Assembly (NCBI GenBank): GCA_945288535.1
Contig: CALYQQ010000009.1
Location: forward strand, 1-64,000
Direction: 5' to 3'
Length of the DNA stretch: 64,000 bases
Source: an uncultured Enterobacterales bacterium
Lineage (GTDB): Bacteria > Pseudomonadota > Gammaproteobacteria > Enterobacterales > CALYQQ01
The position numbers and the translations under genes were made by a program. How positions within the stretch are numbered: position 1 is the first letter of the stretch; each line of letters begins with the position of its first letter. The notes under the pieces are model-generated. The model made no database searches. It saw only the letters and a program-made list of their open reading frames with translations, and was not told the DNA's origin. Of the stretch, positions 1 through 64,000 are shown one piece after another.

Positions 1-132
1 GGTTATTTCTATAAATTTATCGCATATAAAATTTTTTGATATTGATATTGATATTATATACTATAAAAAAATAAATAAGATAGATCGCGTAGTTAAAAGC
101 GATATTACTATAGTATAATATTGTGACAATCA

Positions 133-984
133 CTAAATAACAGCTTTAATCCATATTTTCTTATTTCTAAAATCAATTTTAATTAAATGCTTATTCATAA
201 AATCGATCCCTAATACGCCATCAGCATGAAATTTTGGTGAAAGAGAATCTAAAACCATCGTTTGAATGTTATTTGTTGGTACCCGATGAATATTAAGCGA
301 TACATATTGATAATCATCTTTATTATTCATTCTAGCTAGCGTTTGTTGTGATAGTGATGAGCGTTTTATTATTGACGTAGTGGCTCCACTGTCTAAAACC
401 ATTTTATATGTTTTTCTATGATCTGATGCATCAATAATAATACCTTCATGACTAAAAACAAAAGGGATAGAAATCCATGTATAATCTAATCCCGCATAGC
501 TATTATTTTCATCAGATATGACTAATTTCTTTTCAGGAAAATTAAATGTAGCCAAATAACCATCGAAAAGATCTAACCCAATCACAGGTAAATGATCGAT
601 TTCCTCAATACTTCGTCCTTTGGATAATACCTTACCCCATTGTTTATATTCAATAACATCTATTTTATTAAATATAAAAGAATTTAATTCTAGACGGTTA
701 ACAGTAAATTTTCTACATTCATTAATTTTACCTGCTAAGTCAATATAGCTCACTTTTTTTGCATATTCTGTTTTATTAGGTAATTTATTAATAATATCTA
801 TAGGTAGATGTAATCCGCCTCTAGCACCAGTATCAAGCATTACTTTAATTTTTTCATCTGCAATATTTAACAGAATATAAGGTAAACTAATTTTTTCATC
901 AACATTCAATCGCCAAATAACCTCATTTGCCAATGTTAACTGACTTATAAATAATAAAAATAGAGTTAATACCGTCTTATCCAT
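133..984 (-). CDS. Secreted two-lobed retropepsin-like aspartic protease
   Basis: Predicted exported aspartic protease of 283 residues. Residues 1-19 look like a signal peptide. Two active-site motifs are visible, D51-T-G-A and D198-S-G-A, each followed about 85 residues or less later by a hydrophobic Gly-Leu/Ile-Asp segment (PVIGLDLF and GVLGIDFM). That is the pattern of two homologous lobes in one chain, as in pepsin, rather than the single-lobe retropepsin domain that works as a dimer. Substrate is unknown; periplasmic or surface location is inferred from the leader. It stands alone on the minus strand with no operon partner. A proteolytic role is inferred from the motifs only. Confidence 0.7.
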   Translation of the reverse strand: MDKTVLTLFLLFISQLTLANEVIWRLNVDEKISLPYILLNIADEKIKVMLDTGARGGLHLPIDIINKLPNKTEYAKKVSYIDLAGKINECRKFTVNRLELNSFIFNKIDVIEYKQWGKVLSKGRSIEEIDHLPVIGLDLFDGYLATFNFPEKKLVISDENNSYAGLDYTWISIPFVFSHEGIIIDASDHRKTYKMVLDSGATTSIIKRSSLSQQTLARMNNKDDYQYVSLNIHRVPTNNIQTMVLDSLSPKFHADGVLGIDFMNKHLIKIDFRNKKIWIKAVI

Positions 985-1810
985 AATTTTTATCCTATTT
1001 TATTTATTATTAATAGTTTTATCATATTAACGATTAAAATTTTAAAGTAATAACATTTTAAGTTAGAATGATCCAGTTCAAATATAGTGATATCTTATTA
1101 ATAAGATACTTTTCCCGTAGTATATGTTGCTCAATTTTTTTCTTATCGACACTAATGTGTCATTACTTATTTTGATATATTTTTCCTTATTTTATACAAC
1201 TCATTTTATCTAACTTAGAATAATGATCAGATTATTATTCTAAGTTAGATAAAATTAGCTCTTTTTTTGTATTATTTTCATTTGATTTAGCATTAGCAAG
1301 TGCTAAAAAAATGTCCAGGTAAAAATGTACATGATCAAAGAACATTTTAATGTTAATAAACAAAGCAAAAATTTGTGAGAAACCAACTTACTTATCAACA
1401 TTTCGTCATGACCTAGCGCCATTAGTCAACCGATAGCCCCTCATTATTAAGAAAGGTGTTTTTTACAGAAAAAATACCTTTTACTATTTCTCATCTATTC
1501 TCGAGAAAGAATAACCTATTGATTAATGACAATATATCAAATATGTCAGCTAAACTATGACACTATTTTGTTCATACATTAGTTAAACTCTATCTACGGT
1601 TTATTTCTATACTATAGTAACTAAGCATTGTTTTTATGGATTAATAAGTCGTTAGAGTAATGATTTGTATTAATTAAAAGAGCAATAAAACAACGATAGC
1701 TATCAGATAATATTTGAGCCAGCATCAAAGAACTCGTTTTGAAAATCAAGTTCGTAATTACCCTTTAACATTATCAATACGTTATAATTAATTTAGAGAG
1801 GAAATATAAT
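985..1810. other. AT-rich intergenic region with one strong hairpin
   Basis: No convincing gene is visible in either strand. The only clear structure is the 21-bp perfect inverted repeat listed separately. The promoter and ribosome binding site of the downstream chaB-like gene lie at the right edge (GAGAGGAA at about 1796-1803). Confidence 0.5.
1204..1254. repeat. 21-bp perfect inverted repeat
   Basis: Arms 1204-1224 and 1234-1254 are perfect reverse complements with a 9-nt loop. A run of T residues follows about ten bases after the right arm on the plus strand. It could be an intrinsic terminator, but no gene on the plus strand ends nearby, so a MITE-like remnant or an RNA element is equally possible. 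Confidence 0.7.
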
Positions 1811-2050
1811 ATGCCTTATCAAACCCGAGATGAATTGCCAGATTCAGTACGCCACGTTTTACCATCTCATGCACAAGATATTTTTAAAGAAGCATTTAAT
1901 AATGCGATAAAAGAGTATCAGGATCCGAAAAAAAGACGTGATAATAGTGACGCAGAGCAAATTGCTTTCAAAGTAGCCTGGGCAGCAGTAGAAAAGATAT
2001 ATTATAAAGATAAAAACGGTAAATGGGTTGCTAAAGATGCATCTCATTGA
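1811..2050 (+). CDS. chaB: ChaB family protein
   Basis: A 79-residue protein closely resembling ChaB, the small protein encoded beside the ChaA cation antiporter in enterobacteria and described as a putative cation transport regulator. The family pattern is clear: LPDSVRHVLPSHAQDIF near the N-terminus, a helical middle (AFNNAIKEY) and the AFKVAWAAVEK helix near the C-terminus. No chaA is adjacent, so its role here is unknown. The start is supported by a GAGAGGAA ribosome binding site eight bases upstream. Family membership is secure; biochemical function is not established. Confidence 0.85.
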   Translation: MPYQTRDELPDSVRHVLPSHAQDIFKEAFNNAIKEYQDPKKRRDNSDAEQIAFKVAWAAVEKIYYKDKNGKWVAKDASH

Positions 2051-2239
2051 AAAGATAAAGACAATTAAATAATACAAACAAATATCTCTATTTTCTTGAA
2101 TAGGAGCTAATGCATTAGTCGTAATAAGTGGTAATAACACCTATTTTTGATGTTGGCTTTTATATTATTATTGCGAATATACTAGTATGTTCTTTTGGCT
2201 TCCTTTAAGTTAACTCTATTAGTAATAAAGAAAAAGCAT

Positions 2240-3636
2240 GATAACCCATCTGGGTCGCATTGGCTGGAAGCTCTCAGGATGACATATTGGCTTCGTTATA
2301 AACCCGGCTAACGATAATAGGTTGATCTGGATCACCGTTCATAAAATCCATAACAACTTCATCATTTAATCGCGGAATTTACATAGCGCCAAAACTTGAC
2401 CTGCTCAGCTACTAGCAACATCTATCCAGCATGAACGAGTATCATCATCTTTAACATAGCGAGCCCAATGAAATTTAACTTTTACCCTGCTATGTTTATC
2501 CGTCCAAATCGTTTCTCCTTCAGGATAAACTACCCGGGCAGTTTGCGGTCCTTGGGTTTTAGGTCATGACGTCGTGCGTGGTGTACGTCAAGACGTGGAA
2601 GTGGGAATAGCATAAAAATCACTCGCCTGACTGCGGTCAACATCACGGCTACTAGCATAAGTATTATCCCAAATAGAGTAAGTGCTTTGAATAATAAGAT
2701 ACGCCTGATTATCATCACTACGAGCGGACTTCACGACGGTCAGTTTACCGCTAGGAAGAGCCATACACGTCGTAGCACTACCGAGCATTTTTAATTGCTG
2801 TGCCACTTGTTCTTGCTGTCGAATTTCGTTATAGGCATAAGCCTGTTCACAGTCAATAAACCGCCCTGACCATTCAAAAGACTTCAGTAAATTTAAGTTT
2901 ATGGGATACTGCATTATTTTTATCATCGAAGAGCGTGGTGCAGGGTTTAGGATAATAGTCATTCATACTGACTTTACTGGCAGTGACAGAGCTACTAACC
3001 TGCCAATAGCTAATACAAATTTCATCGACTATTGCCGAGGCACCAGGATCATGATAAGCAATGAAGGGATAGGAAATTGGCTGATAAGCTTCAGGGTAAT
3101 CGGCTAATACTAGAGTACGCTGACCTTGCTGATGAGTAAAGTGGTAATAAATGCCCTTATGCTCCATTGGGCGGTTAATAAATAAATGCTAACCAACTTT
3201 CATTATATTGAATACAATAACCCCATTTGCGGTAATCACCAAAAATACGGTTATCAACCGTAATATTATAATTCAGCAATACGTGTTAATGATATCTGGA
3301 ACACGTTACTCCTGAAAAATGCGAAAGTCTTTATTTTGACTCAAATACCATAATCGAGGATAGACATCTGCTTGATAAATGTAATAGCGTGATGAGCCTT
3401 CTTCCTGACCTTTTAATTTTATGGAAATAATATCACCATTAAGCCAATGGTCAGAGGCATAAAGTTGTTTAACCTGAATAGAGATAGATTGTCCCAATAG
3501 AGAATTTAAATCGATATTGCTGTCAAGACTTACCATTTATATTAAATAATAAAATAGAGAGCGCTTCCTTGCCCCGTAACGAACAAAATAATAATTTATC
3601 TGCCAGCGAGGTATGTGCAATTACTAGTCTGGCCAT
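2240..3636 (-). pseudogene. vgrG: Degenerate vgrG (type VI secretion spike) pseudogene
   Basis: Fragments of one VgrG protein can be read in order on the minus strand but in changing frames. The N-terminal part starts at 3636 (ATG) with IAHTSLADKLL; a LLGQSISIQV segment lies in the 3306-3536 reading; then VPDIINT, EHKGIYYHF (2874-3167), a VSRVYNEAN segment near 2290, RVKVKFHWARYV near 2470, and LPANATQMGY near 2250. These match the gp27/gp5-like core of VgrG. Several frameshifts and stops break it and the C-terminal spike is missing. VgrG normally forms the tip of the T6SS tube. No other T6SS gene is in the window, so this is an orphan remnant. Confidence 0.85.
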
Positions 3637-4504
3637 AATGGTATCTCAGAAAATAAGCTTTAATAGAAAACAAATAGAATAGTATATTGATCATATTTTG
3701 CTTAAATAAAATAGAATAAAGAATAATATCACATTAATTAATTTAGTTATAAAATATAATTTTAATCTATTAATTTTAGTTTTAATAATATAAAAATTAA
3801 TATTAATAATTAGATAGTAATTTAAATAATTTATTCACTATTATAAATTAGTTTAACTATGATTTATTAAACAACAAGTCAATTATGCTACAGTTAATAG
3901 TATTATAGTTATTGTTAATTATTTATATGTTAATTAACAATATTAAATTATAAATAAAACAATTAAATTTATTAAATATTATATATAACAATAAAATATA
4001 ATAAACAAACTGACTTTTTATAAAAATTTATTTTAATATTATATTTAACCTTATATTCGTTGTTTGCTGCCTATTTCTCGGTAAGACGTGTTTTTATACT
4101 TCTCTTTCTTAATAATTATGCATAAAATATAATGCAAAATTGATTCTGTATATTAACTATGACTCATCTTTATTATTTCCCCTTATATCCTATTATTCTC
4201 TTATTTAATAATTAACAAATAATATGCCAAAGTCTGCCAGATATTTAGATTTATATGTAACTAAAAAATTTTCTCAATGTTAGGGTTTTTACATATTTAT
4301 TCCCTTATTTGACCCATTTATTTCATTTTTATCTTGTTTGTAAAATAGTTCGTAGTTCATGCCATATTTTCAGCAAATTTCTGCTTTACTATCTATTATT
4401 TAATTTAGTTCTAACTTAAACAAATACTTATAAAAGATTCATCAAGATAGCGTTAGTCACCGTCAATGATGGTTCTTTATTTTTAGTATTTGAGGAGTCT
4501 TAAC
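3637..4504. other. Very AT-rich intergenic region upstream of aspT
   Basis: No open reading frame or RNA gene is recognisable. The stretch 3660-4040 is almost only A and T. The aspT promoter should lie near the right end, and its ribosome binding site GAGGAG is at 4492-4497. Confidence 0.5.
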
Positions 4505-7830
<3,326 letters not shown>

Positions 7831-7903
7831 AATAAGTTAAATAAATAAGCAAAGGATTGCTTATATAATAAAAGCATTATCTTACTTTATAATTTCACTA
7901 AAA

Positions 7904-8212
7904 GTGCGCTTTAAAGTGGTGCTACTCTGTAAAGTTGCTTCTATTAATGGACGAAATAGTAATGTAGTAATACGGCTTAATGCTAGAAAAATCAAAGTAA
8001 AACTTGATAAAGACGCTCTTATCAATCTGGAATATGACTTTTTACAACCAATGACTAGATTAAATGTCTCAACCCCTATTATTCGATATCAACGTGATAG
8101 TGGTTCATACTTTTTTGCTCCTGCTAAAGGGAACATGGATGAGTTTGCAAAATCTATCGGCGCAACATCTGTATTTCAAAAGCAAAAGATACTCTTTCTT
8201 AGAATGATATAA
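7904..8212 (+). CDS. Hypothetical protein, possibly a gene remnant
   Basis: A 102-residue reading frame with a GTG start, not recognised. It is basic, rich in short beta-type segments (NVVIRLNARKIKVKL) and has no signal peptide or membrane segment. The frame is open upstream back to about 7841 without a better start and without a clear ribosome binding site, which suggests a fragment of a longer gene rather than an intact one. It follows aspD but nothing links it to aspartate metabolism. Confidence 0.3.
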   Translation: MRFKVVLLCKVASINGRNSNVVIRLNARKIKVKLDKDALINLEYDFLQPMTRLNVSTPIIRYQRDSGSYFFAPAKGNMDEFAKSIGATSVFQKQKILFLRMI

Positions 8213-8970
8213 ACCAATATTATAAAAATACCGCTGCCGTAGCATCGGATAATCATTATCCAGACACTATTCTCATCGGTCGTAACAAAATGCAAAAACA
8301 GGTGAATTTTATTTTGGCTGTTTACGCCTTGATTATTAAATTAGATTGCATCAAAAATGAGTTAACTATTCTTGTGTTTGACTTAATTTAATCGCATCAT
8401 TTACTTAAGAATTAGTTAGCAATCTAATACTTCGCTAGCAATTTAGTTGCAATAGGATATTTATTTTTTTATTTATACCTGAATATAAAAAAATTTATCG
8501 AATAAGATACTATTACTAACATATTGATAGATTTAAAACATTCGATGATCAAGAAAGATATATATGGCTACTATACAAAAAAAGTTAATTATTAATTTCT
8601 ATAGCAGATCATATTTGACTTGCTAACCTATCTAAACAGAATATAATTAAATTACTAGAAAGATGAATATCAATAATTATTGATAATAATAAATACTGAC
8701 AAAAAAAATAATTCTTACCGTTGAAAATATCTTGTCTATCGAAATTTTAAATGCTATTTTTCATCAAAATAAAAAATAAAAAAATATATATAATAAAATT
8801 ATCAAAGCATGTAACTATTTATAATTGCAGTTAACATAAAAAATACGCTTAATACAATATTTATTGTTTTAATTATAAAAGATAATTTATGTACAAAAGA
8901 ATAAATATATATTAAATAACGTAGTACAAGTATTTTAAATTTGGACTATTTATGTTTACTAGGAGAAGTT
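8213..8970. other. AT-rich intergenic region
   Basis: No gene, RNA or strong repeat is recognised. It separates the aspTD locus from the polyketide region. The ribosome binding site AGGAGAAG of the next gene is at 8961-8968. Confidence 0.4.
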
Positions 8971-9405
8971 ATGAATATTATATCGACCTTACATAAAGTT
9001 ACAGGATTTTTAGCTTTAACATTAATATTAATATTTATAACAAGCTCTATTTATATTGAAATAAATGGAAATGTTATTTTAATTCAAAAAGTCAAATCAC
9101 TAATAGTCTTTCCAGGTTTATTTATTTTAATTCCAAGCTTAATTATTACAGGTTCTGTTGGATTTCGCCTTGCTGGACAATCAAAAAACGTTTATATTTT
9201 AAAAAAGAAAAAGAGAATGCCATTTATTGCTTTAAATGGAATATTCATTCTCATTCCATGTGCTTTATATTTAAAATATCTTTCAACACATACGTTAGAT
9301 AGTACTTTTTATTTAGTTCAAACCTTAGAGATATGTGCAGGATTTATTAACTGTGTATTAATAATCTTAAATATTCGAGATGGGATCTGGATTAAAAAAA
9401 AATAA
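8971..9405 (+). CDS. Small four-helix membrane protein, function unknown
   Basis: 144 residues starting at ATG 8971, chosen over an in-frame TTG at 8941 because AGGAGAAG lies just upstream. Four hydrophobic segments are visible at about residues 8-28, 40-62, 84-103 and 114-135, separated by short basic loops (KKKKR near 78-83), so an integral inner-membrane protein is likely. One His in the first helix region (LHKVTGF) recalls small heme or copper membrane proteins, but that is weak. It lies directly upstream of the duplicated leader units of the polyketide operon and on the same strand; whether it belongs to that system is unknown. Confidence 0.5.
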   Translation: MNIISTLHKVTGFLALTLILIFITSSIYIEINGNVILIQKVKSLIVFPGLFILIPSLIITGSVGFRLAGQSKNVYILKKKKRMPFIALNGIFILIPCALYLKYLSTHTLDSTFYLVQTLEICAGFINCVLIILNIRDGIWIKKK

Positions 9406-9472
9406 AATTTATTACTTAGTCAACCCTTGTGGTCTTGATAAGTTATATTTAGTACTAATATAAGGATATGTT

Positions 9473-9589
9473 ATGTATATTGAATATATAATTTCACTAT
9501 TCATGGACGTTAATACTTCGCTTGATCATCTCAATAAAAATATTGAGATTTGGTCAAAAATTTTACCTTCCTATTTAATACAAATATAA
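9473..9589 (+). pseudogene. Cyclase 5'-end copy 1 (truncated)
   Basis: A 38-codon frame beginning MYIEYIISLF that parallels the start of the intact cyclase (MYTEHIVSLP), including the IEIWSKILP segment that matches VEIWPRIFP, then a TAA. Similarity continues a few bases past the stop. It keeps a plausible ribosome binding site, so a short peptide could still be made. Confidence 0.7.
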
Positions 9590-9682
9590 TAAAAGAATAA
9601 ATAACTAATAAAATATAATCTTTAATTCATTAATTTTTATAACTATGACAATTTATATTTTATACTACTACAAGGATATATT

Positions 9683-9808
9683 ATGTATATTGGACATATG
9701 ATTTTATTAACTATTAATATTAATTTACTATTTTTTCAAAATGAAAATAGTAACGTTCGGTCATATATTTCCTTTCCTTATTTAAAAATTAAAATAAAAA
9801 ACAATTAA
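9683..9808 (+). pseudogene. Cyclase 5'-end copy 2 (truncated, most diverged)
   Basis: A 41-codon frame beginning MYIGHMILLT. Similarity to the intact cyclase start is weaker than in copies 1 and 3, but the leader, ATG position and the ending around SFPYL match the unit. It ends in TAA inside an AT-rich run. Confidence 0.55.
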
Positions 9809-9890
9809 ATAATAAATAGTATATTATTCTTACTTAGTTAATTTTTATAAGTTTTAAAATTTATATTTCATATTAATATAAGGATATGTT

Positions 9891-9992
9891 ATGCAACTTG
9901 AATATATAATTTCATTTCCTATTGATGTTAATTCTTTATTTCATTTATGTAAAAACCTTGAAGTTTGGTCACAGATTTCTCCTCCTATTTAG
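9891..9992 (+). pseudogene. Cyclase 5'-end copy 3 (truncated)
   Basis: A 33-codon frame, MQLEYIISFPIDVNSLFHL and so on, the closest of the three to the intact gene. It stops at TAG because of a small deletion; beyond the stop the DNA still aligns with the intact gene (TTTAGATGCT and the following AATAAAGCA) to about 10015. Confidence 0.75.
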
Positions 9993-10096
9993 ATGCTGAT
10001 AATAAAGCATTCGAATACCAAACAGTCTATTGATCTTATTTAGTCAATCTTTGTAGTCTTGGTAATTTATATTTCATACTAGTACAAGGATATGTT

Positions 10097-11020
10097 ATGT
10101 ATACTGAACATATAGTTTCACTTCCCATTGACGTTAATTCAGCATTTGATCTATGCAGAAATGTCGAAATTTGGCCACGCATTTTTCCCCCTTGTTTAGA
10201 TGCTAAAATAATAAAGCAATCGAATGATAAACAGTATATTTCTCTAACCGCATTAGCAAATGGTAAGGTTTTTAGTTGGAAGTCTGAACGCGATATTGAT
10301 GTAGTAAATAAAACAATACGCTTTGAACAAACGCATAAATCACCTTTAGTTAAATTTATGACAGGAGAATGGAAAGTCAATAAATATCTAAATGGCAGTC
10401 AAATTGTATTAAAACATACATTTGATATTAAAAATGATATTAAAAATCTCGTGCCTGGTGTAAATACAGAAGCTGAAGCAATTGCCTTTATGAGAAAATC
10501 TGTTGATGAAAATAGTACTAAAGAATTAGAAGCTATTAGAAAGTATGTGAATTATTTAAATAATCACCATAAGTTTAGTGAAAAATTAATTATTCCTTTC
10601 AGTAAGTCAGCCGTTTTTAAGTTTTTGAAGGATGTCCAGCATTGGCCAGATTTATTATCTCATTGTCAAGCCATTAATATGCTATATGAGGATGAGTATA
10701 ATCAAGAGTTTGAAATGACCGTCTCCACACCAGATTATACAGAGCATTTAAGATCCATTCGTTATATTGGCGATAACTATATTCGCTACTTTCAACCCGT
10801 CCCTCCCCCAGTTTTAAAAGAGCATCGTGGTCAATGGAGTGTTAAAGAGGTACCTGAAGGTGTTGAGGTTATCTCGTGGCATGAAATTGTTTTAAGTGAG
10901 CAGTATGCTAATGAAGTACAAGATATACAAAAAGAAAAAGAAAAATTTGAAAAGGGAATTAATCGCGCAAGTCTTAATACTATGAAGGCCATTTTAAATA
11001 AACTACAAGGAGGTGTTTAA
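10097..11020 (+). CDS. Didomain polyketide aromatase/cyclase (SRPBCC)
   Basis: 307 residues forming two START/Bet v1-like (SRPBCC, polyketide cyclase) domains, at about residues 1-140 and 155-300. Each begins with the family pattern: VSLPIDVNSAFDL with VEIWPRIFP, and IIPFSKSAVFKFL with VQHWPDLLS. This two-domain layout is that of the ActVII/Gris type, which cyclises and aromatises the first ring of a C9-reduced poly-beta-ketone bound to the ACP. Its stop overlaps the ketoreductase start by one base (TTTAATG), so the two are translationally coupled. Ring-closure specificity is inferred from the partner ketoreductase. Three truncated copies of its 5' end precede it. Confidence 0.87.
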   Translation: MYTEHIVSLPIDVNSAFDLCRNVEIWPRIFPPCLDAKIIKQSNDKQYISLTALANGKVFSWKSERDIDVVNKTIRFEQTHKSPLVKFMTGEWKVNKYLNGSQIVLKHTFDIKNDIKNLVPGVNTEAEAIAFMRKSVDENSTKELEAIRKYVNYLNNHHKFSEKLIIPFSKSAVFKFLKDVQHWPDLLSHCQAINMLYEDEYNQEFEMTVSTPDYTEHLRSIRYIGDNYIRYFQPVPPPVLKEHRGQWSVKEVPEGVEVISWHEIVLSEQYANEVQDIQKEKEKFEKGINRASLNTMKAILNKLQGGV

Positions 11021-11793
11021 TGACCAAGAATGCAGTTATTACAGGCGCAAGCAAAGGAATAGGTAAAGCAATAGCGCAAAGATTAGTCTCAGACGGTTAT
11101 AACTGTGTATTAATGGCAAGAAATGAAAAGGCGCTCTCTTTAGCCGTTGATCAATTAAAAAACAATGAAGTTAAGGTTAGCTATGTTGTCTGTGATGTTA
11201 CACAACCAATGCAAGTTGCAGAAGCCTGGCGTGAAATTACGAGTAAAGTTGATTGCGTTGATGTATTAGTTAATTGTGCTGGTCGTAGTGGTGGAGGCAT
11301 AACAAAAGACCTATCAACTCAACTATGGTTAGATGTTATCAACACTAATCTAAATTCTGTATTTTTTGTTACGAGTACCGCTTTAAAAAATAATTTCATT
11401 CGTCAAGGTGGCAGTATTATTAACATTGCAAGTACTGGTGGAAAACAAGGCGTTATCCATGGAGCGCCTTATAGTGCCTCTAAACACGGTGTTGTTGGTT
11501 TTACCAAAGCACTGGGATTAGAGCTTGCTCGAAATGGTAGCAAAATTACAGTTAATGCAGTTTGCCCAGGGTTCGTTGAAACAGAAATGGCAGAAGAAGT
11601 CAGAGGCAATTACGCTAAATTGTGGAATACCACAAGCAGTGAAGTGAAAAAACGTATTGAAGATAGGATCCCCATAGGTCGTTATATAACGCCATCCGAA
11701 GTTGCAGCGATGGTATCTTTTTTATCTTCTGATGAAGCTAGAGGAATAACCGCCCAAGCGATTAATGTTTGTGGTGGATTGGGTAACTATTAA
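11020..11793 (+). CDS. ActIII-like polyketide ketoreductase (SDR)
   Basis: 257-residue short-chain dehydrogenase, strikingly like the actinorhodin C9 ketoreductase ActIII. It has TGASKGIG (residues 8-15) for NADPH, the catalytic set N110, S138, Y151 and K155 (YSASKHGVVGFTK), the NIASTGGKQGV and NAVCPGFVET segments, and the C-terminal VCGGLGNY. Predicted role: reduction of one keto group of the nascent ACP-bound polyketide before or with first-ring cyclisation. At the loop where ActIII has Pro-Gly-Gly, this protein has S90-G91-G92. An AAGGAGG ribosome binding site lies at 11007-11013. Distinguished from FabG by the C-terminus and the neighbours. Confidence 0.9.
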   Translation: MTKNAVITGASKGIGKAIAQRLVSDGYNCVLMARNEKALSLAVDQLKNNEVKVSYVVCDVTQPMQVAEAWREITSKVDCVDVLVNCAGRSGGGITKDLSTQLWLDVINTNLNSVFFVTSTALKNNFIRQGGSIINIASTGGKQGVIHGAPYSASKHGVVGFTKALGLELARNGSKITVNAVCPGFVETEMAEEVRGNYAKLWNTTSSEVKKRIEDRIPIGRYITPSEVAAMVSFLSSDEARGITAQAINVCGGLGNY

Positions 11794-11843
11794 TTAATTC
11801 GTAATTTGTTAGTTTACTTTTAAATCATTAATCAGGATTTTTT

Positions 11844-13121
11844 ATGGCTAGATTAGATAATAAGCCTGTTGTTATTACAGGTTTAGGTATTGTTGCGCCT
11901 GGAGCAATAGGTATAAAGCAATTTTGGGAAAAATGTATAGAAGGCCAAAGTGGTGTTTCTAATATAGACACTTTTAATACTGACCAATTTGATGCAAAAA
12001 TTGCAGGTATTGTAAAAGAGTTTGACCCCACAAAATATGGCGTCACCGAAGAACAAATTAATACATTTGATCGTTATGTTTTATTCGCGCTAGTTGCTGC
12101 TCAAGAAGCGATGAAACAGTCTGGATTAACCGAATATAATATGGATCCCACTAGAATCGGCGCCTGTATTGCAACAGCCATTGGTGGGACAAAATATATG
12201 GAGGAAGAGTTTTTAAGATTAACTAATAATTGCCATGAAGAATTAAATCCAGAATTGGTTTCGCCCAATATATTTGCAGGCGCTAGTTTTCATATGGCAA
12301 GCGCAGAAGTAGCTAAACAATACAATATACAGGGGCCAATACAAACCATAACAACGGGGTGCACAGCAGGGTTAGATGCGGTTGGACAAGCATTAGAACT
12401 CATTCGCACTGGTAAGGCAGATGTTGTTATTACCGGCGCGAGTGAAGCGCCTATTACGCCAATTGCAATGGCTGCATTTGATATCATCGGCGCATTAACA
12501 AGTGATCGTAATGATAATCCAGATAAGGCATCTCGCCCTTATGACAAAACTCGCTCAGGTTTTGTATTAGGTGAAGGATGTGGCTTGTTTATTTTAGAGT
12601 CAAAAGAACATGCACAAAAACGTAATGCGAAAATACTCGCAGAAGTTAAAGGATATGGTTCAACTTGTAACGCTTATCATATGACAGATTTATCTCCTGA
12701 AGGTGATGACTTAGCTAGAGCCATTAAACTTTCATTAGAGGATGCAGGTTTATGTCCCGATAAAATTGATTGCATTAATTCTCATGGAAGCTCTACGCCT
12801 CAAAATGATGTCAATGAAACAAATGCGATTAAGAAAGCTTTAGGGGATCATGCCTATAAAATCTCGATAAGCTCGTTAAAATCAATAATGGGACATGCAC
12901 TTGCGGCTGCTAATGCGATTGAACTCGTCGCAGGTGTGTTATCTATAGTCGAGCAAAAAGTATACCCCACCATCAATTATAAAGTTCCAGATCCTAATTG
13001 TGATTTAAATTATGTTCCTAATCAGGCTAAACCACTAAAAATAGACTACTTATTAAAAGATGCAAGTGGATTTTCAGGCATACATAGTTCATTAATCCTC
13101 GCAAGAAATATCTCGGACTAA
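11844..13121 (+). CDS. Type II PKS ketosynthase alpha (KS-alpha)
   Basis: 425-residue beta-ketoacyl synthase that condenses malonyl-ACP extender units as a heterodimer with the next gene product. The triad is intact: C173 in TTGCTAGLD, H314 in INSHGSSTP and H351 in IMGHALAAAN, with K346 nearby. The TGCTAGLD context and the length fit type II PKS KS-alpha, and the neighbours (chain length factor, ACP, cyclase) rule out a housekeeping FabF. It starts 50 bases after the ketoreductase. No dedicated malonyltransferase is present, so FabD of fatty acid synthesis probably loads the ACP. Confidence 0.92.
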   Translation: MARLDNKPVVITGLGIVAPGAIGIKQFWEKCIEGQSGVSNIDTFNTDQFDAKIAGIVKEFDPTKYGVTEEQINTFDRYVLFALVAAQEAMKQSGLTEYNMDPTRIGACIATAIGGTKYMEEEFLRLTNNCHEELNPELVSPNIFAGASFHMASAEVAKQYNIQGPIQTITTGCTAGLDAVGQALELIRTGKADVVITGASEAPITPIAMAAFDIIGALTSDRNDNPDKASRPYDKTRSGFVLGEGCGLFILESKEHAQKRNAKILAEVKGYGSTCNAYHMTDLSPEGDDLARAIKLSLEDAGLCPDKIDCINSHGSSTPQNDVNETNAIKKALGDHAYKISISSLKSIMGHALAAANAIELVAGVLSIVEQKVYPTINYKVPDPNCDLNYVPNQAKPLKIDYLLKDASGFSGIHSSLILARNISD

Positions 13122-13183
13122 CACTATAAGGCTATATAACAATGTCAGAATATTCAGATTAACATTATAAGGATATAAAAATG
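13118..13183 (+). repeat. Short tandem duplication of the KS-alpha/KS-beta junction
   Basis: The end of the KS-alpha gene with its following AACACTATAAGG and ATG is repeated about 39 bp later as AACATTATAAGG and the true ATG of the next gene. The first copy leaves a six-codon frame (MSEYSD, 13142-13162) between the two synthase genes. Confidence 0.65.
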
Positions 13184-14284
13184 ACAAGAAATGTTGTTAT
13201 TACAGGCGTTGGCACTCTATTACCGGAAGTTAACTCATTAGAACAGCTTTATAATATTCACTCTTTAGATAAGGAGATCTCAATCAAAAAAAATGGCGAT
13301 ATTGTTGCCACAGTAATTAACACAGAAATCATTAGTCAATATATTGCCCCTAGACTCGCTAAAAAACTAGACGAATTTACTTGTTATGCATTGATTGCAG
13401 CTCAATTTGCTTTAGATGATGCTCAACTAAACTTAGACACCATTGATAAAAAACGTTGTGGTGTATTTGTTGGTAATAGTTTTGGTGGCTGGCGATTTAC
13501 AGAACGTGAATTATATAAATTACATATAGAAGGACCACGAGCCGTCAGCCCATTTCAAGCGACAAGCTGGTTTCCTGCTGCTCCGCAAGGTCAGATTACC
13601 ATTAAATATGGAATAAAAGGATTTAGTAAAACTTTTATGGCTGATCGTTCAAGTAGTTTACACAGTGTTTCTGCAGCAGCAGATCAAATTAAAAATGGTC
13701 GATTAGATTTTGCTATTGCAGGTGGCTGTGAAAGTATTAACTGCCCATTCGTAGTGGCCGCTTTATCTAAATTAATCTCGAATAGTTTTTTGATTAAAAA
13801 GAGTAAATTTCCAATATCTGAAGGCGCTGTGTTCTTTATTTTAGAAACCGAAGAAACAGCTAAAGCGAGTGGACGAAAAATATACGCCAGACTGGGCAAC
13901 TTAGCTATTTCAAACTTGCCTTGTGAGTCCAATCTTTATGGTACAAGGGCTCAACCTTATGAGCGAGCAATGTCTTTAGCACTCACTAATATTAAACCTG
14001 ATGTGATTTTAACGGATGCAATAAGTTTACCAGATGTTAATAAAGCTGAACTTGATGCTGTGAGAAAAGTATGCGGTGATGTTGCTATCTCTACCCCTAA
14101 ATTGAAGTTTGGTCATAGCTTTGGTACTGAAGGAGCATTAGATATCGCCTACGCTTGTTTAATGCTCAATAAACAGAAAAACTTTTTGAAAAAAAATGAT
14201 ATTAATCAATCCATTAACAATGTACTGATTAACTCTAGTGCTGTTGGCGGGAGTGTCAGCAGTTTATTATTAAGTAACTTATAG
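13181..14284 (+). CDS. Type II PKS chain length factor (KS-beta)
   Basis: 367-residue ketosynthase-like partner of KS-alpha, expected to set chain length and generate the acetyl starter by decarboxylation. Aligning by eye with the KS-alpha (L, V, I, G and D positions fall in register), the active-site Cys is replaced by R156 in MADRSSSLHS. Well-known chain length factors have Gln there, in an ADQ context. The first catalytic His is also lost, while KFGHSFGTEGA keeps the second. The protein is shorter than typical 400-residue homologs. Position directly between KS-alpha and ACP is diagnostic. Whether Arg still supports priming cannot be told from sequence. Confidence 0.87.
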   Translation: MTRNVVITGVGTLLPEVNSLEQLYNIHSLDKEISIKKNGDIVATVINTEIISQYIAPRLAKKLDEFTCYALIAAQFALDDAQLNLDTIDKKRCGVFVGNSFGGWRFTERELYKLHIEGPRAVSPFQATSWFPAAPQGQITIKYGIKGFSKTFMADRSSSLHSVSAAADQIKNGRLDFAIAGGCESINCPFVVAALSKLISNSFLIKKSKFPISEGAVFFILETEETAKASGRKIYARLGNLAISNLPCESNLYGTRAQPYERAMSLALTNIKPDVILTDAISLPDVNKAELDAVRKVCGDVAISTPKLKFGHSFGTEGALDIAYACLMLNKQKNFLKKNDINQSINNVLINSSAVGGSVSSLLLSNL

Positions 14285-14296
14285 AGAAATAACAAA

Positions 14297-14530
14297 ATGA
14301 CTGAATTAACTAACATTGTTTTAGAATCAATTAAGAATTATTTAGGTTCCGTAAACGCCAATATCAACCTCGACACTTTATTAGATGAAGAATATAACTT
14401 AGATTCTACTGAAATGGTTTGTATTGCTGTTGATATAGAAAAAAAGATCGGTAAAAGCCTGAAGGAGGTTTCGTTTAGTAGTTTAAAAACACCAAGAGAT
14501 GTTATCAATTCTATTAAAGAGCTTGTATAA
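14297..14530 (+). CDS. Type II PKS acyl carrier protein
   Basis: 77-residue acidic carrier protein, the cofactor-bearing carrier of the polyketide chain. The phosphopantetheine site is S37 in YNLDSTEM; the usual motif is DSL, so a Thr follows the Ser here. Helix 2 (DSTEMVCIAVDIEKKIG) and the C-terminal PRDVINSIKELV are typical. It follows the chain length factor by 12 bases. A dedicated Sfp-type transferase at the end of the operon is the likely activator. Confidence 0.9.
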   Translation: MTELTNIVLESIKNYLGSVNANINLDTLLDEEYNLDSTEMVCIAVDIEKKIGKSLKEVSFSSLKTPRDVINSIKELV

Positions 14531-14555
14531 CACTAGTAATTGAGGAAGAAGGGGT

Positions 14556-15110
14556 ATGCATATTTATATTGATTTTATTGATAAAAATAACAAAATAGGT
14601 TTACCGTTATTATATACTCAGGATATAGAACGAGTACGACAATGGTATTTCATTTCAGCAAATATTCCTGAGTTATCTTTAGGCAACTATCAATATAATA
14701 AAAGTAAAGATATTGTTGTCTCTTTGCTTTCAAAGGCTACCCCTAACCTTAGCAAAAATGGACACGTCTATAAAATTGCCAAGCATGGATTTAAAAAGGG
14801 CATTTCAAAAAAAAATAAAAAGGATTTTTTTCTTATTACAGCATGTAAAGTTGATAATCAAATTGAAGAAATTCGTTTTTTAAAACAATTTGATACGGCT
14901 TTAACATATATAACTAATCAAGAAGGATTTGTTAGGTTCTGGCTATTACAAAATCTATCTAAAGAGGGACCTTATCGTTACATTAATATAGCCCAATGGA
15001 AAAATCTTGATTATTTCATGAGTACATTCAACAACAAAAAGTTCCAAGAAAAATTAGATAGCGAGTTGAGTATGCGTAACCAAATTACTATCTCAAAATT
15101 AAAATTCTGA
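14556..15110 (+). CDS. ABM-type monooxygenase-like protein 1
   Basis: 184 residues. The C-terminal half is a clear antibiotic-biosynthesis-monooxygenase (ABM, dimeric ferredoxin-like) domain with FVRFWLLQN and YINIAQWKNLDYF. The N-terminal half is weak: it is shorter and lacks the recognisable second ABM pattern that the next three proteins keep. ABM proteins in aromatic polyketide clusters (TcmH, ActVA-Orf6) oxidise anthrone-type rings to quinones without a cofactor. Of the four paralogs this is the most degenerate, so a non-catalytic or partner role is possible. Ribosome binding site GAGGAAG lies upstream. Confidence 0.65.
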   Translation: MHIYIDFIDKNNKIGLPLLYTQDIERVRQWYFISANIPELSLGNYQYNKSKDIVVSLLSKATPNLSKNGHVYKIAKHGFKKGISKKNKKDFFLITACKVDNQIEEIRFLKQFDTALTYITNQEGFVRFWLLQNLSKEGPYRYINIAQWKNLDYFMSTFNNKKFQEKLDSELSMRNQITISKLKF

Positions 15111-15131
15111 TAAATCAATATAGGGACAAAT

Positions 15132-15731
15132 ATGCTATATAATATTGATATTATAAAAGATGAAATCGTCGTTACTAATTGGAAAAATGCTATAGATAAG
15201 CAATGTAAGTTTACTGGATTTAAAGAAGCTAAGTTACAAAAAGTTTATAAGAAAATTAATATTGATGGCTATGCTTATGTCAGTATAGTCGCTTGGGATA
15301 CAGCAGATAACTACCATAATGCCTTACACGAAGTAAAAAAAACTCAAGAACAACACTGCACATTATTTAGTAACTCATTTTTTATTATCAACTCGGCAGA
15401 TAATCAGAAAGAAATAGAGAGAGGCGTAGATGATAAGACTAAACTTATTGTCACCAATCCTTATCGTATTTCAACCGTCGATGCCGAAAAAAATGCTGAG
15501 ATGTGGGACATATCAAAAAAGCATATGCAAAATCAGGATGGTTTTATTCGGGCAAGGCTTTATCAATGTACCGACGCTAAAGGTGAGTATTATTTTGTTA
15601 GCCAAGCTGAATGGCGTACAGAAGAAATGTTTATGAAACAATTTGAAGGAAAAGACTTTAAACAAATTATAAAACCATTTGAAAAAGTTTTTTCAATTTG
15701 CTTTTTGCATGAATTAACTAGGATAGATTAA
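15132..15731 (+). CDS. Two-domain ABM-type monooxygenase-like protein 2
   Basis: 199 residues with two ABM-like halves, about residues 1-95 and 100-199. The first has FKEAKLQKVY and YVSIVAWDTADNY; the second has FIRARLYQC and FVSQAEWRTEEMF. Each matches the family pattern of a beta strand, then (I/V)xxW, then an aromatic-containing helix. A cofactor-free ring oxygenase acting on the cyclised polyketide is the best guess from context. It lies 21 bases after paralog 1 and 16 bases before paralog 3. Heme-degrading IsdG-like proteins share the fold, but the neighbourhood argues for polyketide tailoring. Confidence 0.75.
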   Translation: MLYNIDIIKDEIVVTNWKNAIDKQCKFTGFKEAKLQKVYKKINIDGYAYVSIVAWDTADNYHNALHEVKKTQEQHCTLFSNSFFIINSADNQKEIERGVDDKTKLIVTNPYRISTVDAEKNAEMWDISKKHMQNQDGFIRARLYQCTDAKGEYYFVSQAEWRTEEMFMKQFEGKDFKQIIKPFEKVFSICFLHELTRID

Positions 15732-15747
15732 ACAATAGGGAGTAATA

Positions 15748-16377
15748 ATGATTTATATTTTTGACCTTATCACGACACCAGAAGTGGAAAATACAATTAA
15801 ACTATGGCGTTCGATAGGTAAGCTATTATCTGCTAATAAAGGCTTTTTAGGTGGACAATTACTAGAAACACAACAGAGTATTCATCCTAGAAAAGATTAT
15901 AAACTATCGAGCTTTTGTATCTGGGAAAACAATGATGATTGGCAAAATGCGAGAGCCAAAGTTAAACAAAATACAGAAGTTATCAAATTATTAGGTTCAA
16001 ATGAAAGTAAGTTTCATCCTTTTTATGCAGAACTGATTGCAGGAAAAGGCTTTCATTGTAAACAGCCAAAAGATGAAATGATTTTAATAGATATTGTTTA
16101 TTTACCTCCTGAAAGAATGGATGGTTATATCAATATGTGGAATAAAGCTAAGGCATATATGGAACATAAATCAGGATATATCAATGCCAGCCTTTATAAA
16201 ACAATAGATTCATCTAATGAAATGAAATTTATCAATATTGCTGAATGGCAGTCTTTTGATGTATTTGATACAGCTTTAAATAATGAAGAATTTATAGCTA
16301 TTTTAGGTGAATATAAAAATGACTTTGCATTATATATCAGTAAACGAAAACACCTGCTAAATATACATCCTAACTAA
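15748..16377 (+). CDS. Two-domain ABM-type monooxygenase-like protein 3
   Basis: 209 residues, two ABM-like domains: FLGGQLLET with LSSFCIWENNDDW in the first half and YINASLYKT with FINIAEWQSFDVF in the second. The start is supported by AGGGAGT at 15737-15743. It is the best-preserved of the four tandem paralogs at both W-containing motifs. Predicted to modify the aromatic polyketide, most likely by hydroxylation or quinone formation; substrate unknown. A 97-base gap follows, holding a 9-bp stem hairpin (16398-16406 with 16418-16426) that may be a processing or attenuation site inside the operon. Confidence 0.78.
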   Translation: MIYIFDLITTPEVENTIKLWRSIGKLLSANKGFLGGQLLETQQSIHPRKDYKLSSFCIWENNDDWQNARAKVKQNTEVIKLLGSNESKFHPFYAELIAGKGFHCKQPKDEMILIDIVYLPPERMDGYINMWNKAKAYMEHKSGYINASLYKTIDSSNEMKFINIAEWQSFDVFDTALNNEEFIAILGEYKNDFALYISKRKHLLNIHPN

Positions 16378-16474
16378 CTTATTAATCTAAAAAACTATTC
16401 TCAAAATCATACTACATTTTTGAGAAAGTTTGTTGTGCAGAAAATTTAGTTTGAACTAAAACAGGAACTAAACA

Positions 16475-17086
16475 ATGCATTATGTGATAGAAGTTATCAA
16501 GCAAAGTAATAAAAAAGCTGAAGTTCGTGAACAGTTGCACAAATATATTCATTCTATTCTCTCTCTTCAAGGACTCATCACAGTCGAATTGTTTGAAAAA
16601 CATACAAATATTCGTGATGCTGATTATGATTTTACCATACTCAGTAGTTGGTTGTCAGAGCAAGATTATTTAACGTCAAACAAAATAGCCAATAACCTCA
16701 TTGATAAAAATATAGAAATACATGCAAGCTATCAATGTGAAATCAAACTTGGGGAAATTGATAATCACGATACCACATATTGTTGGTTAATTAACCCATT
16801 TGAGGTAACGCACGAGCAACTACCAGATGTAATTGATATGTGGGATAAAGCCAAAGATCATCTCATCATAAAACCAACTTTTGTAAGCGCAAGACTATTT
16901 AAAGCTTTAGATAAAAATGCAACTTATGGTCTAGTCAATATCGCACAATGGAGAGATGCAAAACAATTTTTGCAGGCTGTTGAAGAAAAAGAATATGAAC
17001 CGCATAAAGAACGATCTTTAGCTTATCGATTACATGCCTCTCTTTGTGAGCGGATAGCCTTTTATACACCATTAAATTCAAAATAA
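16475..17086 (+). CDS. Two-domain ABM-type monooxygenase-like protein 4
   Basis: 203 residues, two ABM-like domains. The first half reads LITVELFEKH with TILSSWLSEQDY; the second reads FVSARLFKAL with LVNIAQWRDAKQF. AGGAAC upstream of ATG 16475 is a plausible ribosome binding site. Divergence from paralogs 1-3 is about as large as among them, suggesting an old series of duplications with separate tasks rather than recent amplification. Function inferred from family and context only. Confidence 0.76.
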   Translation: MHYVIEVIKQSNKKAEVREQLHKYIHSILSLQGLITVELFEKHTNIRDADYDFTILSSWLSEQDYLTSNKIANNLIDKNIEIHASYQCEIKLGEIDNHDTTYCWLINPFEVTHEQLPDVIDMWDKAKDHLIIKPTFVSARLFKALDKNATYGLVNIAQWRDAKQFLQAVEEKEYEPHKERSLAYRLHASLCERIAFYTPLNSK

Positions 17087-17097
17087 TAGGATAGGTC

Positions 17098-17826
17098 ATG
17101 GAAAAGATAAAAAAAACGGCATTAATTACTGGTGCGAGTAGAGGTATAGGTAAAGCTATTGCCACCTATTTTGCAAGCAAGGAGTATAATCTAATACTCA
17201 TAGCTAAAAATTATAATACTCTAGAAAATCTAAAGAATACATTGAACTTAACGTATGGTGTAAATATACAGATTATTAGTATTGACTTGACAGACGCAGC
17301 ACAAATAAATACTAAATTAACTAGCGTATTAGGTGAACTTAAACAGTTAGATATTGTTGTAAACTCTGCAGGCGTTTTCAAGTTTGGTTCAAGTACACTT
17401 CCTCTCTCTGATCTTAATGAAATGTTTTTATTAAATGTGCAGGCAACACATCACATTTGTACCTTATGTTTACCCTTGCTTAAGGCTAATTTAAATAAAA
17501 CATATATTTTTAATTTATCGTCAATCGCAGGCGTTGAAAGCTTTGCGCCAATCGCCGGTTATGTTGCAAGTAAACATGCAATAGTTGGCTATAGCCAATC
17601 GTTGGCTAAAGAGGTGATTAATCATAATGTTAGTGTGGTATCCCTCTGTCCAGATACGGTTAATACCGATATGGCCATTCCGTCAGGTATGCCGAGTGAT
17701 CTTATGATAGAACCAGAAGATTTATGTAAAACTATTGATTTCGTTTTATCGCTTTCAAATGAAGCCGTTGTTAATCAAATAGTATTACGTTGTAAGACGC
17801 TAATAGAAAAAGAAAACCAAAGATAA
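17098..17826 (+). CDS. Tailoring short-chain dehydrogenase/reductase
   Basis: 242-residue classical SDR with TGASRGIG (residues 11-18), an NSAG motif, a catalytic Ser in FNLSSIAG, and YVASK for Tyr and Lys. It is clearly different from the ActIII-like enzyme: it lacks the GGLGNY tail and the STGGKQG segment. In this setting a second ketoreduction, or a post-cyclisation reduction of a ring or quinone, is likely. It lies 11 bases after ABM protein 4 and one base before the phosphopantetheinyl transferase, so it is surely in the operon. Confidence 0.8.
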   Translation: MEKIKKTALITGASRGIGKAIATYFASKEYNLILIAKNYNTLENLKNTLNLTYGVNIQIISIDLTDAAQINTKLTSVLGELKQLDIVVNSAGVFKFGSSTLPLSDLNEMFLLNVQATHHICTLCLPLLKANLNKTYIFNLSSIAGVESFAPIAGYVASKHAIVGYSQSLAKEVINHNVSVVSLCPDTVNTDMAIPSGMPSDLMIEPEDLCKTIDFVLSLSNEAVVNQIVLRCKTLIEKENQR

Positions 17827-17827
17827 T

Positions 17828-18439
17828 ATGCATAAAAAATGGGTTATTATACCTTTTACTGGTATAAGTGACATTAATTATAACTCATCAAATAGTTATG
17901 TTTTTTTAATAGAAGGAACAGCAAATTTTTTAAGAAAGAACAGCATGTTACTTGCTATCCTACTGTTAAGAAAACTAACTCAACAGGATCTTGTAATTAA
18001 AAAAAACAAACAGGGAAAACCCTATATTCCTAACAGTAGTTTAGCTATTAGTCTCAGCCATAGTGCGAATTATTTGGCTATTGCTTTTAGTCAACGAAAT
18101 GTTGGTATTGATATTGAGTACTTACGCTATCCAAATAAATGGTTGGACTTGTTTTATTGGATTACTCAAGATGTTGAAAGGCCCACCGTAGTGTCATCAG
18201 AGTATTTTTTACGATGTTGGACGAGTAAAGAAGCTGTATACAAATTTATAGGTGGCGGTCTAAATACAAGCATACAAAATATTTTTATTCGGAATATTAA
18301 TGAGCTAACAACATGTAGGCTTAAAACTTATGATTGCTATTTAACAGAATTACCTAAATATAAAAATTTAACGATATCCATAGCTTCATTATTATTACGC
18401 CCATTTGAACTCTATTTTTGTAATTTATCTTTAAAATAA
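17828..18439 (+). CDS. Sfp-type 4'-phosphopantetheinyl transferase
   Basis: 203-residue transferase that moves phosphopantetheine from CoA to the serine of a carrier protein (EC 2.7.8.7). The family motifs are in order: ISLSHSANYLAIAF, the Mg-binding GIDIEYL, and WTSKEAVYKFIGGG. The length fits a Sfp/EntD-like enzyme rather than AcpS (about 125 residues). As last intact gene of the operon it is presumably dedicated to the ACP encoded by the cluster. Confidence 0.88.
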   Translation: MHKKWVIIPFTGISDINYNSSNSYVFLIEGTANFLRKNSMLLAILLLRKLTQQDLVIKKNKQGKPYIPNSSLAISLSHSANYLAIAFSQRNVGIDIEYLRYPNKWLDLFYWITQDVERPTVVSSEYFLRCWTSKEAVYKFIGGGLNTSIQNIFIRNINELTTCRLKTYDCYLTELPKYKNLTISIASLLLRPFELYFCNLSLK

Positions 18440-18475
18440 GATTAATCAAAAACAATAACTGTTTACTAAAAATAA

Positions 18476-18580
18476 CTCTTTATCCGTCAAGGTAAAACAA
18501 AAAATTACGATTTATGGCTTGAAGGAATCAAAGAAAACCAGAGATACACTCTTCACAAAGAAAAACTCAGAAGACATTAA
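18476..18580 (+). pseudogene. Probable remnant of an ABM-domain gene
   Basis: A 34-codon open piece bounded by stops reads FIRQGKTKNYDLWLEGIKEN, which resembles the N-terminal part of ABM proteins of the PGxxxxYxxWLxGI type. There is no start codon or continuation. Short, so only a tentative call. Confidence 0.35.
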
Positions 18581-18594
18581 TAGTAAAGAGATAA

Positions 18595-18774
18595 GGAGAT
18601 AAAATAAAAAAACAGTCAAAAAATAAGTATGGGATAGATACTCATGCTTGTATTGGTACTCAATTCGCAAATGTGCAATTAAATATTGCCCTTCAAAAAT
18701 TAGTACCAATACTTAGAAAGTATAAAGAAGTCACACCACCAACATTTGATGGTATATATACGAGGGGCAACTAA
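18595..18774 (+). pseudogene. Remnant of the C-terminus of a cytochrome P450
   Basis: An open stretch without start reads YGIDTHACIGTQFA followed by NVQLNIALQKLVPIL and ends at TAA 18774. This matches the P450 heme-binding loop (F-G-x-G-x-H-x-C-x-G, with Y for F and D for the second G) and the following L helix. Only about 60 residues survive. P450s are common tailoring oxidases in aromatic polyketide clusters, so the fragment supports loss of a former step. Confidence 0.55.
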
Positions 18775-18797
18775 ATATAGTCTGGAGAGTGTTTTAT

Positions 18798-20155
18798 ATG
18801 ACACAATCAATTGAGTTGACAACCTCAGAAAGAAAATTAATGTTTGCTATGACACTATCTAGTGTATTGCCATTACTAGATAACAGTATTGTGAATGTTC
18901 TTTTATCCTCAATTTCGAATGACATTAACACCTCTTATGCTTATATACACAATGGACTGTTACTGTATATATGCTCGCCTGTGCTACAGGCATATTACTC
19001 TCTCCCTATATACATGAAAATTTTGGACTCAAGAAAGCATGGATATACTCAATTTTTGTTTTCTTCCTTGGTTCTATGTTGGTTGGTTTGTCATATAATC
19101 TGCTTTCTTTGATCTTATTTAGGTGTCTACAAGGTCTTGGTGCAGGGATTTTAATTCCTATTACTCAATCCATAATAGTAACTTATTTTGGTAAAGAAAG
19201 ACTAAAACCAATTATGGCATTGGTTGCTACTCCTTCAGTCTTTACCCCCGCGCTAGGACCGCTTTTTGGACAATAATATCTGAACAACTAAATTGGAGAA
19301 TAGCGTTTTTTATCAATATACCTTTAGTGCTTCTGGCTTTTTTCTTTAGCAGGACAACAATTTCTGATAATAAAACATCTAAATATAATATGAATACTTA
19401 AGTGTTTGCTACATTTCTAATTGCTTTAATACTATTTTTTATTTCTATTAAAAATATTGCTTCCGGGCATTTTTTGATATTTTTAACATTATTATACTCA
19501 TTTCAGGGGCTAGCTTGATGATAGTTTCGCTTGTAGTTAATAATAAATCAGACAATAAACTCGTTGATTTAAGTGCATTTAGTTGTGTTCAATATTCACT
19601 TACAATAAGTATGGGGGTTCTTATATCACTTATCTTTATTTAGTTTCATGATTTTTTCCTTTAATGCAAGCAATTAATATTTCTATCACATATATTGGTA
19701 TGCTGCTCGCTCTGCAAGGTGTGGGTACCTGGTTAGCTAGAAAATTTAGTTACCAAAATTTAGGTGAGATAAATTCATTTTTAATTATTGGTGTGGGATT
19801 AATATTTTCCGCAATAAGTATATTAATAATTCAAGTTGGTGGGAATTTACCAGAAATTATTGGTTTTATTGTAAGAGGTTCATAATTGGGCATTGCAACA
19901 ATTGCCATTCTCTCTTCTCCATTTGAGTTTCGCGATAAAAATCAAATTAAGGACACTAGTGCTATTACGCGTATTATACAGCAAATTGGTAGCGCATTTA
20001 GTGGTGTATTATTAGGGATACTGATTCATCTGACGCAGACTCAAATAATTTCAGCAAACTATGCTTATCAGGTAATGTTTTTCGTATCTCTTGTGTTTGG
20101 TATTATTGCCGTTATTACTTATGTCTTCTTTGGTCTAGTGAATAAAAGAACTTAG
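18798..20155 (+). pseudogene. Degenerate DHA2-type MFS exporter
   Basis: An EmrB/QacA-like drug exporter broken into at least four pieces. It starts at ATG 18798 (SIELTTSERKLMFAM, LPLLDNSIVNV), shifts frame near 18940 into LLSPYIHENFGLKKAW, where RCLQGLGAGILIPITQS is the family motif C region, hits TAA at 19274, then continues through INIPLVLLAFFFS near 19315 and further stops, QGVGTWLARKFSY near 19715, TAA at 19883 and a last piece 19886-20155 (QQIGSAFSGVLLG). As the gene after the phosphopantetheinyl transferase it probably once exported the polyketide. It cannot make a working transporter now. Confidence 0.85.
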
Positions 20156-20539
20156 AATGTATCACACCATATTTAGGAATTAAAGCGATCTCAATTAAGC
20201 GAGCACCACAGCAAAATGAAAAATAGTATCATCAAAACAACACATTTATTGAGGTTAATACTGTTTAATATTTTAGAGAGGATCAGTCACACTTTTTTTT
20301 ATTTAACAAATTCTGATTACTTATAAAAGATAAATTACCGTTTTTAGCATCTATAAGATCAACTATATTAGCAGATGTTCTATCTATAGCCATGAGATTA
20401 GGATTAGAATTCGTTAGGTTATCCGAAAGTCCTACTTCAACATTAATGTATACTTGGGATTATTCAAGTATTTAGATCTAGCTGAAGAATATTGATTCCA
20501 TAGCTGTTTTTACCCCAAAGCGGATAATTTCCCTACTTG
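20156..20539. other. Intergenic, remnants only
   Basis: No intact gene. A stretch at about 20340-20480 can be read on the plus strand without stops (SIAMRLGLEFVRLSESP) but has no start and I do not recognise it. Confidence 0.3.
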
Positions 20540-21191
20540 GCGATTTGTCCGTGCTGGCTGGTTAACTCTTCCGATTAGCTTCAATAACCCCTTCTTCAGC
20601 TATGTCGTGGCAAAATAGCTCATTAAGCCAGCTGTGGCACTTTTCGGCGATAAATAACGCGCCTCGCCTCTCAATATTACGTAGCACCTTTAACACATCG
20701 GCTTTCGTCATCCGGTCAAGAGGCAGATGACCCAAGCCACGGCAGCAGAAGCTATATAACGTTCAATTTGAATGTGGCGCTTATGCTGATTATCTAGCCC
20801 CAGTTTACGGTATTTAACCGTTTTCCAGCGCAGGCTAAACGCCACAAAGGTTTCCACGATTGACGGGCTAATTATATTATCGCCAGAGCCAGTAATCGCA
20901 GTCTGACTAAGGGTGTTTGATAATGACTGTTGCTATCGTTACATAGCCCGGGTTGCGTACCTTTTTTACCAGTAGATCAGCATCCTCACAGCGTCACTGC
21001 GCCTCTTTCAGGCTGATATGGGGTACTGACTTAAAGAGATATGTCTCCGCTTGCCCTGTAAGATACAACGAAAGTGTTATGATTTTACTGCCGCTCGGGG
21101 CAATAAACAAATTCGGGACCTGAATATCTTTTAAGGTATAGGCTTTCAGCTGGGGTTTACTATTTTTTATGACTGCATCGGTTAATGCCAT
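20540..21191 (-). pseudogene. Degenerate tyrosine-recombinase integrase (P4 type)
   Basis: On the minus strand an integrase starts at 21191 with MALTDAVIKNSKPQLKAY, the usual N-terminus of P4-like prophage integrases, followed by PSGSK and ISLKEAQ segments. Frameshifts and stops follow. Further fragments can be read: FVAFSLRWKTVK near 20835 and LPLDRMTKADVLKVLRNIE near 20690, then GALFIAEKCHSWLN. The catalytic C-terminal domain is gone. The DNA is visibly richer in G+C than its surroundings. It lies just downstream of tRNA-Gly on the same strand, the classic arrangement for an element integrated at the tRNA 3' end. Confidence 0.88.
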
Positions 21192-21430
21192 AATGGATTT
21201 CTCCTGCGAGTTTTCAAGGTAATTCCTATTATGGGAAGGAAAAAAATTGTCTATCAAAAATACGAATGTATCACTGTTATATTTCGATATACCTTGAAAT
21301 GTATCACTTTGAACAAGCTTCCGGAAGAAGCTAGTAGAAATCAAAAGACAATAAACACTTACAAACCTGTTGTTAATAAAGATATTTTTATTAAAGAGTA
21401 GATGTTCTTGGAACGTTGTATACGAAATAT

Positions 21431-21506
21431 TGGAGCGGGAAACGAGGTTCGAACTCGCGACCTCAACCTTGGCAAGGTTGCGCTCTACCAACTGAGCTAT
21501 TCCCGC
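21431..21506 (-). tRNA. tRNA-Gly (anticodon GCC)
   Basis: 76-nt cloverleaf on the minus strand: acceptor 5' GCGGGAA pairs with TTCCCGC at the 3' end, discriminator T, encoded CCA. The D arm is AGCTCAGTTGGTAGAGC, the anticodon loop CTTGCCAAG gives GCC, and the T arm contains GTTCGAAC. Confidence 0.97.
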
Positions 21507-22536
21507 ATTTAGAATGGCGATTTGATATTATAAACCTATTTATCATAGGTTTAACTTAAACATCGCTAATTATGTCGTTATTACCAAATAATGCAAGTGA
21601 TTTTTTCTATTTTCCTTAAAAAAGGCAAGCGAATGATGGAAAAATCAACAATTTTATATAAAAAAACAAAAGGTGGCTTATATTATTTACAATTACTATA
21701 GTATTTACATTAACGTAATCTCGTCGTGGATAAGCATTAATCACTGTTTATTTAAGAAAATACACTAACTATTCATAATAAAAATAAACAATAGTGCTTT
21801 TCTTTAATTTGGCATATGACTATTTTTATATTAATACAATAATTTAAGAATAATATTATGTTTAAGATATACAATAAATATTAGTTGATTGTATTAATAA
21901 TAAAATTATTTTATTATTGATAACATAAAAATTTTTATTAAATTATTTTATTTAAATTTCTAAAATTATTAGATAATTATTTTATTTATCTTATATAAAA
22001 ATATTATTTTGTTAGTGGGTTAATTATTAAAATAAATTATTTTTATAAAAATAATTTATTTTAATAATATAAAAGCAAATTAATTTATTTAAGAAAATTA
22101 AATAAACTGTTATTTCTATTATCTCTTTTTAATAATTTTATTAATAATAAGATAGTGTATAAATATAAATTTAGTTTATCCTAAGAATATATAAAATTAT
22201 TTAATAATCGCAATTAAAATAGACAAAAATATTATATATACTATTTTATAGTAATATGAATGCTAATAGTATAAAACATTATTTAAAATGGTATTATTTT
22301 TTATAATGCATAAATATCTTAAGCAAGATCATAAAGGTCTTCATCTTTATTAGATGTACAATCATTATACTTTTATTCCTGCTCTTTTAGATAGTTATTT
22401 ATATATGAAATATTGAGTAATTAAGAATTTATTAACCTTTATATATAAAATATTCACTATATAATTTCATATTGCGTTAATTACTCTACTATTCTTCATG
22501 CTATGAATAATAGTATTATTATGCATAGATACTTTT
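21507..22536. other. Extremely AT-rich intergenic region
   Basis: About one kilobase of nearly pure A/T between tRNA-Gly and ynbE. I find no gene. It contains the long palindrome listed separately. Confidence 0.5.
22023..22068. repeat. 46-bp perfect palindrome
   Basis: Positions 22023-22068 read the same on both strands, 23 bp per arm with no spacer, all A/T with centre TTTTTATAAAAA. It could extrude as a cruciform or act as a bidirectional hairpin. Low complexity makes chance similarity easier, but 23 paired positions in a row is long. Confidence 0.75.
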
Positions 22537-22710
22537 TTACTCTTTCACTTTCTCATCAAGCTGCTTATCGACTGTAACTCGAATATCGTGGTCAATCTTT
22601 ACATTCATATCAATATTTATGGGTTTATCTGGTGTAGCGACTTCGAGACGAATACAGTGAGTTAATGCTATAGAAATAAACAATATTGTTGTAAATCTAA
22701 GAATATTCAT
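22537..22710 (-). CDS. ynbE: YnbE family lipoprotein
   Basis: 57-residue small lipoprotein. Residues 1-20 form a lipoprotein signal ending in ALTHC, so Cys20 would be acylated. The mature part (IRLEVATPDKPINIDMNVKI) matches YnbE. In E. coli YnbE is an outer-membrane lipoprotein that works with the AsmA-like YdbH to bridge the envelope for phospholipid transport. It starts six bases after the ydbH stop, so it is cotranscribed. The third partner, YdbL, does not follow. Confidence 0.85.
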   Translation of the reverse strand: MNILRFTTILFISIALTHCIRLEVATPDKPINIDMNVKIDHDIRVTVDKQLDEKVKE

Positions 22711-22716
22711 AGCATT

Positions 22717-25350
22717 TTACTCCTGGTTTCTAGTTTCATAATATTGTTGTAAACGCGCTTCTAATGTACTGCCAAATTGTAAACTACGCCACAATTGAAA
22801 AATATTTTCTTGATAATTAAGATGTAATCTGACTTCGCGTCGTTTATCTATCAATGGATTAACGCCATAAATTTGCGCATTAAGCAATAACTGGCCTTGT
22901 TTATCAAGATTAACGCTCGTACGTGAACGTTTAATTTCTAAATAACGTAGCCAATTTATTGCAATACCTGCGGATAAATTATCTTTTGCGATCGAATCAG
23001 CGGTGTCTTTATCTAAGCGTAATGTTAAATAACTATTATTTTCTAGCCAGCCATGTTGGATAATCCCTTCCTTTTTGTTTAAATAAAGAGGTAATTCGCC
23101 ATTAATTTTTCCAGATAAAGCTAATTGCTTTACTTTTAAAGCCTGCAATAAATAACTTAACTCAATTTTATGAAGAAATAATTTTGATGCATCTTTTTGT
23201 GGTAATGCTAATTGATCGATACCTATCCAACCACCAAGTAAATTCATCTTCATATTTGATAAAATAAGGGGTTTTTTTAGTGTCGGTGGATAAAAACCTT
23301 GCAAATCAGCAGAAATCGCATTCATAGTAAATAAGTTATTAAGTTGTTTAATTCGCAACTGGACTGGCTGATTTATGCCTAGATGCCATAAGCTCTCGTT
23401 GAGACGCCAGGGTAAAATAAAATCTACACCTTTGATATCACCTTTTTTTAGCCAGGCTGCACCATCTTTAACAAGCCAATGTCCCCCAGCAATAAAACCC
23501 TGTCCAATTGCTGCGGAAAAAGCGGCTTGTGCATAGAATGTACCGTTACGAATTTTTATCTGCGCTGTTGAAGGTATAACTGTTTGAATAATATTAAGTG
23601 GTTGTTGTGGCCAACGAGCTTGTCCACGTAACCGTTTTCCATCCCAACGGCTATAAAAAATAATTGGCTGACTTTGCTTAGTTTTAATCTGACCTTTAAT
23701 AATAAAATGTTGAGGGTTTGTTCCACGTAATACGATGTTAGCTGATGTTGGAGGAAAATAACCATGCTGTCTAAACCATGTCTGTTGTGTAGTTAATAAG
23801 ACGTCACCCATAAAATTAGCTATCATATTATTTCGCTGCCAATATAATGGCTGTGTTAACTGTAAACGTGGTGATAACATCGTCATGATGCCATATTTTA
23901 TTTGATTAAAGTCTATTGATTGTGAATCAAGATGGATCAAGCTATTATGCCACCCACCTTTTCCTGCAATATCCCAAGTTGCGTCAAAGGGAGATAAATA
24001 ACCCCTTCCCCAATAATGCCACTGCCAATTGCCACGATCAGGTATAAAATTATCTGCATTACCATCAAAATAAATTTTACATATTCCCCAATAATCATCT
24101 GCAATAGAAACGATACTTTGTAATCGACCGCTAAACCCACGAAGTGTTAAATAAGAACCAGCTAATGGTAAACGGATCTCCTTAATGGCTAATTTATCCG
24201 TTATTTTTCCTACAGCTCTAACGAGTGAACCGGATTGAAAACGGATTTTGGGCGACATCAGTGGACCACTAATACGCATAGGTAATGATAGTGATATGAT
24301 CATATCAGCAATATTAATATTGCCTGTTAATTGAAAAGGGATACCTGTTTTAAATAAATGAATTTCACTAGGATTAACGGATAATACGAGGTTACCTTTA
24401 CCTCGTTTACCTTGTGTCAGTAAATTAATACGCCCAGTAAATCGTGTTGTATCAAGACTTTTTTCCCACTGTTCAACAGTAAGGTCGATATTTCCTGTGT
24501 ATTGCTTTTCTTTATCTAACCATTGCCAGTGACCATGTTTAATCTCCATCTGCTGATTATTATAATACCAAGGTAATTCAATAAAAGAATAACGTTTGGT
24601 TTTATCTTTTAGTATTAAATAGCCTTTTTTATCTTGCCAATTAATGGTCATTATTAATGGATTGGCATAGTGTTGAATAGCGACATCCGCAGTAAATTGT
24701 CCCTTTTCAGGAAACTGATGGGTATTTTCAGGTAATATTAACTTACCTTGTAGGTTTATTGATTGCTCAGGTAAAGATATCAAAAACTGTTTAAGGATTA
24801 ATTCATGGTAATCAATAATTTTTCCCGACAGTGTTAAATTCTTACTTTGATAATTAAATAATTGTTGCTTGTTTGTAGTATCTATCGCTAATTTACCCAC
24901 AATCTCTTGCCAAGAAGCAAGTGCTAATCTATCGATAGTTAATGTTATAGCGGGAATGGCGGACAGTACTTTATGAATAGCAAATGGTTTTTGATTTTTA
25001 TGCGTATTAGTTGGTAAGTTAGTCAAACACGCTTTATCAAAGCTTGCGTCTTTAATATGTATCATCCAATAATGTTTACGCATTTTTTTTGCCTGAGGAT
25101 AAGCTATTGTGATACCTGATAAGTCGACTAATTTACATTCTCTAACATTAAGCGTAAATTTTGGTAACTGTAATTGATCCTTGTGCCAGCTAGGTTGACT
25201 AATAGAAAGTATTATGCCCGTGGGTAACCAGTAGTGCGCTAGCCAAGGTAACCAATGAGTAAGAGTAGTCCATGCTATCAATAGCATTACAACAAACCCT
25301 AAGAGACTAGATACAACACATTTTCTCCATCTGATCATAACTGCACACAA
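22717..25350 (-). CDS. ydbH: AsmA-like phospholipid bridge protein YdbH
   Basis: 877-residue periplasm-spanning protein of the YdbH family. One N-terminal transmembrane anchor (about residues 9-37, VVSSLLGFVVMLLIAW) is followed by a long beta-rich repeat region, as expected for a hydrophobic groove that carries phospholipids from the inner to the outer membrane, redundantly with TamB and YhdP. The length equals the E. coli protein closely. Ends six bases before ynbE. No obvious defects. Confidence 0.88.
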   Translation of the reverse strand: MCAVMIRWRKCVVSSLLGFVVMLLIAWTTLTHWLPWLAHYWLPTGIILSISQPSWHKDQLQLPKFTLNVRECKLVDLSGITIAYPQAKKMRKHYWMIHIKDASFDKACLTNLPTNTHKNQKPFAIHKVLSAIPAITLTIDRLALASWQEIVGKLAIDTTNKQQLFNYQSKNLTLSGKIIDYHELILKQFLISLPEQSINLQGKLILPENTHQFPEKGQFTADVAIQHYANPLIMTINWQDKKGYLILKDKTKRYSFIELPWYYNNQQMEIKHGHWQWLDKEKQYTGNIDLTVEQWEKSLDTTRFTGRINLLTQGKRGKGNLVLSVNPSEIHLFKTGIPFQLTGNINIADMIISLSLPMRISGPLMSPKIRFQSGSLVRAVGKITDKLAIKEIRLPLAGSYLTLRGFSGRLQSIVSIADDYWGICKIYFDGNADNFIPDRGNWQWHYWGRGYLSPFDATWDIAGKGGWHNSLIHLDSQSIDFNQIKYGIMTMLSPRLQLTQPLYWQRNNMIANFMGDVLLTTQQTWFRQHGYFPPTSANIVLRGTNPQHFIIKGQIKTKQSQPIIFYSRWDGKRLRGQARWPQQPLNIIQTVIPSTAQIKIRNGTFYAQAAFSAAIGQGFIAGGHWLVKDGAAWLKKGDIKGVDFILPWRLNESLWHLGINQPVQLRIKQLNNLFTMNAISADLQGFYPPTLKKPLILSNMKMNLLGGWIGIDQLALPQKDASKLFLHKIELSYLLQALKVKQLALSGKINGELPLYLNKKEGIIQHGWLENNSYLTLRLDKDTADSIAKDNLSAGIAINWLRYLEIKRSRTSVNLDKQGQLLLNAQIYGVNPLIDKRREVRLHLNYQENIFQLWRSLQFGSTLEARLQQYYETRNQE

Positions 25351-26122
25351 TTAACCTATTTTATTATTTATTGGCAGATAACAAGACACCATACTAAGCA
25401 TAGTAAATGTCAGGTTGTTATAAATAATTATTGTGATATTAATGTGATGTCATACCTATTCAAGGTATAGAATTCGCGTTATTTTATTAGCTTTTGTTAA
25501 ATAGCTTTTTGATTGCCAAATAATATAGCGACTGTCCACATAAGTTCAAAAAGAGTCATGATATTTTAAGGTGAACATGTGTATTTTTTTCATATTTCTT
25601 TTTGTCAATAGAACAAATCATTATACGGTCATAATCATGGTACGCGCTTTACTGGTTATACACAGTGACTAAACAATAATAGTAGTATTAACTGTATGTA
25701 ATTGTTATTTCTTATCGCCTGAATACTGCAATTTATCGTTAGCTTTTTGTCAGATGAGTTAATATTAGTTTAATTAAGTGATCATAATATATTTCCTATT
25801 ATTCCTCACAATATCTTGTCTACTAGATGATTTTATCTTATTTTTAGTAAATAACTCACTGATATTAGTTAAATATCTAGATATGTAATAATGCTAATTA
25901 ATCTGACAAAAAGATTGTTTAATCTTAATGAAATAATAAAGTTATATAGTACATTTTTTACATATTAGTTAATATTTTCTTTTTAATCATGTGATAAAAC
26001 CAATTTACACATAAAATAATACAATCAATACTCGGTAGTAAATCCAATAATTTCTTCATTAGAAAGGATATTAATATGCGATTTTTACCAGAATGAATAA
26101 TTAGTAATAATGGAGAAATAAA
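25351..26122. other. AT-rich intergenic region with a tiny leader frame
   Basis: Divergent spacer between ydbH and the aminotransferase gene. Nothing is recognised except a six-codon frame (MRFLPE, 26076-26096) with AAAGGA ahead of it, directly before the aminotransferase. Confidence 0.35.
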
Positions 26123-27310
26123 ATGAATATAAAGCTGGCAAAACGCATGTCAAATATTAAAGCTTCTGAAATTAGAGAGATTTTAAAAATCACAGAGCGT
26201 CCTGATGTCATCTCTTTTGCAGGAGGTTTGCCAGCTCCAGAAACCTTTCCCATTGATGATATAAAAAGAATTAATCAACTTGTTTTACAGGAGTCTGGCA
26301 GTAGGGCTCTTCAGTATACGACAACCGAAGGCTATGCACCATTAAGAAAATGGATAGCAAACCGAATGAATTGCCGACTTGGTACACAATTTGATGAAGA
26401 TAATATCATGTTAACAAATGGCTCTCAGCAAGCGTTGGATTTATCAGGAAAACTCTTGCTAGATGAAGGTGATATTATATTATGTGAAAGTCCTACTTAT
26501 TTGGCTGCAATTACTGCTTTTCGCGCTTATGGTTGTCAATTCATTGAAATACCAACAGATGACAATGGAATGCTTATTGACGAGCTTGAAATAACATTGC
26601 AAACATATGATCGCATTAAGGCAATTTATGTTATTCCTGATTTTCAAAATCCAACAGGCAATACTTGGAACCTTGAACGTCGCCAAGCATTGGCCTCGTT
26701 GGCCTCCCGCTATCAAATCGCCGTTATTGAAGATAACCCATATGGCGAACTGCGCTTTGAAGGTGCTTTTTTACCTTCTGTAAAATCTTTTGATAAAGAA
26801 GGTTATGTAATATGTACTGGTACATTTTCAAAAATTTTTTGCCCGGGTTATAGAATTGCTTGGGTCGCAGGGGATAAAGAACTTATTCGCCAATTTGTTA
26901 TTGCTAAACAAGGCACAGATTTACAATGTAACACTTTAGCCCAAATGGAAATTGCTAAATATTTGGAATGTTGTGATATAGATGCACATATTGAAAAGAT
27001 CCGTGAAATATATCGACATAGGCGTAATACTATGCTTGACAGTATTAAACGCTATTTTCCTACAAATATTCGTTTTAGTCAGCCAGAAGGTGGATTGTTT
27101 GCCTGGGTCGAATTACCGACATATATAGATTCACGACAAATATTGACAATGTGTTTAAAAGAAAATGTCGCTTTTGTGCCAGGTGCTGCCTTTTTCCCTA
27201 ACGGAGGTGGCCATAATACATTACGCTTAAATTTTTCCAATATGTCCGAAGAGAATATTATTGAAGGTATTAAGCGAATTGGTCACGTTATTCACGCAGC
27301 ATTAAAATAA
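26123..27310 (+). CDS. PLP-dependent aminotransferase, LysN/2-aminoadipate type
   Basis: 395-residue class I/II aminotransferase of the group that includes 2-aminoadipate and aromatic or branched-chain transaminases. Visible motifs are ISFAGGLPAPETFP at the start, YVIPDFQNPTGNTW, the aspartate-equivalent segment IEDNPYGELRFEG, and the Schiff-base lysine in TGTFSKIFCPGYRIAW. No helix-turn-helix domain precedes it, so it is not a MocR regulator. Exact amino donor cannot be told. TGGAG upstream serves as ribosome binding site. Monocistronic. Confidence 0.85.
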   Translation: MNIKLAKRMSNIKASEIREILKITERPDVISFAGGLPAPETFPIDDIKRINQLVLQESGSRALQYTTTEGYAPLRKWIANRMNCRLGTQFDEDNIMLTNGSQQALDLSGKLLLDEGDIILCESPTYLAAITAFRAYGCQFIEIPTDDNGMLIDELEITLQTYDRIKAIYVIPDFQNPTGNTWNLERRQALASLASRYQIAVIEDNPYGELRFEGAFLPSVKSFDKEGYVICTGTFSKIFCPGYRIAWVAGDKELIRQFVIAKQGTDLQCNTLAQMEIAKYLECCDIDAHIEKIREIYRHRRNTMLDSIKRYFPTNIRFSQPEGGLFAWVELPTYIDSRQILTMCLKENVAFVPGAAFFPNGGGHNTLRLNFSNMSEENIIEGIKRIGHVIHAALK

Positions 27311-27840
27311 AGAGAAGACATGCTTTCATATAACTAATAACTAACTATTATGCCAATGGCATTCAGTTATTTCACACACACTTATTAATAGCCCTGGACC
27401 TATTAGTTCAGCGCTATAAAGTGATTTTCATTGTTGTTTTCCTCTGTTTTACTGTAATCAATGTTATGTTAACCACATGCTCATCAAACATATTACATTT
27501 TAGCCTATTTAGATTCAGTTACCATAGCCATACCTTACTAAGATCCATTGACCTTTATTAATTTAAAAGAAAAATAATAGAAAAGTGTATTACCTAGTTA
27601 TCATACTCTGTGGCACTATTTAGTGACGCTTCAGAATATAAACATATATAGTGTGTCTTTTGATGATAATCTTGGTCACCATTTCGTACTTTTATTGACT
27701 AAACAGCCGTTCTTTTCTTAACTAAAAAATGATTATTTTATTTTTTATCACTTGACCCTAAAGTTACTATAGGCATTAGAGTAATTAATAGCGCAACATC
27801 ATGCATACGTTTCTACATGACTATTAAATGGAGAACATCA
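27311..27840. other. Intergenic region with the zntA promoter
   Basis: About 440 bases without recognised genes, then the MerR-type promoter listed separately. An in-frame ATG at 27817 precedes the chosen zntA start. Confidence 0.4.
27752..27782 (+). promoter_or_regulatory. MerR/ZntR-type promoter and operator
   Basis: TTGACC (27752-27757) and TAGAGT (27777-27782) form -35 and -10 elements separated by 19 bases, the over-long spacer typical of MerR-family control. Inside it lies an imperfect dyad, CCTAAAG TTA CTATAGG, matching at six of seven positions. This resembles the zntA promoter of E. coli. The regulator gene is not in the window. Confidence 0.65.
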
Positions 27841-30510
27841 ATGAAAAAGGCAACGGGTTGTTGTAGTCATAATACTTTACACGGGTCTGATGCTAATCAC
27901 GATCATACTAAACAACATCAACTTGATAAGCAGACTCCAGAACATAATGCCACATTAAAAGAAACGACTATAGTACCTGAACACCTTTCTAAAGATGAGC
28001 ATGTTCAACTACAAGATCATCTTCACACGCATCATGATGACAAAAAAGATAATAAGATAAATTCAACTAATATTTCTTGCTGTCGTAGCACAGATGATTT
28101 CACTATCAAAACAGATACGTCATTACCCGACAATATGTCAGCACCTAAGGTCATCTATCGTATTAATAATATGGATTGTTCCCTAGAAGAAACACTTATT
28201 CGTAAAAAACTAAGTGGGCTAGCCGGTATTGATAAAATTGAATTTAACCTTATGCAACGCCTTTTGACAGTATACCATAATTTGCCTTCAACCGAGTCAA
28301 TAGAAGCCGCCCTTATTTCAATTGATATGCAACCAGAGACTATTTTAGATAATGGAACCACGACACAATTCTTCATTGCTGATATGGATTGTCCAGCGGA
28401 GGAATCTTTAATAAAAGCAAAATTCGCGGGTATGTCTGGTATTGATCGCCTTGATTTTGATTTAATGAAAAGGATTTTGACGATTCAACATGATCCTAAC
28501 ATACTTCCAGATATTTCAGCGGCATTAATATCACTTGATTTAGGTGCGACACGAATAGACAGTACGACAAATAATAATCAATCCCTTTTGGATACTAAGA
28601 TCCCTTGGCAAAAATTAACATTGGCTGGCGTCATTGCGTTACTTGCTGAAATAAGTGAATTATTACATAAATGGCCTATTGCGCCATTTGGTATTGATAT
28701 CAATAAATTATCAATCCATGGTGTATCTATCATAAATAGCCTCTCCTTTTCATTCGCTATTATTGCCATACTTATTAGCGGGTTAACCACTTATAAAAAA
28801 GGATGGATTGCTATCCGGAATTTTAATCTTAATATTAATGCATTAATGTCAGTTGCTGTAACGGGAGCTGTTATTATTGGACAATATCCGGAAGCCGCCA
28901 TGGTAATGGTTTTGTTTAATTTGGCAGAAGCGATCGAAGCAAAATCGTTAGATCATGCCCGTAATGCGATAAAAAATCTGCTAAGCCTTACGCCGGAGTA
29001 TGCTACATTTTTAAACCAAGAAGGTAGATGGCAGGATGTTGATATTAAACAAATTAAAATAGGTAGTCGAGTTCGCGTTAAACCAGGTGAACGCATTGCG
29101 CTTGATGGTATTGTGATGCAAGGGCATTCATTCATAAATCAAGCGCCTATTACAGGTGAGAGTTTACCCGTAGAAAAAAATAAAGGTGATACTGTTTATG
29201 CTGGGACTATCAATGAATCTGGATCGTTCGAATTTGAAGTCACTGCTGAAGCTACTCATTCAACATTAGCCCGAATTATTCAAGCAATAGAAGAAGCGCA
29301 AGGAAATAAAGCACCGATACAACGTTTTATTGATAAGTTTGCCCAATTTTATACCCCAATGATCTTTTTATGTGCTTTTCTAGTCGCGATCATTCCGCCA
29401 TTATATACAAATAGCAATTGGATAGAATGGATCTATATGGCACTGGTGATTTTGGTTATCGGATGCCCCTGCGCACTAGTCATTTCTACGCCAGTCAGTA
29501 TTGTAAGTGGCATGGCTGCGGCCACAAAGCAAGGTATCTTAGTGAAAGGAGGACAGTTTCTTGAACAAGGTCGATTAATTAAATGGTTAGCCCTGGATAA
29601 AACGGGAACAATAACATTAGGTAAGCCACACCAAACTGATGTAGTTCTTCTAGACGATTCGACAGAATTAAATGAAATTATTGCAATTGCAGCCAGTGTA
29701 GCAGCGCGTTCAGATCATCCAGTATCTAAAGCGATTGCAGATAATGCTATTTCTAAAGGAGTAACACTCTATGAGTTAAGCAGTTTTATGGCTCTTCCCG
29801 GCCAAGGTGTAAAAGGTACTTTTCAAGAACAACAATGGTATCTGGGTAATTATCGAATGTTAAAACAACTCAATAAAAATACTACGGCTATTGAGGAGCT
29901 TATTTTTTCTCTTGAAAAACAAGGAAAAACAGTTGTTGGTTTGGTTTGTGATGGCAAGGTCAAAGGCTTATTTGCAGTTGCTGATACCTTAAAAGAAACA
30001 AGTATTCATGCAATTACTGAATTAAAAAAATTAGGCATTAAAACGATTATGTTGACAGGTGATAATGAATATACTGCACAAAGCATTGCCAATCAGCTTA
30101 ATATCGATGAATTTAAAAGTAATATGTTACCTGAAGATAAACTTGTTGTTATTGAAGCATTAGCTAGAAAAGGTAAAGTTGGTATGGTAGGGGATGGTAT
30201 TAATGATGCTCCTGCCTTAGCAAAAGCTGATATCGGGTTTGCTATGGCAGCGGCAGGTACCGATACCGCTATTGAAACGGCAGATGTTGCACTTATGGAT
30301 GATGATCTTAATAAAATTCCCCGTTTTATCAGGCTGTCAAAGACAACCTATGCTATTTTGATCCAAAATATTGCTTTAGCATTAGGTATTAAAATTATTT
30401 TTCTCATCCTTACTTTAGCTGGTTTTGCTACTATGTGGATGGCAGTATTTGCTGACGTGGGTACTAGTTTATTGGTTATTGCCAACGGGTTACGAGCAAC
30501 AAGGAAATAA
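27841..30510 (+). CDS. zntA: Zn(II)/Cd(II)/Pb(II)-exporting P1B-type ATPase
   Basis: 889-residue heavy-metal ATPase from ATG 27841 (GGAGA just upstream). The N-terminus begins KKATGCCSH and is unusually rich in His (about residues 1-95). Two HMA-like domains follow whose metal sites read C113-x-x-E116 and C184-x-x-E187 instead of CxxC. The membrane core has C542-P-C544, D586 in the DKTGT phosphorylation motif, TGES for dephosphorylation, and GDGINDAP. These are marks of the ZntA/CadA branch rather than copper pumps. It exports divalent soft metals from the cytosol and is probably induced through the MerR-type promoter upstream. Confidence 0.9.
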   Translation: MKKATGCCSHNTLHGSDANHDHTKQHQLDKQTPEHNATLKETTIVPEHLSKDEHVQLQDHLHTHHDDKKDNKINSTNISCCRSTDDFTIKTDTSLPDNMSAPKVIYRINNMDCSLEETLIRKKLSGLAGIDKIEFNLMQRLLTVYHNLPSTESIEAALISIDMQPETILDNGTTTQFFIADMDCPAEESLIKAKFAGMSGIDRLDFDLMKRILTIQHDPNILPDISAALISLDLGATRIDSTTNNNQSLLDTKIPWQKLTLAGVIALLAEISELLHKWPIAPFGIDINKLSIHGVSIINSLSFSFAIIAILISGLTTYKKGWIAIRNFNLNINALMSVAVTGAVIIGQYPEAAMVMVLFNLAEAIEAKSLDHARNAIKNLLSLTPEYATFLNQEGRWQDVDIKQIKIGSRVRVKPGERIALDGIVMQGHSFINQAPITGESLPVEKNKGDTVYAGTINESGSFEFEVTAEATHSTLARIIQAIEEAQGNKAPIQRFIDKFAQFYTPMIFLCAFLVAIIPPLYTNSNWIEWIYMALVILVIGCPCALVISTPVSIVSGMAAATKQGILVKGGQFLEQGRLIKWLALDKTGTITLGKPHQTDVVLLDDSTELNEIIAIAASVAARSDHPVSKAIADNAISKGVTLYELSSFMALPGQGVKGTFQEQQWYLGNYRMLKQLNKNTTAIEELIFSLEKQGKTVVGLVCDGKVKGLFAVADTLKETSIHAITELKKLGIKTIMLTGDNEYTAQSIANQLNIDEFKSNMLPEDKLVVIEALARKGKVGMVGDGINDAPALAKADIGFAMAAAGTDTAIETADVALMDDDLNKIPRFIRLSKTTYAILIQNIALALGIKIIFLILTLAGFATMWMAVFADVGTSLLVIANGLRATRK

Positions 30511-30962
30511 TAAATTACATCGTATGACATGATATTTAATCGTGCTATTCGCCATCAGATAGAGTAATTTTATTTGTTTCATAATCCATCATGAGTAATG
30601 CAAAAGTGTCTCTCCGATATTGAAAGATAATCTATATGTAAGCAGAGTTAGATTAATATATATCGATTTAACGACCTGTTATCAATGTTAAATAGTGTCA
30701 TAACAGAACGCGTATACATGTGTATGATAACTTATAATGTATGACACTATATATTGCACAGGAAACAGCGACGCATTATAAACAATTAACGAAATCGGTG
30801 TATTAAGCAAAAATTCTTTTTTAATCAATTATACTTATTAGATAAAATGTGGCTTAATAGGGCTATTAATCCTTCTTATCAAAAGATAATCATTAGCGAT
30901 AAAACCTAACAATACTCACATAGTTTCTTTTACCTCGCTATATTTATCAATAGGTGAGTGCT
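30511..30962. other. Intergenic region upstream of dalD
   Basis: AT-rich, no gene recognised. The ribosome binding site AGGTGAG of dalD is at 30952-30958. Confidence 0.4.
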
Positions 30963-32357
30963 ATGCAAAATGATACTTCTATATGGATGCACCTTGGCGC
31001 AAGTGCCTTTCATCGTGCACATCAAGCCTGGTATTTACACAAATTAATTGAACAAGGCGATGAACGTTGGTCTATTGCCCTTGGTAATATTCGAAATGAT
31101 GCCACTCCCCTTCTTGATACTTTACGTAAACAAAACGGCGAATATGTTCTTGAGACCGTATCTCCGGAAGGTCAACGACATTATGAAAAGATAACATCAA
31201 TACGTAAGATCCTAAGTTGGGATGAAAAGCTGACTTCAATTATTAAACAAGGCAGTGATAAAAAAACGAAAGTCATTGCGTTTACAGTTACAGAAGCAGG
31301 CTATTATTTAACACACGATCATAAGCTCGATCTTGAACATCCTGATATTCAAGCTGATTTACATGGTAAAAACAACACATTGTATGGTGCACTTCATGTA
31401 ATATTAGCCGAGCGTATGAAGCAAAATGGGTCGCCAATAACATTACTCAGTTGTGATAATGTTCGTCATAATGGAAAACACTTTCGTACGGGATTTTTAA
31501 CATTTTTAAAACATGCTGGTAGTACAGCGCTGTATAATTGGGTACATGATAATACGACATCCCCCAATGCTATGGTGGATAGGATCACACCGCGACCAAC
31601 GGCTGAAATTGCGGAACGGGTAAAAAAAGCAATAGGTATCGATGATAGCGTACCTGTTATGGCGGAGTCTTTTATTCAATGGGTTATAGAAGATAATTTC
31701 ATTGCGGGTCGCCCTGCTTTAGAAAATGTAGGAGTAACAATGGTTAACTCTGTTCAACCCTGGGAGGAAGCCAAGATTCGCATATTAAATGCAAGTCATT
31801 CTTGTCTTGCTTGGGCTGGGACATTAACAGGTTTAACCTATATTTATGAAGATGTGCGTTCCACCGCTATTAAACAATTCGTCTGGAACTATGTTAGTCA
31901 GGATGTTATACCTTCTTTATCGCCAAGCCCTCTTAATCTAGCTGAGTATCGAGACATCATCCTAGAACGATTTGGTAATCCTTATATTAAAGATACTAAT
32001 CAGCGTGTTGCTGCTGATGGTTTGGCTAAATTACCTGGATTTATAACGCCGACATTACTTGATTGTTATAAGACAGGCCGAACACCTAAAGCAACGGCAA
32101 TATTACCTGGACTTTTTTTCTTATTCTTACAACATTGGTATGAAGGAAAATTACCCTACCATTATCAAGACAGTCTAATGAATACAAATAGTTACCAACG
32201 TATATTTGCTTCAGTAAATCCTTTAGAACACTACATTACTGATAAAACACTCTTTTCGACACTTGCTAATAATCATGATTTTCATTCATTAATGCAACAG
32301 ACGGTAGATCGTCTAAAACAGTGGTTAACAATGCCTAAAACACCATTAACACGATAA
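30963..32357 (+). CDS. dalD: D-arabinitol 4-dehydrogenase
   Basis: 464-residue polyol dehydrogenase of the mannitol/long-chain dehydrogenase family, oxidising D-arabinitol to D-xylulose with NAD. The match to Klebsiella-type DalD is strong throughout: ASAFHRAHQAWYLH at the N-terminus, AFTVTEAGYYL, LLSCDNVRHNGK, MVDRITPRPTAE, and the catalytic region EEAKIRILNASHSCLAWAG with the family Lys. ATG 30963 is preferred over GTG 30954 because AGGTGAG precedes it. No transporter or xylulokinase gene is adjacent, so the uptake route is not seen. Confidence 0.88.
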   Translation: MQNDTSIWMHLGASAFHRAHQAWYLHKLIEQGDERWSIALGNIRNDATPLLDTLRKQNGEYVLETVSPEGQRHYEKITSIRKILSWDEKLTSIIKQGSDKKTKVIAFTVTEAGYYLTHDHKLDLEHPDIQADLHGKNNTLYGALHVILAERMKQNGSPITLLSCDNVRHNGKHFRTGFLTFLKHAGSTALYNWVHDNTTSPNAMVDRITPRPTAEIAERVKKAIGIDDSVPVMAESFIQWVIEDNFIAGRPALENVGVTMVNSVQPWEEAKIRILNASHSCLAWAGTLTGLTYIYEDVRSTAIKQFVWNYVSQDVIPSLSPSPLNLAEYRDIILERFGNPYIKDTNQRVAADGLAKLPGFITPTLLDCYKTGRTPKATAILPGLFFLFLQHWYEGKLPYHYQDSLMNTNSYQRIFASVNPLEHYITDKTLFSTLANNHDFHSLMQQTVDRLKQWLTMPKTPLTR

Positions 32358-32746
32358 GTAAATTAAATAAGGTATTATGTTAGCAAAATAAAAAGACGAA
32401 TAACTTTGAATTATGTAATCCTGCAATACGCCAATAATCGTTTTTTAATAAGTTATCTTTAGCTTATCTAATGAGAATGTCTTTCCCATAATTTTTAATA
32501 ACGTGACTAATTTCGAGTTACTTAGATACTATATCAGCCAGTATAACCATTTTAGTGCTTATTTTTTAAGGCTGATATTCTGATAATGTTAAGATGTTTA
32601 AACTTTATTTGATAATAAAGAGATTTAGATAATTGCAAATAAATAAGTATAATAAACACTCCCTTCAGATGTAACGATACTATTATAAATTTAAATTGTG
32701 ATTAACCTCGATTTACTCCTTTTAATTTAGTAAGGTTAAAAAGCAT
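32358..32746. other. Convergent intergenic region
   Basis: Spacer between the 3' ends of dalD and wrbA. AT-rich; no gene and no strong terminator hairpin seen. Confidence 0.4.
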
Positions 32747-33355
32747 TTAGTCGGCACAAAACACTAATTTCCTCGTAATTTCAGCAACATACCTCCCTTG
32801 AAAACGGGCAATATCCAACTCAACATCTGAAGGTTGACGAGCACCATCCGCACCTGCAATAGTTGTCGCACCATATGGTGTTCCTCCACGAATCTCATTA
32901 ATCTTATTCATTGCTGGATGTCCATAGCCTGGCGCTACAATGAGCATACCATGGTGAGCAAGCGTAACCCATGTTGAAATAATTGTCTGTTCTTGTCCTC
33001 CCATTGTTCCTGTTGAGCTAAATACACTGCCTACTTTACCACGCAATTCACCTTTTGCCCAAAGAGACCCCGTTTGATCTAAAAATGTCCTCATTTGACC
33101 CGCCATATTACCAAAACGTGTTGGCGTACCAATAATAATCGCATCATAATTAACTAGCTCTTTAGGTGATGCTATTTCTGCTTTCTGATCTGTTTTGCCA
33201 CCAGCGTTGATAAAGGCATCTGGAGGCATTGTTTCCGGTACTCGTTTTATATAGACGTCACTATGCTGAACATTAGCCGCACCTTCTGCTATAGCATAAG
33301 CCATCTTTTCGATGTGACCATACATTGAATAATATAGTATGATAATTTTTGACAT
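32747..33355 (-). CDS. wrbA: NAD(P)H:quinone oxidoreductase WrbA
   Basis: 202-residue flavodoxin-like FMN protein that reduces quinones by two electrons and protects against quinone redox cycling. Diagnostic segments are [14 protein letters not shown] for the FMN phosphate loop, [29 protein letters not shown] and [11 protein letters not shown]. Length is that of WrbA. Monocistronic on the minus strand. A link with quinone-type polyketide made elsewhere in the window would be speculation. Confidence 0.93.
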
Positions 33356-33580
33356 GATCTTTTCCTAATTAAACGATAAATTAATGCTAAATTCACAGTA
33401 TGTTTTAATTATTTAGCTCATATAAAAGATATTTTATTAAAATGAAGTATAGGACAAGAAAAGCAATTAAGACTTAATAAGTAGAATTACGTATATTAGC
33501 AATATACTTTATACTATAGCCATAAAATACTATTGCTAATATCGACTATGAGCAGAAAAAATAACGATCAATAAATTAAA

Positions 33581-33608
33581 CAAAATAAAAAAAGGGATCG
33601 AGGATCCC
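33581..33608 (-). terminator. Intrinsic terminator after the epimerase gene
   Basis: Stem GGGATC/GATCCC (33594-33608) with a three-base loop, followed on the minus strand by seven T residues and a further T-rich tail. Confidence 0.85.
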
Positions 33609-33632
33609 CTTATAACAAACTTCTCATTTTAG

Positions 33633-34589
33633 TTATTTTCGATAAAATTCATTTTTTACTGTGTTGGTAATACCTTCATCTAATGACACAGGTGCTACAA
33701 ATGGACAATTTGGTAAATTGTTTGATTTAAATTGCGTCCGAGCACAAAACTTCTTAATACGAATAGAACTAACGGTAAATTCTTTTCCTGTTATTTTAGA
33801 TAATAAATCAAAACAATATCCACCAAACATACCAAAGATATAAGGAATACGAATATTGTTTTTTTTCAGGCCTAACGCTGTAGAAATGACTCCCGTCAAC
33901 TCTTTCATATTAAAATCAGGTTTATCAACATAATTAAAAATATGGAGTCCTTCTAATAGCGTCGTTGCGTATGACAAAAATGCACTTACATTTTCAACAT
34001 AAGCCATCGATTTTTTATTATGACCTGAACCTATCATAAGAAAGCGGCCACTCGCTATTTGCCTAAATAAGTTATAGACATTACCTCGATTATTTTCACC
34101 AAAAACAACGGTTGGACGAACAATAACTAACGAACGATCATTCGCTTCTTGTTGCCAACTATTATAAACACGCTCGGCGGCTAATTTTGATTTACCATAA
34201 TCATTAAAAGGATTAAAATTACCGTCTTCTCCGGTTTCGTTTTCAACAAAACCATATACAGCGACTGACGAAGTAAAAATAATATGTTTGATCGCTAATG
34301 TATGTGCAGCATCACAGACATTTTTTGCGCCAGTTACATTAACATCATAGTAGAGACTAATAGGTTTAACGTTATCTTTATGTTCTGCCGCCAAATTTAT
34401 AATAATTTGACATCCTTCTAATGCAGATATCAATGTTTCTGGTTTCGTTACATCACAATAACGCCATAGTTCTGGAAATGTATCACTTTTATTTTTATCC
34501 AAAATAACAAATGATCTATTTTCATCTGTTAATCTTTTAGCAAGGCGACTTCCAATAAAACCTGAACCGCCTATCAACGCAATTTTCAT
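33633..34589 (-). CDS. NAD-dependent epimerase/dehydratase family protein
   Basis: 318-residue extended SDR with the nucleotide-binding GGSGFIGSR near the N-terminus, FTSSVAVYG, and the catalytic YGKSK (Tyr and Lys). Sugar-nucleotide epimerase or reductase is the likely class; the exact substrate is unclear. The last 80 residues are basic and partly hydrophobic. The gene is four bases downstream of a glycosyltransferase gene, so the two form a small envelope-polysaccharide operon ending at a clear terminator. Confidence 0.8.
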   Translation of the reverse strand: MKIALIGGSGFIGSRLAKRLTDENRSFVILDKNKSDTFPELWRYCDVTKPETLISALEGCQIIINLAAEHKDNVKPISLYYDVNVTGAKNVCDAAHTLAIKHIIFTSSVAVYGFVENETGEDGNFNPFNDYGKSKLAAERVYNSWQQEANDRSLVIVRPTVVFGENNRGNVYNLFRQIASGRFLMIGSGHNKKSMAYVENVSAFLSYATTLLEGLHIFNYVDKPDFNMKELTGVISTALGLKKNNIRIPYIFGMFGGYCFDLLSKITGKEFTVSSIRIKKFCARTQFKSNNLPNCPFVAPVSLDEGITNTVKNEFYRK

Positions 34590-34593
34590 ATTA

Positions 34594-35703
34594 TTACCTA
34601 CTATTTATTAACGCTTTATATTCATGTTTAGTTTTTCGGTACATTGTTTCGAAAGTAAAAGCATTAAAGAAAATAGCTTCACCTTGGCGACCAAAGCATT
34701 CCCTTTTTTCCGATGAACCCATTAGTTGATCTAACTTTTCAGCAAGCTGCGTAACATCTCCTCGACGGACAATAAAACCGGTATGATTATCTCTTACAGA
34801 TTCTCTTACCCCTCCAACATCGGAAGCTATAACAGGCAAACCAGCACGCATTGCTTCTAAAATACTACGGGGAAATCCTTCCCAATTAGAAATTAATAAA
34901 AAGATATCACTGCAATTTAATAACATCTCTACATCACTGCGCTCTCCCAGAAAATTAACTTTATTTTCTAGTTTTAATTCAGCAACTAACTTTTTTAATT
35001 CACTCTCCATTTTACCTTTGCCTACCAAATCTAATACCCAGTTTTTGATATGACATTGCGATAAGGCCAACAATAATGTTTTGTGATCTTTTTGTTCTGA
35101 GAAACGCGCAACACTGATTAAACGAATAACAGTATGTTGTTGGCGCATCGTATAATCAGGTGCCACTATGGGTAATGGCATTCCATTATGAATGATGACT
35201 TGTTTTTGTTTATCGGCAACACGATGCTTAATAGCAAGTAATTTATCTTGCTTAGAAACCGTTATAATTTTATCGGTCAAATGTGCAAAAATACGTTCGA
35301 TCAGGATATAAAGTTTTCTTTTCTTTTCAGCGATGCCATTTGCAAAAGACCAACCATGGGCTGTAAAAATAACGGGAATATTAGAACCGACTAACGCTAA
35401 TCGGCCAATAATTCCTGCTTTCGAAGAATGTAAAGACACTAAATCAGGTTTTAATTGCTTAATTAACTTACGTAATTGCCATGTACAAATAATATCTTTA
35501 ATTGGTGATATTTCTCTAACTAAAGAATTAAGAATTTTTACGGTGATATTTTGTGCTGTCAATAGCTTAACCAGCGCACCGTTTTCACCAACAATAACAA
35601 CAGGTATATGACCTTCATTCTGCAATCTTATACAGAGATCTTTAACATGAATTTGCGCCCCACCAATTTCATCTGCTTTTGTTATTACATAGCAAATTTT
35701 CAT
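34594..35703 (-). CDS. GT-B fold glycosyltransferase family 4 protein
   Basis: 369-residue glycosyltransferase. The N-terminal lobe begins CYVITKADEIGGAQIH, the donor lobe has ISVARFSEQKDH and LVGKGKMESELKK, and the family motif SNWEGFPRSILEAMRAGLPV, here followed by IASDVGG, contains the E-x7-E pair that holds the nucleotide sugar. Acts at the cytosolic face of the inner membrane on a lipid-linked or LPS acceptor. The acceptor is not known. No other polysaccharide genes flank the pair. Confidence 0.85.
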   Translation of the reverse strand: MKICYVITKADEIGGAQIHVKDLCIRLQNEGHIPVVIVGENGALVKLLTAQNITVKILNSLVREISPIKDIICTWQLRKLIKQLKPDLVSLHSSKAGIIGRLALVGSNIPVIFTAHGWSFANGIAEKKRKLYILIERIFAHLTDKIITVSKQDKLLAIKHRVADKQKQVIIHNGMPLPIVAPDYTMRQQHTVIRLISVARFSEQKDHKTLLLALSQCHIKNWVLDLVGKGKMESELKKLVAELKLENKVNFLGERSDVEMLLNCSDIFLLISNWEGFPRSILEAMRAGLPVIASDVGGVRESVRDNHTGFIVRRGDVTQLAEKLDQLMGSSEKRECFGRQGEAIFFNAFTFETMYRKTKHEYKALINSR

Positions 35704-36096
35704 CCTACTCCTTACCTGTATAACATCTATTATTATGACAGCTAAAATAAACTTAATATGATAACTTTAATTGAAATAAATAAGTTTTTTGGCATAATAT
35801 TTCATTAATAATGTTATTTCTAGCAAAATGTCTTGTGTTATGGTTGATGGGAAATAACTAAATATAATATTTATATAATGAATTCTTATTATTATAAATA
35901 TAACATAGGAGATATATGCTAATAAATATCCTATGAAATTTAAAGCAAAAAAAATAAAAATGATCTTAATATAAGATCATTTTTATTTTTTCGATGATAT
36001 ATTAATAAGAATAAATTTTTTATTTTAAATAAGCATAGAAAATAAACTTATTTCCTCTCATAATTTAATCAACAATAAAGATAGTGGTCATTTAGT
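35704..36096. other. Intergenic region between fumC and the glycosyltransferase gene
   Basis: AT-rich; contains the long hairpin terminator of fumC (35949-35991) and presumably the promoter of the glycosyltransferase/epimerase pair to its left. Confidence 0.5.
35949..35991. terminator. Long hairpin terminator downstream of fumC
   Basis: 20-bp perfect stem with a three-base loop; the core is TGATCTTA/TAAGATCA and the outer arms are A-rich and T-rich, so it can terminate in both directions. It lies about 105 bases after the fumC stop. Confidence 0.8.
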
Positions 36097-37494
36097 TTAT
36101 TTAGCTCCATTACCAACCATATCTTCAGGTCGCACCCATTGATCAAATTCTTTCTCTGTCAAATAATTTAACTTCAATGCTGATTGCTTTAAAGTGATCC
36201 CTTCTTTATGGGCTTTTTTAGCAATTTCGGCCGCTTTATCATAGCCAATATGTGTATTTAACGCAGTCACCAACATAAGCGAATCATTGAGTAATTTTGT
36301 GATCCTTTCACGATTAGGTGTTATACCAATCGCACAATAGTTGTTAAAACTTTCCATACCTTCTGCAAGTAATCTGACAGACTGTAGAAAATTATTAATG
36401 ATCATAGGGCGATATACATTCAGTTCAAAATTACCTGAAGCACCACCAAAACTGATAGCCACATCATTACCCATAACTTGGGCACATAACATCGTCATTG
36501 CTTCGCATTGTGTTGGATTAACCTTACCCGGCATAATTGAACTGCCCGGCTCGTTTTCAGGAATAGTTATTTCGCCAATACCACATCGTGGACCAGAAGC
36601 CAACCAGCGAACATCATTAGCAATTTTCATTAATGACGCTGCAAGCCCTTTTAATGCTCCATGGGTTTGTACTAATGCATCACATGCACTGAGAGCTTCA
36701 AATTTATTCGGCGCTGTTTTAAACGGAAGTTTGGTCAATTTACTTAGCTCTTCTGCAACACGTACCGCATATTCTGAATGTGTATTAAGGCCCGTTCCTA
36801 CTGCAGTTCCCCCTAAAGCAAGCTCACTTAAATGTGGCAAGGTATGTTCAATATTGTGTGAATGGTATTCTAACATTGCGGCCCAACCAGAAATTTCTTG
36901 GCCTAAAGTTAATGGTGTTGCGTCTTGAAGATGCGTACGACCAATTTTTACAATATCTTTATAAGTATTTGCTTTCTTAGCCAAGGTTTTTTGTAATGCC
37001 TCCAATGAAGGTAATAATGAATGTTTAATTGCGATAATTGCGGCAACATGCATTGCAGTTGGAAAAACATCATTAGAGCTTTGACTTTTATTAACATCAT
37101 CATTCGGATGTATTAAGCGTTCATTACCTCTGGCACCGCCAAGAATTTCACTGGCACGATTAGCTAATACTTCATTCATATTCATATTAGTTTGTGTACC
37201 CGAACCCGTTTGCCAAATTGATAAGGGAAATTCTGTTGGATGTTTACCTGCCAAAACTTCATCTGCAGCAGCAATAATTGCATCGCCTTTTTTAGTATCG
37301 AGCAGATTAAGCGCCATATTAACACGGGCAGCAGCACGTTTGGTCATCGCCAATGCATAAATTAATGCGCTTGGCATTTTTTCAACTGAGATATGAAAAT
37401 GTTCTAGAGAACGTTGAGTTTGCGCTCCCCATAATTGATTTTCTGGTACCTCAATTGTGCCCATAGAGTCTTTTTCAATACGTGTAGCAGCCAT
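36097..37494 (-). CDS. fumC: Class II fumarate hydratase
   Basis: 465-residue iron-free fumarase converting fumarate and malate in the TCA cycle. Signature [11 protein letters not shown] with the flexible loop, [16 protein letters not shown] and [14 protein letters not shown] are present and complete; the length is that of the homotetramer-forming family. Monocistronic, followed by a strong hairpin. The sequence separates it from aspartase and argininosuccinate lyase by the NE(V)LANRASE context. Confidence 0.95.
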
Positions 37495-37779
37495 TTTACC
37501 CCCCTATCATTGAATATTAGTAATATTCATACCCTAACATTATTCATATCACGACGATCTTGTGAGTAATGTCATTAGATAAAATTAATCATATGCAATT
37601 TGAAATTGATTATCATTATCGCTCTATGCTAAAAAATTACAATATCCCTATAATCTGGATGTGCTATCACTCCTTATTTGAAATAAAATTATTCTTTATT
37701 ATAGATAATTCTAAATGTTATATGTTTTGTGTAACGTTATGAAAATCTACGCTTATTAAAGATATATTATTGCGCTGAT

Positions 37780-38727
37780 TTATTTACGCAATTTTATTGA
37801 TTCGACTTCATGACAATTTCCTTTCATTAAAATCAAATTAGCACGTTCTCGCGTAGGTAAAATATTCTTATGCAAATTACATAAATTAATTTCTCGCCAA
37901 ACTTGTTCTGCAAGAGTAATAGCGTCGTGTTCATCCAATTGAGCATAGTTATGAAAGTAAGATTCCGGATCATTAAAAGCACTTTGCCGTAATTTTAAAA
38001 ATCGTTCTATATACCATGTTTGCAAATTTTGCTCACTAGCATCAACATAAATAGAGAAATCAACAAAATCAGAAACAAAAACTTGGTGTGGTTCATGTGG
38101 ATAATCCATACCACTTTGCAAAACATTTAACCCCTCAAGAATAACAATATCGGGTTGCTCTATTTTTTGTGTTTTATTGGGCACTATATCGTAAATAAGA
38201 TGTGAATAGACAGGGGCAGTAACACATGGTATACCTGACTTAATATCAGATACAAAACGTAATAAACTACGAATATCATAAGATTCGGGAAATCCTTTTC
38301 TTTTCATCAAACCTTTTTGTTGTAAAACGGCATTAGGATGAAGAAAACCATCTGTCGTAACAAGTTCTACTTTATTATATTCAGAACGACTTTTTAAAAG
38401 TTCTTGCAAGACTCTTGCCGTTGTACTTTTCCCTACAGCAACACTGCCTGCAATACTGATAATGTATGGAATATGTGGACTAGAAGCCCCCAGAAATTGA
38501 TCTAAAACGGTCTGCCGTTTAATATTTAAATGAACATAAAAATTGATTAACCGTGATAAAGGTAAATAGATCTCCTCTATTTCATTAAGCGATAATTCTT
38601 CATTAATACCCTGCAAGCGAGGCAACTGTTGCTCAATGGGAGGTAATGGCTCGGTATTACGCAATTTAGCCCATTGTTTCCGACTAAACTGCATATAAGG
38701 ACTATGTAATGAATGATTAAGATTCAT
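37780..38727 (-). CDS. coaA: Type I pantothenate kinase
   Basis: 315-residue cytosolic kinase for the first and regulated step of CoA synthesis. Walker [23 protein letters not shown] and the PGSYD-like region [16 protein letters not shown] identify the prokaryotic type I enzyme, as do [13 protein letters not shown] and [12 protein letters not shown]. Starts at ATG 38727. Single gene; supplies CoA needed also for phosphopantetheinylation and malonyl-CoA. Confidence 0.95.
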
Positions 38728-39125
38728 AATACCTAACTCACTTTGCCTTAATAATTATTATTAAAAAATTTTTATCTAACATAGTGTATTAGGCCTTAAT
38801 TAGCAACTTATTATAAAAAATAGCAAAAACAGATTATATTCTTTTTAGTTAAATAATATTCATTTTATATTGTGAGTCTGATTACACAGTGTTCTTTAAT
38901 GAATGAAAATAAAAATAGGTAGGCAAAAGGTACTTATTCACCTTAGCAGTTAACCATTTGAGTTAGTATAAATATATTTTTTCTTATTTAATCTGATTCA
39001 TAAAAATTAATAAGAAAATCACACAAATAAGATCAATCAGAACAAAAATGCACCTTACTTGTTGATTATCAACACATCAGATGCACTTTGCTCACGTTAT
39101 CATTAAATTAACGAATGTTTATTTA
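38728..39125. other. Intergenic region between sspB and coaA
   Basis: AT-rich, no recognised gene or RNA. It should hold the coaA promoter. Confidence 0.4.
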
Positions 39126-39605
39126 TTATTTTACTACACGTAAAGAAGGACGGCCTTTAGGCGGTGTTGGCGGTTTATCATTCCCATTTAAATTATTATT
39201 ATTTTTTGCTGTGTCATCTAACAATTGGAGAGGAGTTTTAATATTTTTCTGGGCCAACGCATGTTCTTCTTGTTCATAACCGGGTTCAGTATCAAACATC
39301 ATTCCGGCACCATTCTCACGAGCATAAATCGCCATAATGGCACCCATTGGTACATATACCTGACGTGGAACGCCACTAAAACGTGCACTGAACTCAATTT
39401 CAGTTTGACTCATTGAGAAATTAGCAGTCGCGTTTGGCGCTATATTTAATACTATACGACCTTCTTGAACAAACTCTGTTGGAATAATAGTGCCGATATA
39501 TTCAGCATTTACGACCAAAAGAGGCGTTAATTGATTATCTAATAACCAATCATAAAGTGCGCGGAGTATATAAGGTCTACGCGGTGACATATGCGACGTT
39601 TCCAT
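39126..39605 (-). CDS. sspB: ClpXP adaptor (stringent starvation protein B)
   Basis: 159-residue SspB, which binds ssrA-tagged proteins and delivers them to ClpXP. The folded domain (SPRRPYILRALYDWLLDNQ through YARENGAGMMF) is conserved; a linker of low complexity follows and the last residues RPSLRVVK are the ClpX-docking tail. The gene follows sspA by five bases, as in E. coli. Confidence 0.95.
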   Translation of the reverse strand: METSHMSPRRPYILRALYDWLLDNQLTPLLVVNAEYIGTIIPTEFVQEGRIVLNIAPNATANFSMSQTEIEFSARFSGVPRQVYVPMGAIMAIYARENGAGMMFDTEPGYEQEEHALAQKNIKTPLQLLDDTAKNNNNLNGNDKPPTPPKGRPSLRVVK

Positions 39606-39610
39606 TTATA

Positions 39611-40252
39611 TTAACCTCTAACGTGTAACCGCATCTCTTTTTCTGCGTCAGAAAGAGATGACAGGAATGAGTCTCTTTCAAAAACACGATTCATATAAAC
39701 TTTTATTTCTTTTGAACCGGTACCAGTTAAGTCTATCCCTAATAAAGGTAACCGCCATAATAAAGGTGCAAGATAGCAATCAATTAAACTAAATTCCTCA
39801 TTCATAAAATAAGGATTTTCATTAAATATGGGCGCGATCGACAATAATTCTTCGCGTAATTGTTTACGTGCTGTTTCTGCCTCTCTCACACCACCATGCG
39901 TAATTTTATGCATTAATGAATACCAGTCGTGTTCAATGCGATACATCATTAAGCGACTAGATGCTCTGGCAACAGGATAAACTGGCATTAATGGAGGATG
40001 AGGAAAACGTTCATCCAAATATTCCATGATGATACGAGATTGGTACAGCGTAAGCTCACGATCAACTAACGTCGGAACACTTTGATAAGGATTAAGATCT
40101 ATTAAATCCTGTGGTAAATTACTAAAGTCTACCTGCTCAATTTCAACACTCACACCTTTTTCAGCCAATACAATACGTACCTGATGGCTATATATATCAG
40201 TTGGCCCGGAAAATAGTGTCATTACCGAACGCTTGTTGGCAGCGACAGCCAT
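39611..40252 (-). CDS. sspA: Stringent starvation protein A
   Basis: 213-residue glutathione-S-transferase-fold protein that binds RNA polymerase and is needed for acid and starvation responses. I place the start at ATG 40252 (MAVAANKRSVMTLFSGPTD, the usual N-terminus) with GGAGG five bases upstream; an upstream in-frame ATG adds ten residues unlike the family. PPLMPVYPVARA, the RNA polymerase-contacting surface, is conserved. Forms an operon with sspB. Confidence 0.95.
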   Translation of the reverse strand: MAVAANKRSVMTLFSGPTDIYSHQVRIVLAEKGVSVEIEQVDFSNLPQDLIDLNPYQSVPTLVDRELTLYQSRIIMEYLDERFPHPPLMPVYPVARASSRLMMYRIEHDWYSLMHKITHGGVREAETARKQLREELLSIAPIFNENPYFMNEEFSLIDCYLAPLLWRLPLLGIDLTGTGSKEIKVYMNRVFERDSFLSSLSDAEKEMRLHVRG

Positions 40253-40699
40253 AAAAACCTCCAAGTTTTCTAAATATAACAATGTATTAATACTGCTAGC
40301 ATAATTTTACTTAATATCAGTGTTAACACTTGTCAACTAAATAATTGTACGTCAACTGGCGAATAGTTTATCAGATTTTAACAAACTTGCGCAGCCATAA
40401 CAGGAAATTAAAAAGAATAAATAATGAAATCCTATCTTGGCCTATACATAAAATAGTCACAATGTATTATTAATATCGTGGTGGCAAGAAGATACTTAAA
40501 AGCGTATTTTGACTAAAAGCATAATGATAAAATGCCACCACAATGAATATGTGCCAAAGGAAATGTATCATTAAAATGATGTTACTTTAGTTTAGCCGAC
40601 ATCAACTAATAAAATGGTTTCAAATAAATTTTAATTTAACTTCATAAATAATAAAAAACCGCTGAAATCAGCGGTTTTTTATTGCCAAACGCAATATAA
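40253..40699. other. Intergenic region between rpsI and sspA
   Basis: Contains the rpsI terminator (40653-40682) and probably the sspA promoter. Nothing else is recognised. Confidence 0.5.
40653..40682. terminator. Intrinsic terminator of rplM-rpsI
   Basis: Hairpin CCGCTGA/TCAGCGG with a short loop, flanked by A6 on one side and T6 on the other, just after the rpsI stop. Confidence 0.92.
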
Positions 40700-41095
<396 letters not shown>

Positions 41096-41107
41096 CTATA
41101 ATCCCAA

Positions 41108-42122
<1,015 letters not shown>

Positions 42123-42542
42123 ATGACCTGGCAATATGCAGTAATTGGTCTAATTGTAGGTTTTAGCTTTGGTATTCTTACCATGTATCCAACGATAAAA
42201 AAGTCAAAAAAACAAAAAATATTGCAACAAGAATTGGCTAAAACAAAAAATGAGTTAGATGTTTATCGTCAAGAATTAGTTAATCATTTTGCCCGGAGTG
42301 CTGAACTTTTAAAAAGCATGGCTAATGATTATCATCAATTACACCAACATATGGTAAGCAGTTCATCAATTCTACTTTCAACAGAAGGAAATGAGGCTAA
42401 GCCCCTTGAAAATAACGAAGCTATCCCAACTATTATAAATACATCGATTAAAAATCAATCAGACGAAGAGGAGCATCCACCACGCGATTATACTGAAGAA
42501 TCATCAGGGTTATTGCGTTCAAAAGAGGAAGAAAATAAGTAG
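42123..42542 (+). CDS. zapG: Z-ring associated protein ZapG (YhcB)
   Basis: 139-residue inner-membrane protein with one N-terminal helix (residues 5-22), a coiled-coil middle (ELAKTKNELDVYRQELVNHFARSAELL) and an acidic disordered tail, the exact layout of DUF1043/YhcB. It takes part in coordinating cell division and envelope growth. Sits between the ribosomal protein genes and degQ-degS, as in E. coli. GGAG precedes the ATG. Confidence 0.92.
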   Translation: MTWQYAVIGLIVGFSFGILTMYPTIKKSKKQKILQQELAKTKNELDVYRQELVNHFARSAELLKSMANDYHQLHQHMVSSSSILLSTEGNEAKPLENNEAIPTIINTSIKNQSDEEEHPPRDYTEESSGLLRSKEEENK

Positions 42543-42738
42543 CGTAGTTTAATATAGCAATATGCTAATCTTCCTATTATTAGAGGATGAGTTGATAATA
42601 CGTAATATAGTTGCTTATTGACTAGGAACTTAGCTATGCGTTATTTGTCTGAAAACTACAGTCGTTCATATTTTAGGTTTTATTATTTTAACTATCTCTA
42701 ACCTCACATTATTCAGAATTAGGAGCATTATTATCAAA

Positions 42739-44106
42739 ATGAAGACAATGACAAAAAAATCCTTATTCTTAAGCGCACTTACACTTAGTCTCGGACTGAC
42801 ATTTTCTGCAACTCCAGTTATTTCAGCTTCTTTACCTATCGCTGTCGAAGGAGAAAAACTACCTAGTCTTGCACCAATGTTAGAAAATGTGCTACCCACC
42901 GTCGTTAGTGTTTACGTCGAAGGGCAACAAGTTGTTCAGAACTCACGGATCCCGGAAGAATTTCGTTACTTTTTCGGCGACAATTTCCCAGGTGAATTAC
43001 AAAGTACTCGCCCATTTCAAGGACTAGGTTCAGGTGTAATTATTGATGCAGAAAAAGCTTATGTGGTGACAAATAACCACGTTATTAATAATGCAGAAAA
43101 AATCCGTGTTCAACTCAATGATGGTAAAGAATACGAAGCAAAATTAATTGGCCGAGATGAATTATCTGACATTGCATTATTACAATTAAAAGACGCAAAG
43201 AATCTTAAAGCAATAAAAATGGCGGATTCTGATTCATTAAAAGTGGGCGATTTCGCCGTAGCTATTGGTAACCCATTTGGACTTGGGCAAACGGTAACCT
43301 CTGGAATTATTTCTGCATTAGGTCGTAGTGGATTAAGCGTTCAAGGAATAGAGAATTTCATACAAACAGATGCATCCATTAATAGAGGTAATTCGGGTGG
43401 TGCTCTCATTAATTTAAAAGGTGAGTTAATTGGTATTAATACCGCTATTTTAGCACCAAGTGGTGGTAATATTGGTATCGGGTTTGCTATCCCAAGCACA
43501 ATGGTACAGAGCCTAACAGAACAATTAGTAAAATTTGGTGAAGTCAAACGTGGTATGCTTGGCGTTATCGGTAGTGAACTGACAGCTGATGTTGCAAAAG
43601 CTTTAAAAGTTGATACACAACGTGGCGCTTTTGTTAGCGAAATTGTACCTAAATCGGCGGCAGAACTAGCTGGTATTAAAGCCGGTGATATCATCGTTTC
43701 TGTTGATGGTAAAGAAATTAAAAGTTTTGCTGAATTAAGAGCGAAAGTCACTACATTAGGTGCTGGTCGCACAATAAAAATTGGTGTGCTTCGTGATGGC
43801 AAAGTTGTAGAGCTTTCTGTCACCTTACAAAATACCGATCAAGGTAAAACAGAGGCTGAATCACTCATTCCTGCATTGAAAGGTGCTATATTAAATAGCA
43901 ATGAGCAAGGTGTCTTCATTGAAGATGTCAGAGCAAATAGTCTTGCTGCTCGTTCAGGCCTGAAAAAAGGCGATATCATATTAAATATTAACCGTGAGCC
44001 CGTTAAAACGATCACGGATGTTCGTAAAATTATTGAAAGTAAACCGAGTATATTAGCATTTAATATTTTGCGTAATGGCAATAATATCTATTTAATTATT
44101 CGTTAA
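42739..44106 (+). CDS. degQ: Periplasmic serine protease DegQ
   Basis: 455-residue HtrA protease/chaperone that degrades misfolded envelope proteins. Residues 1-30 are a signal peptide (LFLSALTLSLGLTFSA). The triad is visible as His in TNNHVIN, Asp in LSDIALLQ and Ser in RGNSGGALI. Two PDZ domains follow (GMLGVIGSEL and the C-terminal SLAARSGLKKGDI). The length and place beside zapG and degS favour DegQ over DegP. AGGAG at 42721-42725 precedes the start. Confidence 0.93.
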   Translation: MKTMTKKSLFLSALTLSLGLTFSATPVISASLPIAVEGEKLPSLAPMLENVLPTVVSVYVEGQQVVQNSRIPEEFRYFFGDNFPGELQSTRPFQGLGSGVIIDAEKAYVVTNNHVINNAEKIRVQLNDGKEYEAKLIGRDELSDIALLQLKDAKNLKAIKMADSDSLKVGDFAVAIGNPFGLGQTVTSGIISALGRSGLSVQGIENFIQTDASINRGNSGGALINLKGELIGINTAILAPSGGNIGIGFAIPSTMVQSLTEQLVKFGEVKRGMLGVIGSELTADVAKALKVDTQRGAFVSEIVPKSAAELAGIKAGDIIVSVDGKEIKSFAELRAKVTTLGAGRTIKIGVLRDGKVVELSVTLQNTDQGKTEAESLIPALKGAILNSNEQGVFIEDVRANSLAARSGLKKGDIILNINREPVKTITDVRKIIESKPSILAFNILRNGNNIYLIIR

Positions 44107-44123
44107 ATCTTACTAAATCTACA

Positions 44124-44164
44124 TAACCGGAACAGTATATGAAGGTACTGCTTCCGGTTTTTTC
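44124..44164 (+). terminator. Intrinsic terminator after degQ
   Basis: Inverted arms AACCGGAA and TTCCGGTT with a partly paired inner part (CAGTA/TACTG), followed by a T-run, between degQ and degS. It suggests partial separation of the two genes. Confidence 0.8.
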
Positions 44165-44224
44165 ATGCTATTATTCTTTCAATTAATACATTTAATCATC
44201 TTTTTATTATTAGGTAGCTTAGCC

Positions 44225-45244
44225 ATGAAGCTTTTGCGCCCAATTTTAATTGGTTTAGCTGTCGCTATATTATTGTTAAATGTTTATCCGCCTTTGCGGA
44301 ATAGCAGTATTTTATTAGCTATTGACAGTTGGTTACCAATAAATAATAGTCCAGTTAGCTACAAAAAAGCGGTGCAACGTGCAGCACCTGCAGTCGTTTA
44401 TGTCTATAATCGTAGCCTTAGCTCATCCTCAAACAGTGAACTTAATATTATTTCGCTAGGTTCTGGCGTCATAATGAGTAAACGTGGATATATTTTAACA
44501 AATCAGCATGTTATTGCTAAGGCTGAACAAATTATTGTGACATTACAATCAGGGCAAATTTATGAGGCACAGCTAATAGGCTATGATACGCTGACTGATT
44601 TAGCGGTAATAAAAATAAATGCTAATAATTTGCCTATAATTCCAATTAATCTAAATAGAAAACCTCAAGTAGGTGATGTTGTACTAGCAATAGGTAATCC
44701 TTTCGGTCTTACTCAGAGTGTAACTCAAGGTATTATCAGCTCAGTTAACCGCTTCCCAGATATTCGACAACGCTTTTTACAAACGGATGCATCAATTAAT
44801 AAAGGTAATTCAGGGGGTGCGCTGATTAATACATTAGGTGAGCTAGTAGGAATTAATACATTATCTATGGAAAAAAGTGCCAATGGTGAAACACCAGAAG
44901 GTATAGGATTTGCCATTCCCACAGATATGGCAACTAAAATTATGGAAAAATTAATTCGTGATGGTCGCGTTATTCGTGGTTATCTTGGTATACAACCTGC
45001 ATTGCATAATACGCAAGGCATTATGGTGGTTAATGTCCATCCTGGTAGTCCAGCGCAAAGTGTAGGCATTAAACGTGGCGATATCCTACTTAAAATAGCG
45101 GATGTTCCTGTTACATCCGTATTTAATGTTACTGAACAAGTTGCTGAATTAACCCCTGGTACTGATATTACCATTGAAATACAGCGTCATGACAAAAAAA
45201 TGACGTTCAATATCACCGTAGCAGAAATGCCACCTGTATATTAA
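44225..45244 (+). CDS. degS: Inner-membrane stress protease DegS
   Basis: 339-residue membrane-anchored HtrA protease that senses unfolded outer-membrane proteins through its PDZ domain and cuts RseA to release sigma-E. One N-terminal helix (LLRPILIGLAVAILLLNVY), triad His in TNQHVIA, Asp in LTDLAVIK and Ser in KGNSGGALI, then a single PDZ domain. I chose ATG 44225 because AGGTAG lies upstream and the N-terminus then matches DegS; an in-frame start at 44165 would overlap the terminator tail. Confidence 0.93.
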   Translation: MKLLRPILIGLAVAILLLNVYPPLRNSSILLAIDSWLPINNSPVSYKKAVQRAAPAVVYVYNRSLSSSSNSELNIISLGSGVIMSKRGYILTNQHVIAKAEQIIVTLQSGQIYEAQLIGYDTLTDLAVIKINANNLPIIPINLNRKPQVGDVVLAIGNPFGLTQSVTQGIISSVNRFPDIRQRFLQTDASINKGNSGGALINTLGELVGINTLSMEKSANGETPEGIGFAIPTDMATKIMEKLIRDGRVIRGYLGIQPALHNTQGIMVVNVHPGSPAQSVGIKRGDILLKIADVPVTSVFNVTEQVAELTPGTDITIEIQRHDKKMTFNITVAEMPPVY

Positions 45245-45343
45245 GGCAGCTAACAGCATGTATTTAATTTGATCATGAAGTAAATCGAATTTCATCAAGA
45301 TGCCACAGTACAAATAACGCGCGTGGCACTTATTAAAAAGGAA

Positions 45344-46663
<1,320 letters not shown>

Positions 46664-46679
46664 TTATAATGTTAAGTAG

Positions 46680-46934
46680 TTAAAAACCGTTTAATTTCCG
46701 TTCTCTTTGCCACTGAACAGGTGTAAATGTTTTTATTGATAATGCATGAATAGTGTTATTTGCAATATAGTCCATTAGTGGACCATAAATTAGCTGTTGC
46801 GCTTTTACTGGGCTTAAACTTTGAAATAATGCACTGACAGCAATTACATAAAAATGACTACCGTCTCCACTTACATGTACTTCATCAAGTTGTAGTGCAT
46901 TACCAAGAATATGTTCTATTTCAGTATTTGTCAT
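46680..46934 (-). CDS. ibaG: BolA family iron-sulfur protein IbaG
   Basis: 84-residue BolA-like protein (class II KH-like fold), which in E. coli partners monothiol glutaredoxin Grx4 in Fe-S trafficking and acid tolerance. The pattern [16 protein letters not shown] and the C-terminal [10 protein letters not shown], with conserved His, identify it. Upstream of murA as in enterobacteria; a terminator separates it from the mla operon. Confidence 0.92.
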
Positions 46935-46974
46935 AACTTTTATGTTATTAATGTAATATATTATAAATATAAGA

Positions 46975-47011
46975 TAAAAAATTAAGCAGCAGTATAATAT
47001 TGCTGCTTAAT
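46975..47011 (-). terminator. Intrinsic terminator of the mla operon
   Basis: 11-bp stem ATTAAGCAGCA/TGCTGCTTAAT (46981-46991, 47001-47011) with a 9-nt loop, followed on the minus strand by a T-rich run. Lies 32 bases after the mlaB stop. Confidence 0.9.
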
Positions 47012-47042
47012 ATATTAACAGATTCAATCTGTTATTGACATA

Positions 47043-47333
47043 TTAGGATGAGATTACCTTATCTAGATTATATAATGCTATTAACGTATTTAATTTATCA
47101 TTACGTCCAGCTAAAGTAATAGTTATGTTTTGTTTACTTGCTTGATTAATTGTATAAATAATCCATGCTAATCCTGCTGAATCAACATGTGTAAGCTGAT
47201 TAACATTGATAACATTTAATCTTGGTTGAGTTTGTTGTACCCACGCCCATAGTGAACATAATGTCTTATCGGTAAGACGTCCTGTTAACGATAAGACTTT
47301 TTCAGCAAGTTGCCAATCCAGCTCAGCTGCCAT
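47043..47333 (-). CDS. mlaB: STAS-domain protein MlaB
   Basis: 96-residue cytosolic STAS protein that stabilises and activates the MlaF ATPase in the MlaFEDB phospholipid transporter. VNQLTHVDSAGLAW contains the conserved Ser/Thr loop. Last gene of the mla operon, starting three bases after mlaC. Confidence 0.9.
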   Translation of the reverse strand: MAAELDWQLAEKVLSLTGRLTDKTLCSLWAWVQQTQPRLNVINVNQLTHVDSAGLAWIIYTINQASKQNITITLAGRNDKLNTLIALYNLDKVISS

Positions 47334-47335
47334 GA

Positions 47336-47968
47336 CTATTTTTTCTCCAACGAAATTTTTTGATTTGCTGCATTAATTAGTAATTTAGTCAAACCATCAA
47401 CACCAGAAGTTTGTAGAGTTTTTGCCCACTCATTTTGTTTTGTGGTTACCATACTGACACCTTCAACACTCATATCAAACGCACGCCATTCGCCAGTACG
47501 TGTATTTTTGCGCCATTGAAAATCTAAATTAATAGGTGGACGGCCTCCGACATCAATAATGCGAATACGAATAGGAATAACCTCATTATTGCCTAACGGA
47601 CGTTCTTTAGCTAAACGATACGATTGCCCAGTATACATCGTCAATGCCTGTCCATATGCTTGTACTAAATAATCTTCGAATGCTTTAAAATAAGCGTCAC
47701 GTTGCGCAGGTGTTGCGGATCGGTAGTAAGTACCAAGTACTAATGCACCTGCATATTTTACTTGTACATAAGGCAAAAGCTCTTCACGAACAACAGTCCG
47801 TAGATAATCTGGATTTTTTTTAATAAGATCTTGTTCTTTTTTCAGACGACCAAAAGTTTTGTCTGCCGCCTGGGACATAAGTGTATAAGGATTTTCTTCC
47901 GCAGCCTGAGCGACTAACATGAAGGAAGTAAAAAATAATACACACACAACAAATATACGTTTAATCAT
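47336..47968 (-). CDS. mlaC: Periplasmic phospholipid shuttle MlaC
   Basis: 210-residue periplasmic protein carrying phospholipid between MlaA in the outer membrane and MlaFEDB. Signal peptide at residues 1-22 ending in [34 protein letters not shown] and [13 protein letters not shown] are family marks. The mature protein has the usual length. Confidence 0.93.
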
Positions 47969-48021
47969 TATGGCTATCTCAACAGTTAAAGAAAATGGAT
48001 CAATAACAACCTTTAATGTTT

Positions 48022-48519
48022 CTACTGATCTTTTTTCGTTTCAGTACTATTATCGCTCTTATATAAAAACTGACCGATAAGCGATTCCAAATCCATTGCC
48101 TGGTGGGTTATTTGTATCCGTCCCCCAGGTCCTAATATAGAGGTTTCATCTGAGTCAGGATCATCGAATCCAATTACCAAATCAAGATATTGTTCACCCA
48201 ATAAACCCGCTGTTTTTACCGATAATGAACTAGAACTAGGAATGTTATTATAACGTTGATCTATATCCATCGTAACTTGCGGCTGGTAATGTTCAGGATC
48301 AAGTGATATATCTGTTACCCGTCCAATAACTACACCACCAATCTTTACAGGTGCACGGATTTTCAAACTACCAATATTTTGAAAAGACGCAATTAATTGA
48401 TAAGTTGATTTTTTATTTAATGCAGATAAATCAGCTACACGTAAACTAATAAAGAGGGCTGAGCATAATACTATCAATAAAAACAACCCTACCCAAATTT
48501 CCGTTCTTTTACTTTGCAT
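48022..48519 (-). CDS. mlaD: MCE-domain protein MlaD
   Basis: 165-residue inner-membrane-anchored MCE protein that forms a hexameric ring above MlaE. One N-terminal helix ([20 protein letters not shown]), then the MCE core [18 protein letters not shown] and [11 protein letters not shown] 48519 is used; it lies four bases after the mlaE stop, and the frame upstream only continues from a TTG. Confidence 0.93.
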
Positions 48520-48523
48520 TGTT

Positions 48524-49309
48524 TTAGTTCCCAAACATCAGTGCTGTTAATATAAAATCCAACCCTAATACCGCTAAGGATGAGTGGACAACGGTTCTGG
48601 TAGTCGCCTGACTAATCCCTTCAGATGTTGGGATCGCGTCGTAGCCATTAAATAACGCAATCCATGTTACAACAATTGCAAAGACTACGCTCTTAATCAC
48701 ACAGTTAGCTATATCGTAGTGCCAATCAATAGCATTCTGCGTTGCTGACCAAAAGAAACCACTATCAATTCCTTTCCAGTCAACCCCAACAATAAATCCA
48801 CCCCATACACCTACCGCAACAAAAACAATAGTTAACAAAGGTAGACTAATTGCTCCCGCCCAAAAACGAGGTGCGACTATACGTCTAAGTGGATCAACCG
48901 CCATCATTTCCATACTAGATAACTGTTCTGTCGCTTTCATTAAGCCTATTTCAGCCGTTAATGCTGAACCAGCCCTGCCTGCAAATAAGAGAGCAGCGAC
49001 AACAGGTGCTAGCTCGCGAAGTAATGCTAGAGAAACTAACATCCCCACCGCATTTTCAGCACCATAAGTGGTTAAGATAATGTAACCTTGTAATCCCAAT
49101 ACCATGCCAATAAAAAAGCCAGATACCATTATAATGAGTAGCGATTGCACACCAACACTATATAGCTGTCGCTTTAATAATACCCAGTGTTTAGCAGGTT
49201 GAGGCTTACCAATAAGAGAATGGAATAGTAATAAGCCGGCACGACCAAAGGCACTACATATATCAAAACTTTGTTTTCCTGCTGATGCCAGTAAATTTAA
49301 CCACATCAA
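48524..49309 (-). CDS. mlaE: Phospholipid ABC transporter permease MlaE
   Basis: 261-residue inner-membrane permease with about five helices. Conserved segments are [36 protein letters not shown] (split here for length: [10 protein letters not shown] then FAGRAG) and the [13 protein letters not shown]-type coupling helix ([15 protein letters not shown]). It overlaps no neighbour; mlaD follows by four bases. Confidence 0.94.
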
Positions 49310-49373
49310 TTAGTCACTCCATGGTTTGTTTAAATCAAACAGTTGTCATTAATCGTTAACTACATAAAATGAC

Positions 49374-50180
49374 TCATATTTCCGCAAGCTCACTATGATA
49401 ATCTTTTGCAGGATAACGGAAAGGAACCGGCCCATCAGCATAGCCATATAAAAATTGTTTAACCCTAGGATCTTCATTATTACGTAACGCTTCTGGAGTT
49501 CCCTCTGCTATAATATGTTGCTGAGCAATAATATAAGCATAATCTGCAATACTCAGCACTTCTGGAACATCGTGAGAAACGACAATACAGGTAATACCTA
49601 GCGCATTATTTAGTCGAGAAATTAATTCAACTAAAACCCCCATAGTAATAGGATCTTGTCCAACAAAAGGTTCATCAAACATAATCATTTCTGGGTCAAG
49701 CGCGATAGCTCTAGCAAGTGCAACGCGCCTTGCCATACCACCTGATAATTCAGAAGGCATAAGCTGTGAAGCTCCGCGCAAACCAACCGCTTCTAGTTTC
49801 ATTAATACTAGTGTTTTTAATAGTGGCTCAGGTAAATTCAAATGCTCACGTATTGGGTATGCAACATTTTCAAATACATTTAAATCAGTGAATAACGCAC
49901 CTGATTGAAATAACATACTCATTTTTTTACGAACATGATATAACTGCTGTCGTGATAATGATGGGATGTTATCGCCATCAAACCAAATTTCACCACTATC
50001 AGGGAGAATTTGACCACCTATCAAACGTAACAACGTTGTTTTACCAATACCTGATGGTCCCATTATTGCGGTGATTTTTCCTTTTGGTACAGTCAGGTTG
50101 ATATCTTCAAAAATTTTTCGCGTATTTCGCGAAAAAGACATCTTATGAATTTCAACCAAATTCGATGGTGATAATTTCAT
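49374..50180 (-). CDS. mlaF: Phospholipid ABC transporter ATPase MlaF
   Basis: 268-residue ATP-binding subunit from ATG 50180. Walker A GPSGIGKTT, signature LSGGMARRVALARAI, Walker B MIMFDEPFVGQDPIT and the switch His in VVSHD. First gene of mlaFEDCB, which moves glycerophospholipid to keep outer-membrane asymmetry. The operon is divergent from kdsC instead of continuing with it. Confidence 0.95.
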   Translation of the reverse strand: MKLSPSNLVEIHKMSFSRNTRKIFEDINLTVPKGKITAIMGPSGIGKTTLLRLIGGQILPDSGEIWFDGDNIPSLSRQQLYHVRKKMSMLFQSGALFTDLNVFENVAYPIREHLNLPEPLLKTLVLMKLEAVGLRGASQLMPSELSGGMARRVALARAIALDPEMIMFDEPFVGQDPITMGVLVELISRLNNALGITCIVVSHDVPEVLSIADYAYIIAQQHIIAEGTPEALRNNEDPRVKQFLYGYADGPVPFRYPAKDYHSELAEI

Positions 50181-50660
50181 ATACTTACCATTTAATAATA
50201 ATCTATTGGTATTAATAATAACCAATAATAAGTTTATATTATAAATAATATAACATGATTACTGAATATTTGTCTGAAAATACAGCAATGCGTAGTTTAT
50301 ATCTATATAGCATAATAATAATTATCAATAAGTGTTACAGTTTAAAACAAATACATATCGACTAATGAATAAATAATGAAATGACACTATCGCTGCTTTA
50401 TTCACTAACTATAACGATAAGTAAAGTGCTATATTAAGGTGATCTATATAATAAATAATGCTACTTTTTTGTGGTATCAGTAATAATTTAATTATTAAAT
50501 TAAAATAACCGATAAAAATGAAATAACTGACAGAAATATTTACATATTATACGCTATAGTCATATTAATAAGAAAAAGACAACTGTTAACTTACTAACGT
50601 ATGATTATTTTTTATTGTAATATTCTTCTTTTAATAAACGTTATACAGGATTATGGGATA
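50181..50660. other. Divergent intergenic region mlaF/kdsC
   Basis: About 480 bases, AT-rich. Promoters for both directions are expected here. No gene resembling kdsD or yrbG is left. Confidence 0.5.
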
Positions 50661-51209
50661 GTGAAAGAAAGTTGTTATGGTCTGATTAAAAATGACGTTT
50701 TGTCACGAGCCAGTCAAATTAAATTATTAATTTGTGATGTCGATGGCGTCTTATCTGATGGTTTGATTTATATGGGAAATCAGGGTGAAGAGCTTAAAGC
50801 GTTTCATGTACGTGATGGCTATGGTATTCGTTGCCTAATAACCTCAAATATTGACGTTGCTATTATTACTGGACGCCGTTCAAAAATTGTTGAAGATCGG
50901 GCGGTAACATTAGGTATCTCGCATGTTTATCAGGGACAATCGGATAAACGCGTTGCCTTTAATTCCATAACAAAATCATTATCATTACAAAAACAACAAA
51001 TCGCTTATATTGGGGATGATCTCATTGATTGGCCTGTAATGGCTGAATGTGGGCTTGCCGTTGCTGTTGCCGATGCACATCCATTATTACGGGATAAGGC
51101 GCATTATATTACAAGTTTAGCTGGCGGTCGTGGTGCTGTTCGTGAGTTATGCGACATCATATTGTTTTCCCAGGAAAAACTTGAATTCGCTAGAGGTTTA
51201 TCAATATGA
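50661..51209 (+). CDS. kdsC: KDO-8-phosphate phosphatase KdsC
   Basis: 182-residue HAD phosphatase releasing KDO from KDO-8-P for LPS inner core. Asp pair in CDVDGVLSDG, then FHVRDGYGIR, TGRRSKIVEDRA and GDDLIDWPVM. GTG 50661 is the preferred start because the residues after it (KESCYGLI) line up with the enterobacterial N-terminus; ATG 50601 in the same frame would add 20 hydrophobic residues foreign to the family. Overlaps lptC by four bases. Confidence 0.9.
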   Translation: MKESCYGLIKNDVLSRASQIKLLICDVDGVLSDGLIYMGNQGEELKAFHVRDGYGIRCLITSNIDVAIITGRRSKIVEDRAVTLGISHVYQGQSDKRVAFNSITKSLSLQKQQIAYIGDDLIDWPVMAECGLAVAVADAHPLLRDKAHYITSLAGGRGAVRELCDIILFSQEKLEFARGLSI

Positions 51210-51775
51210 GCAAAATCAGGTTACTATTAATTGTTGTTTTGGCAATAATTGCATTAATACTGATAGGCTTACAACAAACTGAAACTCAATGGAATAAAAC
51301 AAGTCAGCAGCAAGATAAAGGAACACTGCCTAATTACCAAAGTGATCAAATGATAACGCTAGCATATGAACCTACTGGTCAGCTGGGTTATCAATTAGTT
51401 GCTGACAATGTAAACCATTTTGCTGAATTAAAAGAAACCATGTTTACTCATCCAGTTATGACAATTTATGATGAAAATATTACACCATTATGGTTAATTT
51501 CTGCAGATACAGCCAAATTAACAAACAATCGTCAACTTTATCTAATGGGACATGTCGAAGTAAATAATTTGTCAACAACATCCGAGTTACAAAAAATTAC
51601 AACGACTGATGCCTTTATTGATTTAATTACAAAAAATATTCAGTCTGATTCCCAAGTTGATTTATATGCCACACAACTCCATAGTAGTGGTAATGGCTTA
51701 CAAGGTAATCTTGAGAAAAAATCCGCTGAAATAATAGGAAATACATTAACTATTTATACTCCCGTTCAACCATAA
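51206..51775 (+). CDS. lptC: LPS export protein LptC
   Basis: 189-residue bitopic protein that receives LPS from LptB2FG and passes it to LptA. N-terminal helix (LLLIVVLAIIALILIGL) then a periplasmic beta-jellyroll half with VMTIYDENITPLWLISAD and LYLMGHVEV. Starts inside the kdsC stop (ATGAG overlap), so it is coupled. Confidence 0.92.
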   Translation: MSKIRLLLIVVLAIIALILIGLQQTETQWNKTSQQQDKGTLPNYQSDQMITLAYEPTGQLGYQLVADNVNHFAELKETMFTHPVMTIYDENITPLWLISADTAKLTNNRQLYLMGHVEVNNLSTTSELQKITTTDAFIDLITKNIQSDSQVDLYATQLHSSGNGLQGNLEKKSAEIIGNTLTIYTPVQP

Positions 51776-51794
51776 TCACTCAGGATCACAAAAT

Positions 51795-52292
51795 ATGATA
51801 CGTATTTTACTCGTTAGTCTGTTTTTTGTCTTAACGATAAGCCAATCTGCGCTAGCTCTTAAGAGTGATACTTCAAAACCTATACATATATCATCAGATA
51901 CACAATCTGTTGATATGCAAAAAAATACGATTACCTTTAGTGGCAATGTTGTCATTAATCAAGGAACAATTGCAATTACTGCAAATAAAGTTATTATCCA
52001 TGGTACAAATAGTGAGCGAAGCGCTGATTACATTGAGGGATTTGGTCAACCTGTAAGATTTTCACAACAGCAAGAAGATGGTTCTATAGTAAAAGGTCAT
52101 AGTGACAATTTAAATTATAACCTCAAAAATCAACGATTAGTATTAACCTCTAATGTTTATTTTGAGCAACGCAATAGTAGTACCAAAGGTGATATGATCA
52201 CTTATCAAGTAAAAGAACAGCAAATGGTCGCATCATCACAAGGTAAAAGCCAAGTGATCACAATTATCAATCCGGCAGATCACGCCAAATAG
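51795..52292 (+). CDS. lptA: LPS periplasmic bridge protein LptA
   Basis: 165-residue OstA-domain protein forming the periplasmic LPS bridge. Signal peptide at residues 1-21 ending ALA; DTQSVDMQKNTITFSGNVVI and QRLVLTSNVYFEQ are conserved. Between lptC and lptB as in E. coli. Confidence 0.94.
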   Translation: MIRILLVSLFFVLTISQSALALKSDTSKPIHISSDTQSVDMQKNTITFSGNVVINQGTIAITANKVIIHGTNSERSADYIEGFGQPVRFSQQQEDGSIVKGHSDNLNYNLKNQRLVLTSNVYFEQRNSSTKGDMITYQVKEQQMVASSQGKSQVITIINPADHAK

Positions 52293-52350
52293 TCCATAAA
52301 TAATTATTATAATGTTGGATTAAAAATAGTAAGTATGAGGATGAAGTTAG

Positions 52351-53076
52351 ATGGCAACATTAACCGCAGAAAAGTTAGCTAAAACCTATAAAAATCGTAA
52401 AGTTGTAGAAAATGTTAGCCTTTCGGTGAATTCGGGTGAAATTGTGGGATTATTAGGGCCAAATGGTGCGGGTAAAACAACAACATTTTATATGGTTGTC
52501 GGCATAGTTCAATGCGATGCAGGTAAAATTACTATTGATGGTGATGATATTAGCCTATTACCATTACATGCGAGAGCAAAACGTGGTATTGGTTATTTAC
52601 CACAAGAAGAATCTATATTTCGCCGTTTGTCAGTTTATGATAACTTAATGGCTGTATTGCAAATACGTAAAGATTTGAGTAAAGAGCAACGCCAAAATAA
52701 AGTAAATGATCTTTTAGATGAATTTCATATTGGACACATTAGAGATAGTATTGGTCAATCACTTTCTGGTGGTGAACGTCGCCGTGTGGAAATAGCTCGT
52801 GCTTTAGCGGCTAATCCAAAATTTATTCTACTTGACGAACCATTTGCTGGTGTCGACCCTATTTCAATTAGTGATATAAAAAAGATCATAGAACATCTCA
52901 GAGAACGAGGATTGGGTGTTTTGATTACTGATCATAATGTACGCGAAACATTAGATGTATGTGAACGCGCTTACATTGTTAGTCAAGGTCAGCTTATTGC
53001 TAATGGTACCCCTAATGAAATATTAGCAGATAAAAACGTTAAACGAGTCTATTTAGGTGAGGAGTTTCGTTTATAA
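52351..53076 (+). CDS. lptB: LPS export ATPase LptB
   Basis: 241-residue ATPase of the LPS extractor LptB2FGC. Walker [17 protein letters not shown], signature [15 protein letters not shown], Walker [14 protein letters not shown], His in ITDHNVRET. Length and the C-terminal [12 protein letters not shown] match LptB. Followed by rpoN after 59 bases. Confidence 0.97.
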
Positions 53077-53135
53077 TCTCGCTATTTCTTAGGGAAAAGG
53101 CTAGACAATTAAAAAGGAAAAGTACGTTTATCATT

Positions 53136-54566
53136 ATGAAGCAAAGCCTGCAGCTTAAACTCAGTCAGCAACTTACTATGACACCTCAATTGCAACAAGC
53201 AATTAAGTTGCTGCAACTTTCAACGATTGAATTACAACAAGAATTACAAATAGCGTTGGAAAGTAACCCTTTGCTTGAGCTTGATAATACTTATGGTGAA
53301 ATTGCTACGCCAGAATCTACCCCATTTGATGTTATCGATAGCAGTAAAGCAATGGAGAAACAAATCATTCCAGAAGATCTCCCTTTAGATACTAACTGGA
53401 ATGAATATTATACTGCAACAACTAGCGATACAATAAATTTTCTTAGCGACGACAATACACTTTATTTAGGCGAAACAACACAAAACTTACAAAGCCATTT
53501 AATGTGGCAGCTCAATTTAAGCCATTTCTCTCATGTTGATTACATCATTGCGATGGCTATTATTGAAAGTATCAATGAATATGGCTATCTCACCTGCTCA
53601 ACAGAAGATATTTTTAATAATTTATCCTCAACCTCACTAGAAATTAACCAAGATGAGGTTAATATTGTTTTAAAGCGTATTCAACATTTTGAGCCTATTG
53701 GTATTGGTGCGCGTAATTTACAAGAATGTTTATTGTTACAACTTAAACAACTTGATCCTGTAACCCCTTTACGCGATGTAGCAATAATGATTATTGAGCG
53801 GTATTTATCTTTATTGGGGAATCACGACTTTAGAACGCTATTAAAACAAACGCATTTAACAGAAGATGATCTAAAAATTGCTATTACATTAATTCAATCA
53901 CTCAATCCCCGACCGGGATTATCCTTTACTTCCCAACAGCCTGACTATGTAATACCTGACATCATTGTACAAAAACACAATCATCAATGGTTAGCCAAAC
54001 TTAATACGCAAATTTTGCCCAAATTAAAAATAAATCAATATTATGCTGCATTAGCAAATACAAAAAATCCACGTGATAGCCAGTTTATTCGTAATAATTT
54101 ACAAGATGCCCGTTGGTTAATTAAAAGTTTAGAAAACCGTAACGATACCTTAATTAAAGTTTCTCGTTGTATTGTTGAACAACAACAAGATTTCTTTGAA
54201 CACGGTACAGAATATATGAAACCTATGGTATTAGCAGATATAGCCCATACTATAGAAATGCATGAATCTACAGTTTCAAGAGTTACAACACAAAAATATT
54301 TACACTGTCCTCGTGGTATTTTTGAATTAAAATATTTTTTTTCTAGTCATGTAAATACTGAAAGTGGTGGTGCAACCTCATCAACCGCAATAAGAGCATT
54401 AATAAAAAAATTTATTATGACGGAACCACCTCAAAAACCATTAAGCGACAGTAAAATTGCTAATTTATTAGCTGAACAAGGGATTATAGTTGCTAGACGT
54501 ACTGTGGCTAAATATCGCGAATCACTTGCGATTCCTTCTTCAAATTTACGTAAGGAACTCAGTTAA
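53136..54566 (+). CDS. rpoN: RNA polymerase sigma-54 factor
   Basis: 476-residue RpoN. Region I is Gln/Leu-rich ([20 protein letters not shown]), the core-binding region contains [17 protein letters not shown], the helix-turn-helix has [15 protein letters not shown] and the C-terminal RpoN box reads [10 protein letters not shown]. It recognises -24/-12 promoters and needs AAA+ activators; none are in this window. Intact. Confidence 0.96.
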
Positions 54567-54584
54567 TAGTAACGGAAGGAAATC

Positions 54585-55082
54585 ATGCAGTTAACAACAT
54601 TTTTAACTGAACGAACTATTCAATACAATGTACACTGCTCAAGTAAAAAAAGAATATTGGAGCTAATCAGCGAGGTATTAGCTCAAGACTTAGCGATTTC
54701 ACCTACCATCATCTTTGAAACATTATGTAATCGCGAACGGAAAGGAAGTACCGGTATTAATGGTATTGCATTACCACATGGAAAATTAGCAAGTGGACTA
54801 TTACCAAAAGCGATTGGACTCTTTATACACCTTGAAAAGGCAATTGCATTCGATGCTATCGATAATCAACCCATCGATCTGCTTTTTGCGCTGCTTATTC
54901 CAGAAAAAAATGAACAACAATATAAAGATGTGTTGCAAAATATCGCTGAACAGTTATCTGATAAGACATTTTGTCGGGAACTTCGCGCTGCAAAAAGTCA
55001 TGCAAAACTTTGTCAATTGTTATTTCAAAATATAACGTCTACGATCCAAGTAGATAGTCATTTTACTTCTCCAAGGCTGTAG
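54585..55082 (+). CDS. ptsN: PTS nitrogen regulatory EIIA-Ntr
   Basis: 165-residue EIIA domain of the nitrogen PTS, phosphorylated by NPr at H65 in IALPHGK. NRERKGSTGINGIALPHG is the conserved active-site region. It regulates potassium transport and other targets rather than sugar uptake. It follows rpoN by 18 bases; the ribosome hibernation factor gene hpf, which separates them in E. coli, is absent. Confidence 0.94.
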   Translation: MQLTTFLTERTIQYNVHCSSKKRILELISEVLAQDLAISPTIIFETLCNRERKGSTGINGIALPHGKLASGLLPKAIGLFIHLEKAIAFDAIDNQPIDLLFALLIPEKNEQQYKDVLQNIAEQLSDKTFCRELRAAKSHAKLCQLLFQNITSTIQVDSHFTSPRL

Positions 55083-55096
55083 GGAGCAATTAAGCC

Positions 55097-55954
55097 ATGG
55101 TTCTCATGTTAGTTAGTGGTCTTTCTGGTTCAGGTAAATCAGTTGCGTTGCGTGCTTTAGAAGATATGGGATTCTATTGTGTTGATAATTTGCCGGTAGT
55201 ACTCTTACCCCAATTGGCAAATACTTTAGCAACACGAGGAAAATCAGCTGCAGTTAGTATTGATGTACGTAATTTGCCTGATAATACAGAAATATTAGAT
55301 AATTTATTAGCTGAACTACCTAATGATTTTTCGATTCAGTTATTATTTCTTGGCGCGAATAGAGATACATTAATCCGTCGTTATAGCGATAGTCGACGAC
55401 TACACCCACTTTCAACTCATAATCTTTCATTAGAAAGTGCAATAGATTTAGAAAATGAGTTGCTTGATCCCCTGCGCTCTAAAGCCGATTTAATTATAGA
55501 TACTAGCGAAATGTCTGTACATGAGTTAGCAGAAATGTTACGTACCAATCTATTAGGAAAACGTGAACGTGAGTTGACCATTGTTTTTGAATCCTTTGGA
55601 TTTAAACATGGTATTCCGATGACAGCCGATTATATGTTTGATGTTCGTTTCTTACCTAATCCACATTGGGACGTAAAATTACGTTCTCTGACCGGACTAG
55701 ATAAACCTGTTGCTGCTTTTCTAGAACGTCATGTTGAAGTGCATCATTTTATTTACCAAACTCGTAATTATTTAGAACAATGGTTACCCATGCTTGAAAA
55801 AAATAACCGAAGTTATTTAACAGTTGCTATTGGCTGTACAGGCGGTAAACACCGTTCTGTCTATGTCACACAACAGTTGGCTGATTACTTTTTATCAAGA
55901 GGTAAAAACGTTCAGATCCGGCATAGAACATTAGAAAAAAAAGAGAAAAAATAA
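55097..55954 (+). CDS. rapZ: RNase adapter protein RapZ
   Basis: 285-residue RapZ. Walker A GLSGSGKS in the N-terminal kinase-like domain, and a C-terminal domain with [12 protein letters not shown] that binds GlmZ/GlmY sRNAs and senses glucosamine-6-phosphate. In enterobacteria it hands GlmZ to RNase E for cutting. The C-terminal basic tail ([12 protein letters not shown]) is kept. Last gene of the rpoN operon seen here; npr does not follow. Confidence 0.95.
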
Positions 55955-56011
55955 TAGTATCTTGATAAATAAAAAGATAATTGATTTTTTTATAAAATAG
56001 TAAAGATTAAA

Positions 56012-56046
56012 TTAGCTGGCAATCTATAAAGATTAAAACCAGCTAA
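56012..56046. terminator. Weak convergent hairpin rapZ/sodA
   Basis: 8-bp stem TTAGCTGG/CCAGCTAA with a 19-base loop between two convergent 3' ends. No clean T-run, so terminator activity is doubtful. Confidence 0.4.
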
Positions 56047-56065
56047 TAACATACATTAGACATAA

Positions 56066-56698
56066 TCAACTTGCATTTATTAAATTATAACGCGCCTCTG
56101 CTTCATCCCAGTTTACCACTGACCAAAAAGCCTTGATATAGTCGGGACGGCGATTTTGATATTTAAGATAGTATGCATGCTCCCATACATCTAAGGCAAT
56201 AATAGGAAAACCAGATACACCTGCGTATTTAGCACCCATTAAAGGTGAATCTTGATTTGCAGTTGATACCACTTGTAATTTATTCTCATCATTAAGAATT
56301 AACCATGCCCATCCTGAACCAAATCGCGAGGTTGCTGCTTTTTCAAATTCATCGATAAATGCATCTACTGTAGAAAACTGCTGTTCAATTGCCTTTTTAA
56401 GATTGCCATGCAATGTTGTATTTAATTTTAGTCCTTTCCAAAATAAGCTATGATTAGCATGTCCACCGACATTATTACGGATAACGACACGTTTTTCTGC
56501 AGGAATGTCATCCAATTGACCAAGTAACTGATCTGCGTCTAATCTTTGCAATTCTTCGGGTAACTCAGATAATGCATTATTTGCATTATTAACATAAGTT
56601 TGATGATGCTTTGTATGATGGATCTCCATTGTTTGTTTATCAAAGAAAGGTTCTAAGGCATCATAACGATAGGGTAATTCAGGTAAAACAAAAGCCAT
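56066..56698 (-). CDS. sodA: Manganese superoxide dismutase
   Basis: 210-residue cytosolic Fe/Mn-type SOD. Metal ligands are in [19 protein letters not shown], and [10 protein letters not shown] (Asp and His). ANQDSPLMG and the [14 protein letters not shown] pattern favour the manganese type, SodA. Ends [14 protein letters not shown]. Convergent with rapZ. Confidence 0.93.
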
Positions 56699-57266
56699 TG
56701 TTATCTCCTCAACATGAATGAATAAACTTTAAATCCTTTATTATAGTATACACCCAATTAATATTGATTATCGCTATCATTTAAACGCTTAAAATTATTA
56801 TTATGCGAATGTAAGAAAGTATGAGATACGCGCAAATTAGACATATTTATATCTTACTGACGTTATTACAATTTTCGATTAAAAATCAAAGAGTTAAAAG
56901 GTTAAATTTTATATTTTAGCTTATTATCAAACCATTTCTATTTACATTTGACCTTTAAAAAGCAAAACAAAGCGTGTCAATTTGTTAACTTACCAGAAAT
57001 TCTAAGAATTTTACCTATACTCATTGTGAACGTTCGAGTTTTTACACGCCGGAAAAACCAGTCCTTAGTCCGGCGTGTCTTTTCCATTTTTAGAGAACGC
57101 TTAAGGTGAAAACAGCTTAACGCAAATTACTTATCCTTATAACCTTGGAATAATCACTTTATAAATACTCTATTCATTTTAAAAGTATTTGCTTATCACC
57201 TTAACTTCCAGAATTAATTATTAATGCTGCTTATATCGTTATGTTAATAATAATGAGGAATAAGAT
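56699..57266. other. Divergent intergenic region sodA/fdnG
   Basis: Holds both promoters and the strong hairpin at 57044-57078. A -10-like TATACT lies at 57016-57021 just before that hairpin. No gene is recognised. Confidence 0.5.
57044..57078 (+). ncRNA. Strong hairpin, candidate leader or small RNA
   Basis: 10-bp GC-rich perfect stem ACACGCCGGA/TCCGGCGTGT with a 15-nt loop, then a T-rich stretch (CTTTTCCATTTTT). A TATACT element lies 23 bases upstream, so a transcript of about 65 nt ending here is possible. It could be an attenuator of the formate dehydrogenase operon or a small RNA. In such an AT-rich setting the GC-rich stem stands out. Confidence 0.5.
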
Positions 57267-60200
57267 ATGCAAATGAACAGACGTCAATTTTTCAAACTTT
57301 GCGCAAGTAGCATGGCAGGTACAACAGTTGCACTGCTAGGTTTTTCTCCCTTAACGGTTTTAGCAGGATCACGTAGTCATAAAGTATTACGTGCTAAAGA
57401 AGTCCGTAATACTTGTACCTATTGTTCTGTTGGGTGCGGCCTTCTCATGTATTGTCTTGGTGATGGCGCTAAAAATGCTACTCCTTATTTATATCATATT
57501 GAAGGTGATCCTGATCACCCAGTAAGTCGCGGAGCACTTTGCCCGAAAGGGGCAGGCTTGATTGACTTTGTTAATAGTGAGAATCGACTTCGTTATCCTG
57601 AATATCGGGCGCCGGGCTCAACTCATTGGCAGCGTATTAGTTGGCAAGACGCTATTGATAGAATAGCTAAATTGATGAAAAATGATCGAGATACCAATTT
57701 CATTGAAAAGAATGATCAAGGCGTTACAGTTAATCGCTGGTTAACCACTGGTATGCTTTGTGCATCAGCAGCTAATAATGAAACAGGTTATCTTGATCAA
57801 AAATTTAGCCGTGCACTTGGTATGCTGGCTGTTGACAATCAAGCACGTGTCTGACACGGACCTACGGTAGCAAGTCTTGCTCCAACATTTGGTCGCGGCG
57901 CCATGACAAATCATTGGGTTGATATAAAAAATGCTGATGTTATTATCGTCATGGGAGGTAATGCTGCAGAGGCTCACCCAGTAGGCTTTCGTTGGGTAAT
58001 CGAAGCTAAAATACACAATAACGCAAAATTAATTGTCGTTGACCCACGCTTTAATCGGACAGCATCTGTTGCTGATATTTATACACCAATTCGCTCAGGA
58101 ACGGACATTGCCTTTTTATCGGGCGTTATTAATTATCTTATTAATGAAAATAAAATATTTACCGAATATGTAATCAATTATACCAATGCAAGCCTGCTTG
58201 TTAGATCTGATTTTAATTTTCAGGATGGATTATTTAGTGGTTATGATGCTAACCAACGTCATTATGATAAATCTTCCTGGCATTATGAATTAGATGCAAA
58301 TGGCTTCGCGCGCCGTGATATAACATTGACTCATCCCAGATGTGTTTGGAATCTACTAAAACATCATGTTAGTCGCTATACTACCGATGTTGTTGAACTC
58401 ATTTGTGGTACACCAAAACAAGATTTTCTGGAAATTTGTCGATTACTTGCTGATACTTCCGTTGCAAATAAAACCGCCACATTTCTATATGCATTAGGAT
58501 GGACACAGCACTCTATTGGTGCACAAAATATCCGGACAATGGCTATGATCCAATTATTACTTGGTAATATTGGTATGGTAGGTGGTGGTGTTAATGCGCT
58601 TCGTGGCCACTCTAATATTCAGGGATTAACTGACTTAGGCCTCTTATCGCAATCCTTACCCGGGTATATGTCATTACCTTCAGAACAACAACCTACATTA
58701 GAATGTTACTTAACTGCCAATACGCCAAAAGCATTATTGCCAAACCAAATAAATTATTGGGCTAACTATCCAAAATTCTTTGTCAGCATGATGAAATCTT
58801 TTTTTGGCGTACATGCTCAAAAAGAGAATAACTGGGGTTATGATTGGTTACCTAAATGGGATAATGTTTACGATGTACTCCACTACTTTAACTTAATGGA
58901 TGAAGGTAAAGTTAATGGTTATCTCTGTCAGGGCTTTAATCCAGTGGCGTCTTTACCTGACAAAAATAAAGTAGTACGCGCTTTATCTAAATTAAAATTC
59001 TTAGTTATTGCCGATCCCTTAGCAACAGAAACATCTGAGTTTTGGCAAAATCATGGTGAAATGAATGATGTTGATCCTGCTCTTATCCAAACCGAAGTAT
59101 TTCGTTTACCAACAACTTGTTTTGCTGAAGAAGAAGGTTCGATTGTAAACTCAGCACGTTGGTTACAGTGGCACTGGCTAGGTGCTCAACCACCAGGTGA
59201 AGCAAAATCGGACGGTGAAATTCTTAGTCGTTTACTTATGCGATTGAGAGAATTGTATCAACAAGAGGGCGGTGTTCAGCCTGCTCCTATTATGAACATT
59301 AACTGGGATTATTTAATTCCAGAGATCCCTAGTGCCGAAGAAGTAGCTAAAGAATACAATGGTATAGCACTTACAGATATTCTGGATAATAATGGCAATA
59401 TAGTCGTTAGAAAAGGAGAGCAATTACAGAGTTTTGCTCAGTTACGCGATGATGGTACAACAGCAAGCGGTTGTTGGATTTTTACCGGATGCTGGACGCC
59501 AGCAGGTAACCAAATGGCTAAGCGCGACAACGCCGATCCGAGTGGATTAGGAAACACGCCTGGATGGGCGTGGGCATGGCCCGCTAATCGTAGAATTATT
59601 TATAATCGAGCATCATTAGATCCCCAAGGAAACCCATGGAATATTTCACGTAAACTTATCGAATGGGAGGGAAGTCACTGGACAGGAATTGATATTGCCG
59701 ATTATGGCGCCACGACACCACCTAATGCAGAAGCGGGACCATTTATTATGCAGCCCGAAGGAATGGCTCGTTTGTTTGCATTAGATAAAATGGCCGAAGG
59801 TCCATTTCCTGAACATTATGAACCCATTGAAACCCCTATAGGAACAAATCCTCTTCATCCTAATATTGTCAATAATCCGGTCGTCCGTATTTTTGACGAA
59901 GATCTCTCTCGGATAGGTTCTGCCGAACGTTTTCCTTATATTGGAACAACCTACCGTTTAACTGAACATTTCCACTTTTGGACAAAGCATTCCCAGCTTA
60001 ATGCCATCATACAACCTGAAGCCTTTGTCGAAATTAGTGAAACACTAGCTGATCTCAAAGGTATTCATCCAGGCGATCGCGTTAAAGTAACGAGTCAGCG
60101 TGGTTTTATTAAAGCAAAAGCGGTTGTAACACGTCGAGTAAGAGCACTCAATATCAATGGCAAGCAAATAGAAACGGTAGGTATTCCGATTCACTGGGGA

Positions 60201-60317
60201 TTTAAAGGAATAGCAAAAAAAGGATTTATCAGTAATACATTAACCCTTTTCGCTGGTGATCCTAATACTCAGACACCAGAATACAAAACTTTTTTGGTTA
60301 ACATCGAAAAAGAGTAA
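57267..60317 (+). CDS. fdnG: Formate dehydrogenase alpha subunit, selenoprotein
   Basis: 1016-residue catalytic subunit of respiratory formate dehydrogenase; it oxidises formate to CO2 at a molybdenum bis-MGD centre. Residues 1-33 are a Tat signal (NRRQFFK), so the enzyme faces the periplasm. CTYCSVGCG begins the [4Fe-4S] site. The TGA at 57852-57854 is read as selenocysteine, Sec196 (QARV-Sec-HGPT), because the frame continues with full homology for 820 codons and a SECIS follows. Length matches E. coli FdnG/FdoG (1015-1016). Followed directly by fdnH. Confidence 0.96.
57852..57898 (+). promoter_or_regulatory. Selenocysteine codon and SECIS element, copy 1
   Basis: In-frame TGA followed by a hairpin with inner stem AGCAA/TTGCT (57869-57873, 57877-57881), loop GTC, and an outer GACC/GGTC pairing. 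The spacing from the TGA fits bacterial SECIS, which binds SelB in the mRNA coding region. Confidence 0.9.
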
Positions 60318-61291
60318 TGGGAATCAACATGTCACTACAAAGCCAAGATATCATTAAACGCTCTGCAACAAATAAACTTACGCCACCACCACAGGTGAGG
60401 TGTTATCAAGAAGAAGTGGCTAAGCTAATTGACGTAACAGTTTGTATTGGTTGTAAAGCTTGTCAAGTGGCTTGTGCTGAATGGAATGATTTACGAGATA
60501 CTGTGGGTCATAATCAAGGGATCTACGATAATCCCTGCGATTTAACTGCCAAAACATGGACAGTAATGCGCTTCAGTGAAACAGAAACCAATGGTAAATT
60601 GGAATGGTTAATTCGCAAAGATGGCTGTATGCACTGTAGTGACCCTGGTTGCTTAAAAGCTTGCCCATCAGCAGGTGCAATTATTCAATATGCTAATGGC
60701 ATTGTTGATTTTCAGTCGGAAAATTGCATAGGGTGCGGTTACTGTATTGCTGGCTGCCCTTTTAATATTCCAAGATTAAATAAAGCAGATAATCGAGTTT
60801 ATAAATGTACTCTTTGTATCGACCGAGTAAATGTAGGTCAAGAACCAGCCTGTGTAAAAACATGCCCAACAGGAGCAATTCATTTTGGTAGTAAAACAGC
60901 AATGAAACGATTAGCCGCTGAACGCATTGCTGAATTACAAATCAGAGGCTTTGAACATGCCGGCCTTTATGATCCACCAGGTGTAGGGGGCACGCACGTC
61001 ATGTATGTTTTACACCATGCTAATAAACCAGAGCTTTATCATAATTTACCTATCGATCCTCATATAAGTCCTGTCGTTGGTTTTTGGAAAGGCATTCTGA
61101 AACCACTGTCAGCAATAGGCTTTTTGATCACTATTACAGGACTTATTTACCATTATATTGGGATTGGTCCTAATAAGACTGACAAGACTGACAAGACTGA
61201 CAAGACTGACAAGACTGACAAGACTGACAAGACTGACAAGACTAATGATCAACCATATGATACAACAAAGGAACATCATGAAAGAAAATAA
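60317..61291 (+). CDS. fdnH: Formate dehydrogenase iron-sulfur beta subunit
   Basis: 324-residue electron-transfer subunit carrying four [4Fe-4S] clusters: [40 protein letters not shown] and CTLC with [10 protein letters not shown]-terminal helix ([15 protein letters not shown] to ITGLIYHY) anchors it in the membrane. After this helix comes a tail of seven Asp-Lys-Thr repeats, not a normal part of the family. Its start overlaps the fdnG stop by one base and its end overlaps fdnI by 14 bases. An alternative start MSLQSQ at 60329 is possible. Confidence 0.94.
61181..61243 (+). repeat. 9-bp tandem repeat (GACAAGACT)7 inside fdnH
   Basis: Seven perfect copies of GACAAGACT, preceded by one imperfect copy (AATAAGACT). 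In the fdnH frame each unit is exactly three codons, Asp-Lys-Thr. Copy-number change by slippage would lengthen or shorten the cytosolic tail without a frameshift. Confidence 0.97.
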
Positions 61292-61934
61292 TATGATCCA
61301 ACGTTATAAATTTATTGATCGTGCCTGTCATTGGACCGTTGCGATTAGTTTTTTTATGGTCGCACTCTCAGGTATTGCTATGTTTTTTCCAACGTTACAA
61401 TGGTTAACTGAAACCTTTGGTACACCGCAAATGGGGCGAATTTTACATCCTTTTTTTGGCCTATTAATTGTGTGTTTACTCGCTATTCTTTTTGTTCGGT
61501 TTGCACGACATAATTTACCTGAGCGCGGAGATTTAACTTGGTTTATTCATATTATTGCTGTGCTGAAAGGCTATGAGCATAAAGTTGCGGATGTTGATAT
61601 TTATAATCCAGGTCAAAAAGTGATGTTCTGGAGTATTATGGGACTCATGGTAACTTTAGCCACGAGTGGCATTATCATGTGGCGACCCTATTTTGCCCAT
61701 TATTTTTCTATTTCCGTAATTCGTATTGCACTCTGTATCCATGCGGTTGCTGCTATCCTTTTATGCCACTTAATTTTAATGCATATGTATATGGCTTTCT
61801 GGATAAAAGGATCAATTAAAGGAATGATTGAAGGGTATGTTTCACTCGCCTGGGCTAAAAAACACCATCCACGTTGGTATAGAAAAATAATGAAAAGGCA
61901 ACAAATCAATGATTCGCTGGAAAAACAGAATTAA
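61278..61934 (+). CDS. fdnI: Formate dehydrogenase cytochrome b556 gamma subunit
   Basis: 218-residue membrane diheme cytochrome b that passes electrons from FdnH to menaquinone. Four helices; heme-ligand candidates are the His residues in [18 protein letters not shown] and [20 protein letters not shown] 61278 with AAAGGA upstream is the start; the frame is open further upstream only because it passes the 9-bp repeat. Overlaps fdnH by 14 bases. Confidence 0.93.
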
Positions 61935-62167
61935 GTCATACATCGTTAACAAAATAAGACTAAAAAGCACTGTGCTACTTTTTTAGAGGAATAAACATCA
62001 AAGTAAGTTTGAAAAGTAGCATAATAGCGATCTTGTGAATGATATGGTTTTATTTTCCCTGCGGATTTTATTATAGTTAATCGTCTATTTTTGTTGGACA
62101 AGATCATTAATCAAGTAATAACAATATAGGACATTGCAGTGTAAAAACAATGTCGCAGCAATAAACT

Positions 62168-62989
62168 TTATCTCAGCCGTTGAGGACAACTATATACGAT
62201 GGCATGAGTTGGTTTACTAAACCCGACCAAGGTGAGATTGCACGTCTGTGCCACTTCAACTGCCAGTGACGTTGCAGCTGAAACTGCAATCAAAATTTCA
62301 ACACCGCACATTGCTGCCTTTTGTACCATTTCATAACTGGCACGGCTGGAAATCATCACTACACCCTGTTGCCATTTCTGTTTTGCTCGGAGACCTAACA
62401 GCTTATCCAACGCGACATGACGTCCGATATCCTCACATCCACCAAGAAGTCCACCTTCTTGAGAAAACCAAGCAGCAACGTGTGTGCAGCCAGTTAGGTT
62501 GCCGACAGCTTGCATATGGCGTAATTGAGGGATAGCTGAACGCAGATGATTTAAATTAAATGTTTGCGTAAATGTTAATGGCGCAACATGACGCACAACT
62601 TGATTTAATTGTTCAATGCCGCAAACACCACATCCGGTACGCCCCGCCATTGCCCGACGCTTTTCTTTCAACGCAATAAAGCAACGACTCGCTAGCTCAA
62701 TATGGATTTCTATTCCGTTTTCAACAAATAAAACATCTATACCATAAATTTCGTTAGGCTTAGTAATAATACCTTCTGCCAAAGAAAAACCTAACGCAAA
62801 AATGTCTAAATCTTTAGGCGTTGTCATCATAACAACATGCGCAATACCATTGTAGACTAAAACAACAGGAACTTCTTCAGCAACCCAATCCGTTTTTTCG
62901 GAGAATGATCCATTGTATTGTAAAAGTGTTAACGATTTAACACCTACCGTATTTAACATATTAGTGTTATCTTTATTTGGCTTATTCAT
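62168..62989 (-). CDS. fdhD: Formate dehydrogenase sulfurtransferase FdhD
   Basis: 273-residue accessory protein that passes sulfur from IscS to the bis-MGD cofactor of formate dehydrogenase. The essential Cys-x-x-Cys is in [27 protein letters not shown] and [19 protein letters not shown] are conserved. Transcribed divergently from the second formate dehydrogenase gene, as fdhD and fdoG are in E. coli, and convergently with fdnGHI. Confidence 0.95.
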
Positions 62990-63180
62990 AAGAAAGCAAT
63001 AATTATTTTTAATGAAACAAAAAGGGTGTTATTTAACCAAAATAATTCACACTATCTACAATTCTATAACAATAAGATCTAAATCAAGAAACTTTATCAT
63101 AGCAACATTTATAATTATATAAAATTTAAAGTAGTGTCATTATTATTTATAATAATATAGAAATAACAAAGGAGATTTAC

Positions 63181-64000
63181 ATGCAAGTCAGCAGAAGACA
63201 GTTCTTTAAGATCTGTGCTGGCGGTATGGCTGGAACAACGGTAGCCGCTTTGGGATTTATGCCAACCGAAGTATTGGCTGAAACACGCAATTATAAATTA
63301 TTACGCGCCAAAGAAGTTCGTAATACATGCACATATTGTTCCGTCGGCTGCGGTTTATTAATGTATAGTCTAGGTGATGGGGCTAAAAATGCCAGTGCCC
63401 ATATCTTTCATATCGAAGGTGATCCTGATCATCCAGTAAGTCGCGGGGCACTTTGCCCAAAAGGTGCGGGACTTCTTGATTATGTTAACAGCCCTAATCG
63501 TTTAAAATACCCACAATATCGAGCACCAGGTTCAACAGAATGGCAACGTCTTAGCTGGGATGACGCGCTAAATCGCATTGCGCGTTTAATGAAAGATGAT
63601 CGTGATGCCAATTTCATAAAAACCAATGAACAAGGTGTGACAGTAAATCGCTGGCTCACTACCGGTATGTTATGTGCCTCGGCAGCCAGTAATGAAACTG
63701 GGCTACTTGATCAAAAATTTGCCCGCGCATTAGGCATGCTTTCAGTAGACAACCAAGCGCGTATTTGACACGGACCAACGGTAGCAAGTCTTGCTCCAAC
63801 ATTTGGTCGCGGTGCCATGACCAACCACTGGGTTGATATAAAGAATGCCAATGTTATCGTCGTCATGGGTGGTAATGCCGCAGAAGCGCATCCTGTCGGT
63901 TTCCGCTGGGCGATGGAAGCGAAAACGCATAATAATGCTAAGCTGATTGTAATCGATCCTCGTTTTACAAGAACAGCTTCGGTAGCTGATTTTTATACTC
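63181..64000 (+). CDS. fdoG: Second formate dehydrogenase alpha subunit (partial)
   Basis: A second selenoprotein alpha subunit that runs off the window; 273 codons are visible. Tat signal [16 protein letters not shown], in-frame TGA at 63766-63768 as Sec196 (QARI-Sec-HGPT), then [15 protein letters not shown]. The protein is clearly paralogous to the first copy but diverged at many positions, so this is not a very recent duplication. AAAGGAG precedes the start. Position divergent to fdhD makes it the likely fdoG counterpart; H and I subunits would lie beyond the end. Confidence 0.93.
63766..63812 (+). promoter_or_regulatory. Selenocysteine codon and SECIS element, copy 2
   Basis: TGA plus the next 44 bases differ from copy 1 at a single position, while the coding sequence on both sides differs at many synonymous positions. 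That is direct evidence for selection on the RNA hairpin. Confidence 0.9.

Follow-up and report, generated by a model that had tools for sequence, protein, structure and literature searches.

In Buchnera of some aphid strains, trpEG occurs in pseudogene arrays, and amplified genes are carried on plasmids. Such arrays would be the nearest parallel to the locus described here. As in the trpEG expansion of Buchnera outlined in PMC4122931, a biosynthetic segment is amplified in an A+T-rich bacterium. However, whole genes are concerned there, whereas here the repeated segment consists of only a spacer and the 5′ end of a gene and lies within an operon. The other system to be compared is the sigH locus of Staphylococcus aureus. 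As summarized in PMC3486894, short-junction tandem duplications are generally unstable in bacteria, and the one at sigH is easily cured and apparently not RecA-dependent. Both loci show a spontaneous tandem duplication with ends inside genes, intact copies on both sides, and a partial copy that has its own ribosome binding site. According to the same outline (PMC3486894), the sigH duplication is recent, measures 1.2–1.9 kb, and creates an in-frame fusion, whereas the array described here is old and decayed, comprises four copies of 208 bp, and encodes no fusion protein.

The window, meaning the whole stretch of 64,000 nucleotides that was analyzed, stems from an uncultured Enterobacterales bacterium and contains a string of type II PKS genes for an aromatic polyketide. 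The cyclase gene of this string (10097–11020) is preceded by three tandem partial copies, giving four head-to-tail units of ~208 bp. The features are listed in the following; the assignments of the ACP-like protein and of the first ABM-like protein rest on scores just below the Pfam cut-offs.

8971–9405, + strand: gene of a small membrane-type protein, 43% identical to the Paraburkholderia gene (L012) directly before the cyclase and 39% identical to the Azospirillum neighbor
9411–9620, + strand: unit 1 (u1), spacer and relic of cyclase codons 1 to ~48; frame 9473–9589 of 38 aa, with a 1-nt deletion after codon 35
9621–9828, + strand: unit 2 (u2), spacer and cyclase 5′ relic, the most decayed and A+T-richest (15% G+C in the aligned stretch); frame 9683–9808 of 41 aa, with a 1-nt deletion in codon 39
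9829–10034, + strand: unit 3 (u3), spacer and the cyclase 5′ relic nearest to the intact gene (77%); frame 9891–9992 of 33 aa, with a 1-nt deletion in codon 32
10035 to ~10241, + strand: unit 4 (u4), functional spacer plus the 5′ part of the intact cyclase, continuing into 10097–11020
9443–9475 (u1), 9653–9685 (u2), 9861–9893 (u3), and 10067–10099 (u4), + strand: retained initiation region (−30 to +3); the four units agree at 27 of its 33 columns
10097–11020, + strand: intact aromatase/cyclase of 307 aa with two SRPBCC/Polyketide_cyc domains (Pfam PF03364, PF10604), alignable with the Azospirillum protein over the full length
11020–18439, + strand: rest of the type II PKS string, assigned by Pfam and ordered as in Azospirillum; ketoreductase, KS, second KS-like (in the chain-length-factor position), ACP-like, four ABM-like, SDR, and phosphopantetheinyl transferase

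The four ATG codons at 9473, 9683, 9891, and 10097 open frames of 38, 41, 33, and 307 residues, respectively, and their start-to-start spacing of 210, 208, and 206 bp is confirmed as given in the first-pass annotation. There, each unit had been described as a 62-bp leader followed by 33–41 codons of the cyclase start. The spacer of ~62 nt is found as described, but the coding extent was set too short: because the homology continues past the points where the short frames stop, the unit is a spacer plus ~48 codons. Over 209–213 aligned columns, the pairwise identity amounts to 77% for u3–u4, 72% for u1–u4, 70.5% for u2–u3, 69% for u1–u3, 67% for u2–u4, and 66% for u1–u2. Local alignment scores of whole units lie 17.6 to 42.8 standard deviations above those of dinucleotide shuffles for the six pairs, and none of 1000 shuffles reaches any of them. 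The coding part alone, without spacer and start codon, still scores 8.8 to 38.3 standard deviations above shuffles (0 of 1000 for each of the six pairs). When the 5′ half of the spacer is taken alone, the shuffle test detects similarity in four of the six pairs, and none is detectable there for u1–u2 (880 of 1000 shuffles as good) and u2–u4 (219 of 1000). The units are thus alike over spacer and coding part and not at the ribosome binding site alone, so that the initial observation stands, including the description of copies that are diverged (66–77% identity) yet keep their period and their Shine–Dalgarno (SD) sequence. It is firmly supported that the copies are tandem duplications of one contiguous segment.

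The stop codon of the conserved upstream gene at 8971–9405 is followed by the u1 spacer at a distance of 5 nt, and the array is therefore internal to a conserved gene string. This membrane-type gene stands ahead of the cyclase in type II PKS strings of three genera; its longer frame, 8941–9402, yields no Pfam match. In Azospirillum brasilense (ABSP7_p3), the membrane-type gene is followed by cyclase, SDR, KS, second KS-like, ACP, four ABM, SDR, and PPTase in the identical order, and the two cyclases are 45% identical. The ABM-like genes of the window are four consecutive ones of 184–209 aa (14556–17086), and A. brasilense also has four. At the locus of Paraburkholderia caffeinitolerans, the ORFs, as read by eye, fit that order up to the ACP. 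Unlike the present locus, neither of the two has tandem copies of the cyclase 5′ end at the DNA level. The gap from membrane gene to cyclase measures 56 nt in P. caffeinitolerans (L012; gene end 3944, cyclase start 4001) and 816 nt in Azospirillum. Here, the distance from the stop codon of the membrane gene is 67 nt to the ATG of u1 and 691 nt to the intact cyclase. With 67 nt here versus 56 nt in Paraburkholderia, u1 therefore occupies the expected place of the cyclase start. Judged by the Paraburkholderia arrangement, the array would be an insertion within the gene string and not a region upstream of the string.

At all 14 related loci, the 4 kb upstream of the cyclase contain no copy of its 5′ end at the DNA level, the start of the match being used as gene start, which is inexact for distant loci. 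Two of these loci, as far as checked, share the neighboring membrane gene; the other 12 are distant (27–33% identical) and weak witnesses for the ancestral spacer. In this search, the query's own spacer accounts for the 62-nt perfect matches; an extra match of 14 nt (E 0.008) was obtained at each of L017 and L018. Upstream matches at the protein level occur at two loci, namely L011, where the match lies inside a separately annotated cyclase gene, and L020.

Compared with u4, the aligned stretch of which has a G+C content of 31%, the relics are A+T-richer (22% G+C in u1, 15% in u2, and 23% in u3). In all 11 ungapped columns where only u4 differs, u4 has G or C and every relic has A or T. The residues T3 and P27, which are invariant in a three-protein alignment, are missing from all three relics, and W26 is missing from u2. 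In each relic, the frame is broken by a single-base deletion, with the stop codon of the short frame lying only a few codons away. Within relic codons 1–31, the sole length change is one of 3 nt, and all single- and double-base gaps lie further downstream. It had been offered as one reading that the short peptides were kept for control, with dN/dS of the short frames as a check. Run as pN/pS, this check gives no significant peptide constraint and does not support that reading: no pair of short frames is significantly below neutral in composition-aware permutations (lowest one-sided P 0.06, three null models). For u1–u3, P is 0.07–0.15; pairs that include u2 exceed the neutral median, and u2–u3 lies beyond 99% of one null. 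The uncorrected NG86 omega is ~0.4 for pairs among u1, u3, and u4 and 1–2 for pairs with u2, values that over 31 codons are not read as selection and that leave room for past constraint on u1 and u3.

The explanation that is favored, and considered probable, is partial tandem amplification within the operon, with the three stubs being fossils that are translated incidentally at most. A segment of ~208 bp that starts just past the stop codon of the membrane gene and extends into the cyclase as far as about codon 48 would have been duplicated to a total of four adjacent copies. One end of the segment is intergenic and the other lies inside the cyclase, which is why the upstream gene and the last cyclase are intact and the three extra copies are truncated. 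The stubs would then have drifted toward A+T through substitution and frameshift, and their short peptides would have no sequence-specific function. Since SD and ATG survive, the stubs probably are still translated, if incidentally. The copies probably arose within a short time of each other, because the six distances look nearly star-like (judged by eye, without a tree). By analogy, an origin by short-junction (RecA-independent) duplication is likely, the junctions here being too diverged to be read.

The SD sequence AAGGATAT and the ATG are identical in all four units. Of the 33 columns from −30 to +3, 27 are identical throughout, and the best 33-column window is as high in 0.03% of 20,000 permutations. 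In this permutation, which includes the intact copy with its surely constrained start, invariance was shuffled between columns sharing the same base. A comparison restricted to the relics finds 27 of 33 identical columns in the block versus 88 of 171 elsewhere (P 0.0014–0.0021), and the 11 columns of SD and ATG give P 0.0015–0.0025. The best window anywhere gives P 0.04, and for the block this value is the safer one because the −30 limit was picked after viewing the alignment, while SD and ATG were nameable beforehand. The open frames were simulated under neutral substitution, with indels left out. Starting from u4, the probability of at least 32 open codons is 0.19, 0.21, and 0.43 for the three relics (product ~0.017), a simulation that overstates relic divergence because part of the divergence belongs to u4; starting from the consensus, it is 0.20, 0.19, and 0.66 (product ~0.025). 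Taken together, the evidence for a better retention of the initiation region than plain neutral decay predicts is suggestive but not decisive. The block may also have been spared by gene conversion or by a mutation rate that is locally low. The pattern of the initiation region, with up to three mismatches allowed, occurs four times in the 2.52-Mb genome, each time in the array.

The retention of the start signals can also be read as the result of selection for translation itself. Herein, SD, start codon, and open frame of the stubs would have been kept so that ribosomes cover the 691-nt insert and shield the downstream operon from Rho-dependent polarity or RNA decay. The identity of SD and ATG in four units, with P ~0.002 for the relics alone, is consistent with this, and so is the layout, in which frames of 38, 41, and 33 codons split the untranslated gap of 691 nt into pieces of 67, 93, 82, and 104 nt. 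An unconstrained amino acid sequence is what such a model expects, and the lack of any length change other than 3 nt in the first 31 relic codons, with 1- and 2-base gaps lying later, also fits. However, the window-wide conservation test gives only P 0.04, and the open frames are only mildly unexpected. The indels may crowd the tail of the unit because it is rich in A runs, and the insert is C-poor (9–13% in u1–u3) and would thus be a poor Rho target. Such shielding is regarded as unlikely, albeit as the first competitor of the fossil reading. It is likewise doubtful that the stubs form a selected chain of frames without peptide function that would ferry ribosomes over an insertion in the operon, with only start signals and open frame being under selection.

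The same conserved stretch of ~33 nt may instead be a promoter or binding site that was multiplied to tune the cyclase operon, for which the strong conservation from −30 to −1 (24 of 30 columns identical in the four units) would speak. The array, however, sits within a conserved gene string, and no sigma-70-like site recurs in register between units; the number of promoter-like sites in 8300–11100 is at shuffle expectation (22 versus 24.0). Transcriptional control by repeated promoters in the stub leaders, another part of the initial proposal, is not supported by these counts. Control by RNA structure fares no better, as the consensus fold reaches only −8.3 kcal/mol, and the whole stretch has a z-score of −1.3, as good a fold being reached by 3 of 20 shuffles. 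No terminator-like site is found in 8300–11100, the terminator/antiterminator folds of leader-peptide attenuation are not detected, and a run of regulatory codons is not seen by eye in the stub translations. Rfam gives three matches at gathering scores within the window, none of them in the array. The site of a wider regulator would, moreover, be expected to recur, whereas the pattern is absent elsewhere in the genome. A repeated regulatory element is deemed very improbable. Hardly credible at all is the idea that the stubs are silent cassettes exchanging sequence with the intact gene. The tandem homology to an expressed gene would suit it, but the relics have lost family-invariant residues and frames, and the six distances are roughly star-like with a drift toward A+T. 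Between the fossils and the control that the first-pass annotation had set side by side, tandem duplication is upheld, while control by conserved peptides, RNA structure, or repeated promoters is not; what remains is the retention of the initiation region.

Repeats of this kind are rare in the part of the genome that was scanned. A scan of 363,901 bases, i.e., the window and 15 stretches of its own genome (~14% of the genome), for 150-nt ungapped segments with at least 62% identity at lags of 60–2000 found eight places, five of them in the array. The three places outside the array correspond to a tandem tRNA-Leu pair with a distance of 192 nt and to two adjacent pairs of paralogues (proteins 44% and 38% identical). 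Of 30 further gene starts examined in the window, none has a copy of the gene's own 5′ end within 2 kb upstream (E 1e-5). Three further matches to the array elsewhere in the genome were rejected as composition noise, being A+T-rich and showing no unit in the printed stretches; under permissive scoring, they reach 74 bits at best, unrelated A+T-rich sites of the window up to 80 bits, and the array up to 366 bits.

Some other features of the window lie apart from the array. A perfect 9-nt repeat, AAGACTGAC, is present in 7.7 copies at 61175–61243, in the 3′ end of the gene of a formate-dehydrogenase iron-sulphur subunit (60317–61291). SECIS_3 elements at 57849–57907 and 63763–63821 each end a frame of 195 aa, suggesting that these two frames belong to two neighboring selenocysteine formate dehydrogenase genes. 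The minus strand at 2588–3167 resembles a broken vgrG-like gene: a pair of overlapping frames there hits neighboring parts of Phage_GPD (VgrG/baseplate hub), the one scoring above the Pfam cut-off and the other below it.

The genus and family sets searched for a sister genome, with the cyclase and the KS as queries, each comprised only the window's own genome. The same genome is the only one matched by the cyclase among 394 sampled genomes of the order (E 1e-20), 369 of the class, and 398 of the phylum (E 1e-30). A scan of genome contigs with the single cyclase protein yielded no confirmed locus, and one with the three-protein alignment yielded 12 loci of 27–43% identity. The same alignment gave nothing confirmed in viral contigs, and the array DNA had no match among plasmids. 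In the literature searched (titles and abstract openings, among the matches listed), no description of such an array was found.

The array has lasted until its copies differ by 23–34%, although short-junction duplications are generally unstable. It displays how an operon-internal partial amplification that escaped loss is built. If the retained start signals are functional, the array would further provide a natural test of selection for translating meaningless frames within operons.

Follow-up and report, generated by a model that had tools for sequence, protein, structure and literature searches.

The 64,000-nucleotide stretch of DNA analyzed here (the window), part of contig CALYQQ010000009.1 of an uncultured member of the Enterobacterales, raises the question of whether an AT-rich gammaproteobacterium carries an intact type II polyketide synthase (PKS) for aromatic compounds and, if so, where this system came from and what it might make. 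Positions 10097 to 18439 contain 11 genes, all intact and all on the forward strand, which encode, from 5' to 3', an aromatase/cyclase, a ketoreductase (KR), the ketosynthases KSα and KSβ, an ACP, four ABM-type proteins (ABM1 to ABM4), a second SDR reductase (SDR2), and a PPTase. The reading favored here, with a probability of roughly 78%, is that this is a type II aromatic PKS operon, intact and spread by horizontal transfer, which would operate by the stepwise scheme outlined below. The same 11 genes on one strand had been listed in a preliminary description of this DNA, and each was recovered intact and in its place. The gaps, described there as mostly under 60 bp, are indeed so in the majority of cases; at one extreme, neighboring genes overlap by 1 bp, and at the other, ABM3 and ABM4 are 97 bp apart. 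Pfam families were matched by both ketosynthases, both SDRs, the aromatase/cyclase, the PPTase, and all four ABM-like proteins; support of this kind is weak for the ABM assignments and for that of the ACP.

An AGGA-like site is found before most of the operon starts, and promoter-like sites are no more numerous than expected by chance. Chance is ruled out as the origin of the operon itself, given that a random open frame of 425 codons at 33.5% GC has a probability of ∼7e-15 and that the gene order is kept in two other bacterial classes. All 11 frames are open, in contrast to the broken MFS transporter and integrase genes nearby, which suggests selection on the operon. The conserved unit probably starts further upstream, with a twelfth member encoding a small integral membrane protein (8971 to 9405, forward strand; no Pfam family), because this protein shows 43% identity over 139 aa to the product of an ORF (6468-6884) that lies directly upstream of the aromatase gene in Paraburkholderia. 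The Azospirillum DUF2269 gene, found in a similar place, was unconvincing as a homologue (27% identity, negative alignment score). Positions 9412 to 10035 hold three decayed tandem copies of ∼208 bp each, also on the forward strand, as judged from the repeat spacing (210/208/206) and alignment. They are copies of the aromatase leader together with the first ∼100 nt of the gene, the fourth copy being the working start.

KSα (11844 to 13121) has the catalytic residues Cys173, His314, and His351, while KSβ, the chain length factor (13181 to 14284), has Arg156 at the position of the Cys and an Asp at that of the first His; in the actinomycete factors, the position of Arg156 is mostly occupied by Gln. 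The best PDB match of KSβ is AntE (6smo_C), and that of KSα is AntD (6smo_B, 391 bits), followed by ActI-ORF1 with 349 bits and the best FabF with 342. The nearly equal scores of KSα against FabF structures and ActI-ORF1, as well as the fact that FabF is its best NCBIfam model, could point to a ketosynthase locus of the fatty-acid or aryl-polyene type instead of an aromatic PKS. Such an assignment is very improbable, however: the FabF model score of 462 falls short of the cut-off (493.75), the locus also encodes an ActIII-type KR and a didomain aromatase/cyclase, and both ketosynthases fall into well-supported aromatic type II clades. The ketosynthase tree (n = 34) included the E. coli and Listeria FabF proteins, seven other ketosynthases of the same genome, pairs from actinomycetes and Firmicutes taken from annotated plasmids, and the PDB sequences of AntD/AntE and ActI-ORF1. 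It contains a single KSα clade (support 99/97) and a single KSβ clade (100/99), with FabF and the other ketosynthases, including the seven from the same genome, outside. The preliminary description had named a grouping with FabF/FabB or aryl polyene ketosynthases as the outcome that would overturn its reading; in the tree, both proteins were placed with the aromatic type II ketosynthases and not with FabF. When KSα was analyzed alone, the support for its kinship with AntD was just 51/12. Further KS genes are present elsewhere in the 2.5-Mb genome, on contigs C5, C6, C8, C9 (C9:95099), and C24; C8 contains a 5378-residue open frame with a KS-like stretch, and the ketosynthases on C6 and C24 are tandem.

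The didomain aromatase/cyclase (10097 to 11020; Polyketide_cyc/cyc2) has BexL (4xrw) as its best PDB match, with the alignment covering residues 4 to 268, i.e., both domains (E value of 1.6e-20). The KR (11020 to 11793), with Ser138, Tyr151, and Lys155, is of the ActIII type, scoring 271 bits with the actinorhodin KR (ActIII) versus 143 bits for the best FabG-like match. In the families of ActIII-type KRs and didomain aromatases, the first ring is closed between C7 and C12 and C9 is reduced, and the same regiochemistry can be predicted here. The assignment of the ketoreductase and aromatase to the C9-reducing type, already proposed from the initial inspection, is supported by the proximity of the former to ActIII and of the latter to BexL, that is, by sequence kinship. 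The ACP (14297 to 14530) carries Ser37 in a DSTEM motif and matches the PP-binding family just below the gathering score (E value of 0.0015). The operon ends with SDR2 (17098 to 17826; adh_short, E value of 8e-41) and an Sfp-type PPTase (17828 to 18439; ACPS, E value of 3.9e-8). The KS tree, the catalytic residues, the ACP, the aromatase, and the KR all agree with the original identification of the locus as an aromatic type II PKS; it appears as such in every sequence test made, and an aromatic product is predicted.

The four ABM proteins are ∼200 aa each and consist of two half-domains. Their C-terminal halves match 2ril, RslO4 (7bio), and SnoaB in profile comparisons, although the half-domain scores are weak. 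Mutagenesis of RslO4 showed that Asn7, Asn52, and Trp56, equivalent to Asn18, Asn63, and Trp67 of SnoaB, matter (PMC8093152). ABM1 (14556 to 15110), whose orthologues are poorly alike (∼25 to 27% identity), keeps only Asn144 and Trp148 in its C-terminal half. ABM2 (15132 to 15731), with two ferredoxin-like halves, has Asn109, Ser157 in place of the second Asn, and Trp161, whereas ABM3 (15748 to 16377) has Asp115 for the first Asn, followed by Asn163 and Trp167. Only ABM4 (16475 to 17086) has the full set (Asn107, Asn155, and Trp159) of the cofactor-free anthrone oxygenases of the SnoaB/ActVA-Orf6 type, and these three residues are invariant in the alignment of its three orthologues. The four ABM proteins thus appear to have diverged from one another. 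Among them, ABM4 is the strongest candidate for an oxygenase because it alone keeps both Asn residues and the Trp of SnoaB and RslO4. ABM2 and ABM4 of the window were folded with the Paraburkholderia row alone, and the resulting models (pLDDT of 48 and 39, respectively) are usable only for their two-domain pattern. A fold search with the low-confidence ABM2 model returned two-domain monooxygenases as the top matches, which supports that architecture only.

These assignments suggest the following scheme. The ACP would be armed by the PPTase, and KSα and KSβ would build a poly-beta-keto chain from malonyl units, loaded presumably by the MCAT of the cell's fatty-acid synthesis. The ActIII-type KR could then be expected to reduce C9, and the didomain aromatase/cyclase to close and aromatize the first ring, as do other members of their families. 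The four two-domain ABM proteins may perform the remaining ring closures and/or a cofactor-free oxidation to a quinone, with SDR2 carrying out a late reduction. The most likely product is a C9-reduced aromatic polyketide, probably in the form of a small quinone or pigment. Weighing against this scheme are the lack of an ActIV/TcmI-type second-ring cyclase, of a CoA ligase or lyase like AntG and AntI, and of an intact exporter beside the operon, as well as the Arg of KSβ at the position where Gln prevails in actinomycetes. Kinship with AntD/AntE weakly suggests a chain length near that of an octaketide. The KSβ gate residues Trp104, Thr107, and Leu111 align with Phe109, Thr112, and Phe116 of the actinorhodin factor; prediction of chain length from these residues was set aside, as the approach mispredicted AntE. 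The ABM fold also includes cyclases, such as FasU (9lsd), which was matched in the ABM comparisons, parts of the Asn/Asn/Trp set are missing in ABM1 to ABM3, and type II-like systems for nonaromatic rings exist (PMC10698177), so that the locus might make a type II product other than a quinone, with the ABM proteins acting solely as cyclases or accessory proteins. This is unlikely, albeit less so than the fatty-acid assignment discussed above, since the first ring is expected to be aromatized by the aromatase/cyclase and the C9-type KR, and the full residue set of ABM4 is kept in all three orthologues.

A search for the same gene order elsewhere, as recommended in the preliminary description, was successful. 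Plasmids of Azospirillum brasilense Sp7 and MTCC4038 (Alphaproteobacteria) carry the same 11 genes in the identical order; on plasmid p3 of strain Sp7, these are AMK58_RS25500-25550, annotated gene by gene only. The identities to the window proteins range from 27 to 68%, with 68% for KR, 64% for KSα, 52% for KSβ, 45% for both the aromatase and SDR2, 44% for ABM3, 43% for ACP, 35% for the PPTase, and 27% for ABM1. In the betaproteobacterium Paraburkholderia caffeinitolerans LMG 28688 (NZ_CADIKL010000033.1), all 11 genes recur in this order and are preceded by the gene for the membrane protein. The two loci differ from that of the window in their GC content (66% and 63%, respectively) and flanks: the Azospirillum Sp7 genes have a MarR regulator upstream and an RND efflux pump downstream, and those of Paraburkholderia are flanked by Hsp70-related genes, a separate ketosynthase, and a deacetylase. 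A scan of genome contigs with two short peptide patterns gave at least one match, in Paraburkholderia, and the scanned viral contigs gave none. No orthologue was found in samples of other genomes from the same class (368), the same order (394), or the same phylum (398). The layout is rare.

The operon had initially been regarded as actinomycete-style, which for the ketosynthases is not supported by the tree: the actinomycete ketosynthases form a separate clade, within which KSα and KSβ of the window are not nested, and the best solved relatives are AntD and AntE. That the operon was recently captured from an actinomycete, as the actinomycete origin of the best PDB matches of the KR and aromatase could suggest, is highly implausible in view of this separate clade, a composition equal to that of the host window, and the fact that the proteobacterial relatives are the nearest ones (64 to 68% identity for KSα and KR versus ∼46% for actinomycete KSα). 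In the KS trees, the alpha- and betaproteobacterial copies pair with each other, with the window copy outside (100/98 and 94/96), and the grouping of the window with Paraburkholderia that is expected from the history of the organisms was weakly rejected (p-AU of 0.043). This grouping, along with the patchy distribution, favors horizontal transfer, probably followed by full adaptation to the 33.5% GC of the window, as opposed to the 63 to 66% of the Azospirillum and Paraburkholderia loci.

Downstream of the operon, an MFS transporter pseudogene (18789 to 20155, forward strand) contains frameshifts and stops, with one fragment matching MFS_1 (E value of 2.7e-13); it could be a former exporter, and no intact exporter adjoins the operon. 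A tyrosine-recombinase-like integrase pseudogene (20560 to 21191, reverse strand), identified by eye from frame translations and having an N-terminal fragment with no Pfam match, ends beside a tRNA-Gly (gcc) gene (21431 to 21506, reverse strand), a possible island attachment site. The window, the first base of which is the start of the contig, contains no second copy of the 3' end of this tRNA gene. Apparently, the locus is a genomic island that has decayed around a still complete PKS operon. At the far end of the window, two SECIS_3 elements (57849-57907 and 63763-63821), both above the Rfam threshold, point to two selenoprotein genes, possibly those of formate dehydrogenases.

Non-actinobacterial type II KS/CLF pairs, among them ones from alpha-, beta-, and gammaproteobacteria, have already been catalogued (PMC10132072), and some have been expressed (PMC6638757). 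Thus, the kind of system is already known. No paper on this gene order or its product was found in the open-access literature, supplementary tables aside (a catalogue entry may exist), and the literature on type II PKSs in combination with Azospirillum, Paraburkholderia, or Orbaceae had nothing on this locus. The early impression that the exact layout had not been described therefore stands for the literature found, but Azospirillum and Paraburkholderia share the layout with this genome. The operon belongs to a rare, non-actinomycete lineage of aromatic type II PKSs, and three loci with its conserved and apparently undescribed layout were found in all. Among other bacteria, Apilactobacillus kunkeei has a type II KSα/KSβ cluster with CoA ligase and cyclase genes on ∼33-kb plasmids (13 records, of which those listed come from honeybees). 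A plasmid of Crinalium epipsammum encodes two aromatase/cyclases (11525-12954), one of them 32% identical to that of the window; these genes sit with a type I PKS, and the stretch examined has no annotated type II pair.

The anthraquinone cluster of Photorhabdus (antA-J), which makes an octaketide precursor, resembles the window operon in that both encode an aromatase, a KR, and a PPTase besides the minimal PKS, and its AntD and AntE are the best solved relatives of KSα and KSβ. In agreement with the initial claim of a different gene set, the genes that follow the minimal PKS are not the same: the CoA ligase AntG and the chain-shortening lyase AntI of Photorhabdus have no counterparts among the 11 genes of the window, which instead include four ABM proteins and the second SDR. 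The ant cluster is not known to contain an ABM set. The actinorhodin-type clusters share the ActIII-type KR, the didomain aromatase, the KSα/KSβ/ACP logic, and an ABM oxygenase; however, their ketosynthases belong to another clade, their ABM protein is a single-domain one, they mostly have Gln in place of Arg in KSβ, and the window lacks their ActIV/TcmI-type second-ring cyclase. It is conceivable, if still rather doubtful, that these operons represent a distinct proteobacterial class of aromatic PKSs, in which the missing second-ring cyclases and flavin oxygenases are replaced by a dedicated relay of four diverged two-domain ABM proteins, yielding a new scaffold. If so, this scaffold would be unlike those of the actinomycete or Photorhabdus clusters.

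Type II PKSs, best known from antibiotic-producing actinomycetes of the soil, have rarely been studied in Gram-negative bacteria, with Photorhabdus as the worked example. The operon described here adds a compact unit of 11 or 12 genes in which the catalytic residues are intact, accessory genes are few, and the order is kept across three bacterial classes. This unit is small enough to be transferred whole into E. coli, which would allow a direct test of the function of tandem ABM proteins. Its distribution indicates that the pathway travels between distant bacteria across a range of GC contents from 33 to 66%.
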